Shown here piece after piece: positions 1-64,000 of a DNA stretch of 64,000 nucleotides. Where the stretch lies: the IMG/VR virus record IMGVR_UViG_3300044845_000594, positions 56,303 through 120,302 of that record, one strand, 5' to 3'. Numbering within the stretch: position 1 is the stretch's first letter; each line of letters starts with the position of its first letter. The position numbers and the translations under genes were made by a program. The notes beneath the pieces are model-generated. The model saw only the letters and a list, made by a program, of their open reading frames with translations. It made no database searches and was not told the DNA's origin. Source of the stretch: a virus.

Positions 1-2
1 AA

Positions 3-1481
3 ATTAATGTGGACCAATTTAAAGAAAATTATGCTAAAATAAGTGGAGGTACGGTTTATGTTGAAAAACCTGCATTAGACCCAACAAATACATTTTCTAT
101 TCAAGGAGTAACATATACCGGATTTACAACAAACGGAGAAGTGCAAACTGTAACAACGTCAAGAAATGATTATGGTATTTCTGACGATGGTTACCCTAAG
201 TCACCAACACAGACAGATGATTACTTTTTCCAAAAAGGTTCAGGTTGGTTTGAATCTAGCCCAAAACACAGGTCACCACAAGTTGTCGATTTAGAAAATT
301 CACAACTTGACCAAAACGTACCAAGTGTTGTAACACAACTACAACCTTTTTCATATGGTCAAGAATACTTAGACAGGTTTACTAAGTTTCCATTTTTGAA
401 TGAAGGGTATACAATAACAAAAATTTACGACAACCAAAAGTCTTGGTCCGTTGACGACATAGGAAACAGAAAAAATAATTCAAACTTTAATGGGGTTGAT
501 TACACCATTACAAACGACAAACAACTTATAAACTCAAAAAATATTGAATTAAATATTAATATGGGTCAAGGGTTAGTTTATGATGTGTGGGATATGTGTG
601 TTAAATACGATTACCCAATTCCAAATACCGGTTTAACGTCACCTTATCCATATCCAGGAGCGATAGATTGGACTTTTGTAAACCCACAACCAAAACAAAA
701 AACATTTTTTGAATTTGCTCAATCGTTCTTTACCAACATGATTAATGTTAGAAATAGACAAACAATTTTCGACGGTAAGACAGGTGGTTACCCTACACTT
801 CAATCAATATATTGGAAATACCTTCAATCACAACAAACAGTAGGAATACCTTCCAATCAATTTACCTATCAAAAAATGATAGACTATACATTAGGTATTG
901 GTGATTATTGGCAAAGATTATTGGAACAGTTGGTTCCTGCAACAACACTTTGGCTCACGGGCCAAAAAATGGAAAACTCAATTTTCCATAGACAAAAATT
1001 CATATGGAGAAGACAAAGAGGATGTCAATTTATACAAGTTGAATGTGTACCTTGTACATTTGACGGTCAGTTATTTGGATATGATTGTATAGACCAAACT
1101 TTAAGATGTGAATTAAACTTTGACAGTCCACAAACTTATCTAACACAAGTTTTAAGTGCGGTTGTAAAACAGAGTGGGTACACTCAAGCCAATTGTGATT
1201 TAACAAGTATAGTATCGGAGTGGTTTGTGGATTGTAGATTAGACAGTACGATTTTAGTTCAAGAGCAATTCTACACAGGATATGGTTTTTATGATGTGCC
1301 AACGGTTGCTCAAATAACAGCGGCAATTGATGACAAATTACAAGAATTATATAATCATGGACTAAACTATTATTTTGCGGGTAAAACTTTAGTAATAAGT
1401 AATTCAACTTGTTATGATGACTTCACAAATAAAAAACTGTACTTAAATATAGGTATAAACGCTAGTATAAATTGTAATTAA
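3..1481 (+). CDS. Putative virion structural protein, 5' end cut by window edge
   Basis: The reading frame is open from the first bases of the window, and the first possible start (GTG at 9) is not convincing, so the true start probably lies upstream. The visible ~490 residues are rich in Tyr, Gln, Asn and Thr, without membrane segments or recognisable catalytic motifs. A Cys-containing part lies near residues 340-410. The stop codon shares its last base with the ATG of the following SprB-repeat gene (TAATG), so the two are translationally linked. Position at the head of a block of fibre and adhesin genes suggests a tail or baseplate component. I do not recognise the family, so the structural role is inferred from context only. 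Confidence 0.6.
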   Translation: MNVDQFKENYAKISGGTVYVEKPALDPTNTFSIQGVTYTGFTTNGEVQTVTTSRNDYGISDDGYPKSPTQTDDYFFQKGSGWFESSPKHRSPQVVDLENSQLDQNVPSVVTQLQPFSYGQEYLDRFTKFPFLNEGYTITKIYDNQKSWSVDDIGNRKNNSNFNGVDYTITNDKQLINSKNIELNINMGQGLVYDVWDMCVKYDYPIPNTGLTSPYPYPGAIDWTFVNPQPKQKTFFEFAQSFFTNMINVRNRQTIFDGKTGGYPTLQSIYWKYLQSQQTVGIPSNQFTYQKMIDYTLGIGDYWQRLLEQLVPATTLWLTGQKMENSIFHRQKFIWRRQRGCQFIQVECVPCTFDGQLFGYDCIDQTLRCELNFDSPQTYLTQVLSAVVKQSGYTQANCDLTSIVSEWFVDCRLDSTILVQEQFYTGYGFYDVPTVAQITAAIDDKLQELYNHGLNYYFAGKTLVISNSTCYDDFTNKKLYLNIGINASINCN

Positions 1482-3784
1482 TGGCTTGTTTTTCGGGTTT
1501 AACGGATGGGGTATATAGGTACTATGATTGTTGTGGTAACTTTGTAGTTGGAGTTTCTTTAGGGGAAACTATTTGTTTTGATAGTGCGTACTCAGCATCA
1601 ACATTTGGTGTTTATAACACAATGTCCGCTTGTACACCAACTTGCGATGACCAACCATTAGGACTAACATTTACAATCACAGGTACATGCTCATCCCCAA
1701 CGGGTTCTGTAACATTTTCACCATATGGTGGAATACCTCCATACACAATAGATAATATACAACCTGGTGGAATAAGTGCTCAAACGTCATCAAGTCCAAT
1801 AACATTTTCAGGATTAACCGCCGACACCTATGTGTTTAGGTTAAATGATTCTGAAGGGTTTGAAAATAACGAATTATATATAAACGTTATTATAACAGGT
1901 TGTTTTTATACTGACATTATTGACGTAACACCAACCACATGTGGAGAAAATAATGGAACACTAACTGTAAGTGCCGACTCTCAAATGTCGCCTTATACTT
2001 TAATATTATCCACATCAGGAGGTACTGTTGAATCACAAGTAACAACTTTGTTCCCTTATACATTCACAAATCTATCTGCGGACACATATTTTGTTCAAGT
2101 TGTGGATTATGGGTTGTCAACTGCAACAACATCTAACGCAATTGTTTCATCCTCTTCAAATTTTGATTTTGGTTTTTGGAAAGTAAATACGTCTACTTGT
2201 GTGATTAATGAAGGTAAACTTTCAATCACAGGACTTACAGGAACATCACCTTACACATATCTTTGGAATAACGGTGAGACGGGTCAAACAATAACAGGTT
2301 TAACAATTGGAACTTATAGTTGTACTGTAACTGATGGTAATGGTTGTGTGGTGACTAAAAGTGATACTATAGGTGAAGCCGACCCACTTGGAGTTGGTAT
2401 TGTTACTTCTGTAAATCCTTCTTGTTTTTCATCAGACGGTAGTATTACATTTACAATTACAGGGGGTAGTGTCCCTTATTATTATTCCGCCAGCACATCA
2501 CAAGTAGGGTATACATTAAGCGATACATTAACCTTATCAGGTTTATCAAGTGGAAATTACAATTTAGAAATTACAGATGCGAACTTTTGTAAACAAATAA
2601 TAAGTGCATTTATTAATGCTGAAAATTCATTTTTTATAGTTGATACGGTAGTAACTAATTCTAATTGTAGTCAACAACTTGGTTCATTAACTGTTTCATT
2701 ACAAGGTTCAAATAATTTTTATAGTTATATATTATCGGGACAAACGAACGGTTTAGTATATACCAATACAACACAAAGTTTAACTAGTACGTTTTCAGGT
2801 TTAACAAATGATACGTATGACTTAATTATATCTGCAACAGGAACAAACTGTGAATACACAACAACTGTTACGTTGGCATCTACTGATAAGTTTGAAATAA
2901 GTGCAACAACAACTGGTTCAACATGTTCACAAAATGATGGTGTTTTACAAGTTCAAGTTGGGACTGGTTACACATCACCTTTGGACTATATATTAAGTGA
3001 CGGTCAATCAGTATTAGATACATCATTATCTTCATATACCTTTAATAATTTAGTGGCTGGTAGTTATACTCTTACAGTTGTTGATGCAGATGGATGTCAA
3101 ATTGATGAACAAGTAACAATATCAACGGGAGGTAGTTTAATTAGTGCAATATCAACAACACAATGTTATGGTGGTCAAAATGGAACTGCGCAAGTATTAA
3201 TATACGACGGAGAACCAACATTTAGTTATGATTGGTCAGATAATGTTCCGTCAGGACAAACGGGTTCAACTATATCCGGTTTAACCGCCGGTACGTATTC
3301 TGTTGAAGTTACAGACAGTCGCGGATGTTCACAAACTCACAATTTTACAATCACATGTTCAGGAAATAATGTAACAACATACTCTGTTGTTGAATTGTGT
3401 CAAAATGAATTTGCAACAACAGTTGGGGCTAAACGTGGATTTTTAGAAATGTTAAATGAGGGGTATATTGATGTTACAAGTGGATATACGGGATGTAGTT
3501 TAAATACTGCAGAATTTATACTTGAAATGAATATTAACGGAAGTGCATTTACTCAAACATTCTATACCGCAACAACATTGAATGATGTTCCACAAGACAC
3601 TGTTTGGCAATCAACAATAGAAGGGATATTAAGTGGTGTTACTGATATTAGTAGTTATACTATAAGTTTGACAGATAATACAATTCACATTGAATCAAAT
3701 TGTGAGGGAGACACCGACCCATTGGCTGATGCTAACTTCACTTTAGAATTAACAATAGACTACGATGTAACTTGTTATACATAG
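1481..3784 (+). CDS. SprB-repeat adhesin-like virion protein
   Basis: 767 residues. The N-terminal ~60 residues are Cys-rich. From about residue 55 to 620 there are tandem ~75-85 residue units with the SprB repeat pattern: Cys, then Asn-Gly, then SPYTYLWNNG, then TGLTIGTYSCTVTD and NGC. SprB repeats are known from large surface adhesins of gliding Bacteroidota. Here they sit in a virion gene block, so a host-surface-binding fibre or decoration role is likely. The C-terminal ~150 residues lack repeats. There is no signal peptide, which fits a cytoplasmically assembled virion protein rather than a secreted adhesin. A second, shorter protein of this type starts at 10728. Confidence 0.8.
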   Translation: MACFSGLTDGVYRYYDCCGNFVVGVSLGETICFDSAYSASTFGVYNTMSACTPTCDDQPLGLTFTITGTCSSPTGSVTFSPYGGIPPYTIDNIQPGGISAQTSSSPITFSGLTADTYVFRLNDSEGFENNELYINVIITGCFYTDIIDVTPTTCGENNGTLTVSADSQMSPYTLILSTSGGTVESQVTTLFPYTFTNLSADTYFVQVVDYGLSTATTSNAIVSSSSNFDFGFWKVNTSTCVINEGKLSITGLTGTSPYTYLWNNGETGQTITGLTIGTYSCTVTDGNGCVVTKSDTIGEADPLGVGIVTSVNPSCFSSDGSITFTITGGSVPYYYSASTSQVGYTLSDTLTLSGLSSGNYNLEITDANFCKQIISAFINAENSFFIVDTVVTNSNCSQQLGSLTVSLQGSNNFYSYILSGQTNGLVYTNTTQSLTSTFSGLTNDTYDLIISATGTNCEYTTTVTLASTDKFEISATTTGSTCSQNDGVLQVQVGTGYTSPLDYILSDGQSVLDTSLSSYTFNNLVAGSYTLTVVDADGCQIDEQVTISTGGSLISAISTTQCYGGQNGTAQVLIYDGEPTFSYDWSDNVPSGQTGSTISGLTAGTYSVEVTDSRGCSQTHNFTITCSGNNVTTYSVVELCQNEFATTVGAKRGFLEMLNEGYIDVTSGYTGCSLNTAEFILEMNINGSAFTQTFYTATTLNDVPQDTVWQSTIEGILSGVTDISSYTISLTDNTIHIESNCEGDTDPLADANFTLELTIDYDVTCYT

Positions 3785-3994
3785 ATGCCGTACTCAGTTG
3801 ACATAACAGGATTGACAGGAGGAACACCACCCGTTAGTTATTACGTTTGTGATGAAAACGGAAATAATTGTTCATTACTTGGTACAACACTTACCGTTTA
3901 TGTTTTATCTGCATTTTATTCTGCAGCAAATACCTTAATAATAAAAGCGATTGATGGTAATGGTTGTGAAACTTTTTATGAAATAAATTGTTAA
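3785..3994 (+). CDS. Small Cys-containing protein, paralogue of two neighbours
   Basis: 69 residues starting directly after the SprB-gene stop. It has the shape 'TGGTPPVSYYVCDENGNNC ... IKAIDGNGCETFYEINC'. The same order (Ser-Pro/Val, Cys-Asp, then I-K-x-I-D-x-N-G-C) occurs in the genes at 3998 and 8831, so these are three diverged copies. The C-terminal IDGNGC resembles the end of an SprB repeat unit, so each may be a single free-standing repeat-like domain. Probably a small virion-associated protein; function unknown. Confidence 0.6.
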   Translation: MPYSVDITGLTGGTPPVSYYVCDENGNNCSLLGTTLTVYVLSAFYSAANTLIIKAIDGNGCETFYEINC

Positions 3995-3997
3995 TAT

Positions 3998-4285
3998 ATG
4001 AATATACAAATAACAGGAGTAACTAGCGGATTAAGTCCTTATGATGTTTTCATTTGTGACCCATCAAATACCTATTGTTTTTATGTGTCAGGAGTTACTT
4101 CAATACCACCAAATGTAGTTATTAATTCAGAATCTTTTTTTCCAAATGAAGATGTTATATATATAAAAATTATAGATGCTAATGGTTGTATCATGGAAAT
4201 AGAAGTGGATTGTGGAAGTTATTTATTACAAGAAACTGGTTTTTATATATTACAGGAAGATGGTTTTAGAATCAAAATAACTTAA
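3998..4285 (+). CDS. Small Cys-containing protein, paralogue of 3785 and 8831
   Basis: 95 residues. It keeps the trio's core (GLSPYDVFICDPSN, then IKIIDANGC) and adds a C-terminal tail with a short duplicated phrase (LLQETGFYILQEDGF). It is separated from the previous gene by three bases, so it is co-transcribed. Likely a virion accessory protein in the fibre block. No enzymatic motif is visible. Confidence 0.6.
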   Translation: MNIQITGVTSGLSPYDVFICDPSNTYCFYVSGVTSIPPNVVINSESFFPNEDVIYIKIIDANGCIMEIEVDCGSYLLQETGFYILQEDGFRIKIT

Positions 4286-4308
4286 ATAATATTTATCTAT
4301 AAAAGACT

Positions 4309-5091
4309 ATGCCGGATTTACCAATATCATCCTTACCTGCAGCATCGACAGGTTACTCTAATTCATTATTGGTAATTGTAAATTACAATCCAATAATATC
4401 AGGTAGAACAGAAGCAGTACCATTTAGTGCTATAACTGCATCAATTGCCGGAACTTCAGGCACAAATGGAACTAATGGGTCTTCAGGAACCAGTGGTACA
4501 AATGGAACTAGCGGGTCCTCGGGAACTAACGGTACAAGTGGAACTAGCGGAACTAACGGCACAAGCGGAACTAACGGAACCAGTGGTACAAATGGTACTA
4601 GCGGAACTAACGGAACCAGTGGCGTCGATGGTAGTGGTAGAGCATGGGGGTCTTTTTTGTCCACAACGGACCAATATGTTTCAAGTACCTCTAGTGCGTT
4701 TTCTATGAGTGCGGACACCAATACTGGTTCTAATGGTGTAACATTATCGGCAAATACAAAATTTGTTGTTGCAAGTGCCGGTGTTTATAATTTACAATTT
4801 TCCGCTCAATTAGAATCAACAGGTGGTGGTTCAGCACAAACTATGGATATATGGTTAGCTAAAAATGGTAGTAATGTTACTAACTCAAATACACAAGTTG
4901 TCGTAAATTCTAATAATGGTAGAACTGTAGCTGCTTGGAATTTTGTAATAGACCTTTCAGCCAATGAATTTTTAGAATTAAAATTTAGAGTAGATGACAC
5001 AAGATTAGGTTTACAATATGATGCAGGACCTTTTACATCACCCACTAGACCGGCCATTCCATCTTTGATTGTTACAATCACACAAGTTTAA
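4309..5091 (+). CDS. Collagen-like fibre protein with C1q-like globular head
   Basis: 260 residues. Residues ~48-110 are about 21 uninterrupted Gly-X-Y triplets, mostly GTS, GTN and GSS. The X and Y positions are almost all Thr, Ser or Asn rather than Pro. Residues ~112-260 form a beta-rich domain resembling the C1q/TNF-like heads that cap phage and bacterial collagen-like fibres (VASAGVYNLQFSAQLEST, then LELKFRVDD). Expected to be a homotrimer. A TATTTAT motif ends 12 nt before the ATG. The next two genes are glycosyltransferases; the first resembles a family that glycosylates hydroxyproline in eukaryotes, so the Thr/Ser-rich triple helix is a plausible substrate. The head assignment is by pattern and less certain than the collagen repeat. 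Confidence 0.8.
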   Translation: MPDLPISSLPAASTGYSNSLLVIVNYNPIISGRTEAVPFSAITASIAGTSGTNGTNGSSGTSGTNGTSGSSGTNGTSGTSGTNGTSGTNGTSGTNGTSGTNGTSGVDGSGRAWGSFLSTTDQYVSSTSSAFSMSADTNTGSNGVTLSANTKFVVASAGVYNLQFSAQLESTGGGSAQTMDIWLAKNGSNVTNSNTQVVVNSNNGRTVAAWNFVIDLSANEFLELKFRVDDTRLGLQYDAGPFTSPTRPAIPSLIVTITQV

Positions 5092-5138
5092 TTATTTATT
5101 TTTAGTCTTGAGGTATTATTTTTGTTTAAAATGATAAT

Positions 5139-6380
5139 ATGAAAATATTTGTCCAAATTGCGTCTTATAGAGACCCCGAACTTTTACCGACAATCAGAGA
5201 CTGCATTTCAAAGGCAAAAAACCCTGAGAATTTAACCTTTGGTATTTGTTGGCAACGAGATGAAAATGAATCTATGGGAGAATTTGCAAATGACGAAAGA
5301 TTCAAAATATTAGATTATCATTGGTCAAAAAGTAAAGGACTGTGTTGGGCTCGTTCAGAAATTCAAAAATTATGGAACGGAGAAGAATACACATTACAAT
5401 TAGATTCACACCATAGATTCTTACAGGATTGGGATATTGAGTTGATTGAAATGATGAAAATGACAGGTTCAAAAAAACCAATCATTACTGCATATGCAGG
5501 CATGTATGAACCCAAAACTAATAAATTATTAAATGTTGAGCCATACAAAATGGTTGCATCTAACTTCACACCGGGAGGAACAATTATGTTTAGACCTCAC
5601 GAAATTCCAAATTGGAAAGAGTTAGATAAACCAATACCTGCAAGATTTGTTAGTGGTCACTTTTTCTTTACGATTGGAAAACATTGTGAAGAATATAAGT
5701 ATGACCCCAACATTTACTTTGCTGGTGATGAAATCAGTTTATCTATTAGGTCATATACATTAGGTTATGATTTATTTCACCCACATAAAACAGTTGTTTG
5801 GCATGAATACACAAGAGAAGGTAGAACAAAACATTGGACGGATTTTAATGAGGAAAACAAACAAAGTGGGGTAGTTGAAGAACCATGGTGGGAAATGGAT
5901 ACTAAGTCCAAAATAAGACTTAGACACATGTTACAAGAAGAAGACCATGGTATTGACTTGGGGGAATATGGATTAGGTAATGTAAGAACTCATCGTGATT
6001 ATGAATTGTATGCGGGTATTAATTTTTTAGATAGAAAATTACATCCAAAGACATTGAAAGGTGAAAATCCACCCATTAATGATGAAACTGATTGGCATAA
6101 AAAAGAAAGTTTTATGTTTACATACAATATAATTGTTCCAAGATTAGAAGCCCCTGAAGATGATTATGATTTTTGGGCAATTTCATTTTTGGACGATTTA
6201 GGAAATGAAATTTATAGACAAGATGCCAATAGTAATGAAATCAAAGAATTGTATGAAGTAAAAAGTGATTACGTAAATATAAAAAGAACATTCTTGGTGG
6301 ATAGAACAACAAAAAGTTGGTCAATTTGGATACACCATAGACAAAGTGGTTGGGTTAAACAAATTACAGGTGAAATATGA
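5139..6380 (+). CDS. GlcNAc-type glycosyltransferase (GT60-like)
   Basis: 413 residues. The N-terminus (IFVQIASYRDPELLPTIRDC, then NLTFGICWQRD) is the hallmark of the GlcNAc-transferase family (Pfam 'Glycosyltransferase (GlcNAc)'), which includes the Skp1 hydroxyproline GlcNAc-transferases. LQLDSHHRF near residue 88 fits the DxD/DSH metal-sugar site, and later AGDEISLSIR also fits the family. Residues ~310-413 form an extra beta-rich domain not needed for the fold. The next glycosyltransferase overlaps its end by four bases (ATGA). Placed directly after the collagen-like gene, it probably modifies that fibre or another virion surface protein. Family call is firm; substrate is inferred. Confidence 0.82.
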   Translation: MKIFVQIASYRDPELLPTIRDCISKAKNPENLTFGICWQRDENESMGEFANDERFKILDYHWSKSKGLCWARSEIQKLWNGEEYTLQLDSHHRFLQDWDIELIEMMKMTGSKKPIITAYAGMYEPKTNKLLNVEPYKMVASNFTPGGTIMFRPHEIPNWKELDKPIPARFVSGHFFFTIGKHCEEYKYDPNIYFAGDEISLSIRSYTLGYDLFHPHKTVVWHEYTREGRTKHWTDFNEENKQSGVVEEPWWEMDTKSKIRLRHMLQEEDHGIDLGEYGLGNVRTHRDYELYAGINFLDRKLHPKTLKGENPPINDETDWHKKESFMFTYNIIVPRLEAPEDDYDFWAISFLDDLGNEIYRQDANSNEIKELYEVKSDYVNIKRTFLVDRTTKSWSIWIHHRQSGWVKQITGEI

Positions 6381-7174
6381 ATATAGGGGTTTTTTACCAA
6401 TCAGGTCATAAATTAGTTGCTTGTTATAAAGCAATTGAACAGTTTAGAAAATTTTATCCAAACGCACCAATTTCTTTATTTGAAGATGGTTCGGAGTTAT
6501 TAGAGCCTGTGGCAAAAAAATTTAATTGTGACTACACTTGGATTAAACAACAAGGAGTTAATAACCTACATTCAGGTAAAGTTTTTGTTGATAAAGATGG
6601 ATTATATCGGTGGTTGACAAGAATATATGAGGCTTGTCTAACAACACTTAAAGACGTTGAATGGATTATTCATTATGAAGATGATGTTTGGTGTAAATGT
6701 GAAATAACAATACCACCAAAGTTTGATATATCAGGAGCTTATGGACCATATTACACAAAAGAATTGTATGAATATCTAAAAAATAAATTTAATATTAAAG
6801 ACAACTCAAGACACGTTTGGAGTGAATTAGGGTCTTTAGAAAATTATGGGGCTTGTGGTGGTGCAATTTTCAATAGAGAAAAGTTTATAGAAATATATAA
6901 TAGATTAGGTGAAGTACCTTGGGACGAAATATATAAATTAGACTCAAGGCCTGTGGAGTGGTGTGATGCAACTCTTTCATTTTTATTTCAATTTTTTGGA
7001 TTTACTTGGGGACCATGGGATGATTGGTCACAATACGAAGACAAAAATATAGGAAATTGGTGGGATAAAACAGGATGGTCAGTACCTATGGAAGAACAAA
7101 AAGATGTTGCATTTATTCATGCATACAAACATTTTTACTGTTATAAACCTGAAGAAATAAATTTGGAGTTTTAA
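6377..7174 (+). CDS. Putative GT-A-type glycosyltransferase
   Basis: 265 residues, overlapping the previous gene by ATGA. The start MNIGVFYQSGHKLVACYKAI, the segment NAPISLFEDGS and the acidic site IIHYEDDVWCK (residues ~95-105) fit a nucleotide-sugar-binding GT-A fold with a DxD-like motif. Late in the protein, EWCDATLSFLFQFFG could be the acceptor-site helix. It is probably the second enzyme of a two-step glycan extension on the neighbouring fibre. I cannot assign a family with certainty. Confidence 0.6.
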   Translation: MNIGVFYQSGHKLVACYKAIEQFRKFYPNAPISLFEDGSELLEPVAKKFNCDYTWIKQQGVNNLHSGKVFVDKDGLYRWLTRIYEACLTTLKDVEWIIHYEDDVWCKCEITIPPKFDISGAYGPYYTKELYEYLKNKFNIKDNSRHVWSELGSLENYGACGGAIFNREKFIEIYNRLGEVPWDEIYKLDSRPVEWCDATLSFLFQFFGFTWGPWDDWSQYEDKNIGNWWDKTGWSVPMEEQKDVAFIHAYKHFYCYKPEEINLEF

Positions 7175-7218
7175 ATGCAAAAAAAAACTTTGGGTTATTT
7201 ATATAAAAAGAAAATTTA

Positions 7219-8826
7219 ATGGCAAATATACTTTTACAGAGTTGTTGTTACCCCGGTTTACAATATTTTACAAACCAAACTAATTGGACCGCTGGGACTT
7301 CGGCTGTAACTTCTGTTTATTATATTACTTATGATGCATCTGTTGTAAGTGGATGTTATTCAATTGTTTCTGCGTTTACGTCAGGGTTTACCGCAACAAG
7401 TTATGTACCTAATGGAACATATGGACTACAAACAGGATGTACCGCCTCAAGTTGTGCAACAGGAGAATGTTGTTCTAATAAATATTGTGTTGTAATAAAT
7501 AAAGATGAATATTCTGCATACACCGGAACATATGTTGTTGCGGGAGGATATAACGGATTCCCCTTTTTCACAGGAGGAACACAACCAGGGTATATCTATA
7601 AAAGTGCTACAAAATGGTGTTTAGGTACAGCACCTGGTACAAATTGTTTCTTCTACGGACAAAACCCAACGACTTCTGTTTGTCCAAATCTTTTTACCGA
7701 CTTATTTTATCCTGGTGATTGTGTTCCCCCAACACCAACACCAACTCCTGTATGTGATACTTTTGATTTTTCATATGATGTTGATTGTGATGCGCCGACA
7801 CCAACACCAACCCCGACTCCTACACCAACACCAACCCCGACTCCTACACCAACACCAACTCCAAATATATGTAGTGCTTTTACAGTAAACATTAGTGTTA
7901 GTGCATCAACACCAACACCAACACCAACACCAACCCCAACACCCACTCCTACACCAACAATCAATTTGACTGGTGAAACTGTAACATTTACAATAGACGA
8001 TGGAAACTTTATATGTTTTAGAGTTAAGGAATTAAGAGATTGTAACGAAAACGTTTCTTATTACGTTTCAGGTCCTTTGGAATTATCAGGCACACCAATA
8101 TCAACAGGACAAACATTCTTAGGGGTTATTAATGACCAATTAAAATGTGCAACATATATACAAGATACAACAGCAAGTCCTAATGCAACAGTTAAGTTAG
8201 TGGTTTCAGCATATACCGCTTGTACGATTTGCCCAACACCTACACCTACACCGACTCCGACACCTACACCGACTCCGACACCTACACCAACACCAACCCC
8301 AACACCTACTTACGCACCTGGTACTTACTTTGTGTTTACATCTTGTACGACAACATCGATGATTACACAAACAGCAACCCCACCAACTAATTTAGACCCG
8401 GGAGAAGTAATTAGAGATTATTCTGGAAATTGTTATAGTTATGTAGGATACTTCATAAATTATGTTCCACCTTCAGGTTATATTGTGGTAAATGAAAATA
8501 GATTTACAGCGACTACTGCCACAACTTATGTTGATTGTGCAGAGTGTCTACAAGTTGAACCACTTGTTGGAACATTTAACGAATGGATTGGTAATGGAGC
8601 ATATTCGGTTAATTGCCCTGGATGTCAATTAACTAATTTTGGATTACAAACAATATTCTACACTCATCCATCAGTTAATCAAATACAAACAGGAGTAACA
8701 GTATATAGTAATTCATCGTTATTATATCCATTAACGATTGATTATATTAGATACGGAAATAAAATTTATAGTGTCGACAACAGTGGTGTAATCACCGAGT
8801 TTTGCACAGTAAACGGAGTATGTTAA
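7219..8826 (+). CDS. Cys-rich fibre protein with Thr-Pro repeat linkers
   Basis: 535 residues. Compact Cys-rich segments ([17 protein letters not shown] near 80) are joined by four (Thr-Pro)n tracts at about residues 171-178, 194-216, 231-248 and 335-365. TP tracts act as stiff extended linkers between domains. There is no signal peptide. The DNA under the tracts is a low-complexity ACACCAACNCC-type repeat, which makes length variation by slippage or recombination likely. A TATTTAT motif ends 16 nt before the ATG. Probably a tail or head fibre. The Thr-rich linkers are also possible sugar acceptors for the upstream glycosyltransferases. Confidence 0.7.
7780..8310 (+). repeat. Low-complexity Thr-Pro coding repeats (three main tracts)
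   Basis: Direct tracts at about 7795-7863, 7906-7960 and 8232-8310, built from ACA-CCA/CCG/CCT codon pairs. They encode the Thr-Pro linkers of the surrounding gene. Codon third positions vary, so the repeat is maintained at protein as well as DNA level. Confidence 0.85.
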
Positions 8827-8830
8827 AAAA

Positions 8831-9121
8831 ATGGCAACAATAGTAACACTAAATACAATAACTTCAGGAACAAGTCCATACGATATTTGGGTTTGTGACG
8901 AATGTGGGATATACGGAACTTGTCAATATATTGCAACAATTTCTTCAGTTCCATATTCATTTACATTACCTGTTTCCTTTGAATCGATGGATAGTTATGT
9001 TGTTAAAATAATAGACAGCAATGGTTGTGAGTTCTGTTCTGATAGTTTATGTAACTATAAACAGTTTCAAGACCTAATATGTTTTGAATTTCAAGATGGA
9101 ATACCATATAACTTTCAATAA
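8831..9121 (+). CDS. Small Cys-containing protein, third paralogue
   Basis: 96 residues. It has GTSPYDIWVCDECG and VVKIIDSNGCEFCSDSLC, matching the cores of the genes at 3785 and 3998, and adds an extra CxxC pair. The C-terminal tail carries a short F-Q-D phrase twice, similar in position to the duplicated tail of the 3998 protein. Located between two fibre genes. Likely virion-associated; function unknown. Confidence 0.6.
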   Translation: MATIVTLNTITSGTSPYDIWVCDECGIYGTCQYIATISSVPYSFTLPVSFESMDSYVVKIIDSNGCEFCSDSLCNYKQFQDLICFEFQDGIPYNFQ

Positions 9122-9145
9122 ACTTTGATATATATAAAATAAAAA

Positions 9146-10726
9146 ATGGCAACTTTAACATCAAGGACATTAGCTACAGGAGCAACACTTAATGACCTCA
9201 TACATATTGTAATAACTGGTGACACATCACAAAGCCCAACTGGCTCATCATATAAGGCAAGATTATCACAATTAGTACCTTTATTCGGAGGTTCACCTGA
9301 TGTTTATTTAACAGGAGGAACTGCAGTATCTTCAGGAGGGACTATAACTTTTACTAACACAACAGGAGGAACCTTTACCGTATCAGGACTAACAACACCA
9401 TTTACAGGTGGTTCAGGTAATTGTATTACAAGTTTTTATACAAATAATATCCACGCCTGTACAAACGAAATAACAGTACATAACAGGGTCCAATCAACAG
9501 GGTCTGACGCTCAAAATACATTGAGTTTTGCGTTTGGAGATAATGTACAAGCATTAAGTAATTACAGTCATGCTGAAGGTGTGGATACAATTGCTTCGGG
9601 AACTACATCACACGCTGAAGGGTCTAACACAAAGGCATTTGGTTCCAATTCACACTCTGAAGGAACTAGTACAAGAGCAGGAACAAATACTGCGTATTTG
9701 GCAACAGGACTTACTTCAGGAGTACTTTATTTAAGTAGTGTTTATGGAAACGTCACAGCGAATTATACAAATAATGAATTTATTTGGATTGATAATTCTG
9801 TCTTCGCGGCAACTTTATCTGACGATTTTCAAAAAGTCTCAGGAACAACATTTAGTGGTGGTAGGACTATTATATACCTTTATGACACTGGACTTTCTAC
9901 TACAGGTAATTTATATGTGGGCGATACAAATGACCCATCATCTTGGGGTGGTAATCAAACCGCAGGAGGTAAAAGTGCATCTGTAAAAGGTTTCGAGTCT
10001 GGAGCAATTGGGACCTATTCGTTCGCTGGTGGACAAGGAAATTATTCTTTTGGTCGTAGCACATTTTCCACTAATAAAAGTAATAAAGTTTTTGGAAATG
10101 CGTCTTCAGCATTTGGGTCTAACAATAAAGTTTATGGAACTAGTTCATCGTCATTCGGAGATAGTAATAAAATAGAAGCGAGTATCGGGTTTTCTATAGG
10201 TGATGGTAATGAAATATACGGAGATATAAGTTTTCTTGGTGGCGCCGACAATACTTCAAACGGATATGCGAGTTTTGGATTTGGTGAACAACACACTATA
10301 AATGGTGAAATTAGCGCTATTTTAGGGGGAAGTACGAATACTATCCAATCGGGTACTTCCGCAAACTGTACAATATTAGGTGGAGAACTTAACGTTATAT
10401 CAGCGGCAACACCATCTGACCCATGTTATAATTCATCTATATTAGGCGGTTTAGGAAACGTTGTTAAATATTTTAATTCAGCAATAGTTGGTAGTGAAAA
10501 TTCAACATTAATGGCTGACCATTCAGTAATTTTAGGAGGTATTTCAATTTCAGGAACTCAGGCTGAAACTGTGTACGTTCCAAATTTTGTTGTTAAAGGT
10601 AATTCTATCACACCAACAGGAACAACGGACCCAACAGGTGAAGTCGGACAAATAACGTATGATTCATCCTATTTGTATTATAGAGATACGTCAGGTTGGA
10701 AAAGATTAAGTGGGGCAACTTGGTAA
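9146..10726 (+). CDS. YadA-head-like tail fibre protein
   Basis: 526 residues. The centre has left-handed beta-roll repeats of the YadA-head type with SHAEG and SHSEG steps (residues ~130-180), then many S-x-A-F-G-S-x-N / I-G-D-G-N steps (residues ~280-440). This trimeric fold is common in autotransporter adhesins and phage fibres. The C-terminus (GQITYDSSYLYYRDTSGWKR) is typical of phage fibre tips. Only two bases separate its stop from the ATG at 10728. Likely receptor-binding fibre. Confidence 0.75.
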   Translation: MATLTSRTLATGATLNDLIHIVITGDTSQSPTGSSYKARLSQLVPLFGGSPDVYLTGGTAVSSGGTITFTNTTGGTFTVSGLTTPFTGGSGNCITSFYTNNIHACTNEITVHNRVQSTGSDAQNTLSFAFGDNVQALSNYSHAEGVDTIASGTTSHAEGSNTKAFGSNSHSEGTSTRAGTNTAYLATGLTSGVLYLSSVYGNVTANYTNNEFIWIDNSVFAATLSDDFQKVSGTTFSGGRTIIYLYDTGLSTTGNLYVGDTNDPSSWGGNQTAGGKSASVKGFESGAIGTYSFAGGQGNYSFGRSTFSTNKSNKVFGNASSAFGSNNKVYGTSSSSFGDSNKIEASIGFSIGDGNEIYGDISFLGGADNTSNGYASFGFGEQHTINGEISAILGGSTNTIQSGTSANCTILGGELNVISAATPSDPCYNSSILGGLGNVVKYFNSAIVGSENSTLMADHSVILGGISISGTQAETVYVPNFVVKGNSITPTGTTDPTGEVGQITYDSSYLYYRDTSGWKRLSGATW

Positions 10727-10727
10727 G

Positions 10728-12302
10728 ATGGGTTTATTAAGTGGAAATAGTTGTAATATAATAACACTTCTACCATTAGGTTTAGATTGTGATAGTATTA
10801 ATGCGTCAACACCTGATTCAACTAATGGTCTAATAACCTTATACGTAACAGGAGGAACTCCACCTTATACTATAAATTGGAGTAACGGGGCTCAAGGTTC
10901 TTTACTTACTAATTTACTACCTGGTAATTATACTGCAACAGTTATAGATTATTATGGTGATTTTACAGGTCAAACAACTTGTTCAGTTGATTATGATAGT
11001 TTCTATTTAGAACAGTTTGAAGACTGTGAAAATTCAGGAACTTTTGTTTATTATGTTGCAGATTTACCTTCAAAATTCGTTGATGGTAAAGTGTACAGTT
11101 TAACAAGTCAAGTTGGTTGTTGGACTCATAGTGGTCAAACATTATATACAGGACAAAGTTATATTAATAATTTTGCAGTAATATCTACAGGGCCATTTGA
11201 CACTTGTTCAGATTGTTTACCTCCACCGACACCAGCACCTGTATACCCACAAAACTTATGTTTTGAATATACACCTTCTTTTAATACAACGTATTTAACT
11301 ACTTTAACCAGCGGTTCAACAATCAATGGTTACCCGTCTTGGACAAGTTCAACTTATACGGTATTCTATAGTACAGGAAATACAAGATGGGAAGTTAGCG
11401 GATGGACTAATCCTGGCGTTCCCGCTTTATTACAACCAACAACGCCACCTACAGGTAATTGGTCTTTACTTGGAACATATCAAGGTACTGTATTTGTATC
11501 AACAGGAGTTTGTACAACACCGCCATTAACTTTATCAGTTTCAACAACACAACCAACTTGTTCTAACACATCTAACGGTGTGATTAATGTCACGGGTTAT
11601 GGAGGAGTTCCATCTTACACGTATTCTATCAATGGAGTTAATTATCAAATGTCAAATACATTTTTAGGTTTGGCTGCTGGTAATTATACAATTTATATAA
11701 AAGATACTAATAACACAGTAACAACTCAGTCAGTAACACTTACACCACAAAATTCTTATACAAACTATACACTTAATTTAAGTTTAACTCCGTTGGCAAA
11801 TCAAACTAATGTTGGTACTACAACTACCAAAACTTGGTATTATCAAATAAACGTTACACCAACATTACCGGCAGGAAAAACAGTAAACTTTACAATTAAT
11901 ACTGCCGTTGGATTTACAGGAAAAACTTTCGTAACAAACGTACCTGTTATTACAAATTCTATAACTGCAACAACATCAGGTAATGCAACTTTAAGTACTC
12001 CAACAAACTCTGTGGTTACTACTAGTTCACAAACTAGACCTTCTTGTAATTTATCTAATATAAATTATAGTTCATTTACAAATACATACACTGCAAGTAT
12101 TTCATCAGGAGGAATTATAAACGGTACTATTACTCAGTTTATTAATACTCCAAGTATAGAATTTAACGGTTGTCAACTTGAAGGTTATATTTTAGATACA
12201 GTAACAATAACAAATGTAACTATAACCCCATCAACATGTAACGGTATAAGTGTAAACGGGTCACCAAAGTATATGCCTTTACAAAAAATAGGTTTATCTT
12301 AA
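10728..12302 (+). CDS. SprB-repeat-containing fibre protein
   Basis: 524 residues from the ATG at 10728. A GTG at 10710 is in frame but would overlap the previous gene. Two clear SprB-type units are seen: near residue 25-85 (NGLITLYVTGGTPPYTINWS, then LLPGNYTATVID) and near 280-345 (NGVINVTGYGGVPSYTYSIN, then LAAGNYTIYIKD). The C-terminal ~180 residues are Thr/Asn-rich beta-type sequence. Part of the same adhesin block as the gene at 1481 and presumably involved in host-surface contact. Confidence 0.72.
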   Translation: MGLLSGNSCNIITLLPLGLDCDSINASTPDSTNGLITLYVTGGTPPYTINWSNGAQGSLLTNLLPGNYTATVIDYYGDFTGQTTCSVDYDSFYLEQFEDCENSGTFVYYVADLPSKFVDGKVYSLTSQVGCWTHSGQTLYTGQSYINNFAVISTGPFDTCSDCLPPPTPAPVYPQNLCFEYTPSFNTTYLTTLTSGSTINGYPSWTSSTYTVFYSTGNTRWEVSGWTNPGVPALLQPTTPPTGNWSLLGTYQGTVFVSTGVCTTPPLTLSVSTTQPTCSNTSNGVINVTGYGGVPSYTYSINGVNYQMSNTFLGLAAGNYTIYIKDTNNTVTTQSVTLTPQNSYTNYTLNLSLTPLANQTNVGTTTTKTWYYQINVTPTLPAGKTVNFTINTAVGFTGKTFVTNVPVITNSITATTSGNATLSTPTNSVVTTSSQTRPSCNLSNINYSSFTNTYTASISSGGIINGTITQFINTPSIEFNGCQLEGYILDTVTITNVTITPSTCNGISVNGSPKYMPLQKIGLS

Positions 12303-12332
12303 AATAAATTTATAAAAATATATTTATAAAAT

Positions 12333-14546
12333 ATGTCATACATAATCAAAAATACCTCAGCGTTAATCAACACTATAATAACCGACGCGGCAAGGAAAAA
12401 AATATCGCAAGGTAAATTTGATATTGCGTATTTTGAAGTTGGAGATAGTGAAGTTTGCTATAACGCAACAAGTAACACGGATTACGTTCAACTAAACGTT
12501 TTGATGCCACAATATAATGCTCAAAATTTAGCACCAATTCCTGAAAAAAATAGAATGCAAGTCAAATACCCTTTATTTGTAGATTCAACATCGGGAAGTA
12601 CATTAGGTGTCCCTTTTGATGCGTCATATATCGATAATGTCTTTAATAGTGCAGCCCCAAGAGGTTTTTTTACAGGTTCTACAGGAACTCCTGTTGTATT
12701 TAGCGCATATACTTCATCTGCATATACTATAAATCCAAATTTTGTTGTATCTAACACAGGTGTAACTTCAGGTAATGTTTTAACACTTAAATATTCAAGT
12801 TTAGACCCAACAGTTTCAGGTACAGTTACTAATGGAATGTTTTTGTTTTTATTTGGTACGAATAACATTCAACCATTTACAGGAGCATCACCAATATTTA
12901 GTTATGTTGTAGTGGGTGTAACGGGAAATACTTCCACTGCAACAACAGTAACCGTACAAGTAGATAGACAATTACCAAACTTTAGTGGTATGGGGTATAC
13001 AGGAGACTCTAAAGTTGTTTTTTACCCATCAGGCATGACTGTCATTTATGACTCATTTACTCCTGAACCGTATTGGAATCCAAACGTTTTCAATTTTGAA
13101 ACAAATTGTGATGTTTCACAAAAGGATGTTAAAGTTTGGAATATGAATATTCCATGGACCGAATCACCGGCAGGTATTTTTAACACCGTAAATCAAGATT
13201 TTAATTATTTCCAATCAACAGGATATACAGGTAGTAAAGAATATTTGGGTTACTATTCAGATAGTGGTCAAACAGATACTGACTCAGTTTATTTTTACAA
13301 TTCATTTTCAGAAAAAATAACCGTTAAACCATCAGACCAAAAGGCTATTGCAATAGTTCATTATACAAATCAAGCAATTGACAACTATTATGGTGAAAAG
13401 TTCGCAATGCAAGATTATGATAGTACTAACCCTGGAAATACAGGTCAGGCTAGAAATTTCAAACTATCCATTCCTTGGTTAATGTGGCATAAAAATCCTA
13501 ATGCGAAAGTTGGTGAAGTATTTTATACAGACCCTTCAGGATTTACAAACCTTAATTTATTTACACCACATTATATTGAATCAAGAAAGAGCATCAATTT
13601 TAACGCACCGGGATTAAGATACTATCACCTTTGGGACACACACGCAAACACAAATGGTTTCCCAAATAGAATTGGTAAAGTTTTTCCTGATTTAAAAATA
13701 ATTGTATTTGATGATGATGAAATAGTTGCGGCGTTGAATTACAAATCAAATAGAAGTTGGACATTACCGGCACCAAAATTAGGTCTTGTGACTCCAAATA
13801 CATTTAGTGGTGTATTAGGTGGGACACAAGGATTATTGACGGGAGATACTGAAACTTTATTTTTAACATACAGATTAAATAACTCAGCATTTACAAATTC
13901 ATTACATTGTAATTACTATCAGACTATAACAGGAAACGACCAAAGTTTATTACCGGGAGCTTCTGATATTCTTGTAAGGTTTGGAAATGAGTTTCCGTTT
14001 TTGAAAGTTCCTGTTTCAGGACTACCATCAGGATTTACCGCCACAGATATAAAACTTTTAGCACAAAAAGTATCAAGTGCCACGACAAGACCTGATGTTA
14101 CACAATGGAGAGAAATTAATGTATTATCACAACTTTCTGCAACCACGGTTGGTGGATATTTAACCATATCAGGATTGACGGGAACAACTATTCAGTTGAC
14201 AAAAAATATGTATGATACGGCACCAATATATGATTTGAATGATTATATAAGTCTACCTGTATTAAATCAAACTGGTATAACTTTAAATTTTGGAGGTGAG
14301 TTTTTCTTTTTTGGAACAATTGAAACGGATATTCAAGCAACAATATATGTTATGAATTTCTTATGTAATTTGGGACAAACACAATTTTTTGATTCATCAA
14401 ACCCAACTTGGGACGGAACAACACCACCTTATGTCACAGAAGTAGCACTTTACAATGCGAATAAAGAACTTATGGTTATATCTAAGATACAATCACCCGA
14501 AAAAAGACAAGGTGTTCAACAGTATCCGATTAAGTATGATTTTTAA
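12333..14546 (+). CDS. Large virion structural protein
   Basis: 737 residues, soluble, no signal peptide. The N-terminus (SYIIKNTSALINTIITDAAR, then FEVGDSEVCYN) looks like a phage tail/baseplate-type start, but I cannot name the family. The middle is rich in aromatic and Gly/Thr residues. The C-terminus YNANKELMVISKIQSPEKR is a plausible conserved end. A TATTTAT motif ends 5 nt upstream of the ATG, as at other virion genes. It is the last gene of the virion block before DNA metabolism begins. Confidence 0.6.
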   Translation: MSYIIKNTSALINTIITDAARKKISQGKFDIAYFEVGDSEVCYNATSNTDYVQLNVLMPQYNAQNLAPIPEKNRMQVKYPLFVDSTSGSTLGVPFDASYIDNVFNSAAPRGFFTGSTGTPVVFSAYTSSAYTINPNFVVSNTGVTSGNVLTLKYSSLDPTVSGTVTNGMFLFLFGTNNIQPFTGASPIFSYVVVGVTGNTSTATTVTVQVDRQLPNFSGMGYTGDSKVVFYPSGMTVIYDSFTPEPYWNPNVFNFETNCDVSQKDVKVWNMNIPWTESPAGIFNTVNQDFNYFQSTGYTGSKEYLGYYSDSGQTDTDSVYFYNSFSEKITVKPSDQKAIAIVHYTNQAIDNYYGEKFAMQDYDSTNPGNTGQARNFKLSIPWLMWHKNPNAKVGEVFYTDPSGFTNLNLFTPHYIESRKSINFNAPGLRYYHLWDTHANTNGFPNRIGKVFPDLKIIVFDDDEIVAALNYKSNRSWTLPAPKLGLVTPNTFSGVLGGTQGLLTGDTETLFLTYRLNNSAFTNSLHCNYYQTITGNDQSLLPGASDILVRFGNEFPFLKVPVSGLPSGFTATDIKLLAQKVSSATTRPDVTQWREINVLSQLSATTVGGYLTISGLTGTTIQLTKNMYDTAPIYDLNDYISLPVLNQTGITLNFGGEFFFFGTIETDIQATIYVMNFLCNLGQTQFFDSSNPTWDGTTPPYVTEVALYNANKELMVISKIQSPEKRQGVQQYPIKYDF

Positions 14547-14552
14547 AAAAAT

Positions 14553-15158
14553 ATGAATACAAAACCTGATTTAAAAAACTCACCAAAAGTTTTAGGCTTA
14601 GATATATCAACCAAAACAATTGGATGGAGTCTTTTTGACATTAAAACCCAACAATTATTGGAGTTAACTCATTTTTCACCAGTAATCAAACCAAAAGAAG
14701 AAAATAAAATTCAAGAACTATTATTAAAAGTAGATGCGTTTGAGTTAAAACTTGAGGGATATAAAAATTTGGGTATTACAAAAGTGGTAATAGAAGAACC
14801 ACTATTAAATTCAAATAATGTTTGGACAGTAGGAACCCTATTGAGATATAATTCAATGATTACAAAATCAATTTATGACATATTAGGTATTGTTCCCGAT
14901 TATATATCTACATATAACTCAAGAAAGTATGCTTGGCCTGATTTACTTCAAAAAAACGACAAAGATAAATTTGTATTATTTGGTGGATTACCAAAAGACA
15001 CAGATAAAAAAGAAATTATTTGGAGAAAAGTATCCGACAAAGAGCCTCAAATTACATGGCACTATACCAAAAACAACACATTAAAAAAAGAATGTTTTGA
15101 TATGGCAGATTCTTATACTTGTGTTCTTGGTTATATGAAACAAGAAAAAATTTGGTAA
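14553..15158 (+). CDS. RuvC-like Holliday junction resolvase
   Basis: 201 residues with an RNase H-type fold pattern: VLGLDISTKTIGWSLFD (first catalytic Asp, residue ~17), KVVIEEPL (catalytic Glu, residue ~77) and ECFDMADSYTCVLGYM at the C-terminus (last acidic pair). This is the RuvC/poxvirus-type resolvase arrangement. T4 uses endonuclease VII (gp49) for the same job, so this phage has an unrelated enzyme in the role. It would resolve branched DNA before packaging. It opens the DNA-metabolism block and lies 6 nt after the structural gene. Confidence 0.78.
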   Translation: MNTKPDLKNSPKVLGLDISTKTIGWSLFDIKTQQLLELTHFSPVIKPKEENKIQELLLKVDAFELKLEGYKNLGITKVVIEEPLLNSNNVWTVGTLLRYNSMITKSIYDILGIVPDYISTYNSRKYAWPDLLQKNDKDKFVLFGGLPKDTDKKEIIWRKVSDKEPQITWHYTKNNTLKKECFDMADSYTCVLGYMKQEKIW

Positions 15159-15217
15159 ATTATTTTTTTTTTGTATTTGTAAAGTATTTATAGTAAAATA
15201 AGTAAAAAAAAATAATT

Positions 15218-16057
15218 ATGAAAAGAATAGTAAGACTAACGGAATCAGATTTAACAAGACTTGTTAGAAGAATTGTTAATGAAAATACAAATATGCAAGC
15301 TGAAGTTGCTATAGAAAATTGTGACGAAAACGATGATATGGCAATGGAAAGATGTGTAGATAATTTATTTGCAGATATGACAGAAGAAGATGCTGAAAAC
15401 TACATTATAGAATTATCAAAAAGAAAACCAAAATGGTTAAAAAAATTAGCTCAATGGTTTAGAAGAACAGGAAGAAAAATTAAAAGAGAAGTTAGAAGTA
15501 TTAAAAGGGATTTTAAAAGAAAGGAACCGAAAGAAAAAATCTTTAATGTAGGTGCGTCTCTTACTTTCGCAACATTAGCCACATTGTTTATGAAACATGT
15601 GTGGTTACCAATGGTTGGTGGAGATAATTCAAGAATGAATGAATCACATATTAGACGTAGATTTATTAATGAGCAAGGTCAAGGTCCAATTGGTGGGTTT
15701 GGAGGTCCGTTGACAGGAACATTGGTTGCGAGAAATCCAGATGCTGAAGTTAGATTTGGACAAGATATTGAATTTACATTTAGAGGTATTAAAAATTCTG
15801 GAAGTGCACCAATTACTATAAAAAGGATTCTTCCTATGAATAGCGGTATGAGAATTGATAAACAAGTTCCTTTTACCGTAAACCCTGGTGAAACTTTTGT
15901 GCTTAGAGCAAAACAAAAATTAGTAAGGGGCGGTACTTCATTAGAAAAAGTGAACGAAGAAGGTTTAGTCGAATTTGAAGGGATAATTAGGGTAGAGACT
16001 GACGGAAAAAAACAAAACTACCAATTATATTGTCGTCAAAATTTGTCTTTTAGATAA
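15218..16057 (+). CDS. Leader-bearing (putative capsid-targeted) protein with membrane segment and Ig-like domain
   Basis: 279 residues. The N-terminal 22 residues form the basic leader shared across the window (RIVRLTESDLTRLVRR, then IVNE). A Lys/Arg-rich region (residues 65-105), one hydrophobic segment (~108-130) and a second leader-like phrase (HIRRRFINEQ, ~143-152) follow. The C-terminal ~110 residues look like an Ig-like beta domain of DUF1573 type (FRGIKNSGSAPITIKRILP, then PFTVNPGETF). A TATTTAT motif lies 26 nt upstream. The repeated (I/V)NE sites would fit cleavage by a T4 gp21-like prohead protease. Role inferred, not shown. Confidence 0.65.
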   Translation: MKRIVRLTESDLTRLVRRIVNENTNMQAEVAIENCDENDDMAMERCVDNLFADMTEEDAENYIIELSKRKPKWLKKLAQWFRRTGRKIKREVRSIKRDFKRKEPKEKIFNVGASLTFATLATLFMKHVWLPMVGGDNSRMNESHIRRRFINEQGQGPIGGFGGPLTGTLVARNPDAEVRFGQDIEFTFRGIKNSGSAPITIKRILPMNSGMRIDKQVPFTVNPGETFVLRAKQKLVRGGTSLEKVNEEGLVEFEGIIRVETDGKKQNYQLYCRQNLSFR

Positions 16058-16076
16058 AAAAATATTTAAATATTAA

Positions 16077-16102
16077 AACCCACCCACAAAGGTGGGTTTT
16101 TT
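16077..16102 (+). terminator. Rho-independent terminator
   Basis: AACCCACC and GGTGGGTT form an 8-bp stem around a short loop, followed by a T run. It separates the leader-bearing gene from the primase promoter. Confidence 0.9.
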
Positions 16103-16107
16103 GTTAA

Positions 16108-16137
16108 TTGACAATCCACATATTATTCTTATCTTTT
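16108..16137 (+). promoter_or_regulatory. Host-type promoter, leaderless (primase)
   Basis: TTG, 19-nt spacer, then TATCTTTT, a one-base variant of the Bacteroidota -7 box. The box ends exactly 4 nt before the GTG at 16142, which supports that GTG as the true start and predicts an mRNA with almost no leader. Confidence 0.6.
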
Positions 16138-16141
16138 ATAT

Positions 16142-17059
16142 GTGGAATCGGAAGAGTTAATCATAGACCTTATTGGTAATATTTTTGGGGAACCAAAATC
16201 AGTAAATGAACTAAGAGGTCAAATATCGGTTGATTGCCCTGTGTGTTCATATACAATTAAAGGTCTTGACAAGTTAGATGGAAAGGGAAACCTTGAGATT
16301 AATTACCAACAACATGTTTACAAGTGTTGGGGGTGTGCTGAGACGCATGGTACTCACGGACACTTAGGAAAACTTATAGATAAGTTTGGTTCAAAAAAAG
16401 ATAAAAAAATATATAAATTAATTAGACCCGATGAGTTTGAAAAAAAAGAAAAGGTTTACAAAAAACTTGAATTACCAAAAGAATATAAAAAGTTTGACGA
16501 GATACACCCACTTCATATTCCAAGAAAAGAGGCTTTTAATTATTTGAAAAAAAGAGGAATCACTGATGAGATTATAGAAAAGTATCAAATTGGTCTATGT
16601 TTAGAGGGTGAATATTCCGGTAGAATCATTGTTCCATCTTTTGATAAAAAAGGAGAATTAAACTTTTTCGTATCAAGGTCGTGGAACCCACGAAGTAAAT
16701 TAAAATACAAAAACCCTGAAGCATCAAAAGACTTTTTAATTTTTAATGAGAGTTTAATTGATTGGAAAAAAGATATATACCTTGTTGAAGGAGTCTTTGA
16801 TAGTTTCTTTTTGGACAATTCAATTTGTCTATTAGGGAAGTTTTTAACAGACAACCTTTGGGAAAAACTATACTCAAAGGCGAAAAAAAATATTATAGTT
16901 TGCTTGGATGGCGACGCATATACCGACGCTAAAAACCTATATGACAAACTAAACGGAGGAGCTTTATATAACAGAGTTAAGTTAGTGAAGTTGCCAAAAG
17001 ATAAAGATGTGTGTGACCTTAAAGGTGACATCGAAAAATATTATGTAGAATTTAAATGA
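16142..17059 (+). CDS. DnaG-like primase (zinc finger + Toprim)
   Basis: 305 residues, GTG start. The N-terminal zinc-binding domain has CPVC (~residue 31) and CWGC (~residue 60) with nearby His residues. The Toprim domain has LVEGVFDSFFL (~214, catalytic Glu) and NIIVCLDGDAYTDA (~250, the DxD pair). Short for a bacterial DnaG and without a helicase domain, comparable to small phage primases such as T4 gp61. It would prime lagging-strand synthesis. The next gene overlaps by ATGA, so the nuclease is translationally coupled. No helicase is present in this window. Confidence 0.85.
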   Translation: MESEELIIDLIGNIFGEPKSVNELRGQISVDCPVCSYTIKGLDKLDGKGNLEINYQQHVYKCWGCAETHGTHGHLGKLIDKFGSKKDKKIYKLIRPDEFEKKEKVYKKLELPKEYKKFDEIHPLHIPRKEAFNYLKKRGITDEIIEKYQIGLCLEGEYSGRIIVPSFDKKGELNFFVSRSWNPRSKLKYKNPEASKDFLIFNESLIDWKKDIYLVEGVFDSFFLDNSICLLGKFLTDNLWEKLYSKAKKNIIVCLDGDAYTDAKNLYDKLNGGALYNRVKLVKLPKDKDVCDLKGDIEKYYVEFK

Positions 17060-17916
17060 TAGATTTAAAAGAAGTAGCAAAAGAAATACGAGAGATTATT
17101 TCTGAAAAACAAAAAGAGTTTCAATTAACTTTTGAAGAAGATAAACACAAGTACACAATGTTAGATGTGAATGGTGTTGTTAGAGATGATTTCCCATCTG
17201 TATCAAAAGTGATGAAGTTATTTTATGATGAATTTCCGGCTGAGGATGTTGCAAGAAAATTGGCGAAAGGTAGTCCATATGCGATGCACACTTATTTAGA
17301 AGAGTGGAAACAATCCGGAATCATTTCAACAAATATGGGTAGTAGGGTTCACTATGAACTTGAATTAGAAACAATTAACAAATTCAAAATAGATAAAGAA
17401 GTTCGACAACCATTATTTGAATGTGATTTAGAACTTACTATGAAAGGCGATAGAATGATAAAGGCTGGTAAAAAGTTTTTGTCACTCATGGAAGAACGAG
17501 GAGCTGTCTTACTTGATACGGAGATTGTTTTAGGTCATCCTGAATTAGGATATACTGGTCAGCCCGATAAAGTTTGGTTAATGTTAAATAAACAAAAAAC
17601 CGGATTCGGTATTGTAATTACGGATTGGAAAACCAACAAGGAAAAAAACATGGAAGTAAATGACTACACAAAACCCATGAAAAAACCTTTTGAAAAACTC
17701 CCAAACAACGCTCTTGGTCACTACAACACACAATTACCTTTTTATGGTAAGTTATTATTAAAGATGTTAGAAGGGACTAAATATGAAAATATTCCACTAA
17801 TGGGTGGTGTAATTGTTCATTTAACAGAAAACGTTGAGTTCAAAGAATACCGAATACCAAGAGATGTCGTCGACACTATTTTGAAAATGGATATGTCTGA
17901 ATATTTGACTAAATAA
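17056..17916 (+). CDS. PD-(D/E)XK nuclease (RecB/Cas4-type)
   Basis: 286 residues. Motifs in order: GSRVHYELELE (helix with Glu), GYTGQPDKVWL (motif with catalytic Asp, ~175), VITDWKTNK (the D/E-x-K core, ~197) and YNTQLPFYGKLLL (the Q-xxx-Y helix). This is the RecB-like exonuclease family arrangement. Coupled to the primase by a 4-nt overlap, so it probably acts in replication or recombination. It could process DNA ends together with the gp46/gp47 complex. Confidence 0.8.
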   Translation: MIDLKEVAKEIREIISEKQKEFQLTFEEDKHKYTMLDVNGVVRDDFPSVSKVMKLFYDEFPAEDVARKLAKGSPYAMHTYLEEWKQSGIISTNMGSRVHYELELETINKFKIDKEVRQPLFECDLELTMKGDRMIKAGKKFLSLMEERGAVLLDTEIVLGHPELGYTGQPDKVWLMLNKQKTGFGIVITDWKTNKEKNMEVNDYTKPMKKPFEKLPNNALGHYNTQLPFYGKLLLKMLEGTKYENIPLMGGVIVHLTENVEFKEYRIPRDVVDTILKMDMSEYLTK

Positions 17917-17938
17917 AACTAATAAATTATATTTCACT

Positions 17939-18028
17939 ATGGAAACTACAATTACACCTGTTTGGTACATAAATACCAGTTGGGACAATTCAACAATTAA
18001 AATAAACATAAATTATATAATAAAATGA
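17939..18028 (+). CDS. Very small ORF (29 aa)
   Basis: ATG at 17939, hydrophobic/polar peptide beginning METTITPVW, ending in an ATGA overlap with the next gene. A TATATTTC box lies just upstream. Overlap and spacing suggest a real gene; no function can be given. Confidence 0.35.
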   Translation: METTITPVWYINTSWDNSTIKININYIIK

Positions 18029-18243
18029 GCGACGATATTATTAGACCAAAAATTGATTTAAGACAACAAGAAACTATTAAATGTGAAAAATGTGAATCAA
18101 TTTATTTTAAAGAAGTGACTATGTTAAAAAAAGTTCCTAAACTTTTGACAGGTAGTCATGAAGACACGATTGTTCCATTTCCTACTTACATGTGTAGTGA
18201 TTGTGGTAATGTGAATAAAGATTTACAACTATTCGACAAGTAA
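18025..18243 (+). CDS. Small zinc-ribbon protein
   Basis: 72 residues with CEKC (~residue 20) and CSDC (~residue 57), a four-Cys zinc ribbon. It could be a transcription accessory or DNA-binding factor. In a chain of overlapping small genes leading into gp47. Confidence 0.6.
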   Translation: MSDDIIRPKIDLRQQETIKCEKCESIYFKEVTMLKKVPKLLTGSHEDTIVPFPTYMCSDCGNVNKDLQLFDK

Positions 18244-18389
18244 TGGAAGTAAGTAAAATGACAATTACGGAAGCTTTTCCACATTTAAAAAGTATTGCAA
18301 ATCTTTATGGTTTAAAACTTAATAGAGCAAAAGAATTTAAATTGGCAAGAACCATTTTAATTAATCTTTATTGTAGAGAATTATGTTAA
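18243..18389 (+). CDS. Small protein (48 aa)
   Basis: The ATG shares a base with the previous stop (TAATG) and the 3' end overlaps the next start. The sequence is helical and basic (FPHLKSIANLYGL, then NRAKEFKLARTILI). Both junctions are tightly coupled, which supports it being real. No family recognised. Confidence 0.5.
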   Translation: MEVSKMTITEAFPHLKSIANLYGLKLNRAKEFKLARTILINLYCRELC

Positions 18390-18625
18390 GTTATAAAGAA
18401 TTTTATATTTGGTTACAAGGTTACCTTCATGGAAAATTAGAAGATAAGAACATTGATATTGCACCAATTGTGGAAAAGATGGATTTGGTGAAAGAAAGTA
18501 GCAAAATTGATATTTCTGAACCATTTAGAATACCAATACCGGTGAATCCTTTTCCAATTCAAGACGACCCATATAAACCACCATTTGAGGTATATTGTAA
18601 TGATAAACAACAATTAAATGATTAA
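18383..18625 (+). CDS. Hypothetical protein (80 aa)
   Basis: Begins MLSYKEFYIWLQGYLHGK, with a central helical part and a Pro-rich C-terminal half (PIPVNPFPIQDDPYKPP). Overlaps both neighbours by a few bases, so it belongs to the gp47 operon. Function unknown. Confidence 0.6.
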   Translation: MLSYKEFYIWLQGYLHGKLEDKNIDIAPIVEKMDLVKESSKIDISEPFRIPIPVNPFPIQDDPYKPPFEVYCNDKQQLND

Positions 18626-18824
18626 AATTATGAAAACAGAAATTAATGAGATGGCAATTACTCAACAAGTAAAAATTGCATTAGAAAACTCCAACTTAAA
18701 TGTTGTTGTTACACCGATTATGTTTGACTCCGACGCATTTAATCCTGTGTTAGGTGTATTAGTAAAAAACGAAGATTCAAGTTATACTAGAAAATATACA
18801 ATAACGGTTAAACCGAACAATTAA
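18618..18824 (+). CDS. Hypothetical protein (68 aa)
   Basis: Starts within the end of the previous gene; an internal ATG at 18630 is an alternative. Short alpha/beta sequence ending KYTITVKPNN. The stop is immediately followed by the ATG of the gp47 gene. Function unknown. Confidence 0.5.
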   Translation: MIKIMKTEINEMAITQQVKIALENSNLNVVVTPIMFDSDAFNPVLGVLVKNEDSSYTRKYTITVKPNN

Positions 18825-19604
18825 ATGATTAAAACTTTAGTACACTTTTCTGACTTACACATCCGTCTTTTTAAAGACCACGATTTGTATAAATCAATTT
18901 TGGAAACTGCCATTGAACAATGGAAAGAATTAAATCCAGATAGGATTGTATTCACTGGCGACTTAGTTCATTCTAAAAATCAGATGACACCTGAACTTAT
19001 TGAGATGGTTAGATGGTTATTGACTGAATGTTCAAATATAGCTAAGACAATCATCATACCTGGAAACCACGACTTCTTGGTAAATAACACGGAAAGATTG
19101 GACGCACTATCACCTATTATTAGTTCACTTAATAGTAATAATATTTCCTACTACAAAGATAGAGGTGTCTACGAAGATGAGAACATTAGTTGGTGCGTAT
19201 ATTCACAATACCAAGGAAATATTCCACCTGATTTAACCGAAGCAAAAGGAACCCGAATTGGATTATTTCATGGACCAATTCAAGGAATGAAAACAGACCT
19301 TGGTTTTGACTTTGGTGAAGAGGCATATGATGTTGAAAAGTTTGATGGACTTGAAACCGTATTATGTGGTGATATTCACAAACGACAAGAGTTTAAATTT
19401 AAAACAGGTAAAGGTTATATGATTGGAAGTCCAATTCAACAAAACATTGGTGAAAGTATTGGAAGACACGGTTATGGAATATATGATGTTGAAAGTAAGG
19501 ACTATAATTATGTTGATTTAGATAACCCAAAACCATTTTTGAAGTTTTCCATAAAATCATTTGAAGATATTGAAAATGGAACAGAAAGACTCCAAAATAT
19601 TTAG
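18825..19604 (+). CDS. 47: SbcD/gp47-type recombination nuclease subunit
   Basis: 259 residues with the calcineurin-type phosphoesterase motifs of Mre11/SbcD/T4 gp47: HFSDLHIRLF (D-x-H, residue ~8), IVFTGDLVHSKNQ (GD, ~44), IIIPGNHDF (GNHD, ~79), GLFHGP (~146) and VLCGDIHKRQEF (GDxH, ~178). It lacks the longer C-terminal capping domain of bacterial SbcD, as in T4. It works with the gp46 ATPase encoded at 20997 to resect DNA ends for recombination-dependent replication. Its 3' end overlaps the following coiled-coil gene. Confidence 0.88.
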   Translation: MIKTLVHFSDLHIRLFKDHDLYKSILETAIEQWKELNPDRIVFTGDLVHSKNQMTPELIEMVRWLLTECSNIAKTIIIPGNHDFLVNNTERLDALSPIISSLNSNNISYYKDRGVYEDENISWCVYSQYQGNIPPDLTEAKGTRIGLFHGPIQGMKTDLGFDFGEEAYDVEKFDGLETVLCGDIHKRQEFKFKTGKGYMIGSPIQQNIGESIGRHGYGIYDVESKDYNYVDLDNPKPFLKFSIKSFEDIENGTERLQNI

Positions 19605-20331
19605 TAAAGAAATAATGCAGGCAGTGTCTGCATTTTGTGAATCTAAAGAAATAAAAGACGTTGATAATTTTATTTATCTATGTTTTAAACAAGGATTTGA
19701 TATTAAAAAATATGGGTTTTTGGGAAAACCACTTAATGAAGGTGAAAAAGACTTAAATACTAATGAAACCGGTGAAAAAGACTTAATAAAGGAAGTGATT
19801 GTTGAAAAACTGGTAGAAGTACCTATTGAAGTCATCAAAGAGGTTGAAGTAATTAAAGAAGTTCCGGTCGATAGAGTGGTTGAGAAAATAATATATACCA
19901 CCGATGACAATCAAATAAACGAACTTGGTAAAAAAAACGCCAAGTTGGAAATCGAACTGTTAAGAAATTCCGAACAGTTGGATGAACTGTTGTTAAAAAT
20001 ACAACAGTTGAACGGAGAAATTACGATTAAGTCCACAGAAATTGACAACATTAGACAAGAATTTTCAATTAAAACAAAAGAAATGGAAAATTTTTATCAA
20101 AATGAAATGTCTAAAAAGGATAATGATTTAGACGAACTTAGACGTAATTTAGACATTTCTGTAGACGATGGTAAGTCGAAGATGTTACAACAAACCATCC
20201 AAAATTTAAATTCAGAAATAAGGGATTTAAAAAATAAAAACAAAGAATTAGAAAAAAAAATATTAGAGCAACCAAAAAATAATTCGTTTATCAACGCAAA
20301 ATTTCACGGAAGCTCCAATTTAAACGGTTAA
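19576..20331 (+). CDS. Coiled-coil protein between gp47 and gp46
   Basis: 251 residues from the ATG at 19576; an upstream in-frame TTG at 19561 would lengthen it by five residues. The N-terminal ~60 residues are globular (IMQAVSAFCESKEIKDV, then YLCFKQGFDIKKYGF). A Val/Glu/Pro-rich stretch (residues ~75-110) and a long coiled coil (~115-235) follow. It lies inside the recombination operon, so it may be a structural partner of gp46/47. No enzymatic motif. Confidence 0.6.
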   Translation: MEQKDSKIFSKEIMQAVSAFCESKEIKDVDNFIYLCFKQGFDIKKYGFLGKPLNEGEKDLNTNETGEKDLIKEVIVEKLVEVPIEVIKEVEVIKEVPVDRVVEKIIYTTDDNQINELGKKNAKLEIELLRNSEQLDELLLKIQQLNGEITIKSTEIDNIRQEFSIKTKEMENFYQNEMSKKDNDLDELRRNLDISVDDGKSKMLQQTIQNLNSEIRDLKNKNKELEKKILEQPKNNSFINAKFHGSSNLNG

Positions 20332-20341
20332 AAAAAAATAT

Positions 20342-20692
20342 ATGGAAATTTTAGTATGGTTTATTTTAAGTTATGGATTAATGAACATTATGGTTTATGG
20401 GTCCATATTTCAGGGTTTAAGAAACTTTTTTAAAAATTGGGGTGAAAATAAATTCATGCCACTTCATTTTTTAGGTGAGTTTATTTCAGGGATATTATCC
20501 TGCCCGATGTGTTTTTCAACATGGGGAGGTTTTGTATTATCCTTGTTGATTTATTCACCAACAAATGATATGTTTAATACACCGATTTGGGGTTCATGGT
20601 TCTTTGATGGTGTTTTGTCATCAGGAGCTGTTTGGGCAATCAATTCGGTAATTGAATGGTACGAACAAAACAGACCAAGTAATAAATTTTAA
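20342..20692 (+). CDS. Small membrane protein (DUF1360-like)
   Basis: 116 residues with hydrophobic segments near 1-25, 45-75 and 85-105. The motif FISGILSCPMCFSTWGGFVL, with CPMC followed by Trp-Gly, resembles the DUF1360 family of phage and bacterial membrane proteins. Its role is unknown. Confidence 0.55.
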   Translation: MEILVWFILSYGLMNIMVYGSIFQGLRNFFKNWGENKFMPLHFLGEFISGILSCPMCFSTWGGFVLSLLIYSPTNDMFNTPIWGSWFFDGVLSSGAVWAINSVIEWYEQNRPSNKF

Positions 20693-20703
20693 ATTAAATA
20701 AAA

Positions 20704-20991
20704 ATGGGTAAAGCGGCAAAAGCACATAGAGCAAAAGTTCAAAAGAGAAACAAAAAAGTTAAACAAGAAGAATATACTCTTAGAAAGAAATGGAATGAGG
20801 CGTTTCAAAAACAAATGGAAGAATTGAAAGAAAAGTTCGCACAAATGTCAGGAGACACCGAAAATATTGAAGATGTTGTTTCTGAAGGAACAGATAATGA
20901 TACTACGGAAACACCCAATTATGACACAATATTAGAAGACGGAACAAAAGTGCAAATATCAGGTTTCCACAACGTTGGTGAAAACGATTAA
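20704..20991 (+). CDS. Small protein with basic N-terminus and acidic C-terminus
   Basis: 95 residues. Residues 1-55 are Lys/Arg-rich and helical (GKAAKAHRAKVQKRNKKVKQ). Residues 60-95 are acidic. The basic half could bind nucleic acid. Lies just before gp46 in the same operon. Family not recognised. Confidence 0.55.
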   Translation: MGKAAKAHRAKVQKRNKKVKQEEYTLRKKWNEAFQKQMEELKEKFAQMSGDTENIEDVVSEGTDNDTTETPNYDTILEDGTKVQISGFHNVGEND

Positions 20992-20996
20992 TCAAT

Positions 20997-23369
20997 ATGG
21001 ATTTATTTAATCCACCAAAAAAATTTAATTACAATATTATGATTAAAGACCTTGATTTTTCAAAGTTTATAAACCCGACCATACAAGTTGTTTGGGAAGA
21101 TTTGCCTGAAAATTTTACACAAGACAAAATTAAAAGTGTTAAACATTACTTTTCCAAAAAGTATAACACTACCAACGTCAATGTTTTAACAAAGGCTAAA
21201 ATCACAAATACTGACGAGGTTCAAACGATAGATGTGTCAGTTAATATAACTGATGCGAACTACCAGTTGGGTTTAATGAGACAATATTTGGAAGGTAAAG
21301 GTCTTACAGGTCATACCGATGAAATCCTTTCAATTAATAAAATAGTTGAAAACAAGATTTTAGAAAAACACGAAGAAACCACACAATTTAAAAAGTGGTA
21401 TATTAAAAACATTGAGTTCTCAAACTTTCTATCTTATGGCGAAAATCAAAAATTAGATTTTGAAAAACTTAACGGTATTGTTGTTATTGAATCGGACCCA
21501 CCAAACTTTGGTGGTAAGACGGTTTTATCGGTAGACCTTTTGATGTTCTTGTTTTTTAATGAAACAACCAAAACAACAAAGGCTGAAGAAATATTCAACC
21601 GATTTACAAATAAAGATAAAGTTTATGTAAAAGGTGAAGTATCAATCGATGGTGAAGATTACATTATCGTAAGAAACATTGAAAGAAAGTTGTCCAAGAA
21701 AAATGAATGGAATGTAAAAACAGAATTGGACTTCTTTAAAAAATTATCTGATGGTAGTTTACAAAACTTTACTGGCGAACAAAGACGTGAAACTGAAGCA
21801 TTTATTAAAACTTCTATTGGAACAAAAGAAGACTTTTTAATGACCATTCTTACAACAGCATCAAATCTTGAAGAATTGTTGGAAGCAAAACCAACTGCTC
21901 GTGGTCAGGTGTTATCAAGATTTATGGGGTTGGAGTTTTTGAAAAGAAAAGAAGAAATTGCAAAAGAAGTATATGGAGATTTTTCAAAATCAAAGATGTC
22001 AAATGTATATTCTTCACAACAACTTAAAGACAACAACGAAGAGTTGAAAAATACAATTTCTACTAATTTGAAAAAAATTGAAGAAGTTAAAATTGAGTTG
22101 AAAGATATTGAGGAGAAAGTTAAAAAAGGAAAAGAGTATCGGGATGGAATGTTAAAGAAAAAACATTCTGATATTGACCAAGAAATCTCTGTGTTGAATC
22201 CTGAAAAAACACAAGAAGAAATCAACACAATCAACTACGAAAAAAGCACATTCATATCAAAAATAAATGAACTTAAAGTTGTCGAACCAAGTGAGTTTTA
22301 TCATGAAGATAAACATGATGAAGTTAAAGAACAATATAATAGTGTTTATAAAGAGATTGTTCAAATTGACACGGAAATTTCTTCAATTAACAAATTGAAG
22401 TCTTCAGTCGAAGGTGGAATTAAATGTGAACATTGTGGGATTGAGTTAATGAATGCAGCAATCACCAATTCAAAAATTGCAGAATTAGATGGACTTATTG
22501 TGCAAAAAAACACAAAAACAACACTTATTACGGATTTATCCAACAAAGAACAATCATTTGTGCAACTTAAAAAAGAGTTTGATGAATATGAAAAAAACAA
22601 ACTCATCAAGGAAAAATACGAATTATCAGTTGAAAGTTGTGATTTGAAAATTGAAAGTTTTAATTCAAAACTTAAAAGATATTTTGAGATACAGGATAAG
22701 ATTAAAGACAATCAACAAATTGAAACAATGTTGATTAAAGCGGATATGAGACTTGATGAACTTGAAACACAAAAAACATCAAAGAAATCTGAAATTACAA
22801 CACTGGAGGTGGGTAATACTAACAACCAAGAAAAAATTGAAAATAACCTTAAACTGATTGAACAAATCAAAAAAGAAGAGGAAAAAGAAAAGAACTTTAA
22901 AATCTACTTGGAGTTGTTTGGTAAGAATGGAATATCAAAAATGATTATGAAGACTATGATGCCACTAATCAATTCAGAACTTCAAAGATTGATGGAGGAT
23001 AGTTCATACTTTAAATTGGAGATTAGAATTAACGATAAAAACGAGGTGGAGTTTGTGATGATTGATAACTCAACTGGAATTGAAAAACTGATGGTTTCTG
23101 GTTCAGGATATGAAAGAACCATCGCAGCTATGTCATTAAGAGCTGTACTGTCAAAAGTATGTTCACTTTCAAAACCAAATATAATAGTGTGGGATGAGGT
23201 CTTTGGAAAAATAAGTAATGATAACTTGGATATGGTTTATGAGTTCTTCACTAAGATTAAAGACTATTTTGAAAAAATCTTTGTTATAACACACACGAAT
23301 TTAGTGTCGCAATGGGCGGACAGTGTTGTTAAAATTAAAAAAGAAAATAATGTGTCAAAAGTTTTGTAA
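20997..23369 (+). CDS. 46: SbcC/Rad50/gp46-type recombination ATPase
   Basis: 790 residues. The ATPase N-half starts near residue 130 (FSNFLSYGENQKLDF, then the P-loop DPPNFGGKTVL). A coiled-coil arm (~330-620) carries a zinc hook, KCEHCGIEL (~residue 475). The C-half has the signature MVSGSGYERTIAAMSLRAVL, Walker B NIIVWDEVFG and the switch VITHTN. Two oddities stand out. About 130 residues precede the ATPase domain where T4 gp46 has almost none. The P-loop lacks the usual first Gly (Pro-Pro-Asn-Phe-Gly-Gly-Lys-Thr). Pairs with gp47 encoded at 18825. Confidence 0.88.
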   Translation: MDLFNPPKKFNYNIMIKDLDFSKFINPTIQVVWEDLPENFTQDKIKSVKHYFSKKYNTTNVNVLTKAKITNTDEVQTIDVSVNITDANYQLGLMRQYLEGKGLTGHTDEILSINKIVENKILEKHEETTQFKKWYIKNIEFSNFLSYGENQKLDFEKLNGIVVIESDPPNFGGKTVLSVDLLMFLFFNETTKTTKAEEIFNRFTNKDKVYVKGEVSIDGEDYIIVRNIERKLSKKNEWNVKTELDFFKKLSDGSLQNFTGEQRRETEAFIKTSIGTKEDFLMTILTTASNLEELLEAKPTARGQVLSRFMGLEFLKRKEEIAKEVYGDFSKSKMSNVYSSQQLKDNNEELKNTISTNLKKIEEVKIELKDIEEKVKKGKEYRDGMLKKKHSDIDQEISVLNPEKTQEEINTINYEKSTFISKINELKVVEPSEFYHEDKHDEVKEQYNSVYKEIVQIDTEISSINKLKSSVEGGIKCEHCGIELMNAAITNSKIAELDGLIVQKNTKTTLITDLSNKEQSFVQLKKEFDEYEKNKLIKEKYELSVESCDLKIESFNSKLKRYFEIQDKIKDNQQIETMLIKADMRLDELETQKTSKKSEITTLEVGNTNNQEKIENNLKLIEQIKKEEEKEKNFKIYLELFGKNGISKMIMKTMMPLINSELQRLMEDSSYFKLEIRINDKNEVEFVMIDNSTGIEKLMVSGSGYERTIAAMSLRAVLSKVCSLSKPNIIVWDEVFGKISNDNLDMVYEFFTKIKDYFEKIFVITHTNLVSQWADSVVKIKKENNVSKVL

Positions 23370-23411
23370 TTCTAAATATTTTTATTATTTTTATAGTATA
23401 AATAAAAAAAA

Positions 23412-23984
23412 ATGATTTCAGAAAACACGCTAAAACTGATAAAAAAAGAAAATAAGTTGGTATACTATCTTATTATTGCGTTTTTTAAACTAATTGAATT
23501 AAAAAAATTAAGAGATTTAGGAAAAATATTAGCAGAATCCAATGAATACATCCAAATGGATTGGATAAATGAAAATACTTTTTTAAAAATTAAAAAACGA
23601 GACGATAATGACTTGAATGGGAGTGGTTATGATTTAATTACTTGGGATGGATTAATAACTATCCAAGGTAAAATTAGGTCCGATAAGTTTCACTTAGAAC
23701 AGACACGTAGAAAATCTGAAAAAAACAAAAACTCATCTGTTACTGGTCACGTTTCATACTCTGTTGGTGAGGCCGACATTTATTTGTTTTCTAGACCGGA
23801 TACGGAAGATTATGGTAATATTGAAAAATGGTCTTTTATTGCAATTCCCGAACGTGAGTTAATTGACCCTAAAAATCCTAATTATTTAATAACTAGTGTC
23901 CCTAAAAAAATTTGGTTAAATTATTTGGACAAAGCAAAAGAAGTTCTTGAGAGTGAATATAATAAAAAAGTTAACAGAGATTAA
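23412..23984 (+). CDS. Possible restriction-type endonuclease (PD-(D/E)XK-like)
   Basis: 190 residues. The segment GYDLITWDGLITIQGKIR (residues ~74-91) has the spacing of a D-x(n)-(E/Q)-x-K active site of type II restriction enzymes. The flanking region is basic (EQTRRKSEKNKN). It is followed 50 nt later by a DNA methyltransferase, the usual order of a restriction-modification pair. Alternatively it is an inactive relic. The nuclease call is by pattern only. Confidence 0.5.
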   Translation: MISENTLKLIKKENKLVYYLIIAFFKLIELKKLRDLGKILAESNEYIQMDWINENTFLKIKKRDDNDLNGSGYDLITWDGLITIQGKIRSDKFHLEQTRRKSEKNKNSSVTGHVSYSVGEADIYLFSRPDTEDYGNIEKWSFIAIPERELIDPKNPNYLITSVPKKIWLNYLDKAKEVLESEYNKKVNRD

Positions 23985-24033
23985 AATTATTGATTAGTGG
24001 TTTATTAATTGGTTTTTTTAAGTATTTATTAAT

Positions 24034-24978
24034 ATGTTAACAAGTAAAAATATGAACGAATATATTGTAGGGGATAATTTAATCGAACTAACTAAACTAA
24101 GAGAAGAGAAAAAAAAAATTAATTTAATTTATTTTGACCCCCCATATAACACTGGAAGAGACTTTGATGACTTTGACGATAAGTATAAATCATACGAATC
24201 ATACCGAAATGATTTTATAAAACCAAGATTAGAAATCATGCATAATCTATTGGTTAGTTCTGGTGTTATAATTGTTCATGTGGAACCTTCAGTTTCACAC
24301 CATATTAGAATTGTATTAGATGAAGTGTTTGGTGAAAAAAATTTTAGAAATGAAGTAGTTTGGAAAAGTGGGGGCAACAAAAAATCATCTAAAAAACTGA
24401 TGAGATTTCACGACACCATTATCGTGTATTCAAAATCCACAAAGTATACGTATAATCCACAGTATTTACCATATAACGATGATTACAAGAAAAAAAATAA
24501 TCTAAAAAAAGATGATATTGGTGAGTACACCACCAGCGCCGCTCACAACTCACAACCTAATGTTGTACAGAGACCTAATTTAAGATACGAATGGAATGGA
24601 CATTTCAAACAATGGTGGTGGTCTATAGAAAAAATGAAAGAGTTAGATTCCCAAAAAAGATTGGAATACAATGCTAATGGAATCCCAAGAGTAAAAAAAT
24701 ACTTACACGAAATGGATGGTATTCCGGTAAGGGATTTGTGGATTGACATTAACCAAATACAAGGAAGCGAAAAACTTGATTATGCAACACAAAAACCTGT
24801 AAAACTATTAGAAAGAATAGTAAATATGTTTTCTAACAAGGGAGATTTAGTACTTGACCCGTTTGCGGGTTCTGGAACAACAGGTAGGGCGTGTATTAAT
24901 ACTAATAGAAATTACATAATGTTAGATATTAATAGTAAAGGAAAAAAAATATTTGAAGACTCAATTTTAAAAAAATAA
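24034..24978 (+). CDS. DNA methyltransferase, beta-class (N6-adenine type)
   Basis: 314 residues. Motif IV is NLIYFDPPYNTGRDFDD near residue 35, and motif I is LVLDPFAGSGTTGRACI near residue 275. The order IV before I marks a beta-class amino-methyltransferase, like many type II and III adenine enzymes. A second ATG at 24052 (NEYIVGDNLIEL) may be the true start, because the TATTTAT motif ends only 4 nt before the first ATG. Partnered with the possible nuclease at 23412. It could mark phage DNA against host restriction. Confidence 0.85.
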   Translation: MLTSKNMNEYIVGDNLIELTKLREEKKKINLIYFDPPYNTGRDFDDFDDKYKSYESYRNDFIKPRLEIMHNLLVSSGVIIVHVEPSVSHHIRIVLDEVFGEKNFRNEVVWKSGGNKKSSKKLMRFHDTIIVYSKSTKYTYNPQYLPYNDDYKKKNNLKKDDIGEYTTSAAHNSQPNVVQRPNLRYEWNGHFKQWWWSIEKMKELDSQKRLEYNANGIPRVKKYLHEMDGIPVRDLWIDINQIQGSEKLDYATQKPVKLLERIVNMFSNKGDLVLDPFAGSGTTGRACINTNRNYIMLDINSKGKKIFEDSILKK

Positions 24979-24982
24979 AATT

Positions 24983-25507
24983 ATGACCCTAACTTATTCT
25001 AAAAAAGGGGTAACCTTTTCACCCCTCTCTACGTATACAATGGTAGACGGAACTATGGTTGCAATTTATCAGGGAAATAGAGGTGAAAATCCTGAACTTG
25101 ACTTTATTGTAAAATACAAAGAAACTAACAAACGTTTAAGAACACCAAGTCATACGCACTGGATTACTGACCTTTTAGTAAAATGTGAATATAATAAAGT
25201 GATTGTTGGTAAGTTTGTAAAAAAAGTATTATCTTTGTATGAAACAACGGAACCATTCAACAACACAGAAGAAAGAAATAGTTACGAACTTAATTTTTAC
25301 AAAAAACATTTATATGAGTTTGATGTTTTAGACAATCATGGGTATTATAAGATGGACACCCTTGTGAGTTTTATTGAGTTATTTACCATCTGCGAAAAAC
25401 AAACAAAAGACGCCTACATGTTCAAAACATTATTAACTTTAGTGTTAGAATATTGTGAAGGAAAAAAGGATTTTTACCAAATTGTATCATATTCAAAACG
25501 AGTTTAA
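24983..25507 (+). CDS. Hypothetical protein (174 aa)
   Basis: Soluble alpha/beta protein beginning TLTYSKKGVTFSPLSTYT, with a basic segment RLRTPSHTHWITDLLVKC (~residues 52-69). Four nucleotides downstream of the methyltransferase, so co-transcribed; it might be part of the same modification locus. I do not recognise it. Confidence 0.5.
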   Translation: MTLTYSKKGVTFSPLSTYTMVDGTMVAIYQGNRGENPELDFIVKYKETNKRLRTPSHTHWITDLLVKCEYNKVIVGKFVKKVLSLYETTEPFNNTEERNSYELNFYKKHLYEFDVLDNHGYYKMDTLVSFIELFTICEKQTKDAYMFKTLLTLVLEYCEGKKDFYQIVSYSKRV

Positions 25508-25516
25508 AAGATATTT

Positions 25517-26107
25517 ATGAGAAAGAAGAAAACAGAAATGAAATCACAAGACAAAAGATATATGCTTTTTATTTTCGGTGATTTCACAGAAATGGAAAAG
25601 TTTATTGAGGACATTTCGTATCAGCTAATAACGGTGGTTTCTAGTGAATACCTAAAGTTTAATTATGGTGAGTTTGGTGTAGTTTTACACTTTAGAACCA
25701 AAGAACCTTTTATGGAACTAAAAGAATACGTTGATATGTGTTTGGACGGAGTAGTTGAGCAGTATTTTTTGATGGAGGCGACAGAAAACGTGGACATCAA
25801 AATGGAACGAAAATTGAAGAGAGATTTTTTAAATATAGATGGAGTAAAAAAAGAAACAAAAACAAAAGGAGTACATAAAGATGAATTATCAGAAGAAAAA
25901 AAGAAAAGAATGAACAATATAATGGAGTTCATATTTCCACTAACGGAAGACATGATTAAAAATCCATTTTTAAAAGAAGAAAAAAAAGAGAAACCGACTG
26001 TAGACCAAATTTTGGATAAGATTTCAGAAAAAGGTATAGAGTCATTAACAGAGGAAGAAAAACAAATATTAGACAATTATGGAAAGAGAGAAAACCGAGG
26101 AAATTAA
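25517..26107 (+). CDS. Hypothetical protein with Bacteroidota-type C-terminal helix motif
   Basis: 196 residues. The TATTTAT motif overlaps the first ATG, so an in-frame ATG at 25538 may be used. The N-half is alpha/beta (RYMLFIFGDFTEMEKFI) and the middle is strongly charged. The C-terminus (TVDQILDKISEKGIESLTEE, then EKQILDNY) matches a short helical motif found at the end of Bacteroidota rhomboid-family and other proteins. Its last 29 nt overlap the sigma-factor gene. It may affect sigma-factor translation by coupling; function unknown. Confidence 0.55.
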   Translation: MRKKKTEMKSQDKRYMLFIFGDFTEMEKFIEDISYQLITVVSSEYLKFNYGEFGVVLHFRTKEPFMELKEYVDMCLDGVVEQYFLMEATENVDIKMERKLKRDFLNIDGVKKETKTKGVHKDELSEEKKKRMNNIMEFIFPLTEDMIKNPFLKEEKKEKPTVDQILDKISEKGIESLTEEEKQILDNYGKRENRGN

Positions 26108-26894
26108 ATCTTCAAACCCGATTAACCAAGACGAAATTCAACTTTATTTAAAAGACATTCGAAAGTTAAAAGTAATGACACCTGAAAGGGAAAAAATCCT
26201 TTCAAAAATGATTACAGATGAAAACTGTACTGAAAGAGAAAAAGAGTTAATCTATAAAGAACTTTTAGAGGGCAACTTACGTTTTGTTATTACCGTTGCA
26301 AAACAATATCAAAATCAAGGTATTGACCTATCAGACTTAATTGCTGAAGGAAATTATGGACTGTTAAAGGCCATTAAGAATTTTGATTGGACCAAGAACA
26401 ACCGTTTTATTTCTTATGCTGTTTGGTGGATTAAACAATCAATCCTTCAATCACTAAATGATAATTCAAGAACAATCAGACTCCCGGTTAATGTTGTTCA
26501 AGATATGCAAAAAGAAAAAAAGGTTTTGGAAAAAACTAACGGGGAATTATCCGCAAAGTTTGCACAACTTCCAAAAATTGTTGATTTGGATATGCACATC
26601 AATGAAGACGGAGACACATTAATTGATGTAATAAAAAATGAAAATATCGTTTCACCTGATGAAATGTTTTCAACAAAGGACACTCTCAAACTTAAAATGA
26701 TGGAAATTATGTCAGTATTGGATGAGCGTGAAAAAGTAATTATTGAGGATTACTACGGTATTACCGGCACACCTCGTACTTTGGAAGATATTGGTACAGA
26801 TTTTGGTCTTACAAAAGAAAGAGTTCGTCAAATCAAAGAAAAGGCTCTTCGTAAACTACGAAACGAATGTTCAGATTTATTTGAATATTTATGA
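26079..26894 (+). CDS. RNA polymerase sigma-70 factor (RpoD-type)
   Basis: 271 residues. Region 1.2 is DEIQLYLKDIRKLKVMTPER. Region 2 has GNLRFVITVAKQYQNQGIDL, AEGNYGLLKAIKNFDW and FISYAVWWIKQSIL. Region 3 follows IRLPVN. Region 4 has LDEREKVIIEDYYGI and the helix-turn-helix TLEDIGTDFGLTKERVRQIK. Length and motif content are like the small primary sigma factors of Bacteroidota, unlike the very reduced T4 late factor gp55. It would redirect host polymerase, perhaps to the TATTTAT class of sites seen at virion genes. A host-type promoter for a small RNA follows at once. Confidence 0.9.
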   Translation: MEREKTEEIKSSNPINQDEIQLYLKDIRKLKVMTPEREKILSKMITDENCTEREKELIYKELLEGNLRFVITVAKQYQNQGIDLSDLIAEGNYGLLKAIKNFDWTKNNRFISYAVWWIKQSILQSLNDNSRTIRLPVNVVQDMQKEKKVLEKTNGELSAKFAQLPKIVDLDMHINEDGDTLIDVIKNENIVSPDEMFSTKDTLKLKMMEIMSVLDEREKVIIEDYYGITGTPRTLEDIGTDFGLTKERVRQIKEKALRKLRNECSDLFEYL

Positions 26895-26901
26895 TAAAAG
26901 T

Positions 26902-26932
26902 TTTGGCAGTTTAAAAAAAACACTTATCTTTG
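26902..26932 (+). promoter_or_regulatory. Host-type promoter for small RNA
   Basis: TTTG, 19-nt spacer, TATCTTTG: full match to the Bacteroidota promoter consensus. The bases after it (TTTGTATAACAAACAA) are the same as at the tRNA-operon promoter at 62304. Confidence 0.8.
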
Positions 26933-26936
26933 TATA

Positions 26937-27084
26937 ACAAACAATGAGACATGTATCAGTGTTTGTCGGGAAGCTTACTCCTGGGGTCGTAAGTCGTCGT
27001 GACACCGCGGTTAGTGTGTCGGGTTTAAAATCCTCTAATCGGTACGGGAAAATTAAAAAGGGTGGGATTTTTCTCACCCTTTTT
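26937..27084 (+). ncRNA. Structured small RNA with own promoter and terminator
   Basis: About 145 nt with no ORF, flanked by a consensus promoter and a strong terminator. Internal helices can be drawn: CTTAC/GTAAG near 26974-26993, and CGGTTAG pairing with CTAATCG around a GGGTTTAAAATCC loop region (27007-27041). It is not a standard tRNA, since no anticodon arm fits. Family unknown. Confidence 0.6.
27055..27084 (+). terminator. Rho-independent terminator
   Basis: AAAAAGGGTG and CACCCTTTTT form a 10-bp stem around a 10-nt loop. It ends the small RNA and lies just before the TATTTAT motif of the next gene. Confidence 0.9.
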
Positions 27085-27097
27085 GTATTTATATGAT

Positions 27098-27637
27098 ATG
27101 AATTTATTATCCGTATTAAAAAATATCATCATAGTTGAATCTAAAAAAGAAAAAGATAGAGGTACGGTTTTATTTTCTAAAATCATAGATAATAAATTGA
27201 TACAATTAAAATCAACTTACCACCAAAGAAAAGAAAGGTTTGGTAAAGAAAGTTATGATAGTTTAGTTGATATGTATAACGACCACCTTGCAACTAGACG
27301 CTCAAAATACGTACAACCACCAAGAATAGCAGTTCCTGACTCCATGATAAAAAAATTGTTTGAAAATAGTTTAGAAAAAATTTATAATTCATTCGAAACT
27401 GAAAAACCTGAAAATAATCAAATTATTTTTGTTAAAAAAAGAAAGGATAATGAAGACGACAAGCATTTTAATTATGTTGAAATTTTACTAAATAAAGATG
27501 GTAATTTTTTCAATATAATAACATCTGCATTTTCAAATGATGGTCAGTTTTTAAAGACTGATGTTGAAGAAAAAAAATCAAAAAGAGTTACAATAGAAGG
27601 AATAAAAAACAATAACATATTAGTTATTTACTTATAG
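27098..27637 (+). CDS. Leader-bearing protein (179 aa)
   Basis: ATG at 27098 is chosen: TATTTAT ends 5 nt upstream, and any longer version would start inside the terminator. The N-terminus LLSVLKNIIIVESKKEK has an I-V-E site like other putative capsid-targeted proteins here. The body is charged alpha/beta, with KHFNYVEILLNKDGNFFNII near residue 130. No fold assigned. A structured RNA follows immediately. Confidence 0.6.
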   Translation: MNLLSVLKNIIIVESKKEKDRGTVLFSKIIDNKLIQLKSTYHQRKERFGKESYDSLVDMYNDHLATRRSKYVQPPRIAVPDSMIKKLFENSLEKIYNSFETEKPENNQIIFVKKRKDNEDDKHFNYVEILLNKDGNFFNIITSAFSNDGQFLKTDVEEKKSKRVTIEGIKNNNILVIYL

Positions 27638-27764
27638 GGTTGAACCGAGATTACCCTTACAACTCGGCGGAATGGGACACGAAGGACCCTGGGTGAGAAT
27701 CCTCAATTCTATCTATACGGTAGAATGAAACTACACTCCCTCATCGGCGCCGGTGAGGGTTTTA
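27638..27764 (+). ncRNA. Second structured small RNA
   Basis: About 125 nt between two genes. Helices: CCGAG/CTCGG (27648-27670), and ATTCTATC/GGTAGAAT with a 5-nt loop (27706-27726). It ends in a terminator hairpin. No separate promoter is seen, so it may be processed from the upstream mRNA. Not a tRNA. Confidence 0.5.
27738..27764 (+). terminator. Rho-independent terminator
   Basis: CCCTCA(T)CGG and CCG(G)TGAGGG form an almost perfect GC-rich palindrome followed by TTTT. Confidence 0.85.
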
Positions 27765-27799
27765 TTTATCTTTAATATTTATCTGTTATAGTTATTAAT

Positions 27800-28912
27800 A
27801 TGAAAGAAAAATTACTACCTTGGTTTTTGTTGTTTTGTGCTCTCGGATTATCAGGGACTGCTGCGTATTATAGTGTTGTTGGTTTATCCGTTGTGTTTGT
27901 TGGAGTCGCTTTACCTGTAATAATAATGGGTGGGTTTTTAGAATTATCAAAAATTGCCATCGCAACATATCTCCACGACAAGTGGAAAGAAACTTACGGA
28001 GTATTAAAATTATATATGACTGTTGCTCTTGTGACTTTATCTCTTATTACGTCATTGGGGATATATGGACTTTTAAGTACAGGGTTTTCAACTAACATTG
28101 CAAAACTTGAAATTGGTCAGAAGGAAGTAAAAAACATTGAAGTAAAAAAACAAAGATTTGAGGAAATTAAAAACGAGTATCAAAAAGAAAAACAAATATT
28201 AGATAAAGACATCTCAAAATTAAGAAACGCCTTATCGACTAACACTACAACTCAAAGCGTAGATAGACAAACAGGCCAGGTTGTAACAAGAGCAAATAAT
28301 GCGAATCGTAAATCATTTGAATTACAATTAGGATTGGCGATTGAAAATCGTGACAAAATGTCAGGTAAAGTGGACGCTCTTAATGACAGTATTACCGCAT
28401 TAGATATAAAAGTACTTGAATTAGAATCAAAAGAGATTTCAGGTAATGAACTTGGGACCATAAAATATATCAGTGAACTTACCGGGTGGAGTGTTAAAAA
28501 AACCGCAAACATATTCATATTAATTTTAATTTTTGTGTTTGACCCTTTAGCCATTACATTAGTTATTGCAACAAACCAAGCATTCAAAAATAATAGAAAA
28601 GATGAGGAAGATGATTCCCTAAAACAGAAAGTCACCCCCCAAGTTACCCCTCAAGTCACCCCCCAAGTTACCCCTCAAGTCGCCCCTCAAGTCACCCCCC
28701 AAGTTACCCACGAACTTCCCCATGAACTTCCCCACCAAGTTGAAGAGGAAGTCAATGTCCCTGATAATTTATTAGACATTACTGAACCAGTAGTAGAAGA
28801 AACACCTGAAGAAATTATTAGTAATAATACAGAAGAAACTCAAACAATAACAAATAGAAGACTTTCATACACTAAGAATGATACAGGTAATTTCAAAATT
28901 AATAGAATCTGA
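27800..28912 (+). CDS. Membrane protein with coiled coil and repeat tail
   Basis: 370 residues. Hydrophobic segments lie near 5-25, 28-50, 72-95 and 236-258. A coiled coil (~100-215) lies between the third and fourth. After the last membrane segment comes a charged region, then a repeat of Pro-Gln-Val-Thr (residues ~275-305) and an acidic tail. The repeat DNA is a near-perfect 15-mer array at 28630-28710, prone to length change. TATTTAT lies 17 nt upstream. It precedes the amidase and spanin-like genes, so a lysis or envelope role is possible. Confidence 0.55.
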   Translation: MKEKLLPWFLLFCALGLSGTAAYYSVVGLSVVFVGVALPVIIMGGFLELSKIAIATYLHDKWKETYGVLKLYMTVALVTLSLITSLGIYGLLSTGFSTNIAKLEIGQKEVKNIEVKKQRFEEIKNEYQKEKQILDKDISKLRNALSTNTTTQSVDRQTGQVVTRANNANRKSFELQLGLAIENRDKMSGKVDALNDSITALDIKVLELESKEISGNELGTIKYISELTGWSVKKTANIFILILIFVFDPLAITLVIATNQAFKNNRKDEEDDSLKQKVTPQVTPQVTPQVTPQVAPQVTPQVTHELPHELPHQVEEEVNVPDNLLDITEPVVEETPEEIISNNTEETQTITNRRLSYTKNDTGNFKINRI

Positions 28913-29486
28913 AGTTCTGTCTCGTAACGACAAAAAAAGTCAAATAATTTTGGCCGATACTAAAAGGCCTTATAGATTTTATATACAATCATTATTACAC
29001 AGGTACAATCAAAATAACCCACATATACCTAATTATTTAATTAATAAAAGTGGTGAAATATTTATGATTTCAGAACCTAATATGTATTCAAATTACATAG
29101 GTGATGAGTCGGTTGACAAAAACTCCATAACTATTGTTTTAGAGAATTTAACTTGGTTAAAAAAAATACCAATAGAAACAAACTATTTAAATTGGATAGG
29201 TGATATTTATAAAGAGAAAGTTTTTGAAAAAAAATGGAGAGAACAATTTTTTTGGGACCCATATACTCAAAAACAAATTGAAAGTTTGGTTTTTTTAACA
29301 CATGAGTTGTGTGAAAAGTTTAACATCGATAAAAAGACAACAAAAACAAATGTCAAATTATCGGGAGTTGAAAACTTTAACGGAGTTGCAACAAAAAGCA
29401 ATTACAATTCGAACTGTAGAGATATAAACCCATCTTTCAATTTTAACAATTTTGAAAAATTATTAGAAGAATATGAACCAGTATGA
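28878..29486 (+). CDS. Amidase-2/PGRP-like protein, possibly endolysin
   Basis: 202 residues; the start overlaps the previous gene by 35 nt. The pattern of an N-acetylmuramoyl-alanine amidase is recognisable: FYIQSLLHRYNQ, then NYLINKSGEIFMISEPN, NSITIVLEN (~residues 80-90), LTHELCEKFNID and a C-terminal CRDINPSFNFNNFEKLL. The His usually found before the DP-type segment seems replaced by Lys/Asn, so metal binding and activity are uncertain. The N-terminus (IQVISKLIESEVL) carries an L-I-E site. With the two spanin-like genes at 30020 and 30372 it suggests a lysis cassette. Confidence 0.55.
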   Translation: MIQVISKLIESEVLSRNDKKSQIILADTKRPYRFYIQSLLHRYNQNNPHIPNYLINKSGEIFMISEPNMYSNYIGDESVDKNSITIVLENLTWLKKIPIETNYLNWIGDIYKEKVFEKKWREQFFWDPYTQKQIESLVFLTHELCEKFNIDKKTTKTNVKLSGVENFNGVATKSNYNSNCRDINPSFNFNNFEKLLEEYEPV

Positions 29487-30018
29487 TGAAATAAAAATGT
29501 TGTTGAAAAGGTCTAGACTTTTGCAAGAACAAGTAGGGCCAATTAATATGGCAAAAAGTATTGAAGACAACATCGAACAAGATGAAGAACAAGAAACTGA
29601 TGTGGATGTTGATAAAGTAAAAAAAGACAAAAGTAAAACTTATCGTATATCGGGGGGTCTTTTAACTCTTCACGGTAAAGATAAAAAAGAGTTGGAATTA
29701 ACAAACGACGAAAAACAATCTTATCAAGAAACCATGGAAGAATTTGTTAATGAAGTATCTGACCTTTCAGACTTTGGAGTACTAAATGTTTATAGTAATT
29801 CAGTTCAATGGAGTGGTAAGATAGTTGATGCTGACGTTGAGTTTTTCTATTCTATTGGTGAAAACAACGGTGTATATATAAATGGTGATATGATTAAATT
29901 GGACCAAGAGCTTGTTGATTTGACAAACAAATTAAAATCTTTTTTTGAAAAATTTAAAAGCAAATGGGCAAAAATAATTTCAGTTAGGAAAAAAACTAAA
30001 TTTACAGAAGAAGAATAA
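29473..30018 (+). CDS. Leader-bearing acidic protein (181 aa)
   Basis: Starts inside the end of the amidase-like gene (14-nt overlap). N-terminus YDEIKMLLKRSRLLQEQ has an L-Q-E site. An acidic region (EDNIEQDEEQETDVDVD, ~33-50) is followed by a beta-rich domain (~55-160) and a basic C-terminus. Probably a virion internal protein by leader; no fold recognised. Confidence 0.55.
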   Translation: MNQYDEIKMLLKRSRLLQEQVGPINMAKSIEDNIEQDEEQETDVDVDKVKKDKSKTYRISGGLLTLHGKDKKELELTNDEKQSYQETMEEFVNEVSDLSDFGVLNVYSNSVQWSGKIVDADVEFFYSIGENNGVYINGDMIKLDQELVDLTNKLKSFFEKFKSKWAKIISVRKKTKFTEEE

Positions 30019-30019
30019 T

Positions 30020-30370
30020 ATGGAATTTTTAAAAAAATATTGGCAAAAAATTTTAATAGGTGTTGGTGTATTTGCCATCATTTATCTTTTAATACTGATT
30101 TTAACAAAAAAACCAGAAATGTCTGAGTTGGATAAATATAAATTGGAGCAATTGGATAAACACATCGGAGAACTAAAAAACCTTCAAAAAAGTTTAAATG
30201 ATTCAATCAATTCTTATAATCAAAAAGTAAAAGATATTGATAAAAAAATATCAAATATAAAAATAGAAAAAAAGGAAGTTAATAACTACTACACTCAAAA
30301 AAAAGAAGAGATAAAAAACGCAGACAAAAAACAAGTAGATAGTTTGCTTAGAAAAAGATATAATTTTTAA
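30020..30370 (+). CDS. Membrane-anchored coiled-coil protein (i-spanin-like)
   Basis: 116 residues. One N-terminal membrane helix (residues ~10-30, ILIGVGVFAIIYLLILILT), then a continuous charged coiled coil to the C-terminus. This is the shape of an inner-membrane spanin (Rz type). The next gene encodes a signal-peptide protein with coiled coil, as expected for a spanin pair. Alternative: a generic envelope coiled-coil protein. Confidence 0.5.
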   Translation: MEFLKKYWQKILIGVGVFAIIYLLILILTKKPEMSELDKYKLEQLDKHIGELKNLQKSLNDSINSYNQKVKDIDKKISNIKIEKKEVNNYYTQKKEEIKNADKKQVDSLLRKRYNF

Positions 30371-30371
30371 G

Positions 30372-30785
30372 ATGAATAGAATAACAATTTTACTATTAAT
30401 TCTTTTTATTGGGTTTAATAGTTTCGCTCAAAAACCAAAACCTCAAGATACTTCAGAAATATGTATACCTTATGGGGTTGCACAAAAAATGTTATTGGAT
30501 TTAAATGACTATGATAGATTAAAAGAAATAAATAAACTTAACGAAAAACAAATCATACAACTTAACGACAAGGTTTTTTATATGGAAAAATTAATTTCAA
30601 GTTGGCAGAAGTTAGACTCCACAAACAAAATATTGGTTTCAAATACCGAACAAAAGTTTAAAATAATGTCAGACGAAAACGAAAGGTTAAGAAAAGAATT
30701 TAAAAAACATAAAGTAAAAAGTGCATTCATACAGGTAGTTGGAGGTTCTATAATACTAACATTAACAGGACTATTAATTTTTTAA
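30372..30785 (+). CDS. Exported coiled-coil protein with C-terminal membrane segment (spanin partner?)
   Basis: 137 residues. A Sec signal peptide (ITILLLILFIGFNSFAQ, ending in the Bacteroidota-typical Ala-Gln) is followed by a coiled coil (~45-110) and a C-terminal hydrophobic segment (~116-137). Signal plus C-terminal anchor resembles a unimolecular or outer spanin, though no lipobox Cys is visible. Two nt after the i-spanin-like gene. Confidence 0.5.
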   Translation: MNRITILLLILFIGFNSFAQKPKPQDTSEICIPYGVAQKMLLDLNDYDRLKEINKLNEKQIIQLNDKVFYMEKLISSWQKLDSTNKILVSNTEQKFKIMSDENERLRKEFKKHKVKSAFIQVVGGSIILTLTGLLIF

Positions 30786-30787
30786 TC

Positions 30788-31039
30788 ATGCCGTTTTCAC
30801 AATCAGATAAAAAAGAAATAGAAAAAATTGTTAAAAGTGAAATCAAAAGTTTTTTCAATTCTAGTACCCTAAAACAATTTGAAAATCAAATGATTGATTT
30901 GATAAGAAAAGAAATTAGAAATGGAAAAATAAAAGGGGACATTACTGATTATATTACAAAGGCATTTACCGAATTTTACTATGAGATGTATAGACAAAAA
31001 CATATGTGGACCAGCACATTTAAAAATTTAAAAATATAA
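30788..31039 (+). CDS. Small helical protein (83 aa)
   Basis: Mostly charged helix (SDKKEIEKIVKSEIKSFF, then IDLIRKEIRNGKIKGDITDY). Two bases after the previous stop and four before the next start. This fold pattern occurs in small phage structural proteins, but I cannot name it. Confidence 0.5.
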   Translation: MPFSQSDKKEIEKIVKSEIKSFFNSSTLKQFENQMIDLIRKEIRNGKIKGDITDYITKAFTEFYYEMYRQKHMWTSTFKNLKI

Positions 31040-31043
31040 GTAA

Positions 31044-31616
31044 GTGAAAAATATAGACCACCAAAAGTTAATAGAAAACGCACTAAGAGAGTTGATAGAA
31101 GAAAAATCTTCAACAATTAGTAGACCAATATTTAGTTTGTTTTCTAAAGATACTGAAGCAAAAAAAGAATACAAAAAAACAAAAAAAGAAACCAAAGAAG
31201 GTATGGGAGCGGCATCGGCAGGAAGTTTTGCCCCCGCTTTGAATTTCAACGAAGAGGAAGATGTTGAAAAAATAGAAGCAACCGAAGCCACTGGTTCGGC
31301 GTCTTCAGGTTCATATGAAGGGGCATCTTTTTTGGCTAAAAACTTAAATAGTTGGGGACCGTCTAAAAAAACACAATTACCTGGTGGGTTATTTGTAAAA
31401 CCAAAAGAAAAATGTAAAACTTTCCCTTATTGTAATCAGGGAGATATAAACGCTTTAGAATTTGGTAAAACGGGTGGTTTTAATACTAAATTAACAAAGT
31501 CAACTCCTAAAAAAACTAAGAAAAAATCAAAATTAAAAGAGGCTATTGAGAACGTATCATATAGAACTGGATTAAGTGAATCTGAAATTCTAAAAATTCT
31601 TATAGACTATATTTAA
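31044..31616 (+). CDS. Leader-bearing protein with Gly/Ser linker (190 aa)
   Basis: GTG start. N-terminal helix NIDHQKLIENALRELIEEKS includes an L-I-E site. The middle has low-complexity Ala/Gly/Ser parts (GMGAASAGSFAP and TGSASSGSYEGASF), then a Cys pair (CKTFPYC). The basic C-terminus contains a helix KLKEAIENVSYRTGLSESEI. Likely a virion internal protein. Confidence 0.55.
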   Translation: MKNIDHQKLIENALRELIEEKSSTISRPIFSLFSKDTEAKKEYKKTKKETKEGMGAASAGSFAPALNFNEEEDVEKIEATEATGSASSGSYEGASFLAKNLNSWGPSKKTQLPGGLFVKPKEKCKTFPYCNQGDINALEFGKTGGFNTKLTKSTPKKTKKKSKLKEAIENVSYRTGLSESEILKILIDYI

Positions 31617-31645
31617 GTTTTCCATTAAAGGTAATATTTATTATT

Positions 31646-33214
31646 ATGGAAAATTACATAAAAAACATAACAAAAAGAATTATATCTGAAGAGATAGATA
31701 ATAGAATTTTTGACATAGAAAATAAAATATTTGAAAATAAAAATATGAAAGAAGAAATGTGTGAACAATGTGGTGGTAAAATGTATGAAGGTGAAACATG
31801 CGAACAGTGTGGTACATATGAAGGTAATATAAATGAATTAGGAGGTATGGATGATTCTCATCCTTTTTTTGGGGGTAAAAATTTACGAGATATACCAAAA
31901 AAAGATATAGAAAGATTTTTTAGAAACAGAGAGGAAGACGAAGATTTAGAAAATACATTTTCATTTGAAGATGACGATATGCCAAACATAAGAAGAATGA
32001 AACATCATATGAAAAATAAAGATAGAGAACTTGGACAATCATTTGAAGAAGAAGATGAATTTTATTTAGATGAAGAATATGATGGATTTACAGATGGTAG
32101 ACGGAAAATAGATAAGGCGAAACCATTTGGTAAAATTACAGGTGCAGACTTTAAAGCACTTCGTTCTATGAAAAAAGAAGTGGAAGAAACTTTATATGAG
32201 TTGGATTTAGAAGAAGAAGATGTTGAAGAAGGAAATGCTTTTTCAGGTGCATTATCAGCAGCAAGAGAAAGAGGAGATAAAACTTTTAGAGTCGGAAACA
32301 AAACTTACCCCGTTGAAGAGTCATACATAACTGAAAAATGGAAAGGAGATGTTGAAGTTAAAAGTACTGGTGAGTATGCAGATATGACAATTGATGAGAT
32401 AGACACCGAAATTAAAAAAATTAAGAAAAGAAATTCAGAATTAAAAAGATTAGGTAAAAAAGTACCAAGCTCAAGTCGAGAAAAAATGGGACAATTATAC
32501 TTTGCTAAGAGAGCAAAAAAAGATTGGCCAGGTAAAGGAAAGGCAAAAGTTGAAGAGTCAAGATTGATTTTTACAGAAAATGAAATGATAAGTTTAATTG
32601 AGAATATTGTTTTAGAAGAAAAAAGAAAAAAAGCAACTAAATCTGATACATATTTGAAATCATCATTAGGTCAATCTAAAAAACAAGAAGAGGACTATAT
32701 TGATAGTGTTGTTAAAAAAATGAAATCTTATTTAAAAACAGGTTCTAAAGGTAAATACGAAATGTCACCAAAGAATTTTCCCAAAGGGAATGGAGAACTT
32801 GAAAAAATGGATAAAATGGCTTACGTACCATCTAAGGCGGTTGATGAATATATAACTAACTTCACAGCGGCAAGTTTAGAGAACTTAGATTACGACACTT
32901 TTGAACCAAATGAAGAAAGAGTATCTAAATATGTAAAAGGTTCATCAGAAACAGGTAATAACCCAAAATGGGCAAATGCAGTAGAAACTCCTGTGAACGC
33001 AAAAAGAGATGAAGTAAGAAAAAATAATTATTTGTCAAAATTAAAAAAGAAGGCATATAACAAAGCACCTCAACCTGTCGTTACTGACAAGAGCGGGTCT
33101 GAGTCAGGTGCTGACAAAATTATGATGAAGTTAGAATCCACTGACAAACAAAATGTTTTGACCGAAATGGAAAAAATGAAAAGTTTAATTGGTTATGATA
33201 GAAAAACACAATAA
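31646..33214 (+). CDS. Large leader-bearing acidic protein, polyprotein-like
   Basis: 522 residues. N-terminal leader NYIKNITKRIISEEIDNR with an I-S-E site, then a four-Cys zinc motif (CEQCGGKMY and CEQCGTYE, ~34-52) and a very acidic region. Around residues 308-330 a second leader-like stretch appears (RLIFTENEMISLIENIVLEE). The extreme C-terminus has another (VLTEMEKMKSLIGYD), similar to the start of the gene at 48774. Several (I/L)-x-E sites would allow cutting into pieces, as for prohead core proteins. TATTTAT lies 4 nt before the ATG. Confidence 0.6.
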   Translation: MENYIKNITKRIISEEIDNRIFDIENKIFENKNMKEEMCEQCGGKMYEGETCEQCGTYEGNINELGGMDDSHPFFGGKNLRDIPKKDIERFFRNREEDEDLENTFSFEDDDMPNIRRMKHHMKNKDRELGQSFEEEDEFYLDEEYDGFTDGRRKIDKAKPFGKITGADFKALRSMKKEVEETLYELDLEEEDVEEGNAFSGALSAARERGDKTFRVGNKTYPVEESYITEKWKGDVEVKSTGEYADMTIDEIDTEIKKIKKRNSELKRLGKKVPSSSREKMGQLYFAKRAKKDWPGKGKAKVEESRLIFTENEMISLIENIVLEEKRKKATKSDTYLKSSLGQSKKQEEDYIDSVVKKMKSYLKTGSKGKYEMSPKNFPKGNGELEKMDKMAYVPSKAVDEYITNFTAASLENLDYDTFEPNEERVSKYVKGSSETGNNPKWANAVETPVNAKRDEVRKNNYLSKLKKKAYNKAPQPVVTDKSGSESGADKIMMKLESTDKQNVLTEMEKMKSLIGYDRKTQ

Positions 33215-33242
33215 TTAAAATTCATTTCTAATAAAATTATAC

Positions 33243-33250
33243 TATATTTT
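33243..33250 (+). promoter_or_regulatory. -7-like box, 4 nt before start
   Basis: TATATTTT, then CCCC and the ATG at 33255. It has the same 4-nt spacing as the other leaderless starts; the -33 part is weak. Confidence 0.4.
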
Positions 33251-33287
33251 CCCCATGTCTATTAGTAATAACATGGGGAATTTTTTT
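33249..33287 (+). promoter_or_regulatory. Start-codon hairpin with T run
   Basis: TTCCCCATGT and ACATGGGGAA form a perfect 10-bp stem with a 12-nt loop, followed by seven T. Both candidate ATGs (33255 and 33273) are inside the stem. It can be a terminator for upstream reads and a fold that hides the start codon. Confidence 0.65.
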
Positions 33288-33749
33288 GATTGGTTGGCAA
33301 AACCTATGGAAAAAGAAGATATTGTTGCTTGGTATTTAGCAAACAATATTATACCAGAATACACAGAACTATTTAGAGACTTTTGTTTTTCCTTTTATGG
33401 TTTAATAAAAATGACATATTTAGGTGAGGAAGACATTGATTCGTTAGAAACCAAAACTGGAATGACGGAACAACAAAAAAAAGAACATTTTGTTTGGTGT
33501 CTAAATAAAACAATCGAGAATTTTAAAAAAGAAAATATAGAATTTGATATTAATCAAAATGATATTTTATTCTTTGAGAATTTCTTTTTTGATACGTTTT
33601 ATAACCAAAACGATAAAAAAATAAAAGAAACGGTAGATAAATTTTTTAATCATATGTTTGATTTAGAAACACCAAAAAGTAAATCAGACGTAGAAATTTT
33701 TACCGAAATTTATAAGATGTTAGAAAGGTCTGTAAAACTGATTGATTAG
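33255..33749 (+). CDS. Hypothetical protein (164 aa)
   Basis: Helical, aromatic-rich protein (MGNFFDWLAKPMEKEDIVAW). ATG at 33255 is favoured because a -7-like box ends 4 nt upstream; ATG at 33273 is possible. The start region lies within a strong hairpin. No family recognised. Confidence 0.6.
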   Translation: MSISNNMGNFFDWLAKPMEKEDIVAWYLANNIIPEYTELFRDFCFSFYGLIKMTYLGEEDIDSLETKTGMTEQQKKEHFVWCLNKTIENFKKENIEFDINQNDILFFENFFFDTFYNQNDKKIKETVDKFFNHMFDLETPKSKSDVEIFTEIYKMLERSVKLID

Positions 33750-33808
33750 TCTTTACATTACAAACCACGTATTTAAATTAAAAAAAATAAATGTATAAAA
33801 ATTTTTAA

Positions 33809-33991
33809 ATGGAAACTTTAGAACAAATCAAAACATTAATTGAAGAACTTTCAGTTGATACAACCAAATTTTATGGAGGTAATAAGTCTGCAGGTACTAG
33901 AGCTAGAAAAACTTGCCAACAATTAAAAAGTTTAACACAACAGTTAAGAACTGAAATTTTGAACCACAGTAAAGAAGAAAAAAATGATTAA
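33809..33991 (+). CDS. Histone H1-like (Hc1-type) protein
   Basis: 60 residues. The segment FYGGNKSAGTRARKTCQQLK (residues ~22-41) followed by a basic helix matches the short histone H1-like proteins of Bacteroidota (NKxAGTRARK motif). These bind DNA and compact the nucleoid. On a phage it could help pack DNA or act on host chromatin. It overlaps the next gene by 8 nt. Confidence 0.7.
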   Translation: METLEQIKTLIEELSVDTTKFYGGNKSAGTRARKTCQQLKSLTQQLRTEILNHSKEEKND

Positions 33992-34166
33992 TTATCTATT
34001 ACTTTTTTGTTTTATTTTCTCTATATTATTACTAACAAAGTTTATATTTAGTTTCGTAAGGTCAGTATATTCAAATCCACCAGCACCTTATGAATTTGAA
34101 AAATATGAACAACTATATTATGGTATTGCAATATCATATGTATTAACTTATTTAATTATGGTATAA
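33984..34166 (+). CDS. Small two-helix membrane protein (60 aa)
   Basis: Hydrophobic segments at ~3-25 and ~45-60, with a Pro-rich turn (NPPAPYEFEKYEQLYY) between them. Overlaps its neighbours. A holin is possible by size and topology, but it is far from the amidase-like gene. Confidence 0.45.
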   Translation: MINYLLLFCFIFSILLLTKFIFSFVRSVYSNPPAPYEFEKYEQLYYGIAISYVLTYLIMV

Positions 34167-34630
34167 TGGTTTATAGTGAATTTATTAACAAAACGTCAAC
34201 TTATCTTAACTCTGTTAGAATTTTAAAAAATTATGTAACTTTTGATATGATTTTCCCATCGACATGGTCGACTCTTAAAAGAGCTCCTGAAGGAATTGAA
34301 ATATTACAAAATCAAAATAATGATAATAGAACTATCACATCTTTTGTTTGTGAAAACAATCCATCGTTAATCGATATTGTTGAAAAAACAATCGATGCTG
34401 TAATATCAACTAATTTAGAAAGAGAAGAAAAAGAAAGACTATTTAAGTTGAAAGTTTCAGAATTGAAAGGTATATTTGAAAATGGGGATATAGATACTTT
34501 AAGAACATTAAAGTTTGACACAAATGAATTAACAAGTTTAAATACTAATGGAGCCAAACAAAAACTTACACCCACTTCTGAGGGAAATGGAGTCCTTGAA
34601 GGAGGAAGTAAAAAAATCAAACAAGATTAA
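34166..34630 (+). CDS. Hypothetical protein (154 aa)
   Basis: Starts on the last base of the previous stop. An alpha/beta N-half (FDMIFPSTWSTLKRAPEGIE) is followed by a charged helical C-half with a Gly/Lys-rich end. No recognised family. It overlaps the following small gene in another frame. Confidence 0.55.
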   Translation: MVYSEFINKTSTYLNSVRILKNYVTFDMIFPSTWSTLKRAPEGIEILQNQNNDNRTITSFVCENNPSLIDIVEKTIDAVISTNLEREEKERLFKLKVSELKGIFENGDIDTLRTLKFDTNELTSLNTNGAKQKLTPTSEGNGVLEGGSKKIKQD

Positions 34631-34760
34631 CGAAGAAGAGAAAAAAAAGTTTTCTTCTGAAATAAAAATGTTTAAACCTTCAGATATAAGAAATACAATA
34701 TTTGAAGAAGAAAAAATGAATTTATGGCAGAGAATCAAGAGAGTTTTAGGGGTGATTTAG
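34587..34760 (+). CDS. Small charged protein (57 aa)
   Basis: ATG at 34587 is preferred over 34548 because it reduces overlap with the previous gene. A charged helix (ESLKEEVKKSNKINEEEKKK) ends in an amphipathic helix (LWQRIKRVLGVI). Overlaps the next gene by 37 nt. Confidence 0.45.
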   Translation: MESLKEEVKKSNKINEEEKKKFSSEIKMFKPSDIRNTIFEEEKMNLWQRIKRVLGVI

Positions 34761-34945
34761 AAAAACTGGCTCAAATTTCAGATTTACTTGAAAGTTCATT
34801 TATCAAAAATGAAAAAGTTGAATTAAAGGTGTCTTTGGATGAAGGCACCTTTTCTAATCTATTACAACATCTGATGTTGAATCAAAATGAAAAAAAATGC
34901 ACGATACAAATTTCAAACGTTGAATTTACCTTTTTGAGAAAGTAG
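34724..34945 (+). CDS. Small hypothetical protein (73 aa)
   Basis: Acidic helical N-half (DLEKLAQISDLLESSF) and a beta C-half ending [11 protein letters not shown]. Its end meets the minus-strand gene tail to tail with a 20-nt overlap. Function unknown. Confidence 0.5.
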   Translation: MAENQESFRGDLEKLAQISDLLESSFIKNEKVELKVSLDEGTFSNLLQHLMLNQNEKKCTIQISNVEFTFLRK

Positions 34946-35567
34946 TTTTTTGTCTGTATAAATTTTTCTTATCAAAACCCATCTCTTCTAAAACGCTGTA
35001 AATCCATTTTCTTTGTGCGTTTGATACATCCCTAACAATAATAGCATCCATCCTTGAATTTTCATAAAAGTGTTTTTCTAAAATATTTAAAAACCTAAAA
35101 GACTCATCAATGTCTTTCAATGAAAATAGACTTATAGTTTCATTTATCTGTATACATATTTTGTTGTTTAATGAAAAGATGTTTTTCAACTCATTATTAC
35201 TACAGTACTTCTTTAAAAACTCTGAAAAACTGATTTTGTCTTTAAGTTGATAATCATATATCTTTTCTTCCACATTGTACTTTTCAATATCAATAAAAAC
35301 GTATTCTTTATCTTGTAAGTTTGCAACATGATTTCTACCTAAATCATCAACAAAATGTAAAGTATTTTGAACATTGGATTGATTTGTTAGTAAACCAATG
35401 TGGTAATTAACTGGTGTTGCATTTTCTATTTTCTTATCAAAAACTATTTCTTTATTTTGTTTTACAAGTTTTTTAAAAAAAGATATGGCGTTTTTTTCTG
35501 TAGAATAACGTTTGATAATTTTTCTTTTTTTCCTATTCTTAAAAAGAACTATTATATAATTTGACAT
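34926..35567 (-). CDS. Hypothetical protein (213 aa), minus strand
   Basis: Beginning [21 protein letters not shown] basic alpha/beta N-half, a central [19 protein letters not shown], and a C-terminal part with [20 protein letters not shown]. It is one of few minus-strand genes and is divergent from dnaJ: the two start codons are one base apart, so the promoters overlap the opposite coding sequences. No family recognised. Confidence 0.6.
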
Positions 35568-35568
35568 T

Positions 35569-36531
35569 ATGAAAAACTATTACGAAATATTAGGTGTAAG
35601 CGAAAATGCAACACAAGAGGATATAAAAAAAACATATAAAAAACTAAGTAAGCAATACCATCCAGATGTAAACCCAAACGGTGAAGAAAAATTTAAAGAA
35701 ATTTCTGAAGCCTATGATATTTTAGGGGACGACAATAAAAGAAGTGATTACGACATGAAACGTAGAAACCCATTTGGTAATGGTGGGTTTGGGTCAATTT
35801 TTGAGGAAATGATGGGGCATTCACAAAGACAACCTAAACCAGCTGACAAAATTATTGAAATAGTAATCACACCTGAAGAATCTTATAAAGGTGTAGAAAA
35901 AACAATCGAAGTTGACACAAATAAATCTTGTGAAAGTTGCTCAGGAACAGGTGGAACTAAAAAAACATGCACAAGATGTGCAGGTAGAGGGTTTATTGTA
36001 CAAACAGTTGGTACAGGATTTTTTAAAACACAAATACAATCAAATTGTTTTGAATGTAAAGGTACTGGTGAACATTTAATTGATGCTTGTGGATTTTGTT
36101 ATGGTAATGGGGTTATTTCTAACCACAGCAAGTTTAACGTACAAATACCAAACAACGTAGATAATGGTGACTTTATGAGGATGAGAGGTATGGGGGATGA
36201 AATACCTAAATATGGTAGAGGTGATTTAATTTTAAAAGTTTTGTGTATAAAACACAACAATTTTGAAAAATCAGGAAATGACCTGATTTATTATCTAAAA
36301 TTAAATTTCAAAGACTTATTAATAAACGACCAAGTTGAAATACCTCATCCTGATGGTAATATAAAAATAAATCTACCTGAAGGATTTGATACTGAAAAAC
36401 CATTAAGACTTTTCAAAAAAGGATATAAAGTTGATGGTACTGTTGGTAATTTTTACATAAAAATAAGCATACAGAATAATCTGACTTTAACTAACGAACA
36501 AAGAGAACAAATTAATAATATATTAAAATAA
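35569..36531 (+). CDS. dnaJ: DnaJ-type co-chaperone
   Basis: 320 residues. The J-domain has [20 protein letters not shown] and the HPD tripeptide ([20 protein letters not shown], ~residues 28-47). A short Gly/Phe region ([12 protein letters not shown]) and four CxxCxGxG zinc repeats ([32 protein letters not shown], ~122-185) follow, then the substrate-binding C-domain. Somewhat short for bacterial DnaJ but complete in domain order. No DnaK or GrpE is in the window, so it probably recruits host DnaK for phage protein folding or assembly. Confidence 0.93.
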
Positions 36532-36678
36532 AGACATTATATTTTTAACGATTTCTATTGTTCCGTAGACAGCTGCGATTAACATGTAAACCGCCAAAAT
36601 AGTAATCCAAATTTGAGAGTTGGACATACCTTTTTTACAAATACTACACTCTACTTCTGTTGCTTTTTCTTTTTTCAT
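36523..36678 (-). CDS. Small single-pass membrane protein (51 aa), minus strand
   Basis: ATG at 36678. N-terminal charged part with CSIC ([16 protein letters not shown]), one membrane helix ([17 protein letters not shown], ~23-39) and a short tail. It overlaps the end of dnaJ by 9 nt, tail to tail. The region between dnaJ and the Dam-like gene has no other coding explanation. Function unknown. Confidence 0.55.
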
Positions 36679-36701
36679 ACCTATAATTTATGTATTAATC
36701 A

Positions 36702-36733
36702 TTTGAAAATAAATATCAAAAAAACTATATTTG
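36702..36733 (+). promoter_or_regulatory. Host-type promoter, leaderless (Dam-like gene)
   Basis: TTTG, 20-nt spacer, TATATTTG, ending exactly 4 nt before the ATG at 36738. Confidence 0.75.
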
Positions 36734-36737
36734 AAAT

Positions 36738-37577
36738 ATGTTAAGTTATATTGGAGGTAAGAGTAAAATTGGAAAGTGGATAGTCCCTTTCTATGATAAA
36801 GATATGGAAGTCTATTTAGAGACTTTTGGAGGGATGTTTTGGTGTTTCTATAATATGGACCTAAAACAGTTCCCAAATCTTAAAAAAGTGGTTTATAATG
36901 ATTTTAATCCACTGAACTATAATCTATTCAAGTGTGTTCAAAACCCTACTGAATTGTTAAGGGCAATCAACTCTATTGATTGTCAAAAACAAGGTGTGGA
37001 CATTACTCCTGAAATTTATAAACAACAATTTATCAACTTTCAGGCTGAAGTTTTTAATCAAGGTTTCAGCGTAGAACCTGGCGATTATGAGGTGGCGGCT
37101 AAATACGTTTATATTCTAACACAAGTATTTAGTGGGTCCAAACCTGAAACATCCAACTTTATTGACTTAAAAGGTAAATATAAATCAAAATATCTTACCT
37201 TTAGAGATAAGTTGTCAAAACCTGATTGGGTAGACCATTTTTTAAAAATTACTGATGTTGAAAATATGGATTTTGCCGATGTCATTAACAAATATGACTC
37301 ACCATCCACTTACATTTATTTGGACCCACCTTACTGGAAAACTGAGAATTACTACTCTAATCATGATTTTGATAGACAAGACCACGAAAGATTGGCAAAT
37401 GGTTTACATAATGTCCAAGGTAAGTTTTCATTATCATATTACGATTTTGACTTATTGCATCAGTGGTTTCCTGAAGACCAATACACTTGGGTTAAAAAAG
37501 AGTTTGCAAAAGCAGCTGCAGCCAAGAAAGGAGAGAAACAAAATATGGGTGAAGAATTACTCATTATGAACTACTAA
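36738..37577 (+). CDS. dam: Dam-like adenine methyltransferase (D12 class)
   Basis: 279 residues. Motif I is LSYIGGKSKIGKWIVPFY (start). A target-recognition part follows and motif IV is YIYLDPPYWKTENYY (~194-208). The order I before IV and the YIGGK start define the alpha-class Dam/D12 family. It probably methylates adenine in a short site of phage DNA. Its leaderless host-type promoter suggests early expression. No partner nuclease is next to it. Confidence 0.85.
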   Translation: MLSYIGGKSKIGKWIVPFYDKDMEVYLETFGGMFWCFYNMDLKQFPNLKKVVYNDFNPLNYNLFKCVQNPTELLRAINSIDCQKQGVDITPEIYKQQFINFQAEVFNQGFSVEPGDYEVAAKYVYILTQVFSGSKPETSNFIDLKGKYKSKYLTFRDKLSKPDWVDHFLKITDVENMDFADVINKYDSPSTYIYLDPPYWKTENYYSNHDFDRQDHERLANGLHNVQGKFSLSYYDFDLLHQWFPEDQYTWVKKEFAKAAAAKKGEKQNMGEELLIMNY

Positions 37578-37625
37578 GTTTTATTTTTTTCAAAATTTGC
37601 AATATTTATATATAAAATTAAAAAG

Positions 37626-38990
37626 ATGGCAATTAGATTTACTAATATATTACGAGACATAATAGTTGAAAGTTCAAGATTTCAAGTTTTATTTGACAAA
37701 TTTGTTAAACCAAAAGAAAGAGGGCAAAAAGGTATTATGCCTTTTGAAACTTTATTTGCATTAATTGCTGCCGACCCAACAACAAGAGTTCCTGAAGGTA
37801 TGGATATTGATTCAGTAAAACCTGAAGATATGGAAAAGGTAAAAATTGGTAAGTACGCTCAGTGGTTGTTGAAAAACTTTGTGACACCTAAATTACCATC
37901 AGACCACCCACTAATGGTTTCTGACCCACAATCAGGACAATATAAATCAGCACTTAAACAGTATCAAGATTTATTCTTAGAAGACTTGTATAAAGTAACT
38001 GGCGACTTACAAAAGTTTGAAAGATTTAAAAATAGACTACCTCAAGATGCTAGAGATATTAATAAATTAACACCTGAGACATTATATGATTATGTTAAAG
38101 ATTTTAGTTTAGAAAAAACTAAAGCAAGTGCAACTGAAAAGAAAGAGGCATCTAAAACTTACGCACACCCTGGAGCTGACATTGTGTATAGAGGTCAAAA
38201 TTGGACAGTTGCAAGAATTTCAGACACCGGTAAATTAGGTAAAGATGCGGCATGTTTCTACGGAGGTTCATATCAAGAACCTGGTAAAGGCGAAACAAGA
38301 TGGTGTACATCATCACCAGGTCTTACTTGGTTTGATAGATACATCAAGGATGGACCTTTATATGTGGTTATACCAAATTCAGGAATGAAGTATACTGCCG
38401 ATAAAGAATATGGTGAAGTTTCTGGACTTCCAGCATATAGGTACCAATTCCACTTCCCATCTAATCAGTTTATGGACCCAGCAGATAGACAAATTGATTT
38501 GGTTGACTTTTTGAATACTAATGAAGAAGGTTTGAAAGAATACTTTAAATTTGAGTTTATGAAAGGTTTATCTACTGCAGGAGGAACAAAAGTTTCTGTA
38601 CAATATCCAAGTGATTCAGCATCTAAATTTATTGCACTTTATGGGTTTGATGAATTTTTCACAACATTACCTAAAAACATAACAAGACTTGAGTTTATTG
38701 CTAAAAGTTCAAAATTGGATTTAAATATACCTGATACTATTGGTAATTTTACAGATTTAACAGCAATTCACTTTGTTGGTTGTGTCGCTACAATACCACC
38801 GGCAGTATGTAATTTGACTAAGTTACAGTTTTTATCACTACCTGACAATCCTAATTTACAGAGATTACCAGACTGTATTAAAGACCTTCCTAAGTTGTCT
38901 ATTATTAATTTAAAAAATAGTAATTCAAACGCATTACCTGAAGATTTACGAGATTTACCTGAAGAATCTGACTTACATATTTTTGTTTAA
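37626..38990 (+). CDS. Leader-bearing leucine-rich-repeat protein
   Basis: 454 residues. N-terminal IRFTNILRDIIVESSRF has an I-V-E site. The central domain (~175-260) has GETRWCTSSPGLTWFDRYIK then PLYVVIP. The C-terminal ~110 residues are leucine-rich repeats (LTAIHFVGCVATIPPAVCN, LPDCIKDLPKLSIINLKN). LRRs bind proteins. With a possible capsid-targeting leader, this could be an injected host-interacting factor. TATTTAT lies 16 nt upstream. Confidence 0.65.
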   Translation: MAIRFTNILRDIIVESSRFQVLFDKFVKPKERGQKGIMPFETLFALIAADPTTRVPEGMDIDSVKPEDMEKVKIGKYAQWLLKNFVTPKLPSDHPLMVSDPQSGQYKSALKQYQDLFLEDLYKVTGDLQKFERFKNRLPQDARDINKLTPETLYDYVKDFSLEKTKASATEKKEASKTYAHPGADIVYRGQNWTVARISDTGKLGKDAACFYGGSYQEPGKGETRWCTSSPGLTWFDRYIKDGPLYVVIPNSGMKYTADKEYGEVSGLPAYRYQFHFPSNQFMDPADRQIDLVDFLNTNEEGLKEYFKFEFMKGLSTAGGTKVSVQYPSDSASKFIALYGFDEFFTTLPKNITRLEFIAKSSKLDLNIPDTIGNFTDLTAIHFVGCVATIPPAVCNLTKLQFLSLPDNPNLQRLPDCIKDLPKLSIINLKNSNSNALPEDLRDLPEESDLHIFV

Positions 38991-39017
38991 TAATTTTACT
39001 GAATAAATTATTTTTAT

Positions 39018-39025
39018 TAAATTTG
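39018..39025 (+). promoter_or_regulatory. -7 box, 4 nt before start
   Basis: TAAATTTG ending 4 nt before the ATG at 39030; TTTT occupies the -33 position. Confidence 0.5.
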
Positions 39026-39029
39026 TCAT

Positions 39030-39317
39030 ATGAATAATGTCGATATAGAAATTTACATGACAACCCTTGTCAAGTTTTTTACACAAAACCCTGACCAACT
39101 CAAGCTATTAATTGGTGACAATGACGGCTCAAAGTTTTATCAAAAAATTAGAGAAATTGCCGAAAAAAACCAAAAAGAAGAAAAAGAAATAGCACCAACA
39201 AGAAATCAGATGATTCAGGTGATTTTAGAAATTCAAAATAAGGTTAAAAAAAACACCTTAAATAATGTGGTTTCCAATTTTATGGACCACCATATGGGAA
39301 AAATTTCATTGAATTAG
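39030..39317 (+). CDS. Hypothetical protein (95 aa)
   Basis: Helical, with an N-terminal segment TLVKFFTQNPDQLKLLIGD and a C-terminal helix VILEIQNKVKKNTLNNVV. Leaderless-type start. No function assigned. Confidence 0.55.
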   Translation: MNNVDIEIYMTTLVKFFTQNPDQLKLLIGDNDGSKFYQKIREIAEKNQKEEKEIAPTRNQMIQVILEIQNKVKKNTLNNVVSNFMDHHMGKISLN

Positions 39318-39340
39318 TTTTTTAATTTCCAAAATTTATT

Positions 39341-39348
39341 TATCTTTG
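39341..39348 (+). promoter_or_regulatory. -7 box, 4 nt before start
   Basis: TATCTTTG ending 4 nt before the ATG at 39353; the -33 position is T-rich. Confidence 0.55.
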
Positions 39349-39352
39349 TACT

Positions 39353-41092
39353 ATGTTAGAAGTAGAAGGAAAAACATTTCATAAGTTTATTGAAAAAAAG
39401 AATTACAGAGTTGAACTTTATAAAAACTTCTGTGATATTGACTCAAAACATAATAACAGTTATGAGTCAGTTCATTTTACAAAAAACAAAGAAAAGTTTT
39501 ACACAGACACCCAACTATTTTCTGAGGATGATTTTGTTAAACATTATGGCAACCCTTGCGCGTCAGTATTTAGAATAAGATATAGATTTTTTATTGAAGA
39601 AAGTGAAAATAAAATTTCCTTAAAGTATCAATTATATACAAAGCAAAGAAGAGTCGGAGGTAAGTTTTTTGTTGAAAGAAAAACAACAGAATATTTTTCA
39701 TTTAATTTCAAAACTAAATTGTTCTACTCAGGAACATTTATCACAAAGAAAAAACAAAAAATGGGAGCTCGCATGAAAGTTAATCCAACTTATGTTGCGG
39801 TTCAAAGTTTTTTAAGAAGTGTTCATGTTGATGAAAGCGTAAAACCTGAAAATCATTTTATTTTCTTTTTAGAAAAAATATGGGATAAATTAGGAATTGA
39901 AAATCCACAGGATTTTAAGTGGGATTCACCGGAGTCATTTTATAGTCTTACATACTATTTGGTTAACGGTATTAAAATTCCAAACAGTTGGAAAAAATTC
40001 ACTTATTTTTTTATTCCAAAGAAAGATTTAAAATCATCAAATATGAATTTGGTTGATTCAATAATGAAAAAACTAAATTTAAAAGGGTCAAAAGTTAAAC
40101 ACATTTTTAATGAAATGGAATGGATTGATTTTGATAGATTGTATCTAACATATAATCTTTTGGGAATTGATAGGTTTAACAAAATTGAAAACAAAGTATT
40201 TGAATCATACTATGGTGATGAGACAATGCCAATAGAAATGAATCGAATGGGCGGGTCTTATGAATGTTTTTATTCAGATAAAGAACAATTTAATCAATAT
40301 TTCTTGGGTAGAACATTAGTTCCTTTAACTCCAAAAGAAAAAGATAGAATTTTAGATTTGATGCCATATTTTGACCATTATAAATGGAGAACTTTAATTG
40401 ACCATTTAGTGATGAAAAAAGATTTAATAAATCTTGGTGAAGATGTTAAATTTAAATTCACAAACATTAGTAGTTTTAATTTAGAACATGAGGAGTTTAG
40501 TCGTCTTTTACAATCGTACAGAAAAGGTGAAGTTGAAAGATTCTATGGTGATGTTGATAGTTTAGAAACACCCATTGAACACCAAGGTGAAACTTATTAT
40601 CCTGTTCTTTTAAGAAAGACTATGGACTATGAAAAAGAATCACAACACCAACGAAATTGTGTTCGTGGGTATTCAGAAAGACCGGATTGTTTAATATTCT
40701 CAATTCGTAAAGATTCAACCGATGGTGATGATAGAATAACTGTGGAATATAGATATAAAATAGATGAAATATTAAATGTTCAAGAAAGGACTAGATTTAA
40801 TGAAACACCATCATTAGAGTTTTCACAAGTTGCTAAAATTCAACTTGCAAATATTAACTTACTTTACAAACTCGGAACTTTAAAATTACCAAGGATGGTT
40901 AAAAAGTATCGTAACGGTAAAACTGTGGAACAAGAGGCAACATTTAAAAGTTTGGAACATGATGGGACTAAAGTAATTGCAATGACCCCACATTGGAATT
41001 ACCCAACTCCCGAACTACAGAATTGGCAAAATGATATTTTATACCATCAAGATTATCAACATTTGGACTTTGTAGAAGATTTACTTCCATAA
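39353..41092 (+). CDS. PcfJ-like protein
   Basis: 579 residues. The C-terminal third has YPVLLRKTMDYEKESQHQRN then CVRGYSERPDCLIFSIRK and ITVEYRY, matching the PcfJ-like family (a Cys-Val-x-x-Tyr core followed by S-I-R and T-V/I-E). PcfJ-like proteins occur on plasmids and phages; their biochemical role is unclear. The N-terminal 370 residues are charged and unassigned. Expressed from a leaderless host-type start. Confidence 0.65.
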   Translation: MLEVEGKTFHKFIEKKNYRVELYKNFCDIDSKHNNSYESVHFTKNKEKFYTDTQLFSEDDFVKHYGNPCASVFRIRYRFFIEESENKISLKYQLYTKQRRVGGKFFVERKTTEYFSFNFKTKLFYSGTFITKKKQKMGARMKVNPTYVAVQSFLRSVHVDESVKPENHFIFFLEKIWDKLGIENPQDFKWDSPESFYSLTYYLVNGIKIPNSWKKFTYFFIPKKDLKSSNMNLVDSIMKKLNLKGSKVKHIFNEMEWIDFDRLYLTYNLLGIDRFNKIENKVFESYYGDETMPIEMNRMGGSYECFYSDKEQFNQYFLGRTLVPLTPKEKDRILDLMPYFDHYKWRTLIDHLVMKKDLINLGEDVKFKFTNISSFNLEHEEFSRLLQSYRKGEVERFYGDVDSLETPIEHQGETYYPVLLRKTMDYEKESQHQRNCVRGYSERPDCLIFSIRKDSTDGDDRITVEYRYKIDEILNVQERTRFNETPSLEFSQVAKIQLANINLLYKLGTLKLPRMVKKYRNGKTVEQEATFKSLEHDGTKVIAMTPHWNYPTPELQNWQNDILYHQDYQHLDFVEDLLP

Positions 41093-41114
41093 TAATATAT
41101 TTATTTTATTTACT

Positions 41115-41456
41115 ATGGATAAAATCGAGTTTGTACCTTCTTATGTATATGATACTTTCAATACTTTATTTGAGAGTGGTATAAGACCCAACTCCGTAAA
41201 AACTAGAAATATAACTTCTCAAGGATTAACAACTTTAATGGAAAAAGGTACTGTGGTATGGTCCAATTCCTTATTTGACCAAAAACATTATTATTTAGAG
41301 GGAGTTATTAGATGGAGTAAAAACCAAGTACTAATTTATTTCCAAAAAGTTGAAAATGAATCAACATACAAAATAAACATTCTGACTGATGATTTATCAA
41401 GAATAGATATTCTTTTGGTTGGTTTAAATAAATTTTTTACAATAGATAATATATGA
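41115..41456 (+). CDS. Hypothetical protein (113 aa)
   Basis: Starts DKIEFVPSYVYDTFNTLFES, with an L-F-E-S that could be a leader-type site. The rest is beta-rich (KHYYLEGVIRWSKNQVLIYF). TATTTAT lies 10 nt upstream. It overlaps the glutaredoxin start by ATGA. Unknown function. Confidence 0.5.
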   Translation: MDKIEFVPSYVYDTFNTLFESGIRPNSVKTRNITSQGLTTLMEKGTVVWSNSLFDQKHYYLEGVIRWSKNQVLIYFQKVENESTYKINILTDDLSRIDILLVGLNKFFTIDNI

Positions 41457-41743
41457 AAGTTATTGTTTTATTTACAATGAAAGGGTGTCCACATTGTACA
41501 GATTTGAAAGAATTATTTCAAAATAATGAAGTAGCATTTATCGATAGAGATATTTTTGAATATTCTGATGAGTATGAAGAATTTGTAAGTGCAAAAAAAA
41601 ATGAATTTGTTCCTGCAATGATATTCATGACATTAGATAAATCTGGCGAAAACTATAGTGACGTTAAATTGTTGGCTCCTGATGATGATTACCAAGACAT
41701 TACAGAAGCCTTCAATTTAGCGAATAGTTATTTATCAGAATAA
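41453..41743 (+). CDS. Glutaredoxin/thioredoxin-like protein
   Basis: 96 residues. Redox motif LFTMKGCPHCTDLKELF (CxxC at ~13-16), then VPAMIFM with the expected cis-Pro (~55). Small, single thioredoxin fold. It may reduce ribonucleotide reductase or other phage enzymes. It converges with the minus-strand gene at its 3' end. Confidence 0.8.
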   Translation: MKVIVLFTMKGCPHCTDLKELFQNNEVAFIDRDIFEYSDEYEEFVSAKKNEFVPAMIFMTLDKSGENYSDVKLLAPDDDYQDITEAFNLANSYLSE

Positions 41744-42586
41744 AATAATCTCGTTTAGTAAATCTAACTCTTCTATTTTTTCTTCGATATTTTTATTTCC
41801 AAAAGTATCAGATAAAGATTTTTCATCAAATGGAAATACATCTAAAATCATTGATTCCATCCATTCAGTTTTAACCACATGATTATCATTATTAATTTTA
41901 AAAATGATATTTTCTGAATCAATGTTGCTATATAATTCATCACTATAAATTGAAAAACTTAAATTGTCTGATAGTGATTTTGCAAAAATATGGTTAGAAA
42001 TATAATTACCTAAAAAACTATAGTATTTCTCAATACCATTAGATAAACCATATTTTCTTTCAGAATGATACTCTAAATTTTCAAAATTAAATTCAATTAA
42101 TTTATAATTTGGATAATTTAACCTTAAAACATTACTTAAAACATTATTATCGGAATCAGAATTGAAAAGAATAATTTTATTATTGTAGTCAAGTTTTATA
42201 TTAATTTTTACACCACTGTCAAAAAAATTATCAACAAACCCCAAAAGACTTTTTTCTATTTTCTTTGATAATTTATCAAAATTAAAATTCAAATTGATAG
42301 GGTTTGTTTTTAATACATCAACAAAATTAATAATGTCAATTACTTTAACCGTTTCATATCTACTATCTTTAAATTCACTTAAATAGTTTCTAAAACTTTC
42401 AAGAATATTAACAGTTTGTTTGGCTGTGGTAAAACCATTAACAATGAAAAAACTCCTGTGATTAAAAACCGTTAATTCAGTCTTACATCCAGGAGTTACT
42501 TCTTCGAATTTGTTTACAAGAATATTTGCTAGTGTGTTGCATAATCTTTTTCCATCTAAAAGATTATTAATTTCAATTTGTGACAT
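41735..42586 (-). CDS. Hypothetical protein (283 aa), minus strand
   Basis: Beginning SQIEINNLLDGKRLCNTLAN, with an alpha/beta N-terminal part (TELTVFNHRSFFIVNGFTT) and an Asn/Ser/Asp-rich later part. Very AT-rich codon use. Convergent with the glutaredoxin gene (9-nt overlap). No family recognised. Confidence 0.55.
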   Translation of the reverse strand: MSQIEINNLLDGKRLCNTLANILVNKFEEVTPGCKTELTVFNHRSFFIVNGFTTAKQTVNILESFRNYLSEFKDSRYETVKVIDIINFVDVLKTNPINLNFNFDKLSKKIEKSLLGFVDNFFDSGVKINIKLDYNNKIILFNSDSDNNVLSNVLRLNYPNYKLIEFNFENLEYHSERKYGLSNGIEKYYSFLGNYISNHIFAKSLSDNLSFSIYSDELYSNIDSENIIFKINNDNHVVKTEWMESMILDVFPFDEKSLSDTFGNKNIEEKIEELDLLNEIILF

Positions 42587-42649
42587 TATTAATATTTAAC
42601 TTTTTATTTTTACAATCTTATGTAAAAAAAAAATTTAGTTAAATAGTAA

Positions 42650-42793
42650 TTATTTTTTGTTGTAATACTTTTCAACAATTTTTGTAACTGCACTCTTAAC
42701 AGACTGTGTGTTTTGTTGACTCTGTGTTTGAGTTTGAGTCTGTGTTTGAGTTTGAGTTTGTGTTTGGTTGTTTTTACATCCGCATCCTGACAT
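42650..42793 (-). CDS. Small Cys-start, Thr-Gln-repeat protein (47 aa)
   Basis: ATG at 42793 on the minus strand. The start SGCGCKNN is followed by seven Thr-Gln dipeptides and a basic helix (SVKSAVTKIVEKYYNKK). The codons of the TQ part vary little, giving a visible tandem DNA repeat. Lies between the two larger minus-strand genes in the same direction. CGC at the start could bind metal. Confidence 0.55.
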   Translation of the reverse strand: MSGCGCKNNQTQTQTQTQTQTQTQSQQNTQSVKSAVTKIVEKYYNKK

Positions 42794-42808
42794 AATCTTT
42801 ATTTTTAT

Positions 42809-43396
42809 TTAGTTTATTATTTTAAATTTATGTTTATAACAAGTTTTTCTAATAGAACCATTATAACCATTATTTACTTTCTTACCTCTAAGTGAATTTG
42901 ACAATTTCATTCTAACATTTCTATGTTTTCCTTTAGCAAACCCATTTTCAATTAAATAGTTTGCTCCATCAACTAAATTGTCAAAAACAAACTCATTTTT
43001 ATTATAAATATTAATCAAAACAAATCTTTCAAAATTACCATTCTTTTTTTGATTATATTTTGACAATTTATTTTTAACTTCGTCGTTGTACGTGTTCCTT
43101 CTAAATTCATTAACTGTCGCTAAGTTGTAACCAAAATTAGATTCGTTTGATTTAAAAATTGTAATATATTTATTTTCTAACTGAATTAATTCTATTGAAT
43201 TACATAGTTCTAAAATTTCGAATGTAAAGTTTTCTTCACCAAACTTGTTATATGAATTTTGTAAATGACTATTGTCGTGTTTATTATTACGCAACATCCA
43301 AAAATGTTTGTATTTTCTGGCATGAACATTAACAGAACTACCTATATAGGTTTTACCATCAACTAAGTTTCCTATTTTATATATTCCTGCATTCAT
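42809..43396 (-). CDS. GIY-YIG homing endonuclease
   Basis: 195 residues. GIY part NAGIYKIGNLVDGKTYIGSS (GIYKI, YIGSS), then the catalytic Arg/His region (VHARKYKHFWML) and the Glu helix ELIQLENKYI. The C-terminal part (FVLINIYNKNEF, then GANYLIENG) looks like a nuclease-associated modular DNA-binding domain. Free-standing GIY-YIG genes are mobile in T4-like phages. TATTTAT in minus orientation lies 5 nt upstream. Confidence 0.85.
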   Translation of the reverse strand: MNAGIYKIGNLVDGKTYIGSSVNVHARKYKHFWMLRNNKHDNSHLQNSYNKFGEENFTFEILELCNSIELIQLENKYITIFKSNESNFGYNLATVNEFRRNTYNDEVKNKLSKYNQKKNGNFERFVLINIYNKNEFVFDNLVDGANYLIENGFAKGKHRNVRMKLSNSLRGKKVNNGYNGSIRKTCYKHKFKIIN

Positions 43397-43474
43397 ATAG
43401 TATAAATATCTAATTAAATATTACTAAAACTTTCATATAAGCCATAAACTAAATTTGTAATATATTTATAACAT

Positions 43475-44674
43475 ATGTCATTAGAAAAAATCATAAAAAG
43501 GGTCATTTATGAACAGATTGAAAATGTTATAAGGATTTCACCTGAAGACTTTAAAGAAAATTTGCCCTATTTCAATAGTGATGTTGCATTACTAAAAAAA
43601 TATTACAAAAATAAAGATATTATAATCACCGGTGATTTAGATTTACAATACGACAAAGAAATTAAAAATCTTGATTCACTCTCTAAAATTGAAGGTAATT
43701 TAGATATTAGTTATAGTAACGTTGATGTTTTTGATGAAAGTAAGGCTAAAAACTTTAGAGACTGGAATAGTAAAAGATATTATATAAGACAACAAAAAAT
43801 ACTTCAAGAAAAACTTAATTATTTAGATGAACTAAGAAAGAAAAACGATTGGAATATTCAAAATGGAAAAAAAATATCCTACCAAACAGAGGCATTATAC
43901 GAACATTTAGAAAATCAACGTAAATTGTCTTATTATGACGATGGCGTTAGTGAGGAAGAAGTTCTTGAGGACAAATATTTTATTTATCCTGAAAAATACA
44001 CACATTATGGTGGTGGTTTTTTTACTTGGTTAGGTGAGGATGATAGAGACACAGAATGGATGGTATATAGTGAAGACGAAATAGAAAGTGCCGCTAGACG
44101 TTCAATCGAGGGGAGAATAGATGAACTTGGATATGAAGCATTTGCTTCTTGGGTTTGGGAAGACCATTTAGATAATGAGTCGGTTAGAGGTTTTTTAAGT
44201 GATTATATATCAGAATCAATTTATGATGACCCTGAAAATTGGGGAATTAAAAAAGATTTAACACAACAACAAGAAAAAATTGTAAATATATACAAACAAA
44301 AAATTGAAAAATTAGAACAAAGAATAAATAATGAAGATTTAGATGAAGAAACCGAAAATAGCATCCAAGACGAAATTGATGATATAACACAACTAATAGA
44401 AGACGTTGAAGAAAATCCAGAAGGTGATTACAACCAAGACGAAATAGAATCAGCAATTGAATCTTATGTTGACGATAATGAAGATGAATTTGTTTCATTT
44501 TTAAACGACCAAGGATTCGACAAAAATGAAATTTTTTATTATGTTGATACGGAGGCTGTAATAGATTATATAATTAATAGTGATAGTTGGGGGGATATTT
44601 TAGGTAGTTATGACGGTGACCACGATGAAATTGATGTAAATGGAAAGACATTTATTATAATGAGATATAATTAA
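43475..44674 (+). CDS. Leader-bearing acidic protein (399 aa)
   Basis: N-terminal SLEKIIKRVIYEQIENVIR with an I-Y-E site. Then a short beta-solenoid-like phrase (IIITGDLDLQYDKEIKNLD, IEGNLDISYSNV), a charged middle and a long very acidic C-terminal half (EEVEENPEGDYNQDE-type). TATTTAT lies 5 nt before the ATG. Likely a virion internal protein; acidic bulk could mimic DNA or fill the prohead core. Confidence 0.55.
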   Translation: MSLEKIIKRVIYEQIENVIRISPEDFKENLPYFNSDVALLKKYYKNKDIIITGDLDLQYDKEIKNLDSLSKIEGNLDISYSNVDVFDESKAKNFRDWNSKRYYIRQQKILQEKLNYLDELRKKNDWNIQNGKKISYQTEALYEHLENQRKLSYYDDGVSEEEVLEDKYFIYPEKYTHYGGGFFTWLGEDDRDTEWMVYSEDEIESAARRSIEGRIDELGYEAFASWVWEDHLDNESVRGFLSDYISESIYDDPENWGIKKDLTQQQEKIVNIYKQKIEKLEQRINNEDLDEETENSIQDEIDDITQLIEDVEENPEGDYNQDEIESAIESYVDDNEDEFVSFLNDQGFDKNEIFYYVDTEAVIDYIINSDSWGDILGSYDGDHDEIDVNGKTFIIMRYN

Positions 44675-44701
44675 TTTATTTACTGACCAACATATTTTTC
44701 T

Positions 44702-44709
44702 TATTTTTT
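44702..44709 (+). promoter_or_regulatory. -7-like box, 4 nt before start
   Basis: TATTTTTT ending 4 nt before the ATG at 44714; -33 element weak. Confidence 0.35.
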
Positions 44710-44713
44710 ATAC

Positions 44714-45466
44714 ATGGAGACAAATTGGGTATTTCAAGAGCCAGTAGATTTTGAACACAAACAATATATTTTATTAGGGTATTTACAAAAAATTGAAAAA
44801 GAGTTAAACGATTTTAAACTTTATCCAAATTTTCAATTGTTGTCACTTCATTTGGCTAATATAAATTTAGTATTACAAAAAGGTCAATATTTGTCATTGA
44901 CAAAAAAATTAAAAGAAAAAGACGAAGAAATTTTATTATCAGATTTAGTTAGTCAAGAAATACCACCAATGACTGGACAAGAAATCTTAGAATTATATAG
45001 AATAAGCAAATATTCATCAGAGAAATTACAAAACTTTTTTGACCACGCAAAAGCAATTTGGGAGTTGGTGAATGATAGTATTTCATTAACTGTACTAAAC
45101 AACTCAAAAAAAATTGAAAGCAAACAAGGACTTTTTATAATTAAAAACAAAGAAAAAAATTACTTATACGAATTTGTAATTAAAGAAATAAAAAAGAATT
45201 TTCCTGATGTTAAATGCTACATTAAAAAAATATGTGAGATTGAAAACCAAGAAATTACTCCAGAGTTATTTGAAAACAAAAAAACTTTAATTAAAAATTT
45301 AAGCAGTGAAGAAGTTCATAGAGAACTTATACTATTCAAAGTAAATCACGACGATAATTTTCCATTCAATGAGACATTGATTCCTTTGACCAAAAGAAAA
45401 TTGTTAAACTTTATACAACAATCTAAAATTATAAATAAGGTTAATTTGACAAAAACAATTCAATAA
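44714..45466 (+). CDS. Hypothetical protein (250 aa)
   Basis: Starts ETNWVFQEPVDFEHKQYILL, all-helical with conserved-looking aromatic residues, and ends with FNETLIPLTKRKLLNFIQQ. The C-terminal (FPFNETLIPLTKRKLLNF) could be functionally important. Similar proteins seem to occur in large phages, but I cannot give a function. Confidence 0.55.
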   Translation: METNWVFQEPVDFEHKQYILLGYLQKIEKELNDFKLYPNFQLLSLHLANINLVLQKGQYLSLTKKLKEKDEEILLSDLVSQEIPPMTGQEILELYRISKYSSEKLQNFFDHAKAIWELVNDSISLTVLNNSKKIESKQGLFIIKNKEKNYLYEFVIKEIKKNFPDVKCYIKKICEIENQEITPELFENKKTLIKNLSSEEVHRELILFKVNHDDNFPFNETLIPLTKRKLLNFIQQSKIINKVNLTKTIQ

Positions 45467-45480
45467 ACTATACTATTGAT

Positions 45481-45609
45481 ATGAAGAAAAAAGAAATCAT
45501 TAAAGAGATTAAAAGTATGGTTAAAAAGTATCCCAATGACTTAGATTTAGGAAACCAAGTGAGAACCTTTTTGTTAAACTTAAAAAGTAAAAAGAGTAAT
45601 GGGATTTAA
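45481..45609 (+). CDS. Small basic protein (42 aa)
   Basis: ATG at 45481, KKKEIIKEIKSMVKKYPNDL then a basic C-terminus. It overlaps the next gene by 11 nt. Probably part of the small-gene chain leading to glutamine synthetase. Confidence 0.45.
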   Translation: MKKKEIIKEIKSMVKKYPNDLDLGNQVRTFLLNLKSKKSNGI

Positions 45610-45781
45610 TAAAAGATTTCTTAACAAAGAACAAATTTTAAAAAATCAACATCATATAATTGAGTATCTTCAAGCAGATGCACTTTTTATAACGGATAAG
45701 TTTTCTGAAGAAGTTTACAGATTATTCAAGGATGGGGCAAATGAAAAAACAATAATTGAATATATAAATAAAAATAAATGA
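45599..45781 (+). CDS. Small helical protein (60 aa)
   Basis: GFNKRFLNKEQILKNQHHII then a helical C-terminus. It overlaps the glutamine synthetase start by ATGA, so it is translationally coupled. Function unknown. Confidence 0.5.
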   Translation: MGFNKRFLNKEQILKNQHHIIEYLQADALFITDKFSEEVYRLFKDGANEKTIIEYINKNK

Positions 45782-46896
45782 AAGTAACCTTAGAATATGT
45801 ATGGTTAGATGGATATACTCCAGAACCAAACCTTAGAAGTAAAGTAAAAGTTGAAGAAATTAATACAAATGTGAATGAGTTCAAATTTCCAGAATGGAGT
45901 TTCGATGGGTCATCAACAAATCAAGCAAACACAGAAAATTCAGATAAAATATTAAAACCTATAAGATATTATACTCAAAAATCTTTTCCTTTAGAAAATA
46001 GCAGGGTATATGTTTTATGTGAAGTATTAAATTCAGACGGCACACCCGACGAATCAAACATTAGGTCAAAAGTTGAAAACCAAGAAGATTTGTGGTTTGG
46101 TTTTGAACAAGAATATTTTATTAAAAATTCAAAAACAAATAATATCTTAGGCCACGAAACCCCACATTTAGAACCCCAAGGAAAATATTATTGTGGAGTT
46201 GGACATAATGTTGTTGGAAGGGGTTTTGCTGAGGAACACATGGCGTTATGTTTAATGTATGGTATGGAAATAACAGGTATTAATGCTGAAGTCGCATTAG
46301 GACAATGGGAATACCAAGTTTTTTCTAAAGGAAGTTTGAAGGCTGCCGATGATTTATGGATGACAAGATATTTTTTACATAGACTTTCAGAAAAGTACAA
46401 CTATGAAATAATTTTACACCCAAAACCAATTAAAGGTGATTGGAATGGTTCAGGGATGCATACCAATTTTTCAAATGAAAGAATGAGAACACTTGGTGGT
46501 TATGAATATTTTCAAGCAATTTTCAATACATTTGGTTCAAGACATCATGACCATATTAAAAATTACGGTTCCGAAAATAATTTGAGACTTACAGGAAAAC
46601 ACGAAACACAATCAATTGAAAAATATAGTTATGGTATTGGTGATAGAGGGGCATCAATTAGAATCCCAAAATCAACCGCCGAAAATTGGAAAGGGTATAT
46701 TGAAGATAGAAGACCGGCATCTAACGCTGATTCATATAAAGTTGTTTTAGAAATTATAAAATCACTTAAAAGTACAGAAACATTAATGGAGATTACCATG
46801 AAAATGAATACCAAAATAAACGTAGATGAACTGAGCGGTAAATACGGAACAGTTACAAATGAAGAGTTGTTAAAAGAATACAGAGAAGAGGAATAA
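45778..46896 (+). CDS. glnA: Glutamine synthetase, type II
   Basis: 372 residues, the usual length of GSII rather than the ~470 of bacterial GSI. Motifs: FPEWSFDGSSTNQA (latch/N-domain, ~37), FGFEQEYF (metal-binding Glu, ~104), INAEVALGQWEYQV (~168), KGDWNGSGMHTNFS (ammonium/Glu pocket, ~222), YGIGDRGASIRIPKST (ATP/phosphate, ~283) and EDRRPASNADSYKV (~305). All key residues look intact, so it should make glutamine from glutamate, ammonia and ATP. It is coupled to small neighbours. A GS gene in a phage is unusual; it may boost nucleotide and amino-acid supply during infection. Confidence 0.93.
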   Translation: MKVTLEYVWLDGYTPEPNLRSKVKVEEINTNVNEFKFPEWSFDGSSTNQANTENSDKILKPIRYYTQKSFPLENSRVYVLCEVLNSDGTPDESNIRSKVENQEDLWFGFEQEYFIKNSKTNNILGHETPHLEPQGKYYCGVGHNVVGRGFAEEHMALCLMYGMEITGINAEVALGQWEYQVFSKGSLKAADDLWMTRYFLHRLSEKYNYEIILHPKPIKGDWNGSGMHTNFSNERMRTLGGYEYFQAIFNTFGSRHHDHIKNYGSENNLRLTGKHETQSIEKYSYGIGDRGASIRIPKSTAENWKGYIEDRRPASNADSYKVVLEIIKSLKSTETLMEITMKMNTKINVDELSGKYGTVTNEELLKEYREEE

Positions 46897-47246
46897 TGGT
46901 TAATGGATGGGCGTTATTAGTGGAGATAGTTTTTGGTTTTTTAGCCCAAATTGGAACATTCTTCCAACTTCAAGGACCTTTTAAATATGAATGGATAAAA
47001 AATAATTATTGGTTAACAGTAATGATGGGTATACCAATATCTATGTTATTTATTTATTCTGTAAAAAATATGATAATAGCGTTTAATGGTCAAATGTGGC
47101 CTTCAAGGTTGATTGGGTTTAGTGTTGGAGCAGTTGTTTTTACATGGTTAAGTTGGTTAATTTTTAAAGAACCACTAACACTTAAAACCATAGTTTGTTT
47201 AATTTTAGCAATAGGAATTTTAATAATACAATTATTTTGGAAATAG
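46896..47246 (+). CDS. Four-helix membrane protein, small transporter-like
   Basis: 116 residues with four hydrophobic segments (~5-25, 38-58, 68-88, 93-114). The last pair (SVGAVVFTWLSWLIFKEPLT, then LKTIVCLILAIGILIIQLFW) resembles the EamA/SMR fold. The start shares a base with the glutamine-synthetase stop. It might move a small metabolite linked to nitrogen supply; that link is context only. Confidence 0.55.
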   Translation: MVNGWALLVEIVFGFLAQIGTFFQLQGPFKYEWIKNNYWLTVMMGIPISMLFIYSVKNMIIAFNGQMWPSRLIGFSVGAVVFTWLSWLIFKEPLTLKTIVCLILAIGILIIQLFWK

Positions 47247-47247
47247 A

Positions 47248-47481
47248 ATGGAAAATAAAGAACAGGTAAACCATCCAGAACATTATGGAGGTTCAGAAAA
47301 CACATACGAAGCAATCAAAGTTATTGATGCTTGGGATTTGGGATTTAGTTTAGGAAATACAGTAAAATATATATCACGTGCAGGAAAAAAAAGAAAAGAT
47401 AAAGAACTTGAAGACCTCAGAAAGGCTCTTTGGTACCTCCAACACCACATCGAAACGCTTGAAAAAGAAAACAGGTTTTGA
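47248..47481 (+). CDS. DUF3310 small protein
   Basis: 77 residues. NHPEHYGGSENTYEAIKVID, NTVKYISRAGKK and DLRKALWYLQHHIE match the DUF3310 phage family ('nucleotide kinase-like', function not settled). Complete length for the family. Confidence 0.82.
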   Translation: MENKEQVNHPEHYGGSENTYEAIKVIDAWDLGFSLGNTVKYISRAGKKRKDKELEDLRKALWYLQHHIETLEKENRF

Positions 47482-47773
47482 TAAAGAAATAAATGTTTGG
47501 GACGCTCTTACAACACCAAACGAATTATTAAGAGAAACCCTTATAAATTTTATGTGGGGATTTTTAGGTAATTCAATAGTAGTTTTTGCGGCAAAAGAAC
47601 TGGACTTTATGGTTTTAATTAACTATATTGTTTATTACGTATTGATTTCTTACATTGTTAATAGAAAAAAATATGAAACCATGTTAGGTAAATTTGTTGT
47701 CCTACCTGGTTCGGCGGCGGCAGGGGCATTTACAGGATATAAATTAGCACAAATAATAGCAGAATTGGTATGA
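47459..47773 (+). CDS. Small membrane protein (~104 aa)
   Basis: The open frame extends back to a GTG at 47378 inside the DUF3310 gene. A TTG at 47459 gives less overlap and is preferred, but the start is uncertain. Hydrophobic segments LINFMWGFLGNSIVVFAA, FMVLINYIVYYVLISYIV and a Gly/Ala-rich one (LPGSAAAGAFTGYKLAQII). Function unknown. Confidence 0.45.
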   Translation: MKKKTGFDKEINVWDALTTPNELLRETLINFMWGFLGNSIVVFAAKELDFMVLINYIVYYVLISYIVNRKKYETMLGKFVVLPGSAAAGAFTGYKLAQIIAELV

Positions 47774-47888
47774 AAATTAAAAAAAAACATAGAAAGAAGA
47801 TATAGAATTATTGCGGGATGTATAATTTTATTTTGGTTAATGATGACAAGGGTTTTAGTTAGTGAAGTAATAAAAATGATATTTTAAA
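47774..47888. other. Short gap, no convincing gene
   Basis: 115 bases. One frame could encode a short hydrophobic stretch (GCIILFWLMMTRVLVSEVI), but it lacks a good start codon upstream. No promoter or RNA fold seen. Confidence 0.4.
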
Positions 47889-48740
47889 ATGATAGAAACA
47901 GGAAGAATAATTAATGGAGATTGTATTGAGGTAATGAAGACATTACCAGAAGGGTGTATTGATTTGGTTGTTACAAGTCCACCATATGGTGTGGGAATTG
48001 ATTATGACGTACATGAAGATGATGTTGAGTTCACAGAGTATGTTGAATTTGCTAAGTCTTGGTTGTCTGAAACATATAGATTATTAAAAGACGATGGACG
48101 TATCGCTTTGAACATTCCCTATGAAATCAACAGACAAAAAAAAGGTGGACGTATTTTCTTTGTTTCTGAAATGTGGCAAATCATGAAAGAAATTGGATTT
48201 GGTTTTTTTGGTATTGTCGACCTTGAAGAACAATCACCACATAGAAGTAAAACTACAGCTTGGGGTTCTTGGATGAGCCCATCATCACCTTATATCTACA
48301 ACCCAAAAGAGTGTGTTATTTTAGCATATAAAAAACATCATATTAAAAAAGTTAAAGGAGAACCGCAATGGATAGGAACACCAACTGAGGTTGAAAATAA
48401 AGATGGTATAGTAAGAACTAAAAATGTATATGAAGAACAGGATAAGAAAGAGTTTATGGAACTTGTGTTTGGTCAGTGGAATTACTTTGCAGATACTAAA
48501 TCACTCACCAAGGCAACGTTCTCGATGGACATTCCAACCAAAGCGATTAAAATACTATCCTACAAGAACGATATAGTTATGGACCCATTCGCTGGTAGTG
48601 GTACTAGTTTAGTGGCCGCACAAATACTTGACCGAAGGTGGTTGGGAATAGAACTAAGTGAAAATTATACAAATATCGCAAGAACAAGAGTTGAATACTT
48701 CAAAACATTAGAAACTCTACAAGAAACCCCACCATTATAG
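47889..48740 (+). CDS. DNA methyltransferase, beta-class with TSPPY
   Basis: 283 residues. Motif IV is DLVVTSPPYGVGIDYD (~residue 28), the motif I region is DIVMDPFAGSGTSLVAAQIL (~239), then WLGIELSENYTNIA. TSPPY is typical of N4-cytosine and some N6-adenine enzymes of type II systems. No nuclease neighbour, so it acts as an orphan methyltransferase. Its stop lies inside the following terminator. Confidence 0.85.
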   Translation: MIETGRIINGDCIEVMKTLPEGCIDLVVTSPPYGVGIDYDVHEDDVEFTEYVEFAKSWLSETYRLLKDDGRIALNIPYEINRQKKGGRIFFVSEMWQIMKEIGFGFFGIVDLEEQSPHRSKTTAWGSWMSPSSPYIYNPKECVILAYKKHHIKKVKGEPQWIGTPTEVENKDGIVRTKNVYEEQDKKEFMELVFGQWNYFADTKSLTKATFSMDIPTKAIKILSYKNDIVMDPFAGSGTSLVAAQILDRRWLGIELSENYTNIARTRVEYFKTLETLQETPPL

Positions 48741-48751
48741 TGGGGATTTTT
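48727..48751 (+). terminator. Rho-independent terminator overlapping stop codon
   Basis: CCCCAC and GTGGGG form a 6-bp stem with a 7-nt loop, then a T-rich run. The methyltransferase stop codon is in the loop/stem. Confidence 0.8.
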
Positions 48752-48773
48752 GTTTTATAGTATATTTATTGTT

Positions 48774-49775
48774 ATGAATACAATCCTCAACGAACAAATT
48801 TTAAGAATTAAACAAGTCATGGGAATTTGTGAAACTAAAGAAGAGGATAAAAAAATTATAGATAATTGGTTTGAATATGTTAAAAATACATCACATGAGG
48901 ATGCTGTAAATCAAATGAATAATGGGGGAAAATATTTAGAACTAAGACAAGAATCTATTGATGCTGGGGAAAGAATTTTTGTTTATGAAAAAATAGAAGA
49001 AGCCAAGTCCATTGATGAATTAATAAATTTATTTAGAAGAGACTTCAAGTTTATAGATTATGTACGTAAACATTTTTGGGGAACTGGAAATCAACGGTAC
49101 TTGGAAATGAAACAAGCGTTATGTCTTCTTAATGGGGGGTCTGAAAATCAATGTTATGATTTAGATTTGCGTTCTGATATACTACTCTATGATAAACCCA
49201 TAAATTGGGACAAAGTAAATAAAATTGTTGACGAAATACCAGGACTAAAAGAAAGGGTTTATAGATTAAAAAGAATAGCTAGTGCGAATAAAATAACCTC
49301 AAATTTTGAAACTAATCAACCAAACATCAAAAAAAACAAACCAACGAGCGGTCCTGACCAATACATATCAAAATTAAACTACAGTGATGTTGGATTTAAT
49401 ACTGCAGAACCCAGTGAAAGTATGAAAAAATACGCCGAAGCATTATCAAAAGAAAACCCAAATGAAATTGAATCGTTGGTAAATAATTTAGTTGACAGGT
49501 TCAAAAATTTGATGACAACCAAAGTAAATAAAGAAATAAGCGCTGCGGGTATGAGTAAAAGTTGGGCATATTGGGATATTGGTAAACAACTTTATTTTTA
49601 TAATAATCCTGAAGAAAGTAATTACAGACTTGGAAATCCTCTAACTGACAAATGGATACAACAAAGTATTATTAACAGAATGATTGGTTGGGAAGTTACA
49701 AATGGAGGAAAAAAACAAAATGGCGATAAATATTCTTCTGAAGAATTAACAAATATTGGAGAAACTTATTTATGA
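48774..49775 (+). CDS. Leader-bearing protein (333 aa)
   Basis: ATG at 48774 is chosen because TATTTAT ends 4 nt upstream; an earlier in-frame start would lie next to the terminator. N-terminal NTILNEQILRIKQVMGICE has an L-N-E site and matches the C-terminal phrase of the 31646 protein. The body is helical with a Trp/Lys-rich part. Its end overlaps the DHH gene by ATGA. Likely a virion internal protein. Confidence 0.6.
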   Translation: MNTILNEQILRIKQVMGICETKEEDKKIIDNWFEYVKNTSHEDAVNQMNNGGKYLELRQESIDAGERIFVYEKIEEAKSIDELINLFRRDFKFIDYVRKHFWGTGNQRYLEMKQALCLLNGGSENQCYDLDLRSDILLYDKPINWDKVNKIVDEIPGLKERVYRLKRIASANKITSNFETNQPNIKKNKPTSGPDQYISKLNYSDVGFNTAEPSESMKKYAEALSKENPNEIESLVNNLVDRFKNLMTTKVNKEISAAGMSKSWAYWDIGKQLYFYNNPEESNYRLGNPLTDKWIQQSIINRMIGWEVTNGGKKQNGDKYSSEELTNIGETYL

Positions 49776-51283
49776 AAATTATTATAACTGAAAGTCAATT
49801 TAGAATGATGATTAAAGAATCAGGTATTAGAGATATTAATGATATTGCAAAAAGATACCCAAAGGCTAAAATTTATTTTCATCAAGATTTAGATGGTGTT
49901 ACAACGGCAATAGCCATGAAAAACTATTTGGAACAAAATGGTATTGATGTTGTTGATTGTGAAGTAATACAGTACGGGTCAAAAGAATTTGCAATAAAAA
50001 AACCTGAAGGTGAAGGGAACATTATGCCGGTCTTAGTTGATTTTGCACACGGTAAACCAATGTTTGTTATTCATACAGACCATCACGATAGTCAATCCGG
50101 TGTCGAAGACGATACTGCGACAAGTTTTAAACACGCAAGGTCCAATGTTGAAACAATTTCTCAAACAATTTCACCAAAAGATTTATTTAAAGACGAAGAT
50201 TTATATCTAATATCGACAGTCGATTCGGCAAACTTTGCTGTAAATCAAATAACTCCAGAAATGGTAATGAATTTTGTTTTTAAGTATGACAAATATGAAA
50301 GTGTTAAAAGAAATAAAATGATGATGGGGCTTGTCGTTAATAAACTTCTTTTATCGTATAAAAATGATAAGGTTAATGGTAGAAATTTTCTTGAATATTT
50401 AGTAATGAACTGCGAACCATCACTTGAAAATTTATATAATACAATAACAAAAATTGCAAAAGAACAAGGATATGCCACGGTTGAAACTATGACACAAAAT
50501 CAAGAAAAATTCATAGAAGCAAGAAAGAAAGAAGGGGCAATAGAAAAAACAGGAAATGTTATATCACAATATGGGTTAGGTAGTATGAGAAAAGGTTCTT
50601 ATGATAGATACGTTCCATTTAGAATACACCCTGACGCAGACTTTCTAGTTACAGGTCTTGGAGGGCAAGTCGGAATGGTTCAAGCATCTTGTAATCCATT
50701 TAAAGAAGAAAGAGCACTTAAAGGTATAAACTTAGGTGAAATCAAAGATGAAGTTTTAAATATCTTCAAACCTGAATTAGAAAAAGAAATATTAAGTTTT
50801 AGAATTATTAAAAGAATCTCAGAAAGAGAGGCAACTCCCGAGTCAGTTGGATTCACAACAAAAGATATGATGGCATTATATGGTAAAATGCCTTCATTTG
50901 ATTCTGAAAAACTAACTATTAATGGTTATGACTTTCTGAAAGCAAATTCAGGAGGACATAAATGTATTACCAACATATCAGGAATAAACTTCCTATATAG
51001 TGGATATGATAAACCATACACTAAAGATTTACCTGAAGAAACATTACCGATTGCAAATTACGAAGGAGATAATAATTTTGTTAAAGACATTAAACAAAAA
51101 CTTTTAAGATTTAGAAAGTTGTCAGAAAAACAAATTGAAGCGGCTCTTAATCAAATAAGAAGAGAAGGTATAAATTTTGAAGATGAAACAGAAAGTACTC
51201 CAAAAAGAACTTATTCGGATTTAGTAAAAGATATGAAAAATACTTTTGTGGATATTTTAAATAAAAAAATTGAAAATAGTTAA
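49772..51283 (+). CDS. DHH-family phosphoesterase-like protein with leader
   Basis: 503 residues. N-terminal KIIITESQFRMMIKESG (I-T-E site) precedes a DHH domain: KIYFHQDLDGVTTAIAMKNY (~residues 32-51), MPVLVDFAHG (~88) and FVIHTDHHDSQSG (the DHH motif, ~105). The C-terminal part contains NSGGHKC-type Gly-rich sequence (~residue 390), which fits DHHA1. DHH enzymes cut short RNA/DNA or cyclic dinucleotides. A leader on such an enzyme suggests it travels in the virion. If it degrades cyclic nucleotides it could counter CBASS-type defence; that is inference. Confidence 0.7.
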   Translation: MKIIITESQFRMMIKESGIRDINDIAKRYPKAKIYFHQDLDGVTTAIAMKNYLEQNGIDVVDCEVIQYGSKEFAIKKPEGEGNIMPVLVDFAHGKPMFVIHTDHHDSQSGVEDDTATSFKHARSNVETISQTISPKDLFKDEDLYLISTVDSANFAVNQITPEMVMNFVFKYDKYESVKRNKMMMGLVVNKLLLSYKNDKVNGRNFLEYLVMNCEPSLENLYNTITKIAKEQGYATVETMTQNQEKFIEARKKEGAIEKTGNVISQYGLGSMRKGSYDRYVPFRIHPDADFLVTGLGGQVGMVQASCNPFKEERALKGINLGEIKDEVLNIFKPELEKEILSFRIIKRISEREATPESVGFTTKDMMALYGKMPSFDSEKLTINGYDFLKANSGGHKCITNISGINFLYSGYDKPYTKDLPEETLPIANYEGDNNFVKDIKQKLLRFRKLSEKQIEAALNQIRREGINFEDETESTPKRTYSDLVKDMKNTFVDILNKKIENS

Positions 51284-51636
51284 AACATTGAGGTTTTAAT
51301 TTTGTCACCCTCTTTAATGTTTAATTCTTTACAAGTACCACCATTAAGTTCCAAAACAGTATTTCCAAATCCTTCAAACATTTCACAATCTTCCTCATTA
51401 CCACAAGGAAGACAATTATGATTTATTTTGGTAATCACATTACCGTCAATCATTATTATATCTAAAGGAATAATACAATTGTACATCCAAAAAGTTTGGG
51501 TTTTTTTCTCTGGCATCATAAATAACATACCATCAAAATTATTATCAAACTTTTTACCCATCATACCTTTCTGAATTGAATCAGTATTAGCAACGACTTT
51601 ACAATTAAAAATGTTATCTTTGACTAAAATTTTCAC
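51280..51636 (-). CDS. DUF192 family protein
   Basis: 118 residues from GTG at 51636. This start is chosen because the minus-strand TATTTAT ends 5 nt upstream; a TTG at 51654 would include the motif. MMGKKFDNNFDGMLFMMPEK, FWMYNCIIPLDIIMID and a C-terminal VLELNGGTCKELNIKEGD are the DUF192 signature. The family is usually exported or periplasmic and of unknown function; here there is no signal peptide. It converges with the DHH gene. Confidence 0.8.
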   Translation of the reverse strand: MKILVKDNIFNCKVVANTDSIQKGMMGKKFDNNFDGMLFMMPEKKTQTFWMYNCIIPLDIIMIDGNVITKINHNCLPCGNEEDCEMFEGFGNTVLELNGGTCKELNIKEGDKIKTSMF

Positions 51637-51692
51637 ATAATATAAATATTTCAAAAAAATTTAAAAGCAATAAAACTTTTGATAAGCAAAGA

Positions 51693-51738
51693 TATATTTA
51701 TATTTATCACAAAAAAATCAAAAAATTTTTATTGTAAT
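51693..51738 (+). repeat. 46-bp direct repeat, copy 1
   Basis: Identical to 52244-52289. It contains two overlapping TATTTAT motifs and an A-tract. Lies upstream of the acetyltransferase gene. Confidence 0.9.
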
Positions 51739-51755
51739 ACGAACAAATATCAAGA

Positions 51756-52226
51756 ATGAAATCTATGATAAATATTTTTGAAAGTGGCCATATTCCAACT
51801 AATATTTTATTTGAGGGAGAAACTAAAAATACTTTTGGTAAAAAAATAAAAATTATGGGTTTAGATGAAAATTTAATTGGTTATGTGAATGTAGTATCTT
51901 TTGATAATGGGTGGGAATTAGATTATGACATACCTAGATTATATGAAGAAAAAAGTTGGTGCAAAAAAAATTGTGATAAAAACTTTTTTAATAGGGACAA
52001 TAGCACACACATTTACGATGTATATGTAAATGAAAATTTTAGAGGAAATGGTTTTGGAAAACAAATTATGAATTTGGCTCACGATGTATCTAAACAGGAA
52101 GGATTTAAGTATTGTACTTTAATTACTCATCGAGAAAACAATACCGCACAAAACTTATATAAAAATTTAGGATACGATTTACACTATTCAGATGACGTAA
52201 AAGATTTTTATTTTCTTGAATTGTAA
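51756..52226 (+). CDS. GNAT acetyltransferase with leader-like N-terminus
   Basis: 156 residues. The GNAT core is VYVNENFRGNGFGKQIMNLA (acetyl-CoA P-loop R-G-N-G-F-G, ~95), YCTLITHREN and NTAQNLYKNLGYDL (~130). N-terminal MINIFESG and ILFEGETKN hold I-F-E and L-F-E sites like other putative capsid-targeted proteins. Preceded by a 46-bp repeat. Substrate unknown; acetylation of a host protein after injection is one possibility. Confidence 0.72.
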   Translation: MKSMINIFESGHIPTNILFEGETKNTFGKKIKIMGLDENLIGYVNVVSFDNGWELDYDIPRLYEEKSWCKKNCDKNFFNRDNSTHIYDVYVNENFRGNGFGKQIMNLAHDVSKQEGFKYCTLITHRENNTAQNLYKNLGYDLHYSDDVKDFYFLEL

Positions 52227-52243
52227 CTTTTTGTAAACTTAGC

Positions 52244-52289
52244 TATATTTATATTTATCACAAAAAAATCAAAAAATTTTTATTGTAAT
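52244..52289 (+). repeat. 46-bp direct repeat, copy 2
   Basis: Second copy of the 51693 element, upstream of a small gene at 52371. The two copies flank the acetyltransferase gene, so recombination between them would delete or swap that gene. Confidence 0.9.
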
Positions 52290-52370
52290 GTTTGACAAAT
52301 CAAAATAATAGTATTAGATTTGTAAAACAATTGGGAAACGACCCATTGTATAATTTGAAAAATTGAAAGT

Positions 52371-52514
52371 ATGAGTGAAGATTTAATCAACATTTCAGAG
52401 ATTTTTTATTATTTTGACGATAAAGGAAGAAAACTTTATACTTCAAATGAAGTCTTTGCAAGTGTGAGAGCAAACTACTACGGAACTGAAGATGTTTTTG
52501 TAGAAAAAGTTTAA
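52371..52514 (+). CDS. Small protein (47 aa)
   Basis: ATG at 52371, starting SEDLINISEIFYYFDDKGRK and ending EDVFVEKV. Acidic and aromatic. Downstream of the second 46-bp repeat and just before the large non-coding RNA promoter. No function assigned. Confidence 0.5.
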   Translation: MSEDLINISEIFYYFDDKGRKLYTSNEVFASVRANYYGTEDVFVEKV

Positions 52515-52520
52515 AAAAAA

Positions 52521-52552
52521 TTTGACAGTCTCAAATTAAATACATAACTTTG
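52521..52552 (+). promoter_or_regulatory. Host-type promoter for giant RNA
   Basis: TTTG(ACA), 20-nt spacer, TAACTTTG: full Bacteroidota consensus. No gene follows for over 1 kb. Confidence 0.8.
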
Positions 52553-52556
52553 TAAA

Positions 52557-53571
52557 AGATTTGAAACTTATAGGTGATGAAAGATACTCAGTATTCAAAT
52601 CACAAACGTTCTTTGAAATTTAATACGAACAAATTGTTCAAACAAAATTTAAAAAAAAAGATTAACCCCCTTTTCTTTAAAATTTGTAAAACGAAGAGTT
52701 CAATGGGCCGTGTATGGTCCATTAAAATAAACCACGAAAGTGGGATAAAGTGAACCATTTGTGTTATATGGTTTGCGTCTTGATTGTCTTAGGATAATCG
52801 AGGTCGAGTACACAAGCGGGATACCGTTTAACCTTTAGTACCGAGGGCAACGCTGTAGGGAAAGTGGTTAGATGATTGGGCGATGTGGGTCGTCTAATTG
52901 AGGTGGGAACACCAATAGGAATAACTCGTAGGAATTTTGCAAAACAAAGTGTTCCAACACTTTTATTGCGAGTTCCATTATTAGAGGATACTTAAAACCG
53001 AAAGGTATGTTGATGTACAGGTGGTGCTGTTATTGACCTTGACCGACTCCCACCAAGGAGTTAGTTTCGAAGTAGTCTTGAAATATGGAAATGGGGACAT
53101 TTCAGAGAGTAGTTGTGTATTCTATTGTTCAAAAGATAATAGAGCCCGTGACGGACCACTACTTTCACAATCCACGACACAAAACTTAATTATTATTAAC
53201 TATTAATTTTAAATAAGGAAAAGTGTCCGTCAGGTCTAATCGAAAGGTGACTACATAGTCGTGAGTTGTTCACGGCACATAAAGCTCCCAAGGCTGAGTG
53301 TATTTTTACAAAAGACCTCTATTCCCGCAAGGAAGAGTTGGGGAGGCATCCTCGAAGAGAGTTGAGTAATAAGAGAGTAGTTTAGACCTCAAGGAGTGAT
53401 TCACCTAAATAATCGTCACTGAGAAATACCATTCAAAAGATGGTGGATAAGAGTAGAAACAATAATGACTCTAAAGGTTCTCACAATAAACGTGTAATCT
53501 CAGCGTTTTTTTTTAATGGAGCCACCGGTAAAAAAATTGATGGATAGTAAAATATTATTATCCATTTTTTT
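52557..53571 (+). ncRNA. Candidate giant structured RNA (~1 kb)
   Basis: About 1,015 nt with a consensus promoter at its start, a terminator at its end and no credible ORF. The sequence is less AT-rich than the genes around it. Many short helices capped by GNRA-type loops are visible: CCAC-GAAA-GTGG (~52733), CC-GAAA-GG (~53000), TC-GAAA-GG (~53240) and CC-GCAA-GG (~53326), plus GACTCC/GGAGTT (~53043-53061) and ACCAT/ATGGT (~53429-53446). Size, isolation and tetraloop density recall the large ornate phage RNAs GOLLD and ROOL, but I see no motif that proves membership. tmRNA and RNase P RNA are less likely, as their hallmark sequences are absent. Confidence 0.65.
53540..53571 (+). terminator. 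Terminator of giant RNA
   Basis: ATGGATA and TATCCAT form a stem around a 12-nt AT loop, followed by seven T. The next promoter begins inside the T run. Confidence 0.8.
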
Positions 53572-53599
53572 GTGCAATTAATTTTTTTATATATCTTTG
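53569..53599 (+). promoter_or_regulatory. Host-type promoter, leaderless
   Basis: TTTG, 19-nt spacer, TATCTTTG, ending 4 nt before the ATG at 53604. Confidence 0.8.
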
Positions 53600-53603
53600 T
53601 GGT

Positions 53604-53987
53604 ATGGAAAAAAATCAATTAGTTAAAGACAATCAAATAGCGGTAATCAAAAAATTCTTAGGTAAAAACATTTTCAAATTAGTTAATTTATATAAATGGA
53701 GTGAGTATAACAACACTGTTGTCAAAATAACAAATATTAGAAAATATTCAGACGGGTATAACAAATATCGTACTCACGAAAAATACATTTATCAATTCGA
53801 TGTAATTGTTGATATGAAATGTGATTATTGGGCTTACTCAACTCAATATCAAAAAAATCACGCTAGAAATGCAAATAGATACATAAGACGATTAATCGAT
53901 GCAACAATTAAAGAAGAATTGAAATATTTTGCTATATCAGATATTGATGAAATAGTAGTTAAAAAAATTACTTGGGATTATTTGTAA
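53604..53987 (+). CDS. Hypothetical basic protein (127 aa)
   Basis: Starts EKNQLVKDNQIAVIKKFLGK, then beta-rich with many Lys/Tyr (TNIRKYSDGYNKYRTHEKYI) and a C-terminal helix with paired Arg (YIRRLIDATIKEELKYF). Leaderless host-type promoter suggests early expression. No family recognised; nucleic-acid binding is possible by charge. Confidence 0.55.
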   Translation: MEKNQLVKDNQIAVIKKFLGKNIFKLVNLYKWSEYNNTVVKITNIRKYSDGYNKYRTHEKYIYQFDVIVDMKCDYWAYSTQYQKNHARNANRYIRRLIDATIKEELKYFAISDIDEIVVKKITWDYL

Positions 53988-54004
53988 TATTGAAATATTA
54001 TTTT

Positions 54005-54012
54005 TATATTTG
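54005..54012 (+). promoter_or_regulatory. -7 box, 8 nt before start
   Basis: TATATTTG before the ATG at 54021; spacing is slightly longer than at other leaderless genes. Confidence 0.5.
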
Positions 54013-54020
54013 TAGAAGAT

Positions 54021-54287
54021 ATGGCAACAATAAAAAATATACTACTTGTTCACCCTAAGCACGGGGAAATATTAAATGAAACTTTTGTTGATGAGATTCA
54101 GTTTAAAATATTCTTAAACATGATTCACTCATCATTGACTCTTAAAGAAGACTTTTCAACTTTTAATGGGAAGGATTTCTTGATACATATTCCCTTTAAT
54201 ATGTTAAAAGAGTCATTAGTTTTGGGGACCAACAAGGACATAACCATGGCTGAAGTTCTTGTTGCAAAATCTAAATTGGAGGGGTAG
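54021..54287 (+). CDS. Hypothetical protein (88 aa)
   Basis: Starts ATIKNILLVHPKHGEILNET, alpha/beta, ending with TMAEVLVAKSKLEG. Function unknown. A structured 3' region with a terminator follows. Confidence 0.5.
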   Translation: MATIKNILLVHPKHGEILNETFVDEIQFKIFLNMIHSSLTLKEDFSTFNGKDFLIHIPFNMLKESLVLGTNKDITMAEVLVAKSKLEG

Positions 54288-54289
54288 TT

Positions 54290-54379
54290 TCTTTGTTCTA
54301 TAAAAACAAAGTGGTGGAGAGATGTTGGCACGAACCGTGTCGACCCAAAATTAAGGTGAAGGAGACTTCACCTTTTTTT
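54290..54379 (+). terminator. Structured 3' region with strong terminator
   Basis: CTTTGTT/AACAAAG (54292-54311) and GGCACG/CGTGTC (54327-54341) hairpins are followed by AAGGTGAAG/CTTCACCTT (9 bp, GAGA loop, 54353-54374) and a T run. It may be a small RNA rather than a simple terminator. Confidence 0.8.
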
Positions 54380-54400
54380 ATTAATGATATATTTATTGTT

Positions 54401-54769
54401 ATGAATATTTTATCAACCATACGAAAGATTTTAATTGAAGAATCATTCCATCAGGATTTTATTTATGAAGACATTTACGGCAATGTTGAAGAAATAAACT
54501 TGATACATGAGGCGGAGTATCAGGGACGAAAAGTTCAACTTGGTAAGATTATGCAAGGAGACATCAAAAAGTTCAAGGTATACGTTAAAAACGACAAAGG
54601 AAAGGTTGTTAAAGTGAACTTTGGGTTTGGTGGAAAATCAGCAAAAGGAAAACGAATGGTGATTAAAAAGAACAATCCTGAAAGGAGACGTTCATTTAGA
54701 GCAAGACACAATTGCGATAATCCTGGCCCAAGATGGAAACCAAGATATTGGGCTTGTAGAACTTGGTGA
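54401..54769 (+). CDS. Leader-bearing basic protein (122 aa)
   Basis: ATG at 54401: TATTTAT ends 4 nt upstream, and a longer frame would start before the terminator. N-terminal NILSTIRKILIEESFHQDF has an I-E-E/L-I-E site and a later LIHEAEY. The middle is beta (KVQLGKIMQGDIKKFKVYVK). The conserved-looking C-terminus (RRRSFRARHNCDNPG, then RYWACRTW) is known from phage virion proteins. Probably a processed internal virion protein. Confidence 0.65.
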   Translation: MNILSTIRKILIEESFHQDFIYEDIYGNVEEINLIHEAEYQGRKVQLGKIMQGDIKKFKVYVKNDKGKVVKVNFGFGGKSAKGKRMVIKKNNPERRRSFRARHNCDNPGPRWKPRYWACRTW

Positions 54770-54773
54770 TATT

Positions 54774-55073
54774 ATGGGAAGAATTATTATAACAGAAGAA
54801 CAACTTGAAGAGGTTGTAAAACAACTTAAAGAAAACCATGAAGGAGGTTCTTACATGGCAAAACAACAACTTTTTACAATTGCAACTTTGGCACATAAAA
54901 TGTGGGAAATGATGGAAGAAGGTGAACAACTTGAAGATTGGATGGAAACAAAAATTGCCCAATCAGAACAATCAATTTTGGCGGTTGTTAAATCATATAT
55001 GTATGATGAAATGGAAGATAGAATTAAGGGGTCAAGAGGATTTAATCCTGATGATTTAATTATTGGAATGTAA
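54774..55073 (+). CDS. Leader-bearing small protein (99 aa)
   Basis: N-terminal GRIIITEEQLEEVVKQLKEN has an I-T-E site. The rest is helical and acidic (MWEMMEEGEQLEDWMETKIA). Four nt after the previous gene, so co-transcribed with it. Virion role inferred from the leader. Confidence 0.6.
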   Translation: MGRIIITEEQLEEVVKQLKENHEGGSYMAKQQLFTIATLAHKMWEMMEEGEQLEDWMETKIAQSEQSILAVVKSYMYDEMEDRIKGSRGFNPDDLIIGM

Positions 55074-55093
55074 AAATTATCTTTTTTATAATT

Positions 55094-55126
55094 AACCCTC
55101 CTTTTTTTAATTGGGGGGTTTTTTAT
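55094..55126 (+). terminator. Rho-independent terminator
   Basis: AACCCTCC and GGGGGGTT stem (one wobble) with T run, after the 54774 gene and before the tRNA-Arg promoter. Confidence 0.75.
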
Positions 55127-55141
55127 TTAAACAAAGTTTTA

Positions 55142-55149
55142 TATATTTG
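55142..55149 (+). promoter_or_regulatory. -7 box before tRNA-Arg
   Basis: TATATTTG 20 nt upstream of the tRNA; -33 element is only T-rich. Confidence 0.45.
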
Positions 55150-55169
55150 TAATATAAATTAATTCAAAT

Positions 55170-55242
55170 GGTCCCATGATGTAATTGGATAACATATTTC
55201 TCTTCTAAAGAAATCTTTCAGGTTCGAACCCTGATGGGACTA
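55170..55242 (+). tRNA. tRNA-Arg(TCT)
   Basis: 73 nt. Acceptor GGTCCCA/TGGGACT, anticodon stem TTTCT/AGAAA with loop CTTCTAA (anticodon TCT), and T arm CAGGTTCGAACCCTG. CCA is not encoded. AGA is a common codon in these AT-rich genes, so the tRNA fits phage codon use. Confidence 0.9.
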
Positions 55243-55303
55243 CAAAAAAATAATAGGTATTGGTTCGTTTTTATTAAATTATAATATTTATAATAAAACA
55301 AAC

Positions 55304-55894
55304 ATGGGAATTGACAAAAAATATAAAAAAGAAGACCTTATAAGGTTAATTTTTACAGAAAATAAATCTTACCGAGAAATTGGTAGAATTTATTCTGTTA
55401 GTGATACTTACATAAAAAAAATTGCCAATAAATTAGGGATTACTTTAACAAGGCGGAGAAAATTCCCTGAAGGTTACAAACCTCATAATTTTGGAAATTC
55501 AAAAAAACATACGTGTAAAAATTGTAATAAAGAATTTATACCATACACAAAAAAAAATTTATATTGTTCTATGACATGTGATAATCAATATAAAGTACTT
55601 AAAAAGTATGAAGATTATATTGAGAATCAGGAAAAATATTGTTACGAAAGAGATATGAGATTTTTAAAAAAACATATTTTAAACGAACAAAATAATTGTT
55701 GTAATATATGTGGGATAAAAAATATGTGGAACGAAAAAGAATTAATTTTTGTATTGGACCATATAGACGGAAATGCGTCAAATAATATGAGAAATAACTT
55801 AAGGTTGATTTGTCATAATTGTGACTCACAGTTGGACACATATAAGTCTAAAAATAAAAACTCAGCTAGAAAAAAAAGATATATTAAAAACTAA
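55304..55894 (+). CDS. HNH homing endonuclease
   Basis: 196 residues. N-terminal helix-turn-helix (SYREIGRIYSVSDTYIKKIA, ~residues 22-41). A zinc motif CKNCNKEF and CSMTC (~70-92). HNH core CCNICGIKN, FVLDHIDGNASNNMRNNLRL (DH and N residues) and CHNC (~130-178). Typical free-standing phage homing nuclease, lying next to a tRNA as such genes often do. TATTTAT lies 12 nt upstream. Confidence 0.88.
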   Translation: MGIDKKYKKEDLIRLIFTENKSYREIGRIYSVSDTYIKKIANKLGITLTRRRKFPEGYKPHNFGNSKKHTCKNCNKEFIPYTKKNLYCSMTCDNQYKVLKKYEDYIENQEKYCYERDMRFLKKHILNEQNNCCNICGIKNMWNEKELIFVLDHIDGNASNNMRNNLRLICHNCDSQLDTYKSKNKNSARKKRYIKN

Positions 55895-55905
55895 AAAAAA
55901 TAATT

Positions 55906-56031
55906 ATGGAAGACATCTTTGAACAAGAACATTATGATTTTATTAACTCAGAAGATTATTTTCAATACATGAAAGAATTTTTTGAATATGAAGAAAAAGA
56001 AGCTTTATCTTCAGAATTAAATGAATTATAA
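55906..56031 (+). CDS. Small acidic protein (41 aa)
   Basis: ATG at 55906; EDIFEQEHYDFINSEDYFQY then acidic helix to the end. Eleven nt after the HNH gene. No function assigned. Confidence 0.45.
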   Translation: MEDIFEQEHYDFINSEDYFQYMKEFFEYEEKEALSSELNEL

Positions 56032-56056
56032 TTAAGGTAGGTTAATAGATGGTATA

Positions 56057-56126
56057 AGTCGTATAGCTCAGTTGGTAGAGCAATCCATTTATGGACGTGT
56101 CACAGGTTTGAATCCCGTTGCGACTT
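56057..56126 (+). tRNA. tRNA-like gene with shortened anticodon arm
   Basis: 70 nt. Acceptor AGTCGTA/TGCGACT, normal D arm (GCTC/GAGC) and T arm (ACAGG, TTTGAAT, CCCGT). Between D arm and variable loop only 14 nt remain instead of 17: TCCA/TGGA with a 4-nt TTTA loop. No anticodon can be read. Closest to elongator tRNA-Met in its D/T arms. Either a pseudo-tRNA or a tRNA-like RNA with another use. Confidence 0.6.
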
Positions 56127-56135
56127 ATCAAAATT

Positions 56136-56166
56136 AAAAAAGGTGTTGGAAACAACACCTTTTTTG
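56136..56166 (+). terminator. Rho-independent terminator
   Basis: AAAAAGGTGTTG and CAACACCTTTTT with a GAAA loop: a perfect stem with T run, ending the tRNA-like transcript. Confidence 0.9.
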
Positions 56167-56200
56167 TTTGTTGGCATATTTATATTTAAATAATAAAATT

Positions 56201-56881
56201 ATGAATAGAAGTTATAGTAAAATTAGACACATGCAACAATCAAACTTGATGTTGGAAAATAGAATAATGGAAGAAAAATCAAGACAATTTTTGATGGAAA
56301 TCACCGATGACAATGGTCTACTTACCGCTTATCCTGATTTAAAAACAGTATTGGAACCAAAACTTAAAGCTGCCGATAAAACAGGAGAAACAAGTGTTGG
56401 TGTGTATGGTTCAAAGGCATATTTTAGAGCGGCAAAAGGTCAGACTAATTGGACTATATATGTCTATACTTTTGGACCAAGAACATATGGTAGACCCAAA
56501 TATGCTAATCCGGCAACGGTTCTAACTTTAGATTTTCCTGATACTACAATGAATGAAGTTCCGTATTTCTTTTATGGTAGTCCTGACACAGGTAGCGGCT
56601 CAGCAGCCCAAAAATTTTATTTGTCGGGAAGTTTTGGTGACATAATAGCCAATAATGGTTCATTGAAATTATCTACTAAACTCGAAGTAAAAACTGACGA
56701 CGAAGTTGCTGCCGATATATCCAAACATTTTCCTGGTTTTGACGCCGCAAAGTTAGTTACAATTGCAAACAATTTAAAATTAGGTTCCTACGCAAAAAAT
56801 CTATCTAAAGAAACTAGAGCTAAATTAACAGGAGTCGCTAAAACGGTTTATGATACAATTGCAGGACCGGCTCAAAAATAA
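56201..56881 (+). CDS. Cassette-array protein 1 (226 aa)
   Basis: ATG at 56201; TATTTAT lies 17 nt upstream. The leader is a variant: NRSYSKIRHMQQSNLMLEN then SRQFLMEITDD, keeping an L-M-E site in the same place as other members. The core is a beta-rich domain (SVGVYGSKAYFRAAKGQTNW, FFYGSPDTGSGS). The tail ends GPAQK, close to the PTQK tail of the next genes. First gene of the array. Confidence 0.65.
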   Translation: MNRSYSKIRHMQQSNLMLENRIMEEKSRQFLMEITDDNGLLTAYPDLKTVLEPKLKAADKTGETSVGVYGSKAYFRAAKGQTNWTIYVYTFGPRTYGRPKYANPATVLTLDFPDTTMNEVPYFFYGSPDTGSGSAAQKFYLSGSFGDIIANNGSLKLSTKLEVKTDDEVAADISKHFPGFDAAKLVTIANNLKLGSYAKNLSKETRAKLTGVAKTVYDTIAGPAQK

Positions 56882-56985
56882 AATAAAATAATTATGAAAC
56901 AATTTATTATATCAGAACAAGAAAAACAAAGAATTTTGGAAATGCACCAAAATGCCACGTCAAAACAATATTTAAACGAAGACCT
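56867..56985 (+). repeat. Array junction repeat, copy 1
   Basis: Spans the end of gene 1, the A-rich spacer and the first ~30 codons of gene 2. Near-identical to 57323-57436 and 58267-58381. Confidence 0.75.
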
Positions 56986-57337
56986 TTCTCAGGTTATTTT
57001 ATTGTCTTTAACTTTACAATATAATTTAGCACCGGGAAATATTAAAAAATATTCCCCAACTGTTTTTTTTAGTGCTGATATTTCAACTCACAATATAAAA
57101 ACAATTAGACAAATTTCTTTATTTAATCAGATTGAAGTGGGACCAAGTTATCAATCTTTAAAAGGTAATATTATTAATGGTCAATTTTCCCTTACTCCCG
57201 AACAAATCAATATATTAAAACCAAAGATAAATAAAGGACCACAAGTTTTAGAAGGGAATATGGTTATCGCCGAACAAGGCACTCAATTTGGGGTCAAACC
57301 TACAATTATTGAAAAACAAATGCCAACTCAAAAATAA
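56894..57337 (+). CDS. Cassette-array protein 2 (147 aa)
   Basis: Leader KQFIISEQEKQRILEMHQNA then SKQYLNE (sites I-S-E, L-N-E). The core (~30-140) is an unassigned beta-type domain (VILLSLTLQYNLAPGNIKKY). The tail ends MPTQK. Thirteen nt after gene 1. The leader is near-identical in DNA to the leaders at 57350 and 58294 while the core is unrelated. Confidence 0.65.
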   Translation: MKQFIISEQEKQRILEMHQNATSKQYLNEDLSQVILLSLTLQYNLAPGNIKKYSPTVFFSADISTHNIKTIRQISLFNQIEVGPSYQSLKGNIINGQFSLTPEQINILKPKINKGPQVLEGNMVIAEQGTQFGVKPTIIEKQMPTQK

Positions 57338-57436
57338 AATAAAATAATTATGAAACAATTTATTATATCAGAACAAGAAAAAAATAGAATTTTGGAAATG
57401 CACCAAAGTTCAACTTCAAGACAATATTTAATGGAA
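57323..57436 (+). repeat. Array junction repeat, copy 2
   Basis: Junction between array proteins 2 and 3, carrying the PTQK-coding end, spacer and leader-coding start. Confidence 0.8.
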
Positions 57437-57889
57437 CAATATGTAGCAACAAGTAAAAACAATTCAGTGATTATTACTTTACCTTACAAAAAAATTAAAG
57501 ACCAAAAAGGTAATATTGTAGAGGTTCCTGCTAAAGAAGCGTTTTTCAAGCCGGAATACGTCCCAACTTTTTTAGCTTTGGATGGTGACCCAGATTTAGC
57601 AAAAGAATTAAGTAAAAACCCAAATATGAAAACCTACACTCTAAATAGTATAGACCTTGGAGGTGGTGCTGGTGAAGGTACTATAACAACTTTTGGTCCT
57701 CAAAAATTTGTAAAAGGTGGTGATGGATATATTTACCTGTCCGGGAAAGCTTCAATGGGGGGTGTAACTAAAATAAACTTTGGAATCTTTCCATCTGGAA
57801 ATGTAACTAAATTTTCAGATACAAATACCCCAAAAACGGGTGGAGTTACAATAAAAAAAGGAAAAGAATACATCCCAACTCAAAAATAA
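57350..57889 (+). CDS. Cassette-array protein 3 (179 aa)
   Basis: Leader KQFIISEQEKNRILEMHQSS then SRQYLMEQ (I-S-E, L-M-E). The core includes VIITLPYKKIKDQKGNIVEV and a Gly-rich part (DLGGGAGEGTITTFG). The tail ends YIPTQK. No known fold. Same flanks as genes 2 and 5. Confidence 0.65.
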   Translation: MKQFIISEQEKNRILEMHQSSTSRQYLMEQYVATSKNNSVIITLPYKKIKDQKGNIVEVPAKEAFFKPEYVPTFLALDGDPDLAKELSKNPNMKTYTLNSIDLGGGAGEGTITTFGPQKFVKGGDGYIYLSGKASMGGVTKINFGIFPSGNVTKFSDTNTPKTGGVTIKKGKEYIPTQK

Positions 57890-57912
57890 TAAAATAAATA
57901 AAAAACAAAAAA

Positions 57913-58281
57913 ATGAAAAGAATTGTAAGATTAACTGAGTCAGATTTAGCTCGAATTGTAAGAAGGGTTATTAATGAACAAGCACCAACATTACCAAAAG
58001 TTCCTAATTTAGAATTTCCGAATTATACATTTATATTTAGTTATGACGCCAGTGATGACAGTATTATTTGCCGAGGATATATAAAAAACCCACAAAGAGC
58101 ATTGAAACAACTAGACAGTCCGGTTAATATGGGTAGTGATTATATTATGAAAAGTACTTTACGAGGTTGGGGAATGCAATCACAATTTGATGGAACAATT
58201 GGTCGTAAAATTAAAGAAACCTTGGACAATTTATTAATGCAAATTGTAGAGTACAAAAAAAAGAAACCCACTCAAAAATAA
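57913..58281 (+). CDS. Cassette-array protein 4 (122 aa)
   Basis: Leader of the other type: KRIVRLTESDLARIVRR then VINEQ (L-T-E, I-N-E), as at 15218. Core: YTFIFSYDASDDSIICRGYI and a basic C-half. The tail ends KKKKPTQK, so the tail type is shared across both leader types. Confidence 0.65.
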   Translation: MKRIVRLTESDLARIVRRVINEQAPTLPKVPNLEFPNYTFIFSYDASDDSIICRGYIKNPQRALKQLDSPVNMGSDYIMKSTLRGWGMQSQFDGTIGRKIKETLDNLLMQIVEYKKKKPTQK

Positions 58282-58381
58282 AATAAAATAATTATGAAAC
58301 AATTTATAATCTCAGAACAAGAAAAAAGTAGAATTTTGGAAATGCATCAAAGTGCAACTTCAAGACAATATTTAATGGAAG
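58267..58381 (+). repeat. Array junction repeat, copy 3
   Basis: Junction between array proteins 4 and 5 with the same PTQK-spacer-leader order as the other copies. Confidence 0.8.
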
Positions 58382-58785
58382 CGGTTCAATCTGTAGTTTT
58401 AAGTTTAAATATTCCAACAATCAATGGTCAAATAGATAGAAATAAAAACATATCTTTTTCTATAGGTCCGCTTGGTAAAAACGCCGCAAATGAATATACA
58501 GGAATATTAAATAGTATGATTATCAATGGTGGATTTGCAAATAAATTAACAAATCAAAAATTAAATGGTGAGTATGTAAATGGAGAAATCATGTTAGGAA
58601 ACGATGCCGATTTACTTATAAGTGCGATTAATAATGTGAAAAGTGATGATTTAATTGATACATCTATGTTTAATAGAAACTCCGCAAGTTTTGTAAGAAA
58701 AAAAGACCCGAACAATCCATCATCTGGGCCACAAACGGTTTTTATACAAAAAATTATTAAAAAATCGACACCAACACAAAAATAA
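58294..58785 (+). CDS. Cassette-array protein 5 (163 aa)
   Basis: Leader KQFIISEQEKSRILEMHQSA then SRQYLMEAV. The core starts SVVLSLNIPTINGQIDRNKN and resembles protein 2 slightly in order (a beta domain followed by a Gly/Asn-rich loop). The tail ends STPTQK. Function unknown. Confidence 0.65.
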   Translation: MKQFIISEQEKSRILEMHQSATSRQYLMEAVQSVVLSLNIPTINGQIDRNKNISFSIGPLGKNAANEYTGILNSMIINGGFANKLTNQKLNGEYVNGEIMLGNDADLLISAINNVKSDDLIDTSMFNRNSASFVRKKDPNNPSSGPQTVFIQKIIKKSTPTQK

Positions 58786-58801
58786 TAAAAATAAAATAAC
58801 T

Positions 58802-59284
58802 ATGAAAAAAATTATAAGACTAACCGAAAGAGACCTAACTCGTATTGTTAAAAGAGTTATCAATGAAAGACAATATTTGATGGAAGAAGAAGTTGCAACA
58901 AACTATTTCAACACTATGAAAACTAAGTTTGATGGTCAAATGACAGCATATAAATTACCGACCATTACATTACAACTAAATAACAATGGAACTATTTCGA
59001 TTGTTAAAGATGGAAAAGCGGTATATACGTCAACAGTTTCACCAGATGTCCCAACTTTATTACAGGCCATATCATATAATGAAACTGTAAAAGGGACCGA
59101 TATCCCAACGGTAAAATTAAGTTCTTTATTATTACCAAATTTAGTAAATGGATATACCAACTATGTTAAATCAACACCCGACGCTAAGTTAACACTAGGT
59201 CCGGTTACTGGAGCTTTACGAAGTGCTGTAACGGAAGTTGTTAACACATATTTTAAAAATAAACAACCAGCACAACCTAAATAA
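58802..59284 (+). CDS. Cassette-array protein 6 (160 aa)
   Basis: Combined leader: KKIIRLTERDLTRIVKR, VINERQYLMEEE, holding both the RIVKRVINE and QYLME types in one protein. Core with KLPTITLQLNNNGTISIVKD. The tail ends QPAQPK, a variant of the array tail. A terminator follows at once. Confidence 0.65.
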   Translation: MKKIIRLTERDLTRIVKRVINERQYLMEEEVATNYFNTMKTKFDGQMTAYKLPTITLQLNNNGTISIVKDGKAVYTSTVSPDVPTLLQAISYNETVKGTDIPTVKLSSLLLPNLVNGYTNYVKSTPDAKLTLGPVTGALRSAVTEVVNTYFKNKQPAQPK

Positions 59285-59290
59285 AAAATT

Positions 59291-59322
59291 AAAAACCCCA
59301 CCTGAAAAGATGGGGTTTTTTA
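59291..59322 (+). terminator. Terminator at end of array
   Basis: AAAACCCCA and TGGGGTTTTT stem; can also serve the converging minus-strand gene. Confidence 0.85.
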
Positions 59323-59739
59323 TTAAGAGGCTTTTTCAAAACGACACTTTGAAATTTTCTTTACGGTTGTCATGTAATCGGTAAACCAATACCACATCAC
59401 AGATTCATCTTTTGTGTTCACCAACAAACCATAATCAAAACCATCTTCAAGAATACTAACTTTTAAAACATCATCACCAAAATCTTCGTATTCAATTGGA
59501 AGAACACTTTTTTCTACATCATTAACAAAATATGTAGAAGTTTTTTCATCCAAATCTAACACGTAACGTGTATATGTGGAATCAACGTCATAACTATAAT
59601 CAGGACTTGAATAAACAGAATCCAAAGTTGTTTTTCTTTCGCAAACCATTTCTTGTCTTTCAAAAACATGAATTATAATTTTTTGAGAAAAACTCAAAGT
59701 GGACAATAAAAGACCGAATGTTAAAAATAGTGTTTTCAT
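59323..59739 (-). CDS. Secreted protein (138 aa), minus strand
   Basis: Sec signal peptide (KTLFLTFGLLLSTLSFSQ, ending in Ser-Gln as in Bacteroidota exports). The mature part is acidic and Tyr-rich (SVYSSPDYSYDVDSTYTRY) with no lipobox and no known domain. Its promoter lies in a 40-bp repeat shared with the CAP-domain gene. Likely acts in the periplasm or outside the cell; function unknown. Confidence 0.65.
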   Translation of the reverse strand: MKTLFLTFGLLLSTLSFSQKIIIHVFERQEMVCERKTTLDSVYSSPDYSYDVDSTYTRYVLDLDEKTSTYFVNDVEKSVLPIEYEDFGDDVLKVSILEDGFDYGLLVNTKDESVMWYWFTDYMTTVKKISKCRFEKAS

Positions 59740-59760
59740 GAGGTTTATTTTTTTAAATGA

Positions 59761-59800
59761 TTATTTCTACAAATATACACATAAAAATTAAACCAAAAAA
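59761..59800 (-). repeat. 40-bp promoter repeat, copy 1
   Basis: Identical to 61284-61323. Contains the host-type -7 box TATATTTG on the minus strand (59770-59777), about 30 nt before the secreted-protein start. Confidence 0.85.
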
Positions 59801-59868
59801 ACTTTATTAGTTTTTTTTATTCAACTCTATATTTATATATTAAATAATAAAAACAAAACACAAAGATT

Positions 59869-60714
59869 ATGAAGTTTTTAATTTCAGAAGAAGAAAAAAG
59901 TAGAATACTTAATATGCATAAAAATGCTATTAAAAGACAGTATTTAAAGGAACAAGAACCTACTGTGGCGGGTAATATATATAATGCAGGTCGGTCAGAC
60001 AGTTTAGTTGAACAAGGAATGTATTATATAGGATTTTCAGTGGGAGGTGATAAAAACCAATATTATTACCAATGTATTTGGGACCCTAATTCGTTTTATG
60101 ATGTAACAACAAACAAAGGAACCTCGCAAGAACCTGGGGCGATTTTCGGTTCTGGTGGTAAAGTAATTAAAAATCCTGAAGCAACATTAGGTTTAACCGG
60201 TAATTGGAAAGAACAATTAAAAAATGGATGTGCAACGTCATATAGTCAATTACAAAAATTCAGAGATACTCATTGTCCTAACCAAAAAGATAAAGTGTGG
60301 AAAAGTCCTGAACATTATAAACAACAATGCGAGGGTTGGAATATAAGTAAACAAAATGATGCAAAGCAAGCTGCTGCGGCGGAGGCTGAAGCTGCGACAG
60401 CGGCGTCTCAAAAAGCTGCGACAGATGCGGAAATACAAAAAAGGGCGGAGTTAAATGCTCAAGACTCTGCAAATGCACAAAATTTTAAAACAACAATGGC
60501 TGACTATAGAGCAAAGTTAGATAAGTTTGAAAGTATGACACAAGAAGAATTAGAAGCACTAATTAACGAAATAAATGCATATTGGAAAAAAAATTCTTGG
60601 ACTAGTAGTGATGAAGACGAAAAGACATATATAAGGGTGTTCCCGAAATTCAACAACGAATTTAAATATAAATTCCCAGAACTTAAAGTATTATTAACAA
60701 CAAAAACTTATTAA
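59869..60714 (+). CDS. Leader-bearing protein with Ala-rich coiled coil (281 aa)
   Basis: Leader KFLISEEEKSRILNMHKNA then KRQYLKEQE (I-S-E, L-K-E). A Cys-containing middle (NGCATSYSQLQKFRDTHC) precedes an Ala/Glu-rich helix (~168-205) and a C-terminal part with WKKNSWTSSDEDE. It lacks the PTQK tail. TATTTAT lies 32 nt upstream. Related to the array by leader but separated by the minus-strand gene. Confidence 0.6.
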   Translation: MKFLISEEEKSRILNMHKNAIKRQYLKEQEPTVAGNIYNAGRSDSLVEQGMYYIGFSVGGDKNQYYYQCIWDPNSFYDVTTNKGTSQEPGAIFGSGGKVIKNPEATLGLTGNWKEQLKNGCATSYSQLQKFRDTHCPNQKDKVWKSPEHYKQQCEGWNISKQNDAKQAAAAEAEAATAASQKAATDAEIQKRAELNAQDSANAQNFKTTMADYRAKLDKFESMTQEELEALINEINAYWKKNSWTSSDEDEKTYIRVFPKFNNEFKYKFPELKVLLTTKTY

Positions 60715-60731
60715 AAACAAAATTAATCTAA

Positions 60732-60762
60732 AAAAAACCCACCCCATAAAGGTGGGTTTTTT
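60732..60762. terminator. Probable bidirectional terminator
   Basis: AAAAACCCACC and GGTGGGTTTTTT stem with runs on both sides; sits between converging genes. Confidence 0.85.
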
Positions 60763-61273
60763 ATTTATATACCGTTAAAACACAATAAAAAATCTGACCA
60801 TTATCATAAGTAACCCCATCTATAATAATCTTATCTGAAGTTTTACTACCAACACAAAATCCGTTGTATTTTGGGTTTAACATCAACGCATTATGTTTAG
60901 GAGAATTTTTCCATAACTCTAACACTTCATTCGCTCTTTCTTCATCCGTCTTCAAATCTCTAAAACTACAAAGGTTTTCCCCAATATATGTGTAGTTGTA
61001 CCCATACAAATATGTTATTCTATCTATGAATGTTTCAAATGTTGTTGGAAAAGAAGATACAATTCTTTGAGAATGGTCCATAGGTAATGTAGATGTCTCA
61101 ATCATATAGTTTAACATTTGGTCGTTGGCCAATTTGGCTTTAGATTCATATACTAATTCAGGAATACCATTTTGTTTTCGATATAAATTAATTTTTTTAA
61201 TAATAAGTTCATTTACCTTTTGACCAAAAGAAAACGAGAATATAAATAAGAATGTTATTAAAAGTATCTTCAT
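60761..61273 (-). CDS. Secreted CAP-domain protein
   Basis: 170 residues from the ATG at 61273, which places the signal peptide (KILLITFLFIFSFSFGQ) at the start; the open frame extends 10 codons further. CAP/SCP motifs: KKINLYRKQNGIPELVYE, IGENLCSF (~108), LWKNSPKHNALMLNP (His, ~132) and QIFYCVLTVYK. CAP proteins are usually secreted and bind lipids or have peptidase-like activity. A secreted CAP protein in a phage is unusual. Uses the same 40-bp promoter repeat as the gene at 59739. Confidence 0.8.
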   Translation of the reverse strand: MKILLITFLFIFSFSFGQKVNELIIKKINLYRKQNGIPELVYESKAKLANDQMLNYMIETSTLPMDHSQRIVSSFPTTFETFIDRITYLYGYNYTYIGENLCSFRDLKTDEERANEVLELWKNSPKHNALMLNPKYNGFCVGSKTSDKIIIDGVTYDNGQIFYCVLTVYK

Positions 61274-61283
61274 GTTGATTGTA

Positions 61284-61323
61284 TTATTTCTACAAATATA
61301 CACATAAAAATTAAACCAAAAAA
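61284..61323 (-). repeat. 40-bp promoter repeat, copy 2
   Basis: Second copy; -7 box TATATTTG at 61293-61300 on the minus strand, about 20 nt upstream of the CAP gene. Confidence 0.85.
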
Positions 61324-61337
61324 TTTTATCATATTTT

Positions 61338-61365
61338 TTTGATTTAAATATTTTTCGTATATTTG
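61338..61365 (+). promoter_or_regulatory. -7 box, leaderless start
   Basis: TATATTTG ending 4 nt before the ATG at 61370. TTTG is present upstream but with a 16-nt spacer, shorter than usual. Confidence 0.55.
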
Positions 61366-61369
61366 TATT

Positions 61370-61867
61370 ATGAAAAACAAACTACCATACGAAGCCACAT
61401 CAAAAGCAATCCAAGGTTATTCAGAATCAGTGATTGCAAAATCAGAAAATAATGACTGTGTTGTTAGAGCATTTGCATCGGCATTTGACATTCCATATGA
61501 CAAAGCACATAAGTATGTTGCAGAACAATTTGGTAGAAAACCAAAAAAAGGGACTTATGGGACTGTAAGTAAACTTGTAAGAATGGCTGACAATAGAACG
61601 ACTGTAAACTACAAAAAAGTTTATCCTGTTGGGGTTAGAAAAAGTTCCACATTGATTAATTCTTTGTCTTATAATGTTACAATCAAAGGAGAAACCAAAT
61701 TAAGACAAATGACCGTTGGGACTTTCATCAAACAAAACCCAAAAGGAACATTCTTTGTTTTAGTTAGACAACACGCATTTACAATCAAAGATGGTGTTGT
61801 TATTGGAAACTTTGAGGATTCGGTTAAAACAAAAAAAATTATGAGGTGTGCTTTCGAGATTAAATAA
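61370..61867 (+). CDS. Papain-like (C39-type) peptidase-fold protein
   Basis: 165 residues. NNDCVVRAFASAFDIPYDKA (Cys ~30 with following helix), FGRKPKKGTYG, and a later GTFFVLVRQHAFTIKDGVVI (His ~139) followed by GNFED (Asn/Asp). This Cys-His-Asp order fits the papain-like fold used by C39-type peptidases and phage proteins. Expected role is a cysteine protease or a related hydrolase. Leaderless start suggests early expression. Activity not shown. Confidence 0.65.
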   Translation: MKNKLPYEATSKAIQGYSESVIAKSENNDCVVRAFASAFDIPYDKAHKYVAEQFGRKPKKGTYGTVSKLVRMADNRTTVNYKKVYPVGVRKSSTLINSLSYNVTIKGETKLRQMTVGTFIKQNPKGTFFVLVRQHAFTIKDGVVIGNFEDSVKTKKIMRCAFEIK

Positions 61868-61907
61868 TTTTTTCAACTAATGATATATTTATAATAAAAA
61901 TATTATT

Positions 61908-62225
61908 ATGAGAAATAGATTAACTGAAAGAGATTTATCACGTATTGTTAGACGTGTAATCAAAGAAGACAAAAACGATAGAAGAGAAATCAATAGCATT
62001 CTTGATGATATATTCGCAACTTTTGAATTTTCTGAAAAAGGAAATGACGAAATGATTACATTAGCTAAGTTTATTGTTGAAAAACCAAATGAAGTTGCAA
62101 GTTCAATTATGGCAAGACTTAAAAAAGGTTATGGTGCACACGATGAAGATGACACTTTTGGAACTTATACATCAAAAAGAGATGAATTAAGAGACTTAGA
62201 AAGTAGATTAGGTTCAAGAATGTAA
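61908..62225 (+). CDS. Leader-bearing small protein (105 aa)
   Basis: Leader RNRLTERDLSRIVRR then VIKED (L-T-E, I-K-E). The body is helical and charged, with LAKFIVEKPNEVASSIMARL. TATTTAT lies 15 nt upstream. Last leader gene in the window, followed by a terminator and the tRNA operon. Confidence 0.65.
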   Translation: MRNRLTERDLSRIVRRVIKEDKNDRREINSILDDIFATFEFSEKGNDEMITLAKFIVEKPNEVASSIMARLKKGYGAHDEDDTFGTYTSKRDELRDLESRLGSRM

Positions 62226-62248
62226 TATTACAATCTAAAATATTTTAG

Positions 62249-62279
62249 AAACCCATCTTCAAAAAAAGGTGGGTTTTTT
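62249..62279 (+). terminator. Rho-independent terminator
   Basis: AAACCCATC and GGTGGGTTT stem with T run, just before the tRNA operon promoter. Confidence 0.85.
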
Positions 62280-62303
62280 ATTTTAAAAAAAGTTTAAAAA
62301 AGA

Positions 62304-62335
62304 TTTGGTAAATCAAAATAAACTACATATATTTG
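62304..62335 (+). promoter_or_regulatory. Host-type promoter of tRNA operon
   Basis: TTTG, 20-nt spacer, TATATTTG. The bases after it match the 26902 promoter region (TTTGTATAACAAACAA). Confidence 0.8.
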
Positions 62336-62341
62336 TATAAC

Positions 62342-62514
62342 AAACAACGGGGGTGAGAAAATGTGATGGTGGTCTCACCCCCACAACAATAGAAAAAAGT
62401 TCTTTGATTTAAGATATTGTGATTGTAAGAAAAGGGAAACTCGTAAAGTGCATTAACCTGTTGATACAAGATGGTGAAACGAGAGTGTGTATCAACTACT
62501 AATTACAAATAATT
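62342..62514 (+). ncRNA. Structured 5' leader of tRNA operon
   Basis: No ORF of useful length. A 10-bp GC-rich hairpin GGGGGTGAGA/TCTCACCCCC (62349-62382) begins the transcript. GTTGATAC/GTATCAAC (62460-62496) forms an 8-bp long-range stem. These may protect the 5' end or direct processing; either could also be a separate small RNA. Confidence 0.5.
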
Positions 62515-62589
62515 GGTGTGGTAGCTCAGTAGGTAGAGCAAAGAGCCCGAAAACTCTTGTGCCGATGGTTCGATTCCATTCCCATACCA
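62515..62589 (+). tRNA. tRNA, probably Phe(GAA), with 8-nt anticodon loop
   Basis: 75 nt. Acceptor GGTGTGG/CCATACC, D arm GCTC/GAGC, anticodon stem AAGAG/CTCTT enclosing an 8-nt CCCGAAAA loop, T arm GATGG-TTCGATT-CCATT. The variable and T arms resemble bacterial tRNA-Phe. The usual U33 is C and the loop has one extra base. Anticodon could be read as GAA or CGA, so identity is uncertain. Confidence 0.65.
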
Positions 62590-62633
62590 CAAAAGAATTT
62601 ACAACGGACAAGGCTTAGGCAAGTGAGTTGAAA

Positions 62634-62708
62634 ATGAGTAGTAGGAGATTTAATCGTTTAGACTACAGAAAGTTTGATACAATAGATTGGTGGGATGCGA
62701 GTGGTTGA
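62634..62708 (+). CDS. Tiny ORF in tRNA spacer (24 aa)
   Basis: ATG-initiated peptide SSRRFNRLDYRKFDTIDWWD plus three residues. Basic and aromatic. It could be real or a chance ORF in the spacer. Confidence 0.25.
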   Translation: MSSRRFNRLDYRKFDTIDWWDASG

Positions 62709-62733
62709 CCAAAATTCTTTTAAATACAAACAT

Positions 62734-62807
62734 AGTTAATTAGCTCAGTTGGTTAGAGCGATTCCCTGATACGGAATAGGTCATTGGTTCGAGTCCAGTA
62801 TTAACTA
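62734..62807 (+). tRNA. tRNA-Ile(GAT)
   Basis: 74 nt. Acceptor AGTTAAT/ATTAACT, D arm GCTC/GAGC, anticodon stem ATTCC/GGAAT with loop CTGATAC (anticodon GAT), T arm ATTGG-TTCGAGT-CCAGT. All arms canonical. Confidence 0.92.
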
Positions 62808-62819
62808 CAACTAAGGAAG

Positions 62820-62860
62820 CAATACGAGAGTCCTGAATTGTACACAAAATATCCGTATTG
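62820..62860 (+). other. Spacer hairpin with 7-bp long-range stem
   Basis: CAATACG and CGTATTG pair over a 27-nt loop, the length of an acceptor stem but with no tRNA arms inside. A second small hairpin (CTCG/CGAG) follows near 62865-62878. Confidence 0.45.
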
Positions 62861-62883
62861 ACATCTCGGAAAGACGAGGACAT

Positions 62884-62950
62884 AGTCAGGTGGCGTTATT
62901 GGAGTACGCATCGTAAATGAAGATTGCAGGTTCGAATCCTGTCCTGACTA
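62884..62950 (+). tRNA. Degenerate tRNA-like element (67 nt)
   Basis: Perfect acceptor AGTCAGG/CCTGACT, D arm GCG/CGC and T arm GCAGG-TTCGAAT-CCTGT. Only 16 nt lie between D and T arms (about 23 expected), with at most a 3-bp ATC/GAT stem, so no proper anticodon arm forms. Its acceptor and T arm match the 119-nt element at 63146, suggesting that they share an origin. Confidence 0.55.
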
Positions 62951-62955
62951 CAAAG

Positions 62956-63014
62956 GGGTAGAATATGAAAAAGGGCTTTTCCTGAAAGACGGCTAGCTAA
63001 GCCCGCGTCTACCC
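62956..63014 (+). other. Acceptor-like stem element (59 nt)
   Basis: GGGTAGA/TCTACCC form a 7-bp closing stem around an inner GGGCTT/AAGCCC helix. Not a tRNA: no T arm. It may be a remnant or an independent small RNA within the operon. Confidence 0.4.
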
Positions 63015-63022
63015 TCATTTAC

Positions 63023-63094
63023 GGCCCATTCGTCTAAAAGTAAGGACAGTTGGTTTTCATCCAACAAATCTCGGAGCGTTACCGGGATGGGCTA
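63023..63094 (+). tRNA. tRNA-Glu(TTC)
   Basis: 72 nt. Acceptor GGCCCAT/ATGGGCT (one G-T), Glu-type D arm (TTCGTCTA start), anticodon stem GTTGG/CCAAC with loop TTTTCAT (anticodon TTC). T stem CTCGG/CCGGG carries an unusual loop AGCGTTA instead of TTCGAAT. Confidence 0.8.
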
Positions 63095-63145
63095 CAAACC
63101 TAATCCTTTGTGATAGGCTTTTATCCACTAAGAGATAAATTAAAT

Positions 63146-63264
63146 AGTCAGGTGGCGGAATTGGTTAGACGCTGCTGTGGGGCGACACCACTGTATAAAA
63201 ATAGCATAAGCTCCTATGATGAAGTACAAATCATAGGGTACAGGTTCAAATCCTGTCCTGACTA
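63146..63264 (+). tRNA. Extended tRNA-like element (119 nt)
   Basis: Acceptor AGTCAGG/CCTGACT, D arm of class-II (Leu/Ser) style, T arm ACAGG-TTCAAAT-CCTGT. The middle is far too long. It contains a GTGG/CCAC hairpin within a TGCT/AGCA stem, then an 8-bp CCTATGAT/ATCATAGG hairpin where the long variable arm should be. An insert in the anticodon region or a class-II tRNA with extra hairpins could explain it. Anticodon not determined. Confidence 0.5.
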
Positions 63265-63281
63265 CAAAAAAATTAAAAGTT

Positions 63282-63551
63282 ATGAAAAAATTTGAAGATT
63301 TAGAATTTGATAAATTGTCTGATGAACCATATATGTCAGGTGTTCGTTCTCGAATGATGTTTGAAAACGGATTTGGAGTTAGTGTTGTGTCTCACACATA
63401 TTCATATGGTGGAAAAGATGGTTTGTTCGAAATTGCAGTTTTAGACAAAGAAGGTAATCTAACATATGAAACTTCTGTTACAAGTGATGTGATTGGTTAT
63501 TTAAATCCTGAAGAAGTTACAGAAGTTATGGAACAAGTCCAAAAGTTGTAA
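63282..63551 (+). CDS. Hypothetical protein between tRNAs (89 aa)
   Basis: ATG at 63282, KKFEDLEFDKLSDEPYMSGV, beta-rich middle (MMFENGFGVSVVSHTYSYGG) and C-terminal helix. Sits inside the tRNA operon. No function assigned. Confidence 0.6.
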   Translation: MKKFEDLEFDKLSDEPYMSGVRSRMMFENGFGVSVVSHTYSYGGKDGLFEIAVLDKEGNLTYETSVTSDVIGYLNPEEVTEVMEQVQKL

Positions 63552-63556
63552 AAACA

Positions 63557-63628
63557 GGTCCATTGGTGTAGTGGCTAACATTCATCCCTGTCACGGATGA
63601 GCCGCGAGTTCGATTCTCGCATGGACCG
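63557..63628 (+). tRNA. tRNA-Asp(GTC)
   Basis: 72 nt. Acceptor GGTCCAT/ATGGACC, anticodon stem CATCC/GGATG with loop CTGTCAC (anticodon GTC), T loop AGTTCGATTCTCG region canonical, discriminator G as expected for Asp. Confidence 0.9.
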
Positions 63629-63645
63629 CAAAAAAATTATTATAT

Positions 63646-63825
63646 ATGAAAAAATATCTTTTTACCTTTTTGGGTCTTTTTATGACCATCATTGGTGTTG
63701 TGTGTACTTATTTATTTTTTAAAAATGAATTTTCTTGGATGACCATAATTTATTGTTTGGGTTCAGTTATTTTATTGGGTCCCGCAACTGAAAAATGGAC
63801 ACAGTTTTTCAAAAACCTATTATAA
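63646..63825 (+). CDS. Small two-helix membrane protein (59 aa)
   Basis: ATG at 63646, KKYLFTFLGLFMTIIGVVCT then a second hydrophobic segment (MTIIYCLGSVILLGPATE). Lies between tRNA-Asp and tRNA-Met. Unknown function. Confidence 0.5.
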   Translation: MKKYLFTFLGLFMTIIGVVCTYLFFKNEFSWMTIIYCLGSVILLGPATEKWTQFFKNLL

Positions 63826-63832
63826 TTATTTT

Positions 63833-63906
63833 GGTCTTATAGCTCAGCAGGTTAGAGCAACGGTCTCATAAACCGTAGGTCTCTGGTTCGAACCCAGGTG
63901 GGACCA
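63833..63906 (+). tRNA. tRNA-Met(CAT)
   Basis: 74 nt. Acceptor GGTCTTA/TGGGACC, D arm GCTC/GAGC, anticodon stem ACGGT/ACCGT with loop CTCATAA (CAT), T arm TCTGG-TTCGAAC-CCAGG. CCA follows directly (63907-63909), the only tRNA here with an encoded CCA. The acceptor is fully paired at 1-72, so it is an elongator Met or a tRNA-Ile2 type that needs lysidine. Confidence 0.92.
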
Positions 63907-63912
63907 CCACAA

Positions 63913-63993
63913 ATGCTAAAAAAAAGAATGGTTATGAAAGTTTTGACAACTCTTGTAACCACCATTAATATTGTTTTACATATATATAAATAA
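63913..63993 (+). CDS. Tiny ORF at window end (26 aa)
   Basis: ATG at 63913, LKKRMVMKVLTTLVTTINIV then HIYK; basic and hydrophobic. May be a chance ORF after the tRNA. Confidence 0.25.
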   Translation: MLKKRMVMKVLTTLVTTINIVLHIYK

Positions 63994-64000
63994 AAAATTA

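What the first reader, a model, noticed from the sequence alone, without database searches (positions are those of the whole stretch)
56201..59284. Tandem cassette array: conserved leader and PTQK tail around variable cores
Seen: six consecutive genes with near-identical leaders; four end in PTQK and two in close variants (GPAQK, PAQPK). Three junction regions (56867-56985, 57323-57436, 58267-58381) are nearly identical in DNA, while the cores differ. Inference: matching flanks let homologous recombination insert, delete or swap cores, like a hypervariable internal-protein locus. The shared C-terminal tail is not a T4 feature and could be a second sorting or processing tag.
Basis: partly seen in the sequence, partly recalled or inferred. 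Interest (0 to 1): 0.88.

Follow-up and report, generated by a model that had tools for sequence, protein, structure and literature searches.

The report
Swappable capsid-cargo gene cassettes in phage
A large virus of freshwater bacteria carries a row of small genes that share interchangeable start sequences, probably address labels for packing proteins inside the virus head, and a shared end tag, while related viruses shuffle the middle parts, probably to change which proteins they inject into the host.

Summary
The array is real, with one correction. Six genes (56201-59284) lie between two terminators and all end in PTQK or a near variant. Their leaders are not near-identical but fall into three unrelated classes: A (g2, g3, g5), B (g4, g6) and C (g1). 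Relatives show cassette turnover. A phage with 97-99% identical flanks keeps only g2 and g4, in swapped order. Identity breaks at the end of the first leader (56294-56299) and resumes at the last tail (59279). The g5 core is 95% identical in DNA to a core with an unrelated leader in another phage whose flank is only 73% identical. Five of eight core groups occur with at least two unrelated leaders. Leaders end in [I/L]-x-E, the T4 gp21-type cleavage motif. Relatives encode a gp21-type protease and a capsid propeptide ending INE|A. All mature cores are small and basic (pI 8.7-9.6; about 20% of background proteins reach this). Best reading: a T4-style internal-protein (capsid-targeted, injected, probably counter-defence) locus in phages predicted to infect Bacteroidota, with several interchangeable leaders and a clade-specific tail. 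Encapsidation, cleavage, injection and core function are inferred; the tail's role is unknown. New variant of a known kind.

The parts
56057..56126 (+). tRNA-like gene just upstream of the array (missed by ARAGORN)
   Evidence: Rfam tRNA model, 46.1 bits; ARAGORN none
56135..56166 (+). terminator-like stem-loop before the array
56201..56881 (+). g1: class C leader (56201-56299), core F1, tail GPAQK
   Evidence: identity with relatives ends at 56294/56299, the leader end
56867..56985 (+). junction repeat 1: tail of g1 + spacer + A leader of g2
56894..57337 (+). g2: class A leader, core F2, tail MPTQK
   Evidence: present at a different array position in L018
57323..57436 (+). junction repeat 2: tail of g2 + spacer + A leader of g3
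57350..57889 (+). g3: class A leader, core F3, tail IPTQK
   Evidence: related core with C leader in L025 and B+remnant leader in L229, L029
57913..58281 (+). g4: class B leader, core F4, tail KPTQK
58267..58381 (+). junction repeat 3: tail of g4 + spacer + A leader of g5
58294..58785 (+). g5: class A leader, core F5, tail TPTQK
   Evidence: core with C leader in L010-L012 and E leader in L013-L016; AF2 core pLDDT about 90 over residues 31-110
58802..59284 (+). g6: class B leader followed by an A-leader remnant (RQYLME), core F6, tail PAQPK
59291..59320 (.). terminator-like stem-loop after the array (G+C stem, T runs on both sides; called on the - strand by the scan)
   Evidence: shared sequence in L018, L025, L010, L113
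59869..60714 (+). separate class A leader gene, no PTQK tail
61908..62225 (+). separate class B leader gene, no PTQK tail
15218..16057 (+). separate class B leader gene elsewhere in the window, no PTQK tail

Best explanation
The array is an internal-protein cassette locus of a large T4-like phage predicted to infect Bacteroidota. Each gene is an N-terminal capsid-targeting propeptide (leader), a small basic core and a short tail. The leader would dock the protein on the prohead core; the gp21-type protease would cut after [I/L]-x-E at the leader end, leaving the core inside the head to be injected with the DNA, most likely to counter host defences. The leader, spacer and tail DNA serve as homology arms: recombination at the leader/core edge and across tail-spacer-leader junctions inserts, deletes, reorders and re-leads cores. 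Shown: three leader classes, cores exchanged between unrelated leaders, turnover between close relatives, breakpoint positions, the motif, protease and capsid propeptide in relatives, and core charge. Inferred: encapsidation, cleavage, injection, counter-defence, and homologous recombination as the cause.
For: Close relatives with 96.8-98.8% identical flanks have different cassettes; identity ends at 56294/56299 and resumes at 59279/59280. The g5 core is found with leaders A, C and E, and own vs L010 core DNA is 94.7% identical against 73% for the flank. F3, F3b, F3c and F6 also occur with two or three leader classes; scars RVINE-RQYLME and RVINE-RNLLME. 182 B leaders: I/V/L at P3 in 181, E at P1 in 177, free P2, conservation lost right after. 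Relatives have PF03420 protease and PF07068 capsid; capsid propeptides end INE|A. Mature cores have pI 8.7-9.6 in 30/30 versus 20% of 1,068 background proteins. Model of g5: compact core starts right after the leader. T4 precedent for targeting, cleavage, injection and anti-restriction: PMC9026906, PMC5694885, PMC3012670, PMC12373910.
Against: No virion proteomics, cleavage or packaging data. The own record is a fragment without head genes, so protease and capsid come from relatives. No sequence or fold similarity to T4 internal proteins or any counter-defence protein. Leaders are 22-33 aa, longer than the 10-19 aa of T4 internal proteins. Many other leader proteins in these phages are not basic, so the leader may serve more than one class of cargo.
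Confidence: 0.74

Rival explanations
1. The leaders are not cleaved and not capsid-directed. They are N-terminal helices that tether proteins to some other phage structure or host complex, and the array is a cytoplasmic accessory-gene locus.
For: Leaders also sit on many non-basic proteins scattered over the genomes. No direct packaging data.
Against: Conservation stops exactly after a Glu with [ILV] at P3 and a free P2, a protease-site pattern, shared with the capsid propeptide of relatives. All array cores are basic.
Confidence: 0.14
2. The array arose by tandem duplication followed by divergence, with no exchange of cores between leaders or phages.
For: A-leader genes g2, g3 and g5 share about 110 bp junctions. 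F3b and F3c cores are distant relatives.
Against: The same core carries unrelated leaders in different phages; near-identical flanks enclose different cores; core DNA 94.7% vs flank 73%. Most core families are unrelated.
Confidence: 0.02
3. Leader, spacer and tail are conserved mainly as DNA homology and translation-start arms for cassette exchange, with no function in the protein.
For: Junction DNA is 90-93% identical, and breakpoints fall at both edges.
Against: B leaders keep their peptide across diverse phages and gene contexts while synonymous sites change. Array leaders are also used by isolated genes outside arrays. This rival stays open for the PTQK tail alone.
Confidence: 0.05
4. The array products are packaged by the leader but act in the head (DNA condensation, head assembly, like a suggested role of T4 IPIII) rather than as injected counter-defence proteins.
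For: All cores are basic and small. A head-assembly effect of T4 IPIII is reported (PMC9026906).
Against: Rapid turnover of unrelated cores between phages with nearly identical flanks suggests changing targets rather than a fixed assembly role; all three T4 internal proteins inhibit type IV restriction enzymes (PMC12373910).
Confidence: 0.2

Closest known systems
T-even internal protein (ipI/ipII/ipIII) loci of Tequatrovirus
   Same: Shared N-terminal leader ending in [I/L]-x-E before unrelated small basic proteins; poorly conserved, polymorphic sets between related phages; gp21-type protease; near tRNA genes in T4 too. Shuffling by flanking homology was proposed for T-even phages (Repoila et al. 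1994, cited as ref. 27 of PMC12373910; content from own knowledge).
   Different: Several unrelated leader classes are interchangeable on one core; leaders are 22-33 aa and often carry a second inner [IL]xE; shared C-terminal PTQK; up to six tandem genes; no sequence or fold similarity to T4 internal proteins; the promoter-bearing flanking repeat recalled for T-even phages is not seen.
Ejection/head proteins with cleaved propeptides of giant phages (phiKZ, SPN3US)
   Same: Many head proteins with N-terminal propeptides removed after Glu by a prohead protease (PMC5694885).
   Different: Cleavage motif there is A-x-E or S/A/G-x-E; some propeptides are over 100 residues; no cassette array with swapped leaders is described in the passages read.
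bS21-encoding freshwater Bacteroidetes phages (PMC9723584)
   Same: The relatives here have the same layout: terminase, portal, bS21 on the reverse strand, protease, capsid.
   Different: The word 'internal' does not occur in that paper's main text. The leader array is not named in the passages read.

Membership tests
T4-type internal proteins (capsid-targeted) | Shared N-terminal leader before otherwise unrelated cores | tested here: met
T4-type internal proteins (capsid-targeted) | Leader ends in the gp21-type cleavage motif [I/L]-x-E | tested here: met
   T4 leaders read for comparison
T4-type internal proteins (capsid-targeted) | gp21-type prohead protease and gp23-type capsid in the same phage group | tested here: met
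   Nine of eleven records, including the near relatives G001 and G007; not in the own fragment
T4-type internal proteins (capsid-targeted) | Small basic mature proteins | tested here: met
   11-21 kDa, pI 8.7-9.6 in 30/30, background 20%
T4-type internal proteins (capsid-targeted) | Number, order and identity of genes vary between close relatives | tested here: met
T4-type internal proteins (capsid-targeted) | Packaged in the head, propeptide cleaved, injected with DNA | not testable with these tools
   Needs virion proteomics and infection experiments
T4-type internal proteins (capsid-targeted) | Sequence or fold similarity to T4 IPI, IPII or IPIII | tested here: inconclusive
   No PHROG, Pfam or PDB sequence match and no significant fold match for g5. 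T4 internal proteins themselves are unrelated in their mature parts, so this is not a strong criterion; the other cores were not modelled well
T4-type internal proteins (capsid-targeted) | About 70-bp flanking repeat with an early promoter around each IP gene (recalled from Repoila et al. 1994, not readable here) | tested here: not met
   Spacers are 12-24 nt without a promoter excess in the scan. The repeated flank is instead tail + spacer + leader coding DNA. This is a trait of the T-even loci rather than of internal proteins as such

The most novel reading that the evidence does not exclude
A two-ended cargo format: any small basic core placed between one of several unrelated but equivalent capsid-targeting leaders, most with a second inner [IL]xE site, and the PTQK tail is packaged. 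The tail acts as a second packaging or retention tag, so the phage exchanges injected effectors as plug-in modules.
Probability: 0.2. Interest if true: 0.82.

Novelty: new variant of a known kind. Interest (0 to 1): 0.66.

Why it matters
It extends the T-even idea of exchangeable injected proteins to uncultured large T4-like phages predicted to infect Bacteroidota. It also gives a searchable signature (leader up to [I/L]-x-E, basic core, PTQK) for predicted injected, probably counter-defence proteins; the leaders themselves are found in tens of phage contigs. Natural exchange of unrelated leaders on one core is a ready-made experiment on what a capsid-targeting sequence needs.

Tried and rejected
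DNA search of 54-62 kb in 50,697 phage records: no match. Protein search of g5 and short leader searches there: nothing credible. PHROG, Pfam and PADLOC scans of cores: only sub-threshold hits, such as DUF7173 on g1 at E 7e-4, below its cutoff. Fold prediction for F3: poor model (pLDDT 42). Fold search for F5: no significant match; PDB sequence search none. 84,980 bacterial and archaeal genomes for the B-leader protein g6: no relative. Cultured relative Flavobacterium phage immuto: capsid protein 41% identical and some leader-like N-termini, but no such array seen in the stretch read. The 1994 paper on T-even polymorphism was not held. Exact leader peptides do not occur in the paper library. 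Considered and rejected: one common leader for all six genes (three classes); simple duplication and divergence.

Full report
WHAT IS THERE. The window is the last 64 kb of a 120,302-bp virus record with T4-like tail and baseplate genes upstream. Six + strand genes run from 56201 to 59284 between terminator-like stems at 56135-56166 and 59291-59320. Spacers are 12-24 nt. Every protein is a leader, a core and a PTQK-type tail. The leaders fall into three classes: A on g2, g3 and g5; B on g4 and g6; C on g1. The junction repeats (tail + spacer + next A leader) are 90-93% identical over 105-125 nt, while core DNA is at background.

TAIL. Among 4,079 ORFs of at least 60 aa in the loci held at that point, PTQK-like ends occur on 22 distinct proteins, all with an A, B or C leader. 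Across 27 curated cassettes the last four residues carry 3.0-3.9 bits each; the ten before carry about 0.8-2.1. Leader-bearing genes outside these cassettes lack the tail, and distant relatives of g5 with a different leader lack it too. The tail therefore belongs to this clade's cassettes, not to leader proteins in general. Its role is open: recombination arm or functional tag.

TURNOVER. Two records (L008, L009) are 100% identical to the window over 10.2 kb and so say nothing about change. L018 (contig 3300032304_001781) is 96.8-98.8% identical to the window in its shared flanks up to 56294 and 97.2% again from 59280. Between these points it keeps only g2 (87.9%) and g4 (94.9%), in the opposite order, with four other cassettes. 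L139 (3300027759_000289) matches to 56299 and from 59279, with two cassettes between. Position 56299 is the last base of the g1 leader, and 59279 is in the last two codons of g6. Other relatives have one or two cassettes at the same site, next to the same signal-peptide gene. Where a C leader is present it is always on the first cassette.

LEADER EXCHANGE. The g5 core occurs with leader A here, C in L010, L011 and L012, and another leader (E) in L013-L016. Own and L010 cores are 97% identical in protein and 94.7% in DNA, while the neighbouring gene is 62% in protein and about 73% in DNA. This is recent exchange between different phages. F3, F3b, F3c and F6 also each appear with two or three leader classes. 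g6, L029 and L229 carry a B leader followed by the stump of another leader (RVINE-RQYLME, RVINE-RNLLME), readable as a scar of leader replacement. Apart from F3b-F3c (and perhaps F2-F3c), core families are not detectably related, so simple duplication and divergence does not explain the array.

WHAT THE LEADER IS. Profile searches find 4-16 B leaders and 1-6 A leaders per phage record. No relative of g6 turns up in 84,980 bacterial and archaeal genomes. In 182 distinct B leaders the peptide is conserved up to a Glu (177/182) with I, V or L two residues before it (P3; 181/182) and a free position between them; information falls from 4.1 to 1.3 and then below 0.9 bits right after it. The selection pattern used only the first part of the leader, and the result holds in 155 leaders after leaving out genes that start at the usual locus match position, with synonymous codon change throughout. 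The A leader shows the same ending and usually an inner [IL]xE as well (41/47 inner and 42/47 outer, against 19% and 32% of other proteins in the same stretches). Relatives encode a T4 gp21-type protease and a gp23-type capsid protein. All ten distinct capsid propeptides of these relatives that were inspected end LINE|A at residue 60. Cleavage after Glu by such proteases is documented for T4 and giant phages (PMC5694885). The AF2 model of g5 has a confident beta-rich core starting right after the leader and a low-confidence separate leader helix.

WHAT THE CORES ARE. Mature cores are 11-21 kDa with pI 8.7-9.6 in 30 of 30. Only 20% of 1,068 other proteins of similar size in these loci (30% in the own record) and 35% of other leader proteins reach pI 8.7. 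Because these families are mostly unrelated, shared basicity points to a shared compartment, most simply the DNA-filled head. T4 internal proteins are small basic proteins with a capsid-targeting leader, poorly conserved between phages, and inhibit type IV restriction enzymes (PMC9026906, PMC3012670, PMC12373910). The T4 proteins were read directly for comparison: IPII and IPIII share MKTYQEFIAE|A, and IPI ends its leader STITE|A (cut positions from own knowledge). No core here has a recognisable fold or family, so counter-defence is analogy.

HOST AND CLADE. Relatives show the terminase-portal-bS21-protease-capsid layout of the bS21 freshwater phages predicted to infect Bacteroidetes (PMC9723584). 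TATNTTTGTA, similar to the Bacteroidota -7 promoter element (own knowledge), occurs 12 times against 3.6 expected.

LIMITS. Encapsidation, cleavage, injection and function are not shown. The own record lacks the head genes because it is a fragment. Homologous recombination as the cause is inferred from breakpoints. B-leader counts partly reflect how loci were fetched. The key 1994 T-even paper could only be cited through others and memory.

Noticed in passing
window 59323-59739 (-): Small signal-peptide protein of unknown function (MKTLFLTFG...) that stays next to the cassette locus across diverse relatives, even where the leader class differs (L010-L018, L025, L112, L113, L227-L229; more distant versions in L013-L016 and L035).
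   Followed up: partly
window 60761-61273 (-): Phage-encoded secreted CAP-domain protein (PF00188, E 5e-7), with relatives at the same locus in L017 and L138.
   Followed up: partly
window 15218-16057 (+): B-leader protein with a second leader-like stretch in its middle (MNESHIRRRFINEQ), possibly two cleavage sites.
   Followed up: no
window 62515-62590 and 56057-56126 (+): tRNA genes at the edges of current models: one called with a 4-base anticodon loop (cgaa), one seen by Rfam but not by ARAGORN; another Rfam-only tRNA at 62884-62950.
   Followed up: no
L145 to L223, around the ClpB/ClpA-like AAA gene: In more distant phages other A-leader genes with unrelated cores and no PTQK tail sit near the same AAA gene, so the site looks like a wider hot spot for leader genes.
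   Followed up: partly
L034 (1415-7913) and L019 (206-4067): Runs of consecutive leader-bearing genes with unrelated cores in other phages, mixing B leaders with a fourth class (NRFKQLLES.MGNVKPL...) and MKIIITESQ-type starts.
   Followed up: no
window 45778-46896 (+): Apparent glutamine synthetase gene in the phage (recognised by eye, not searched), a possible auxiliary metabolic gene.
   Followed up: no
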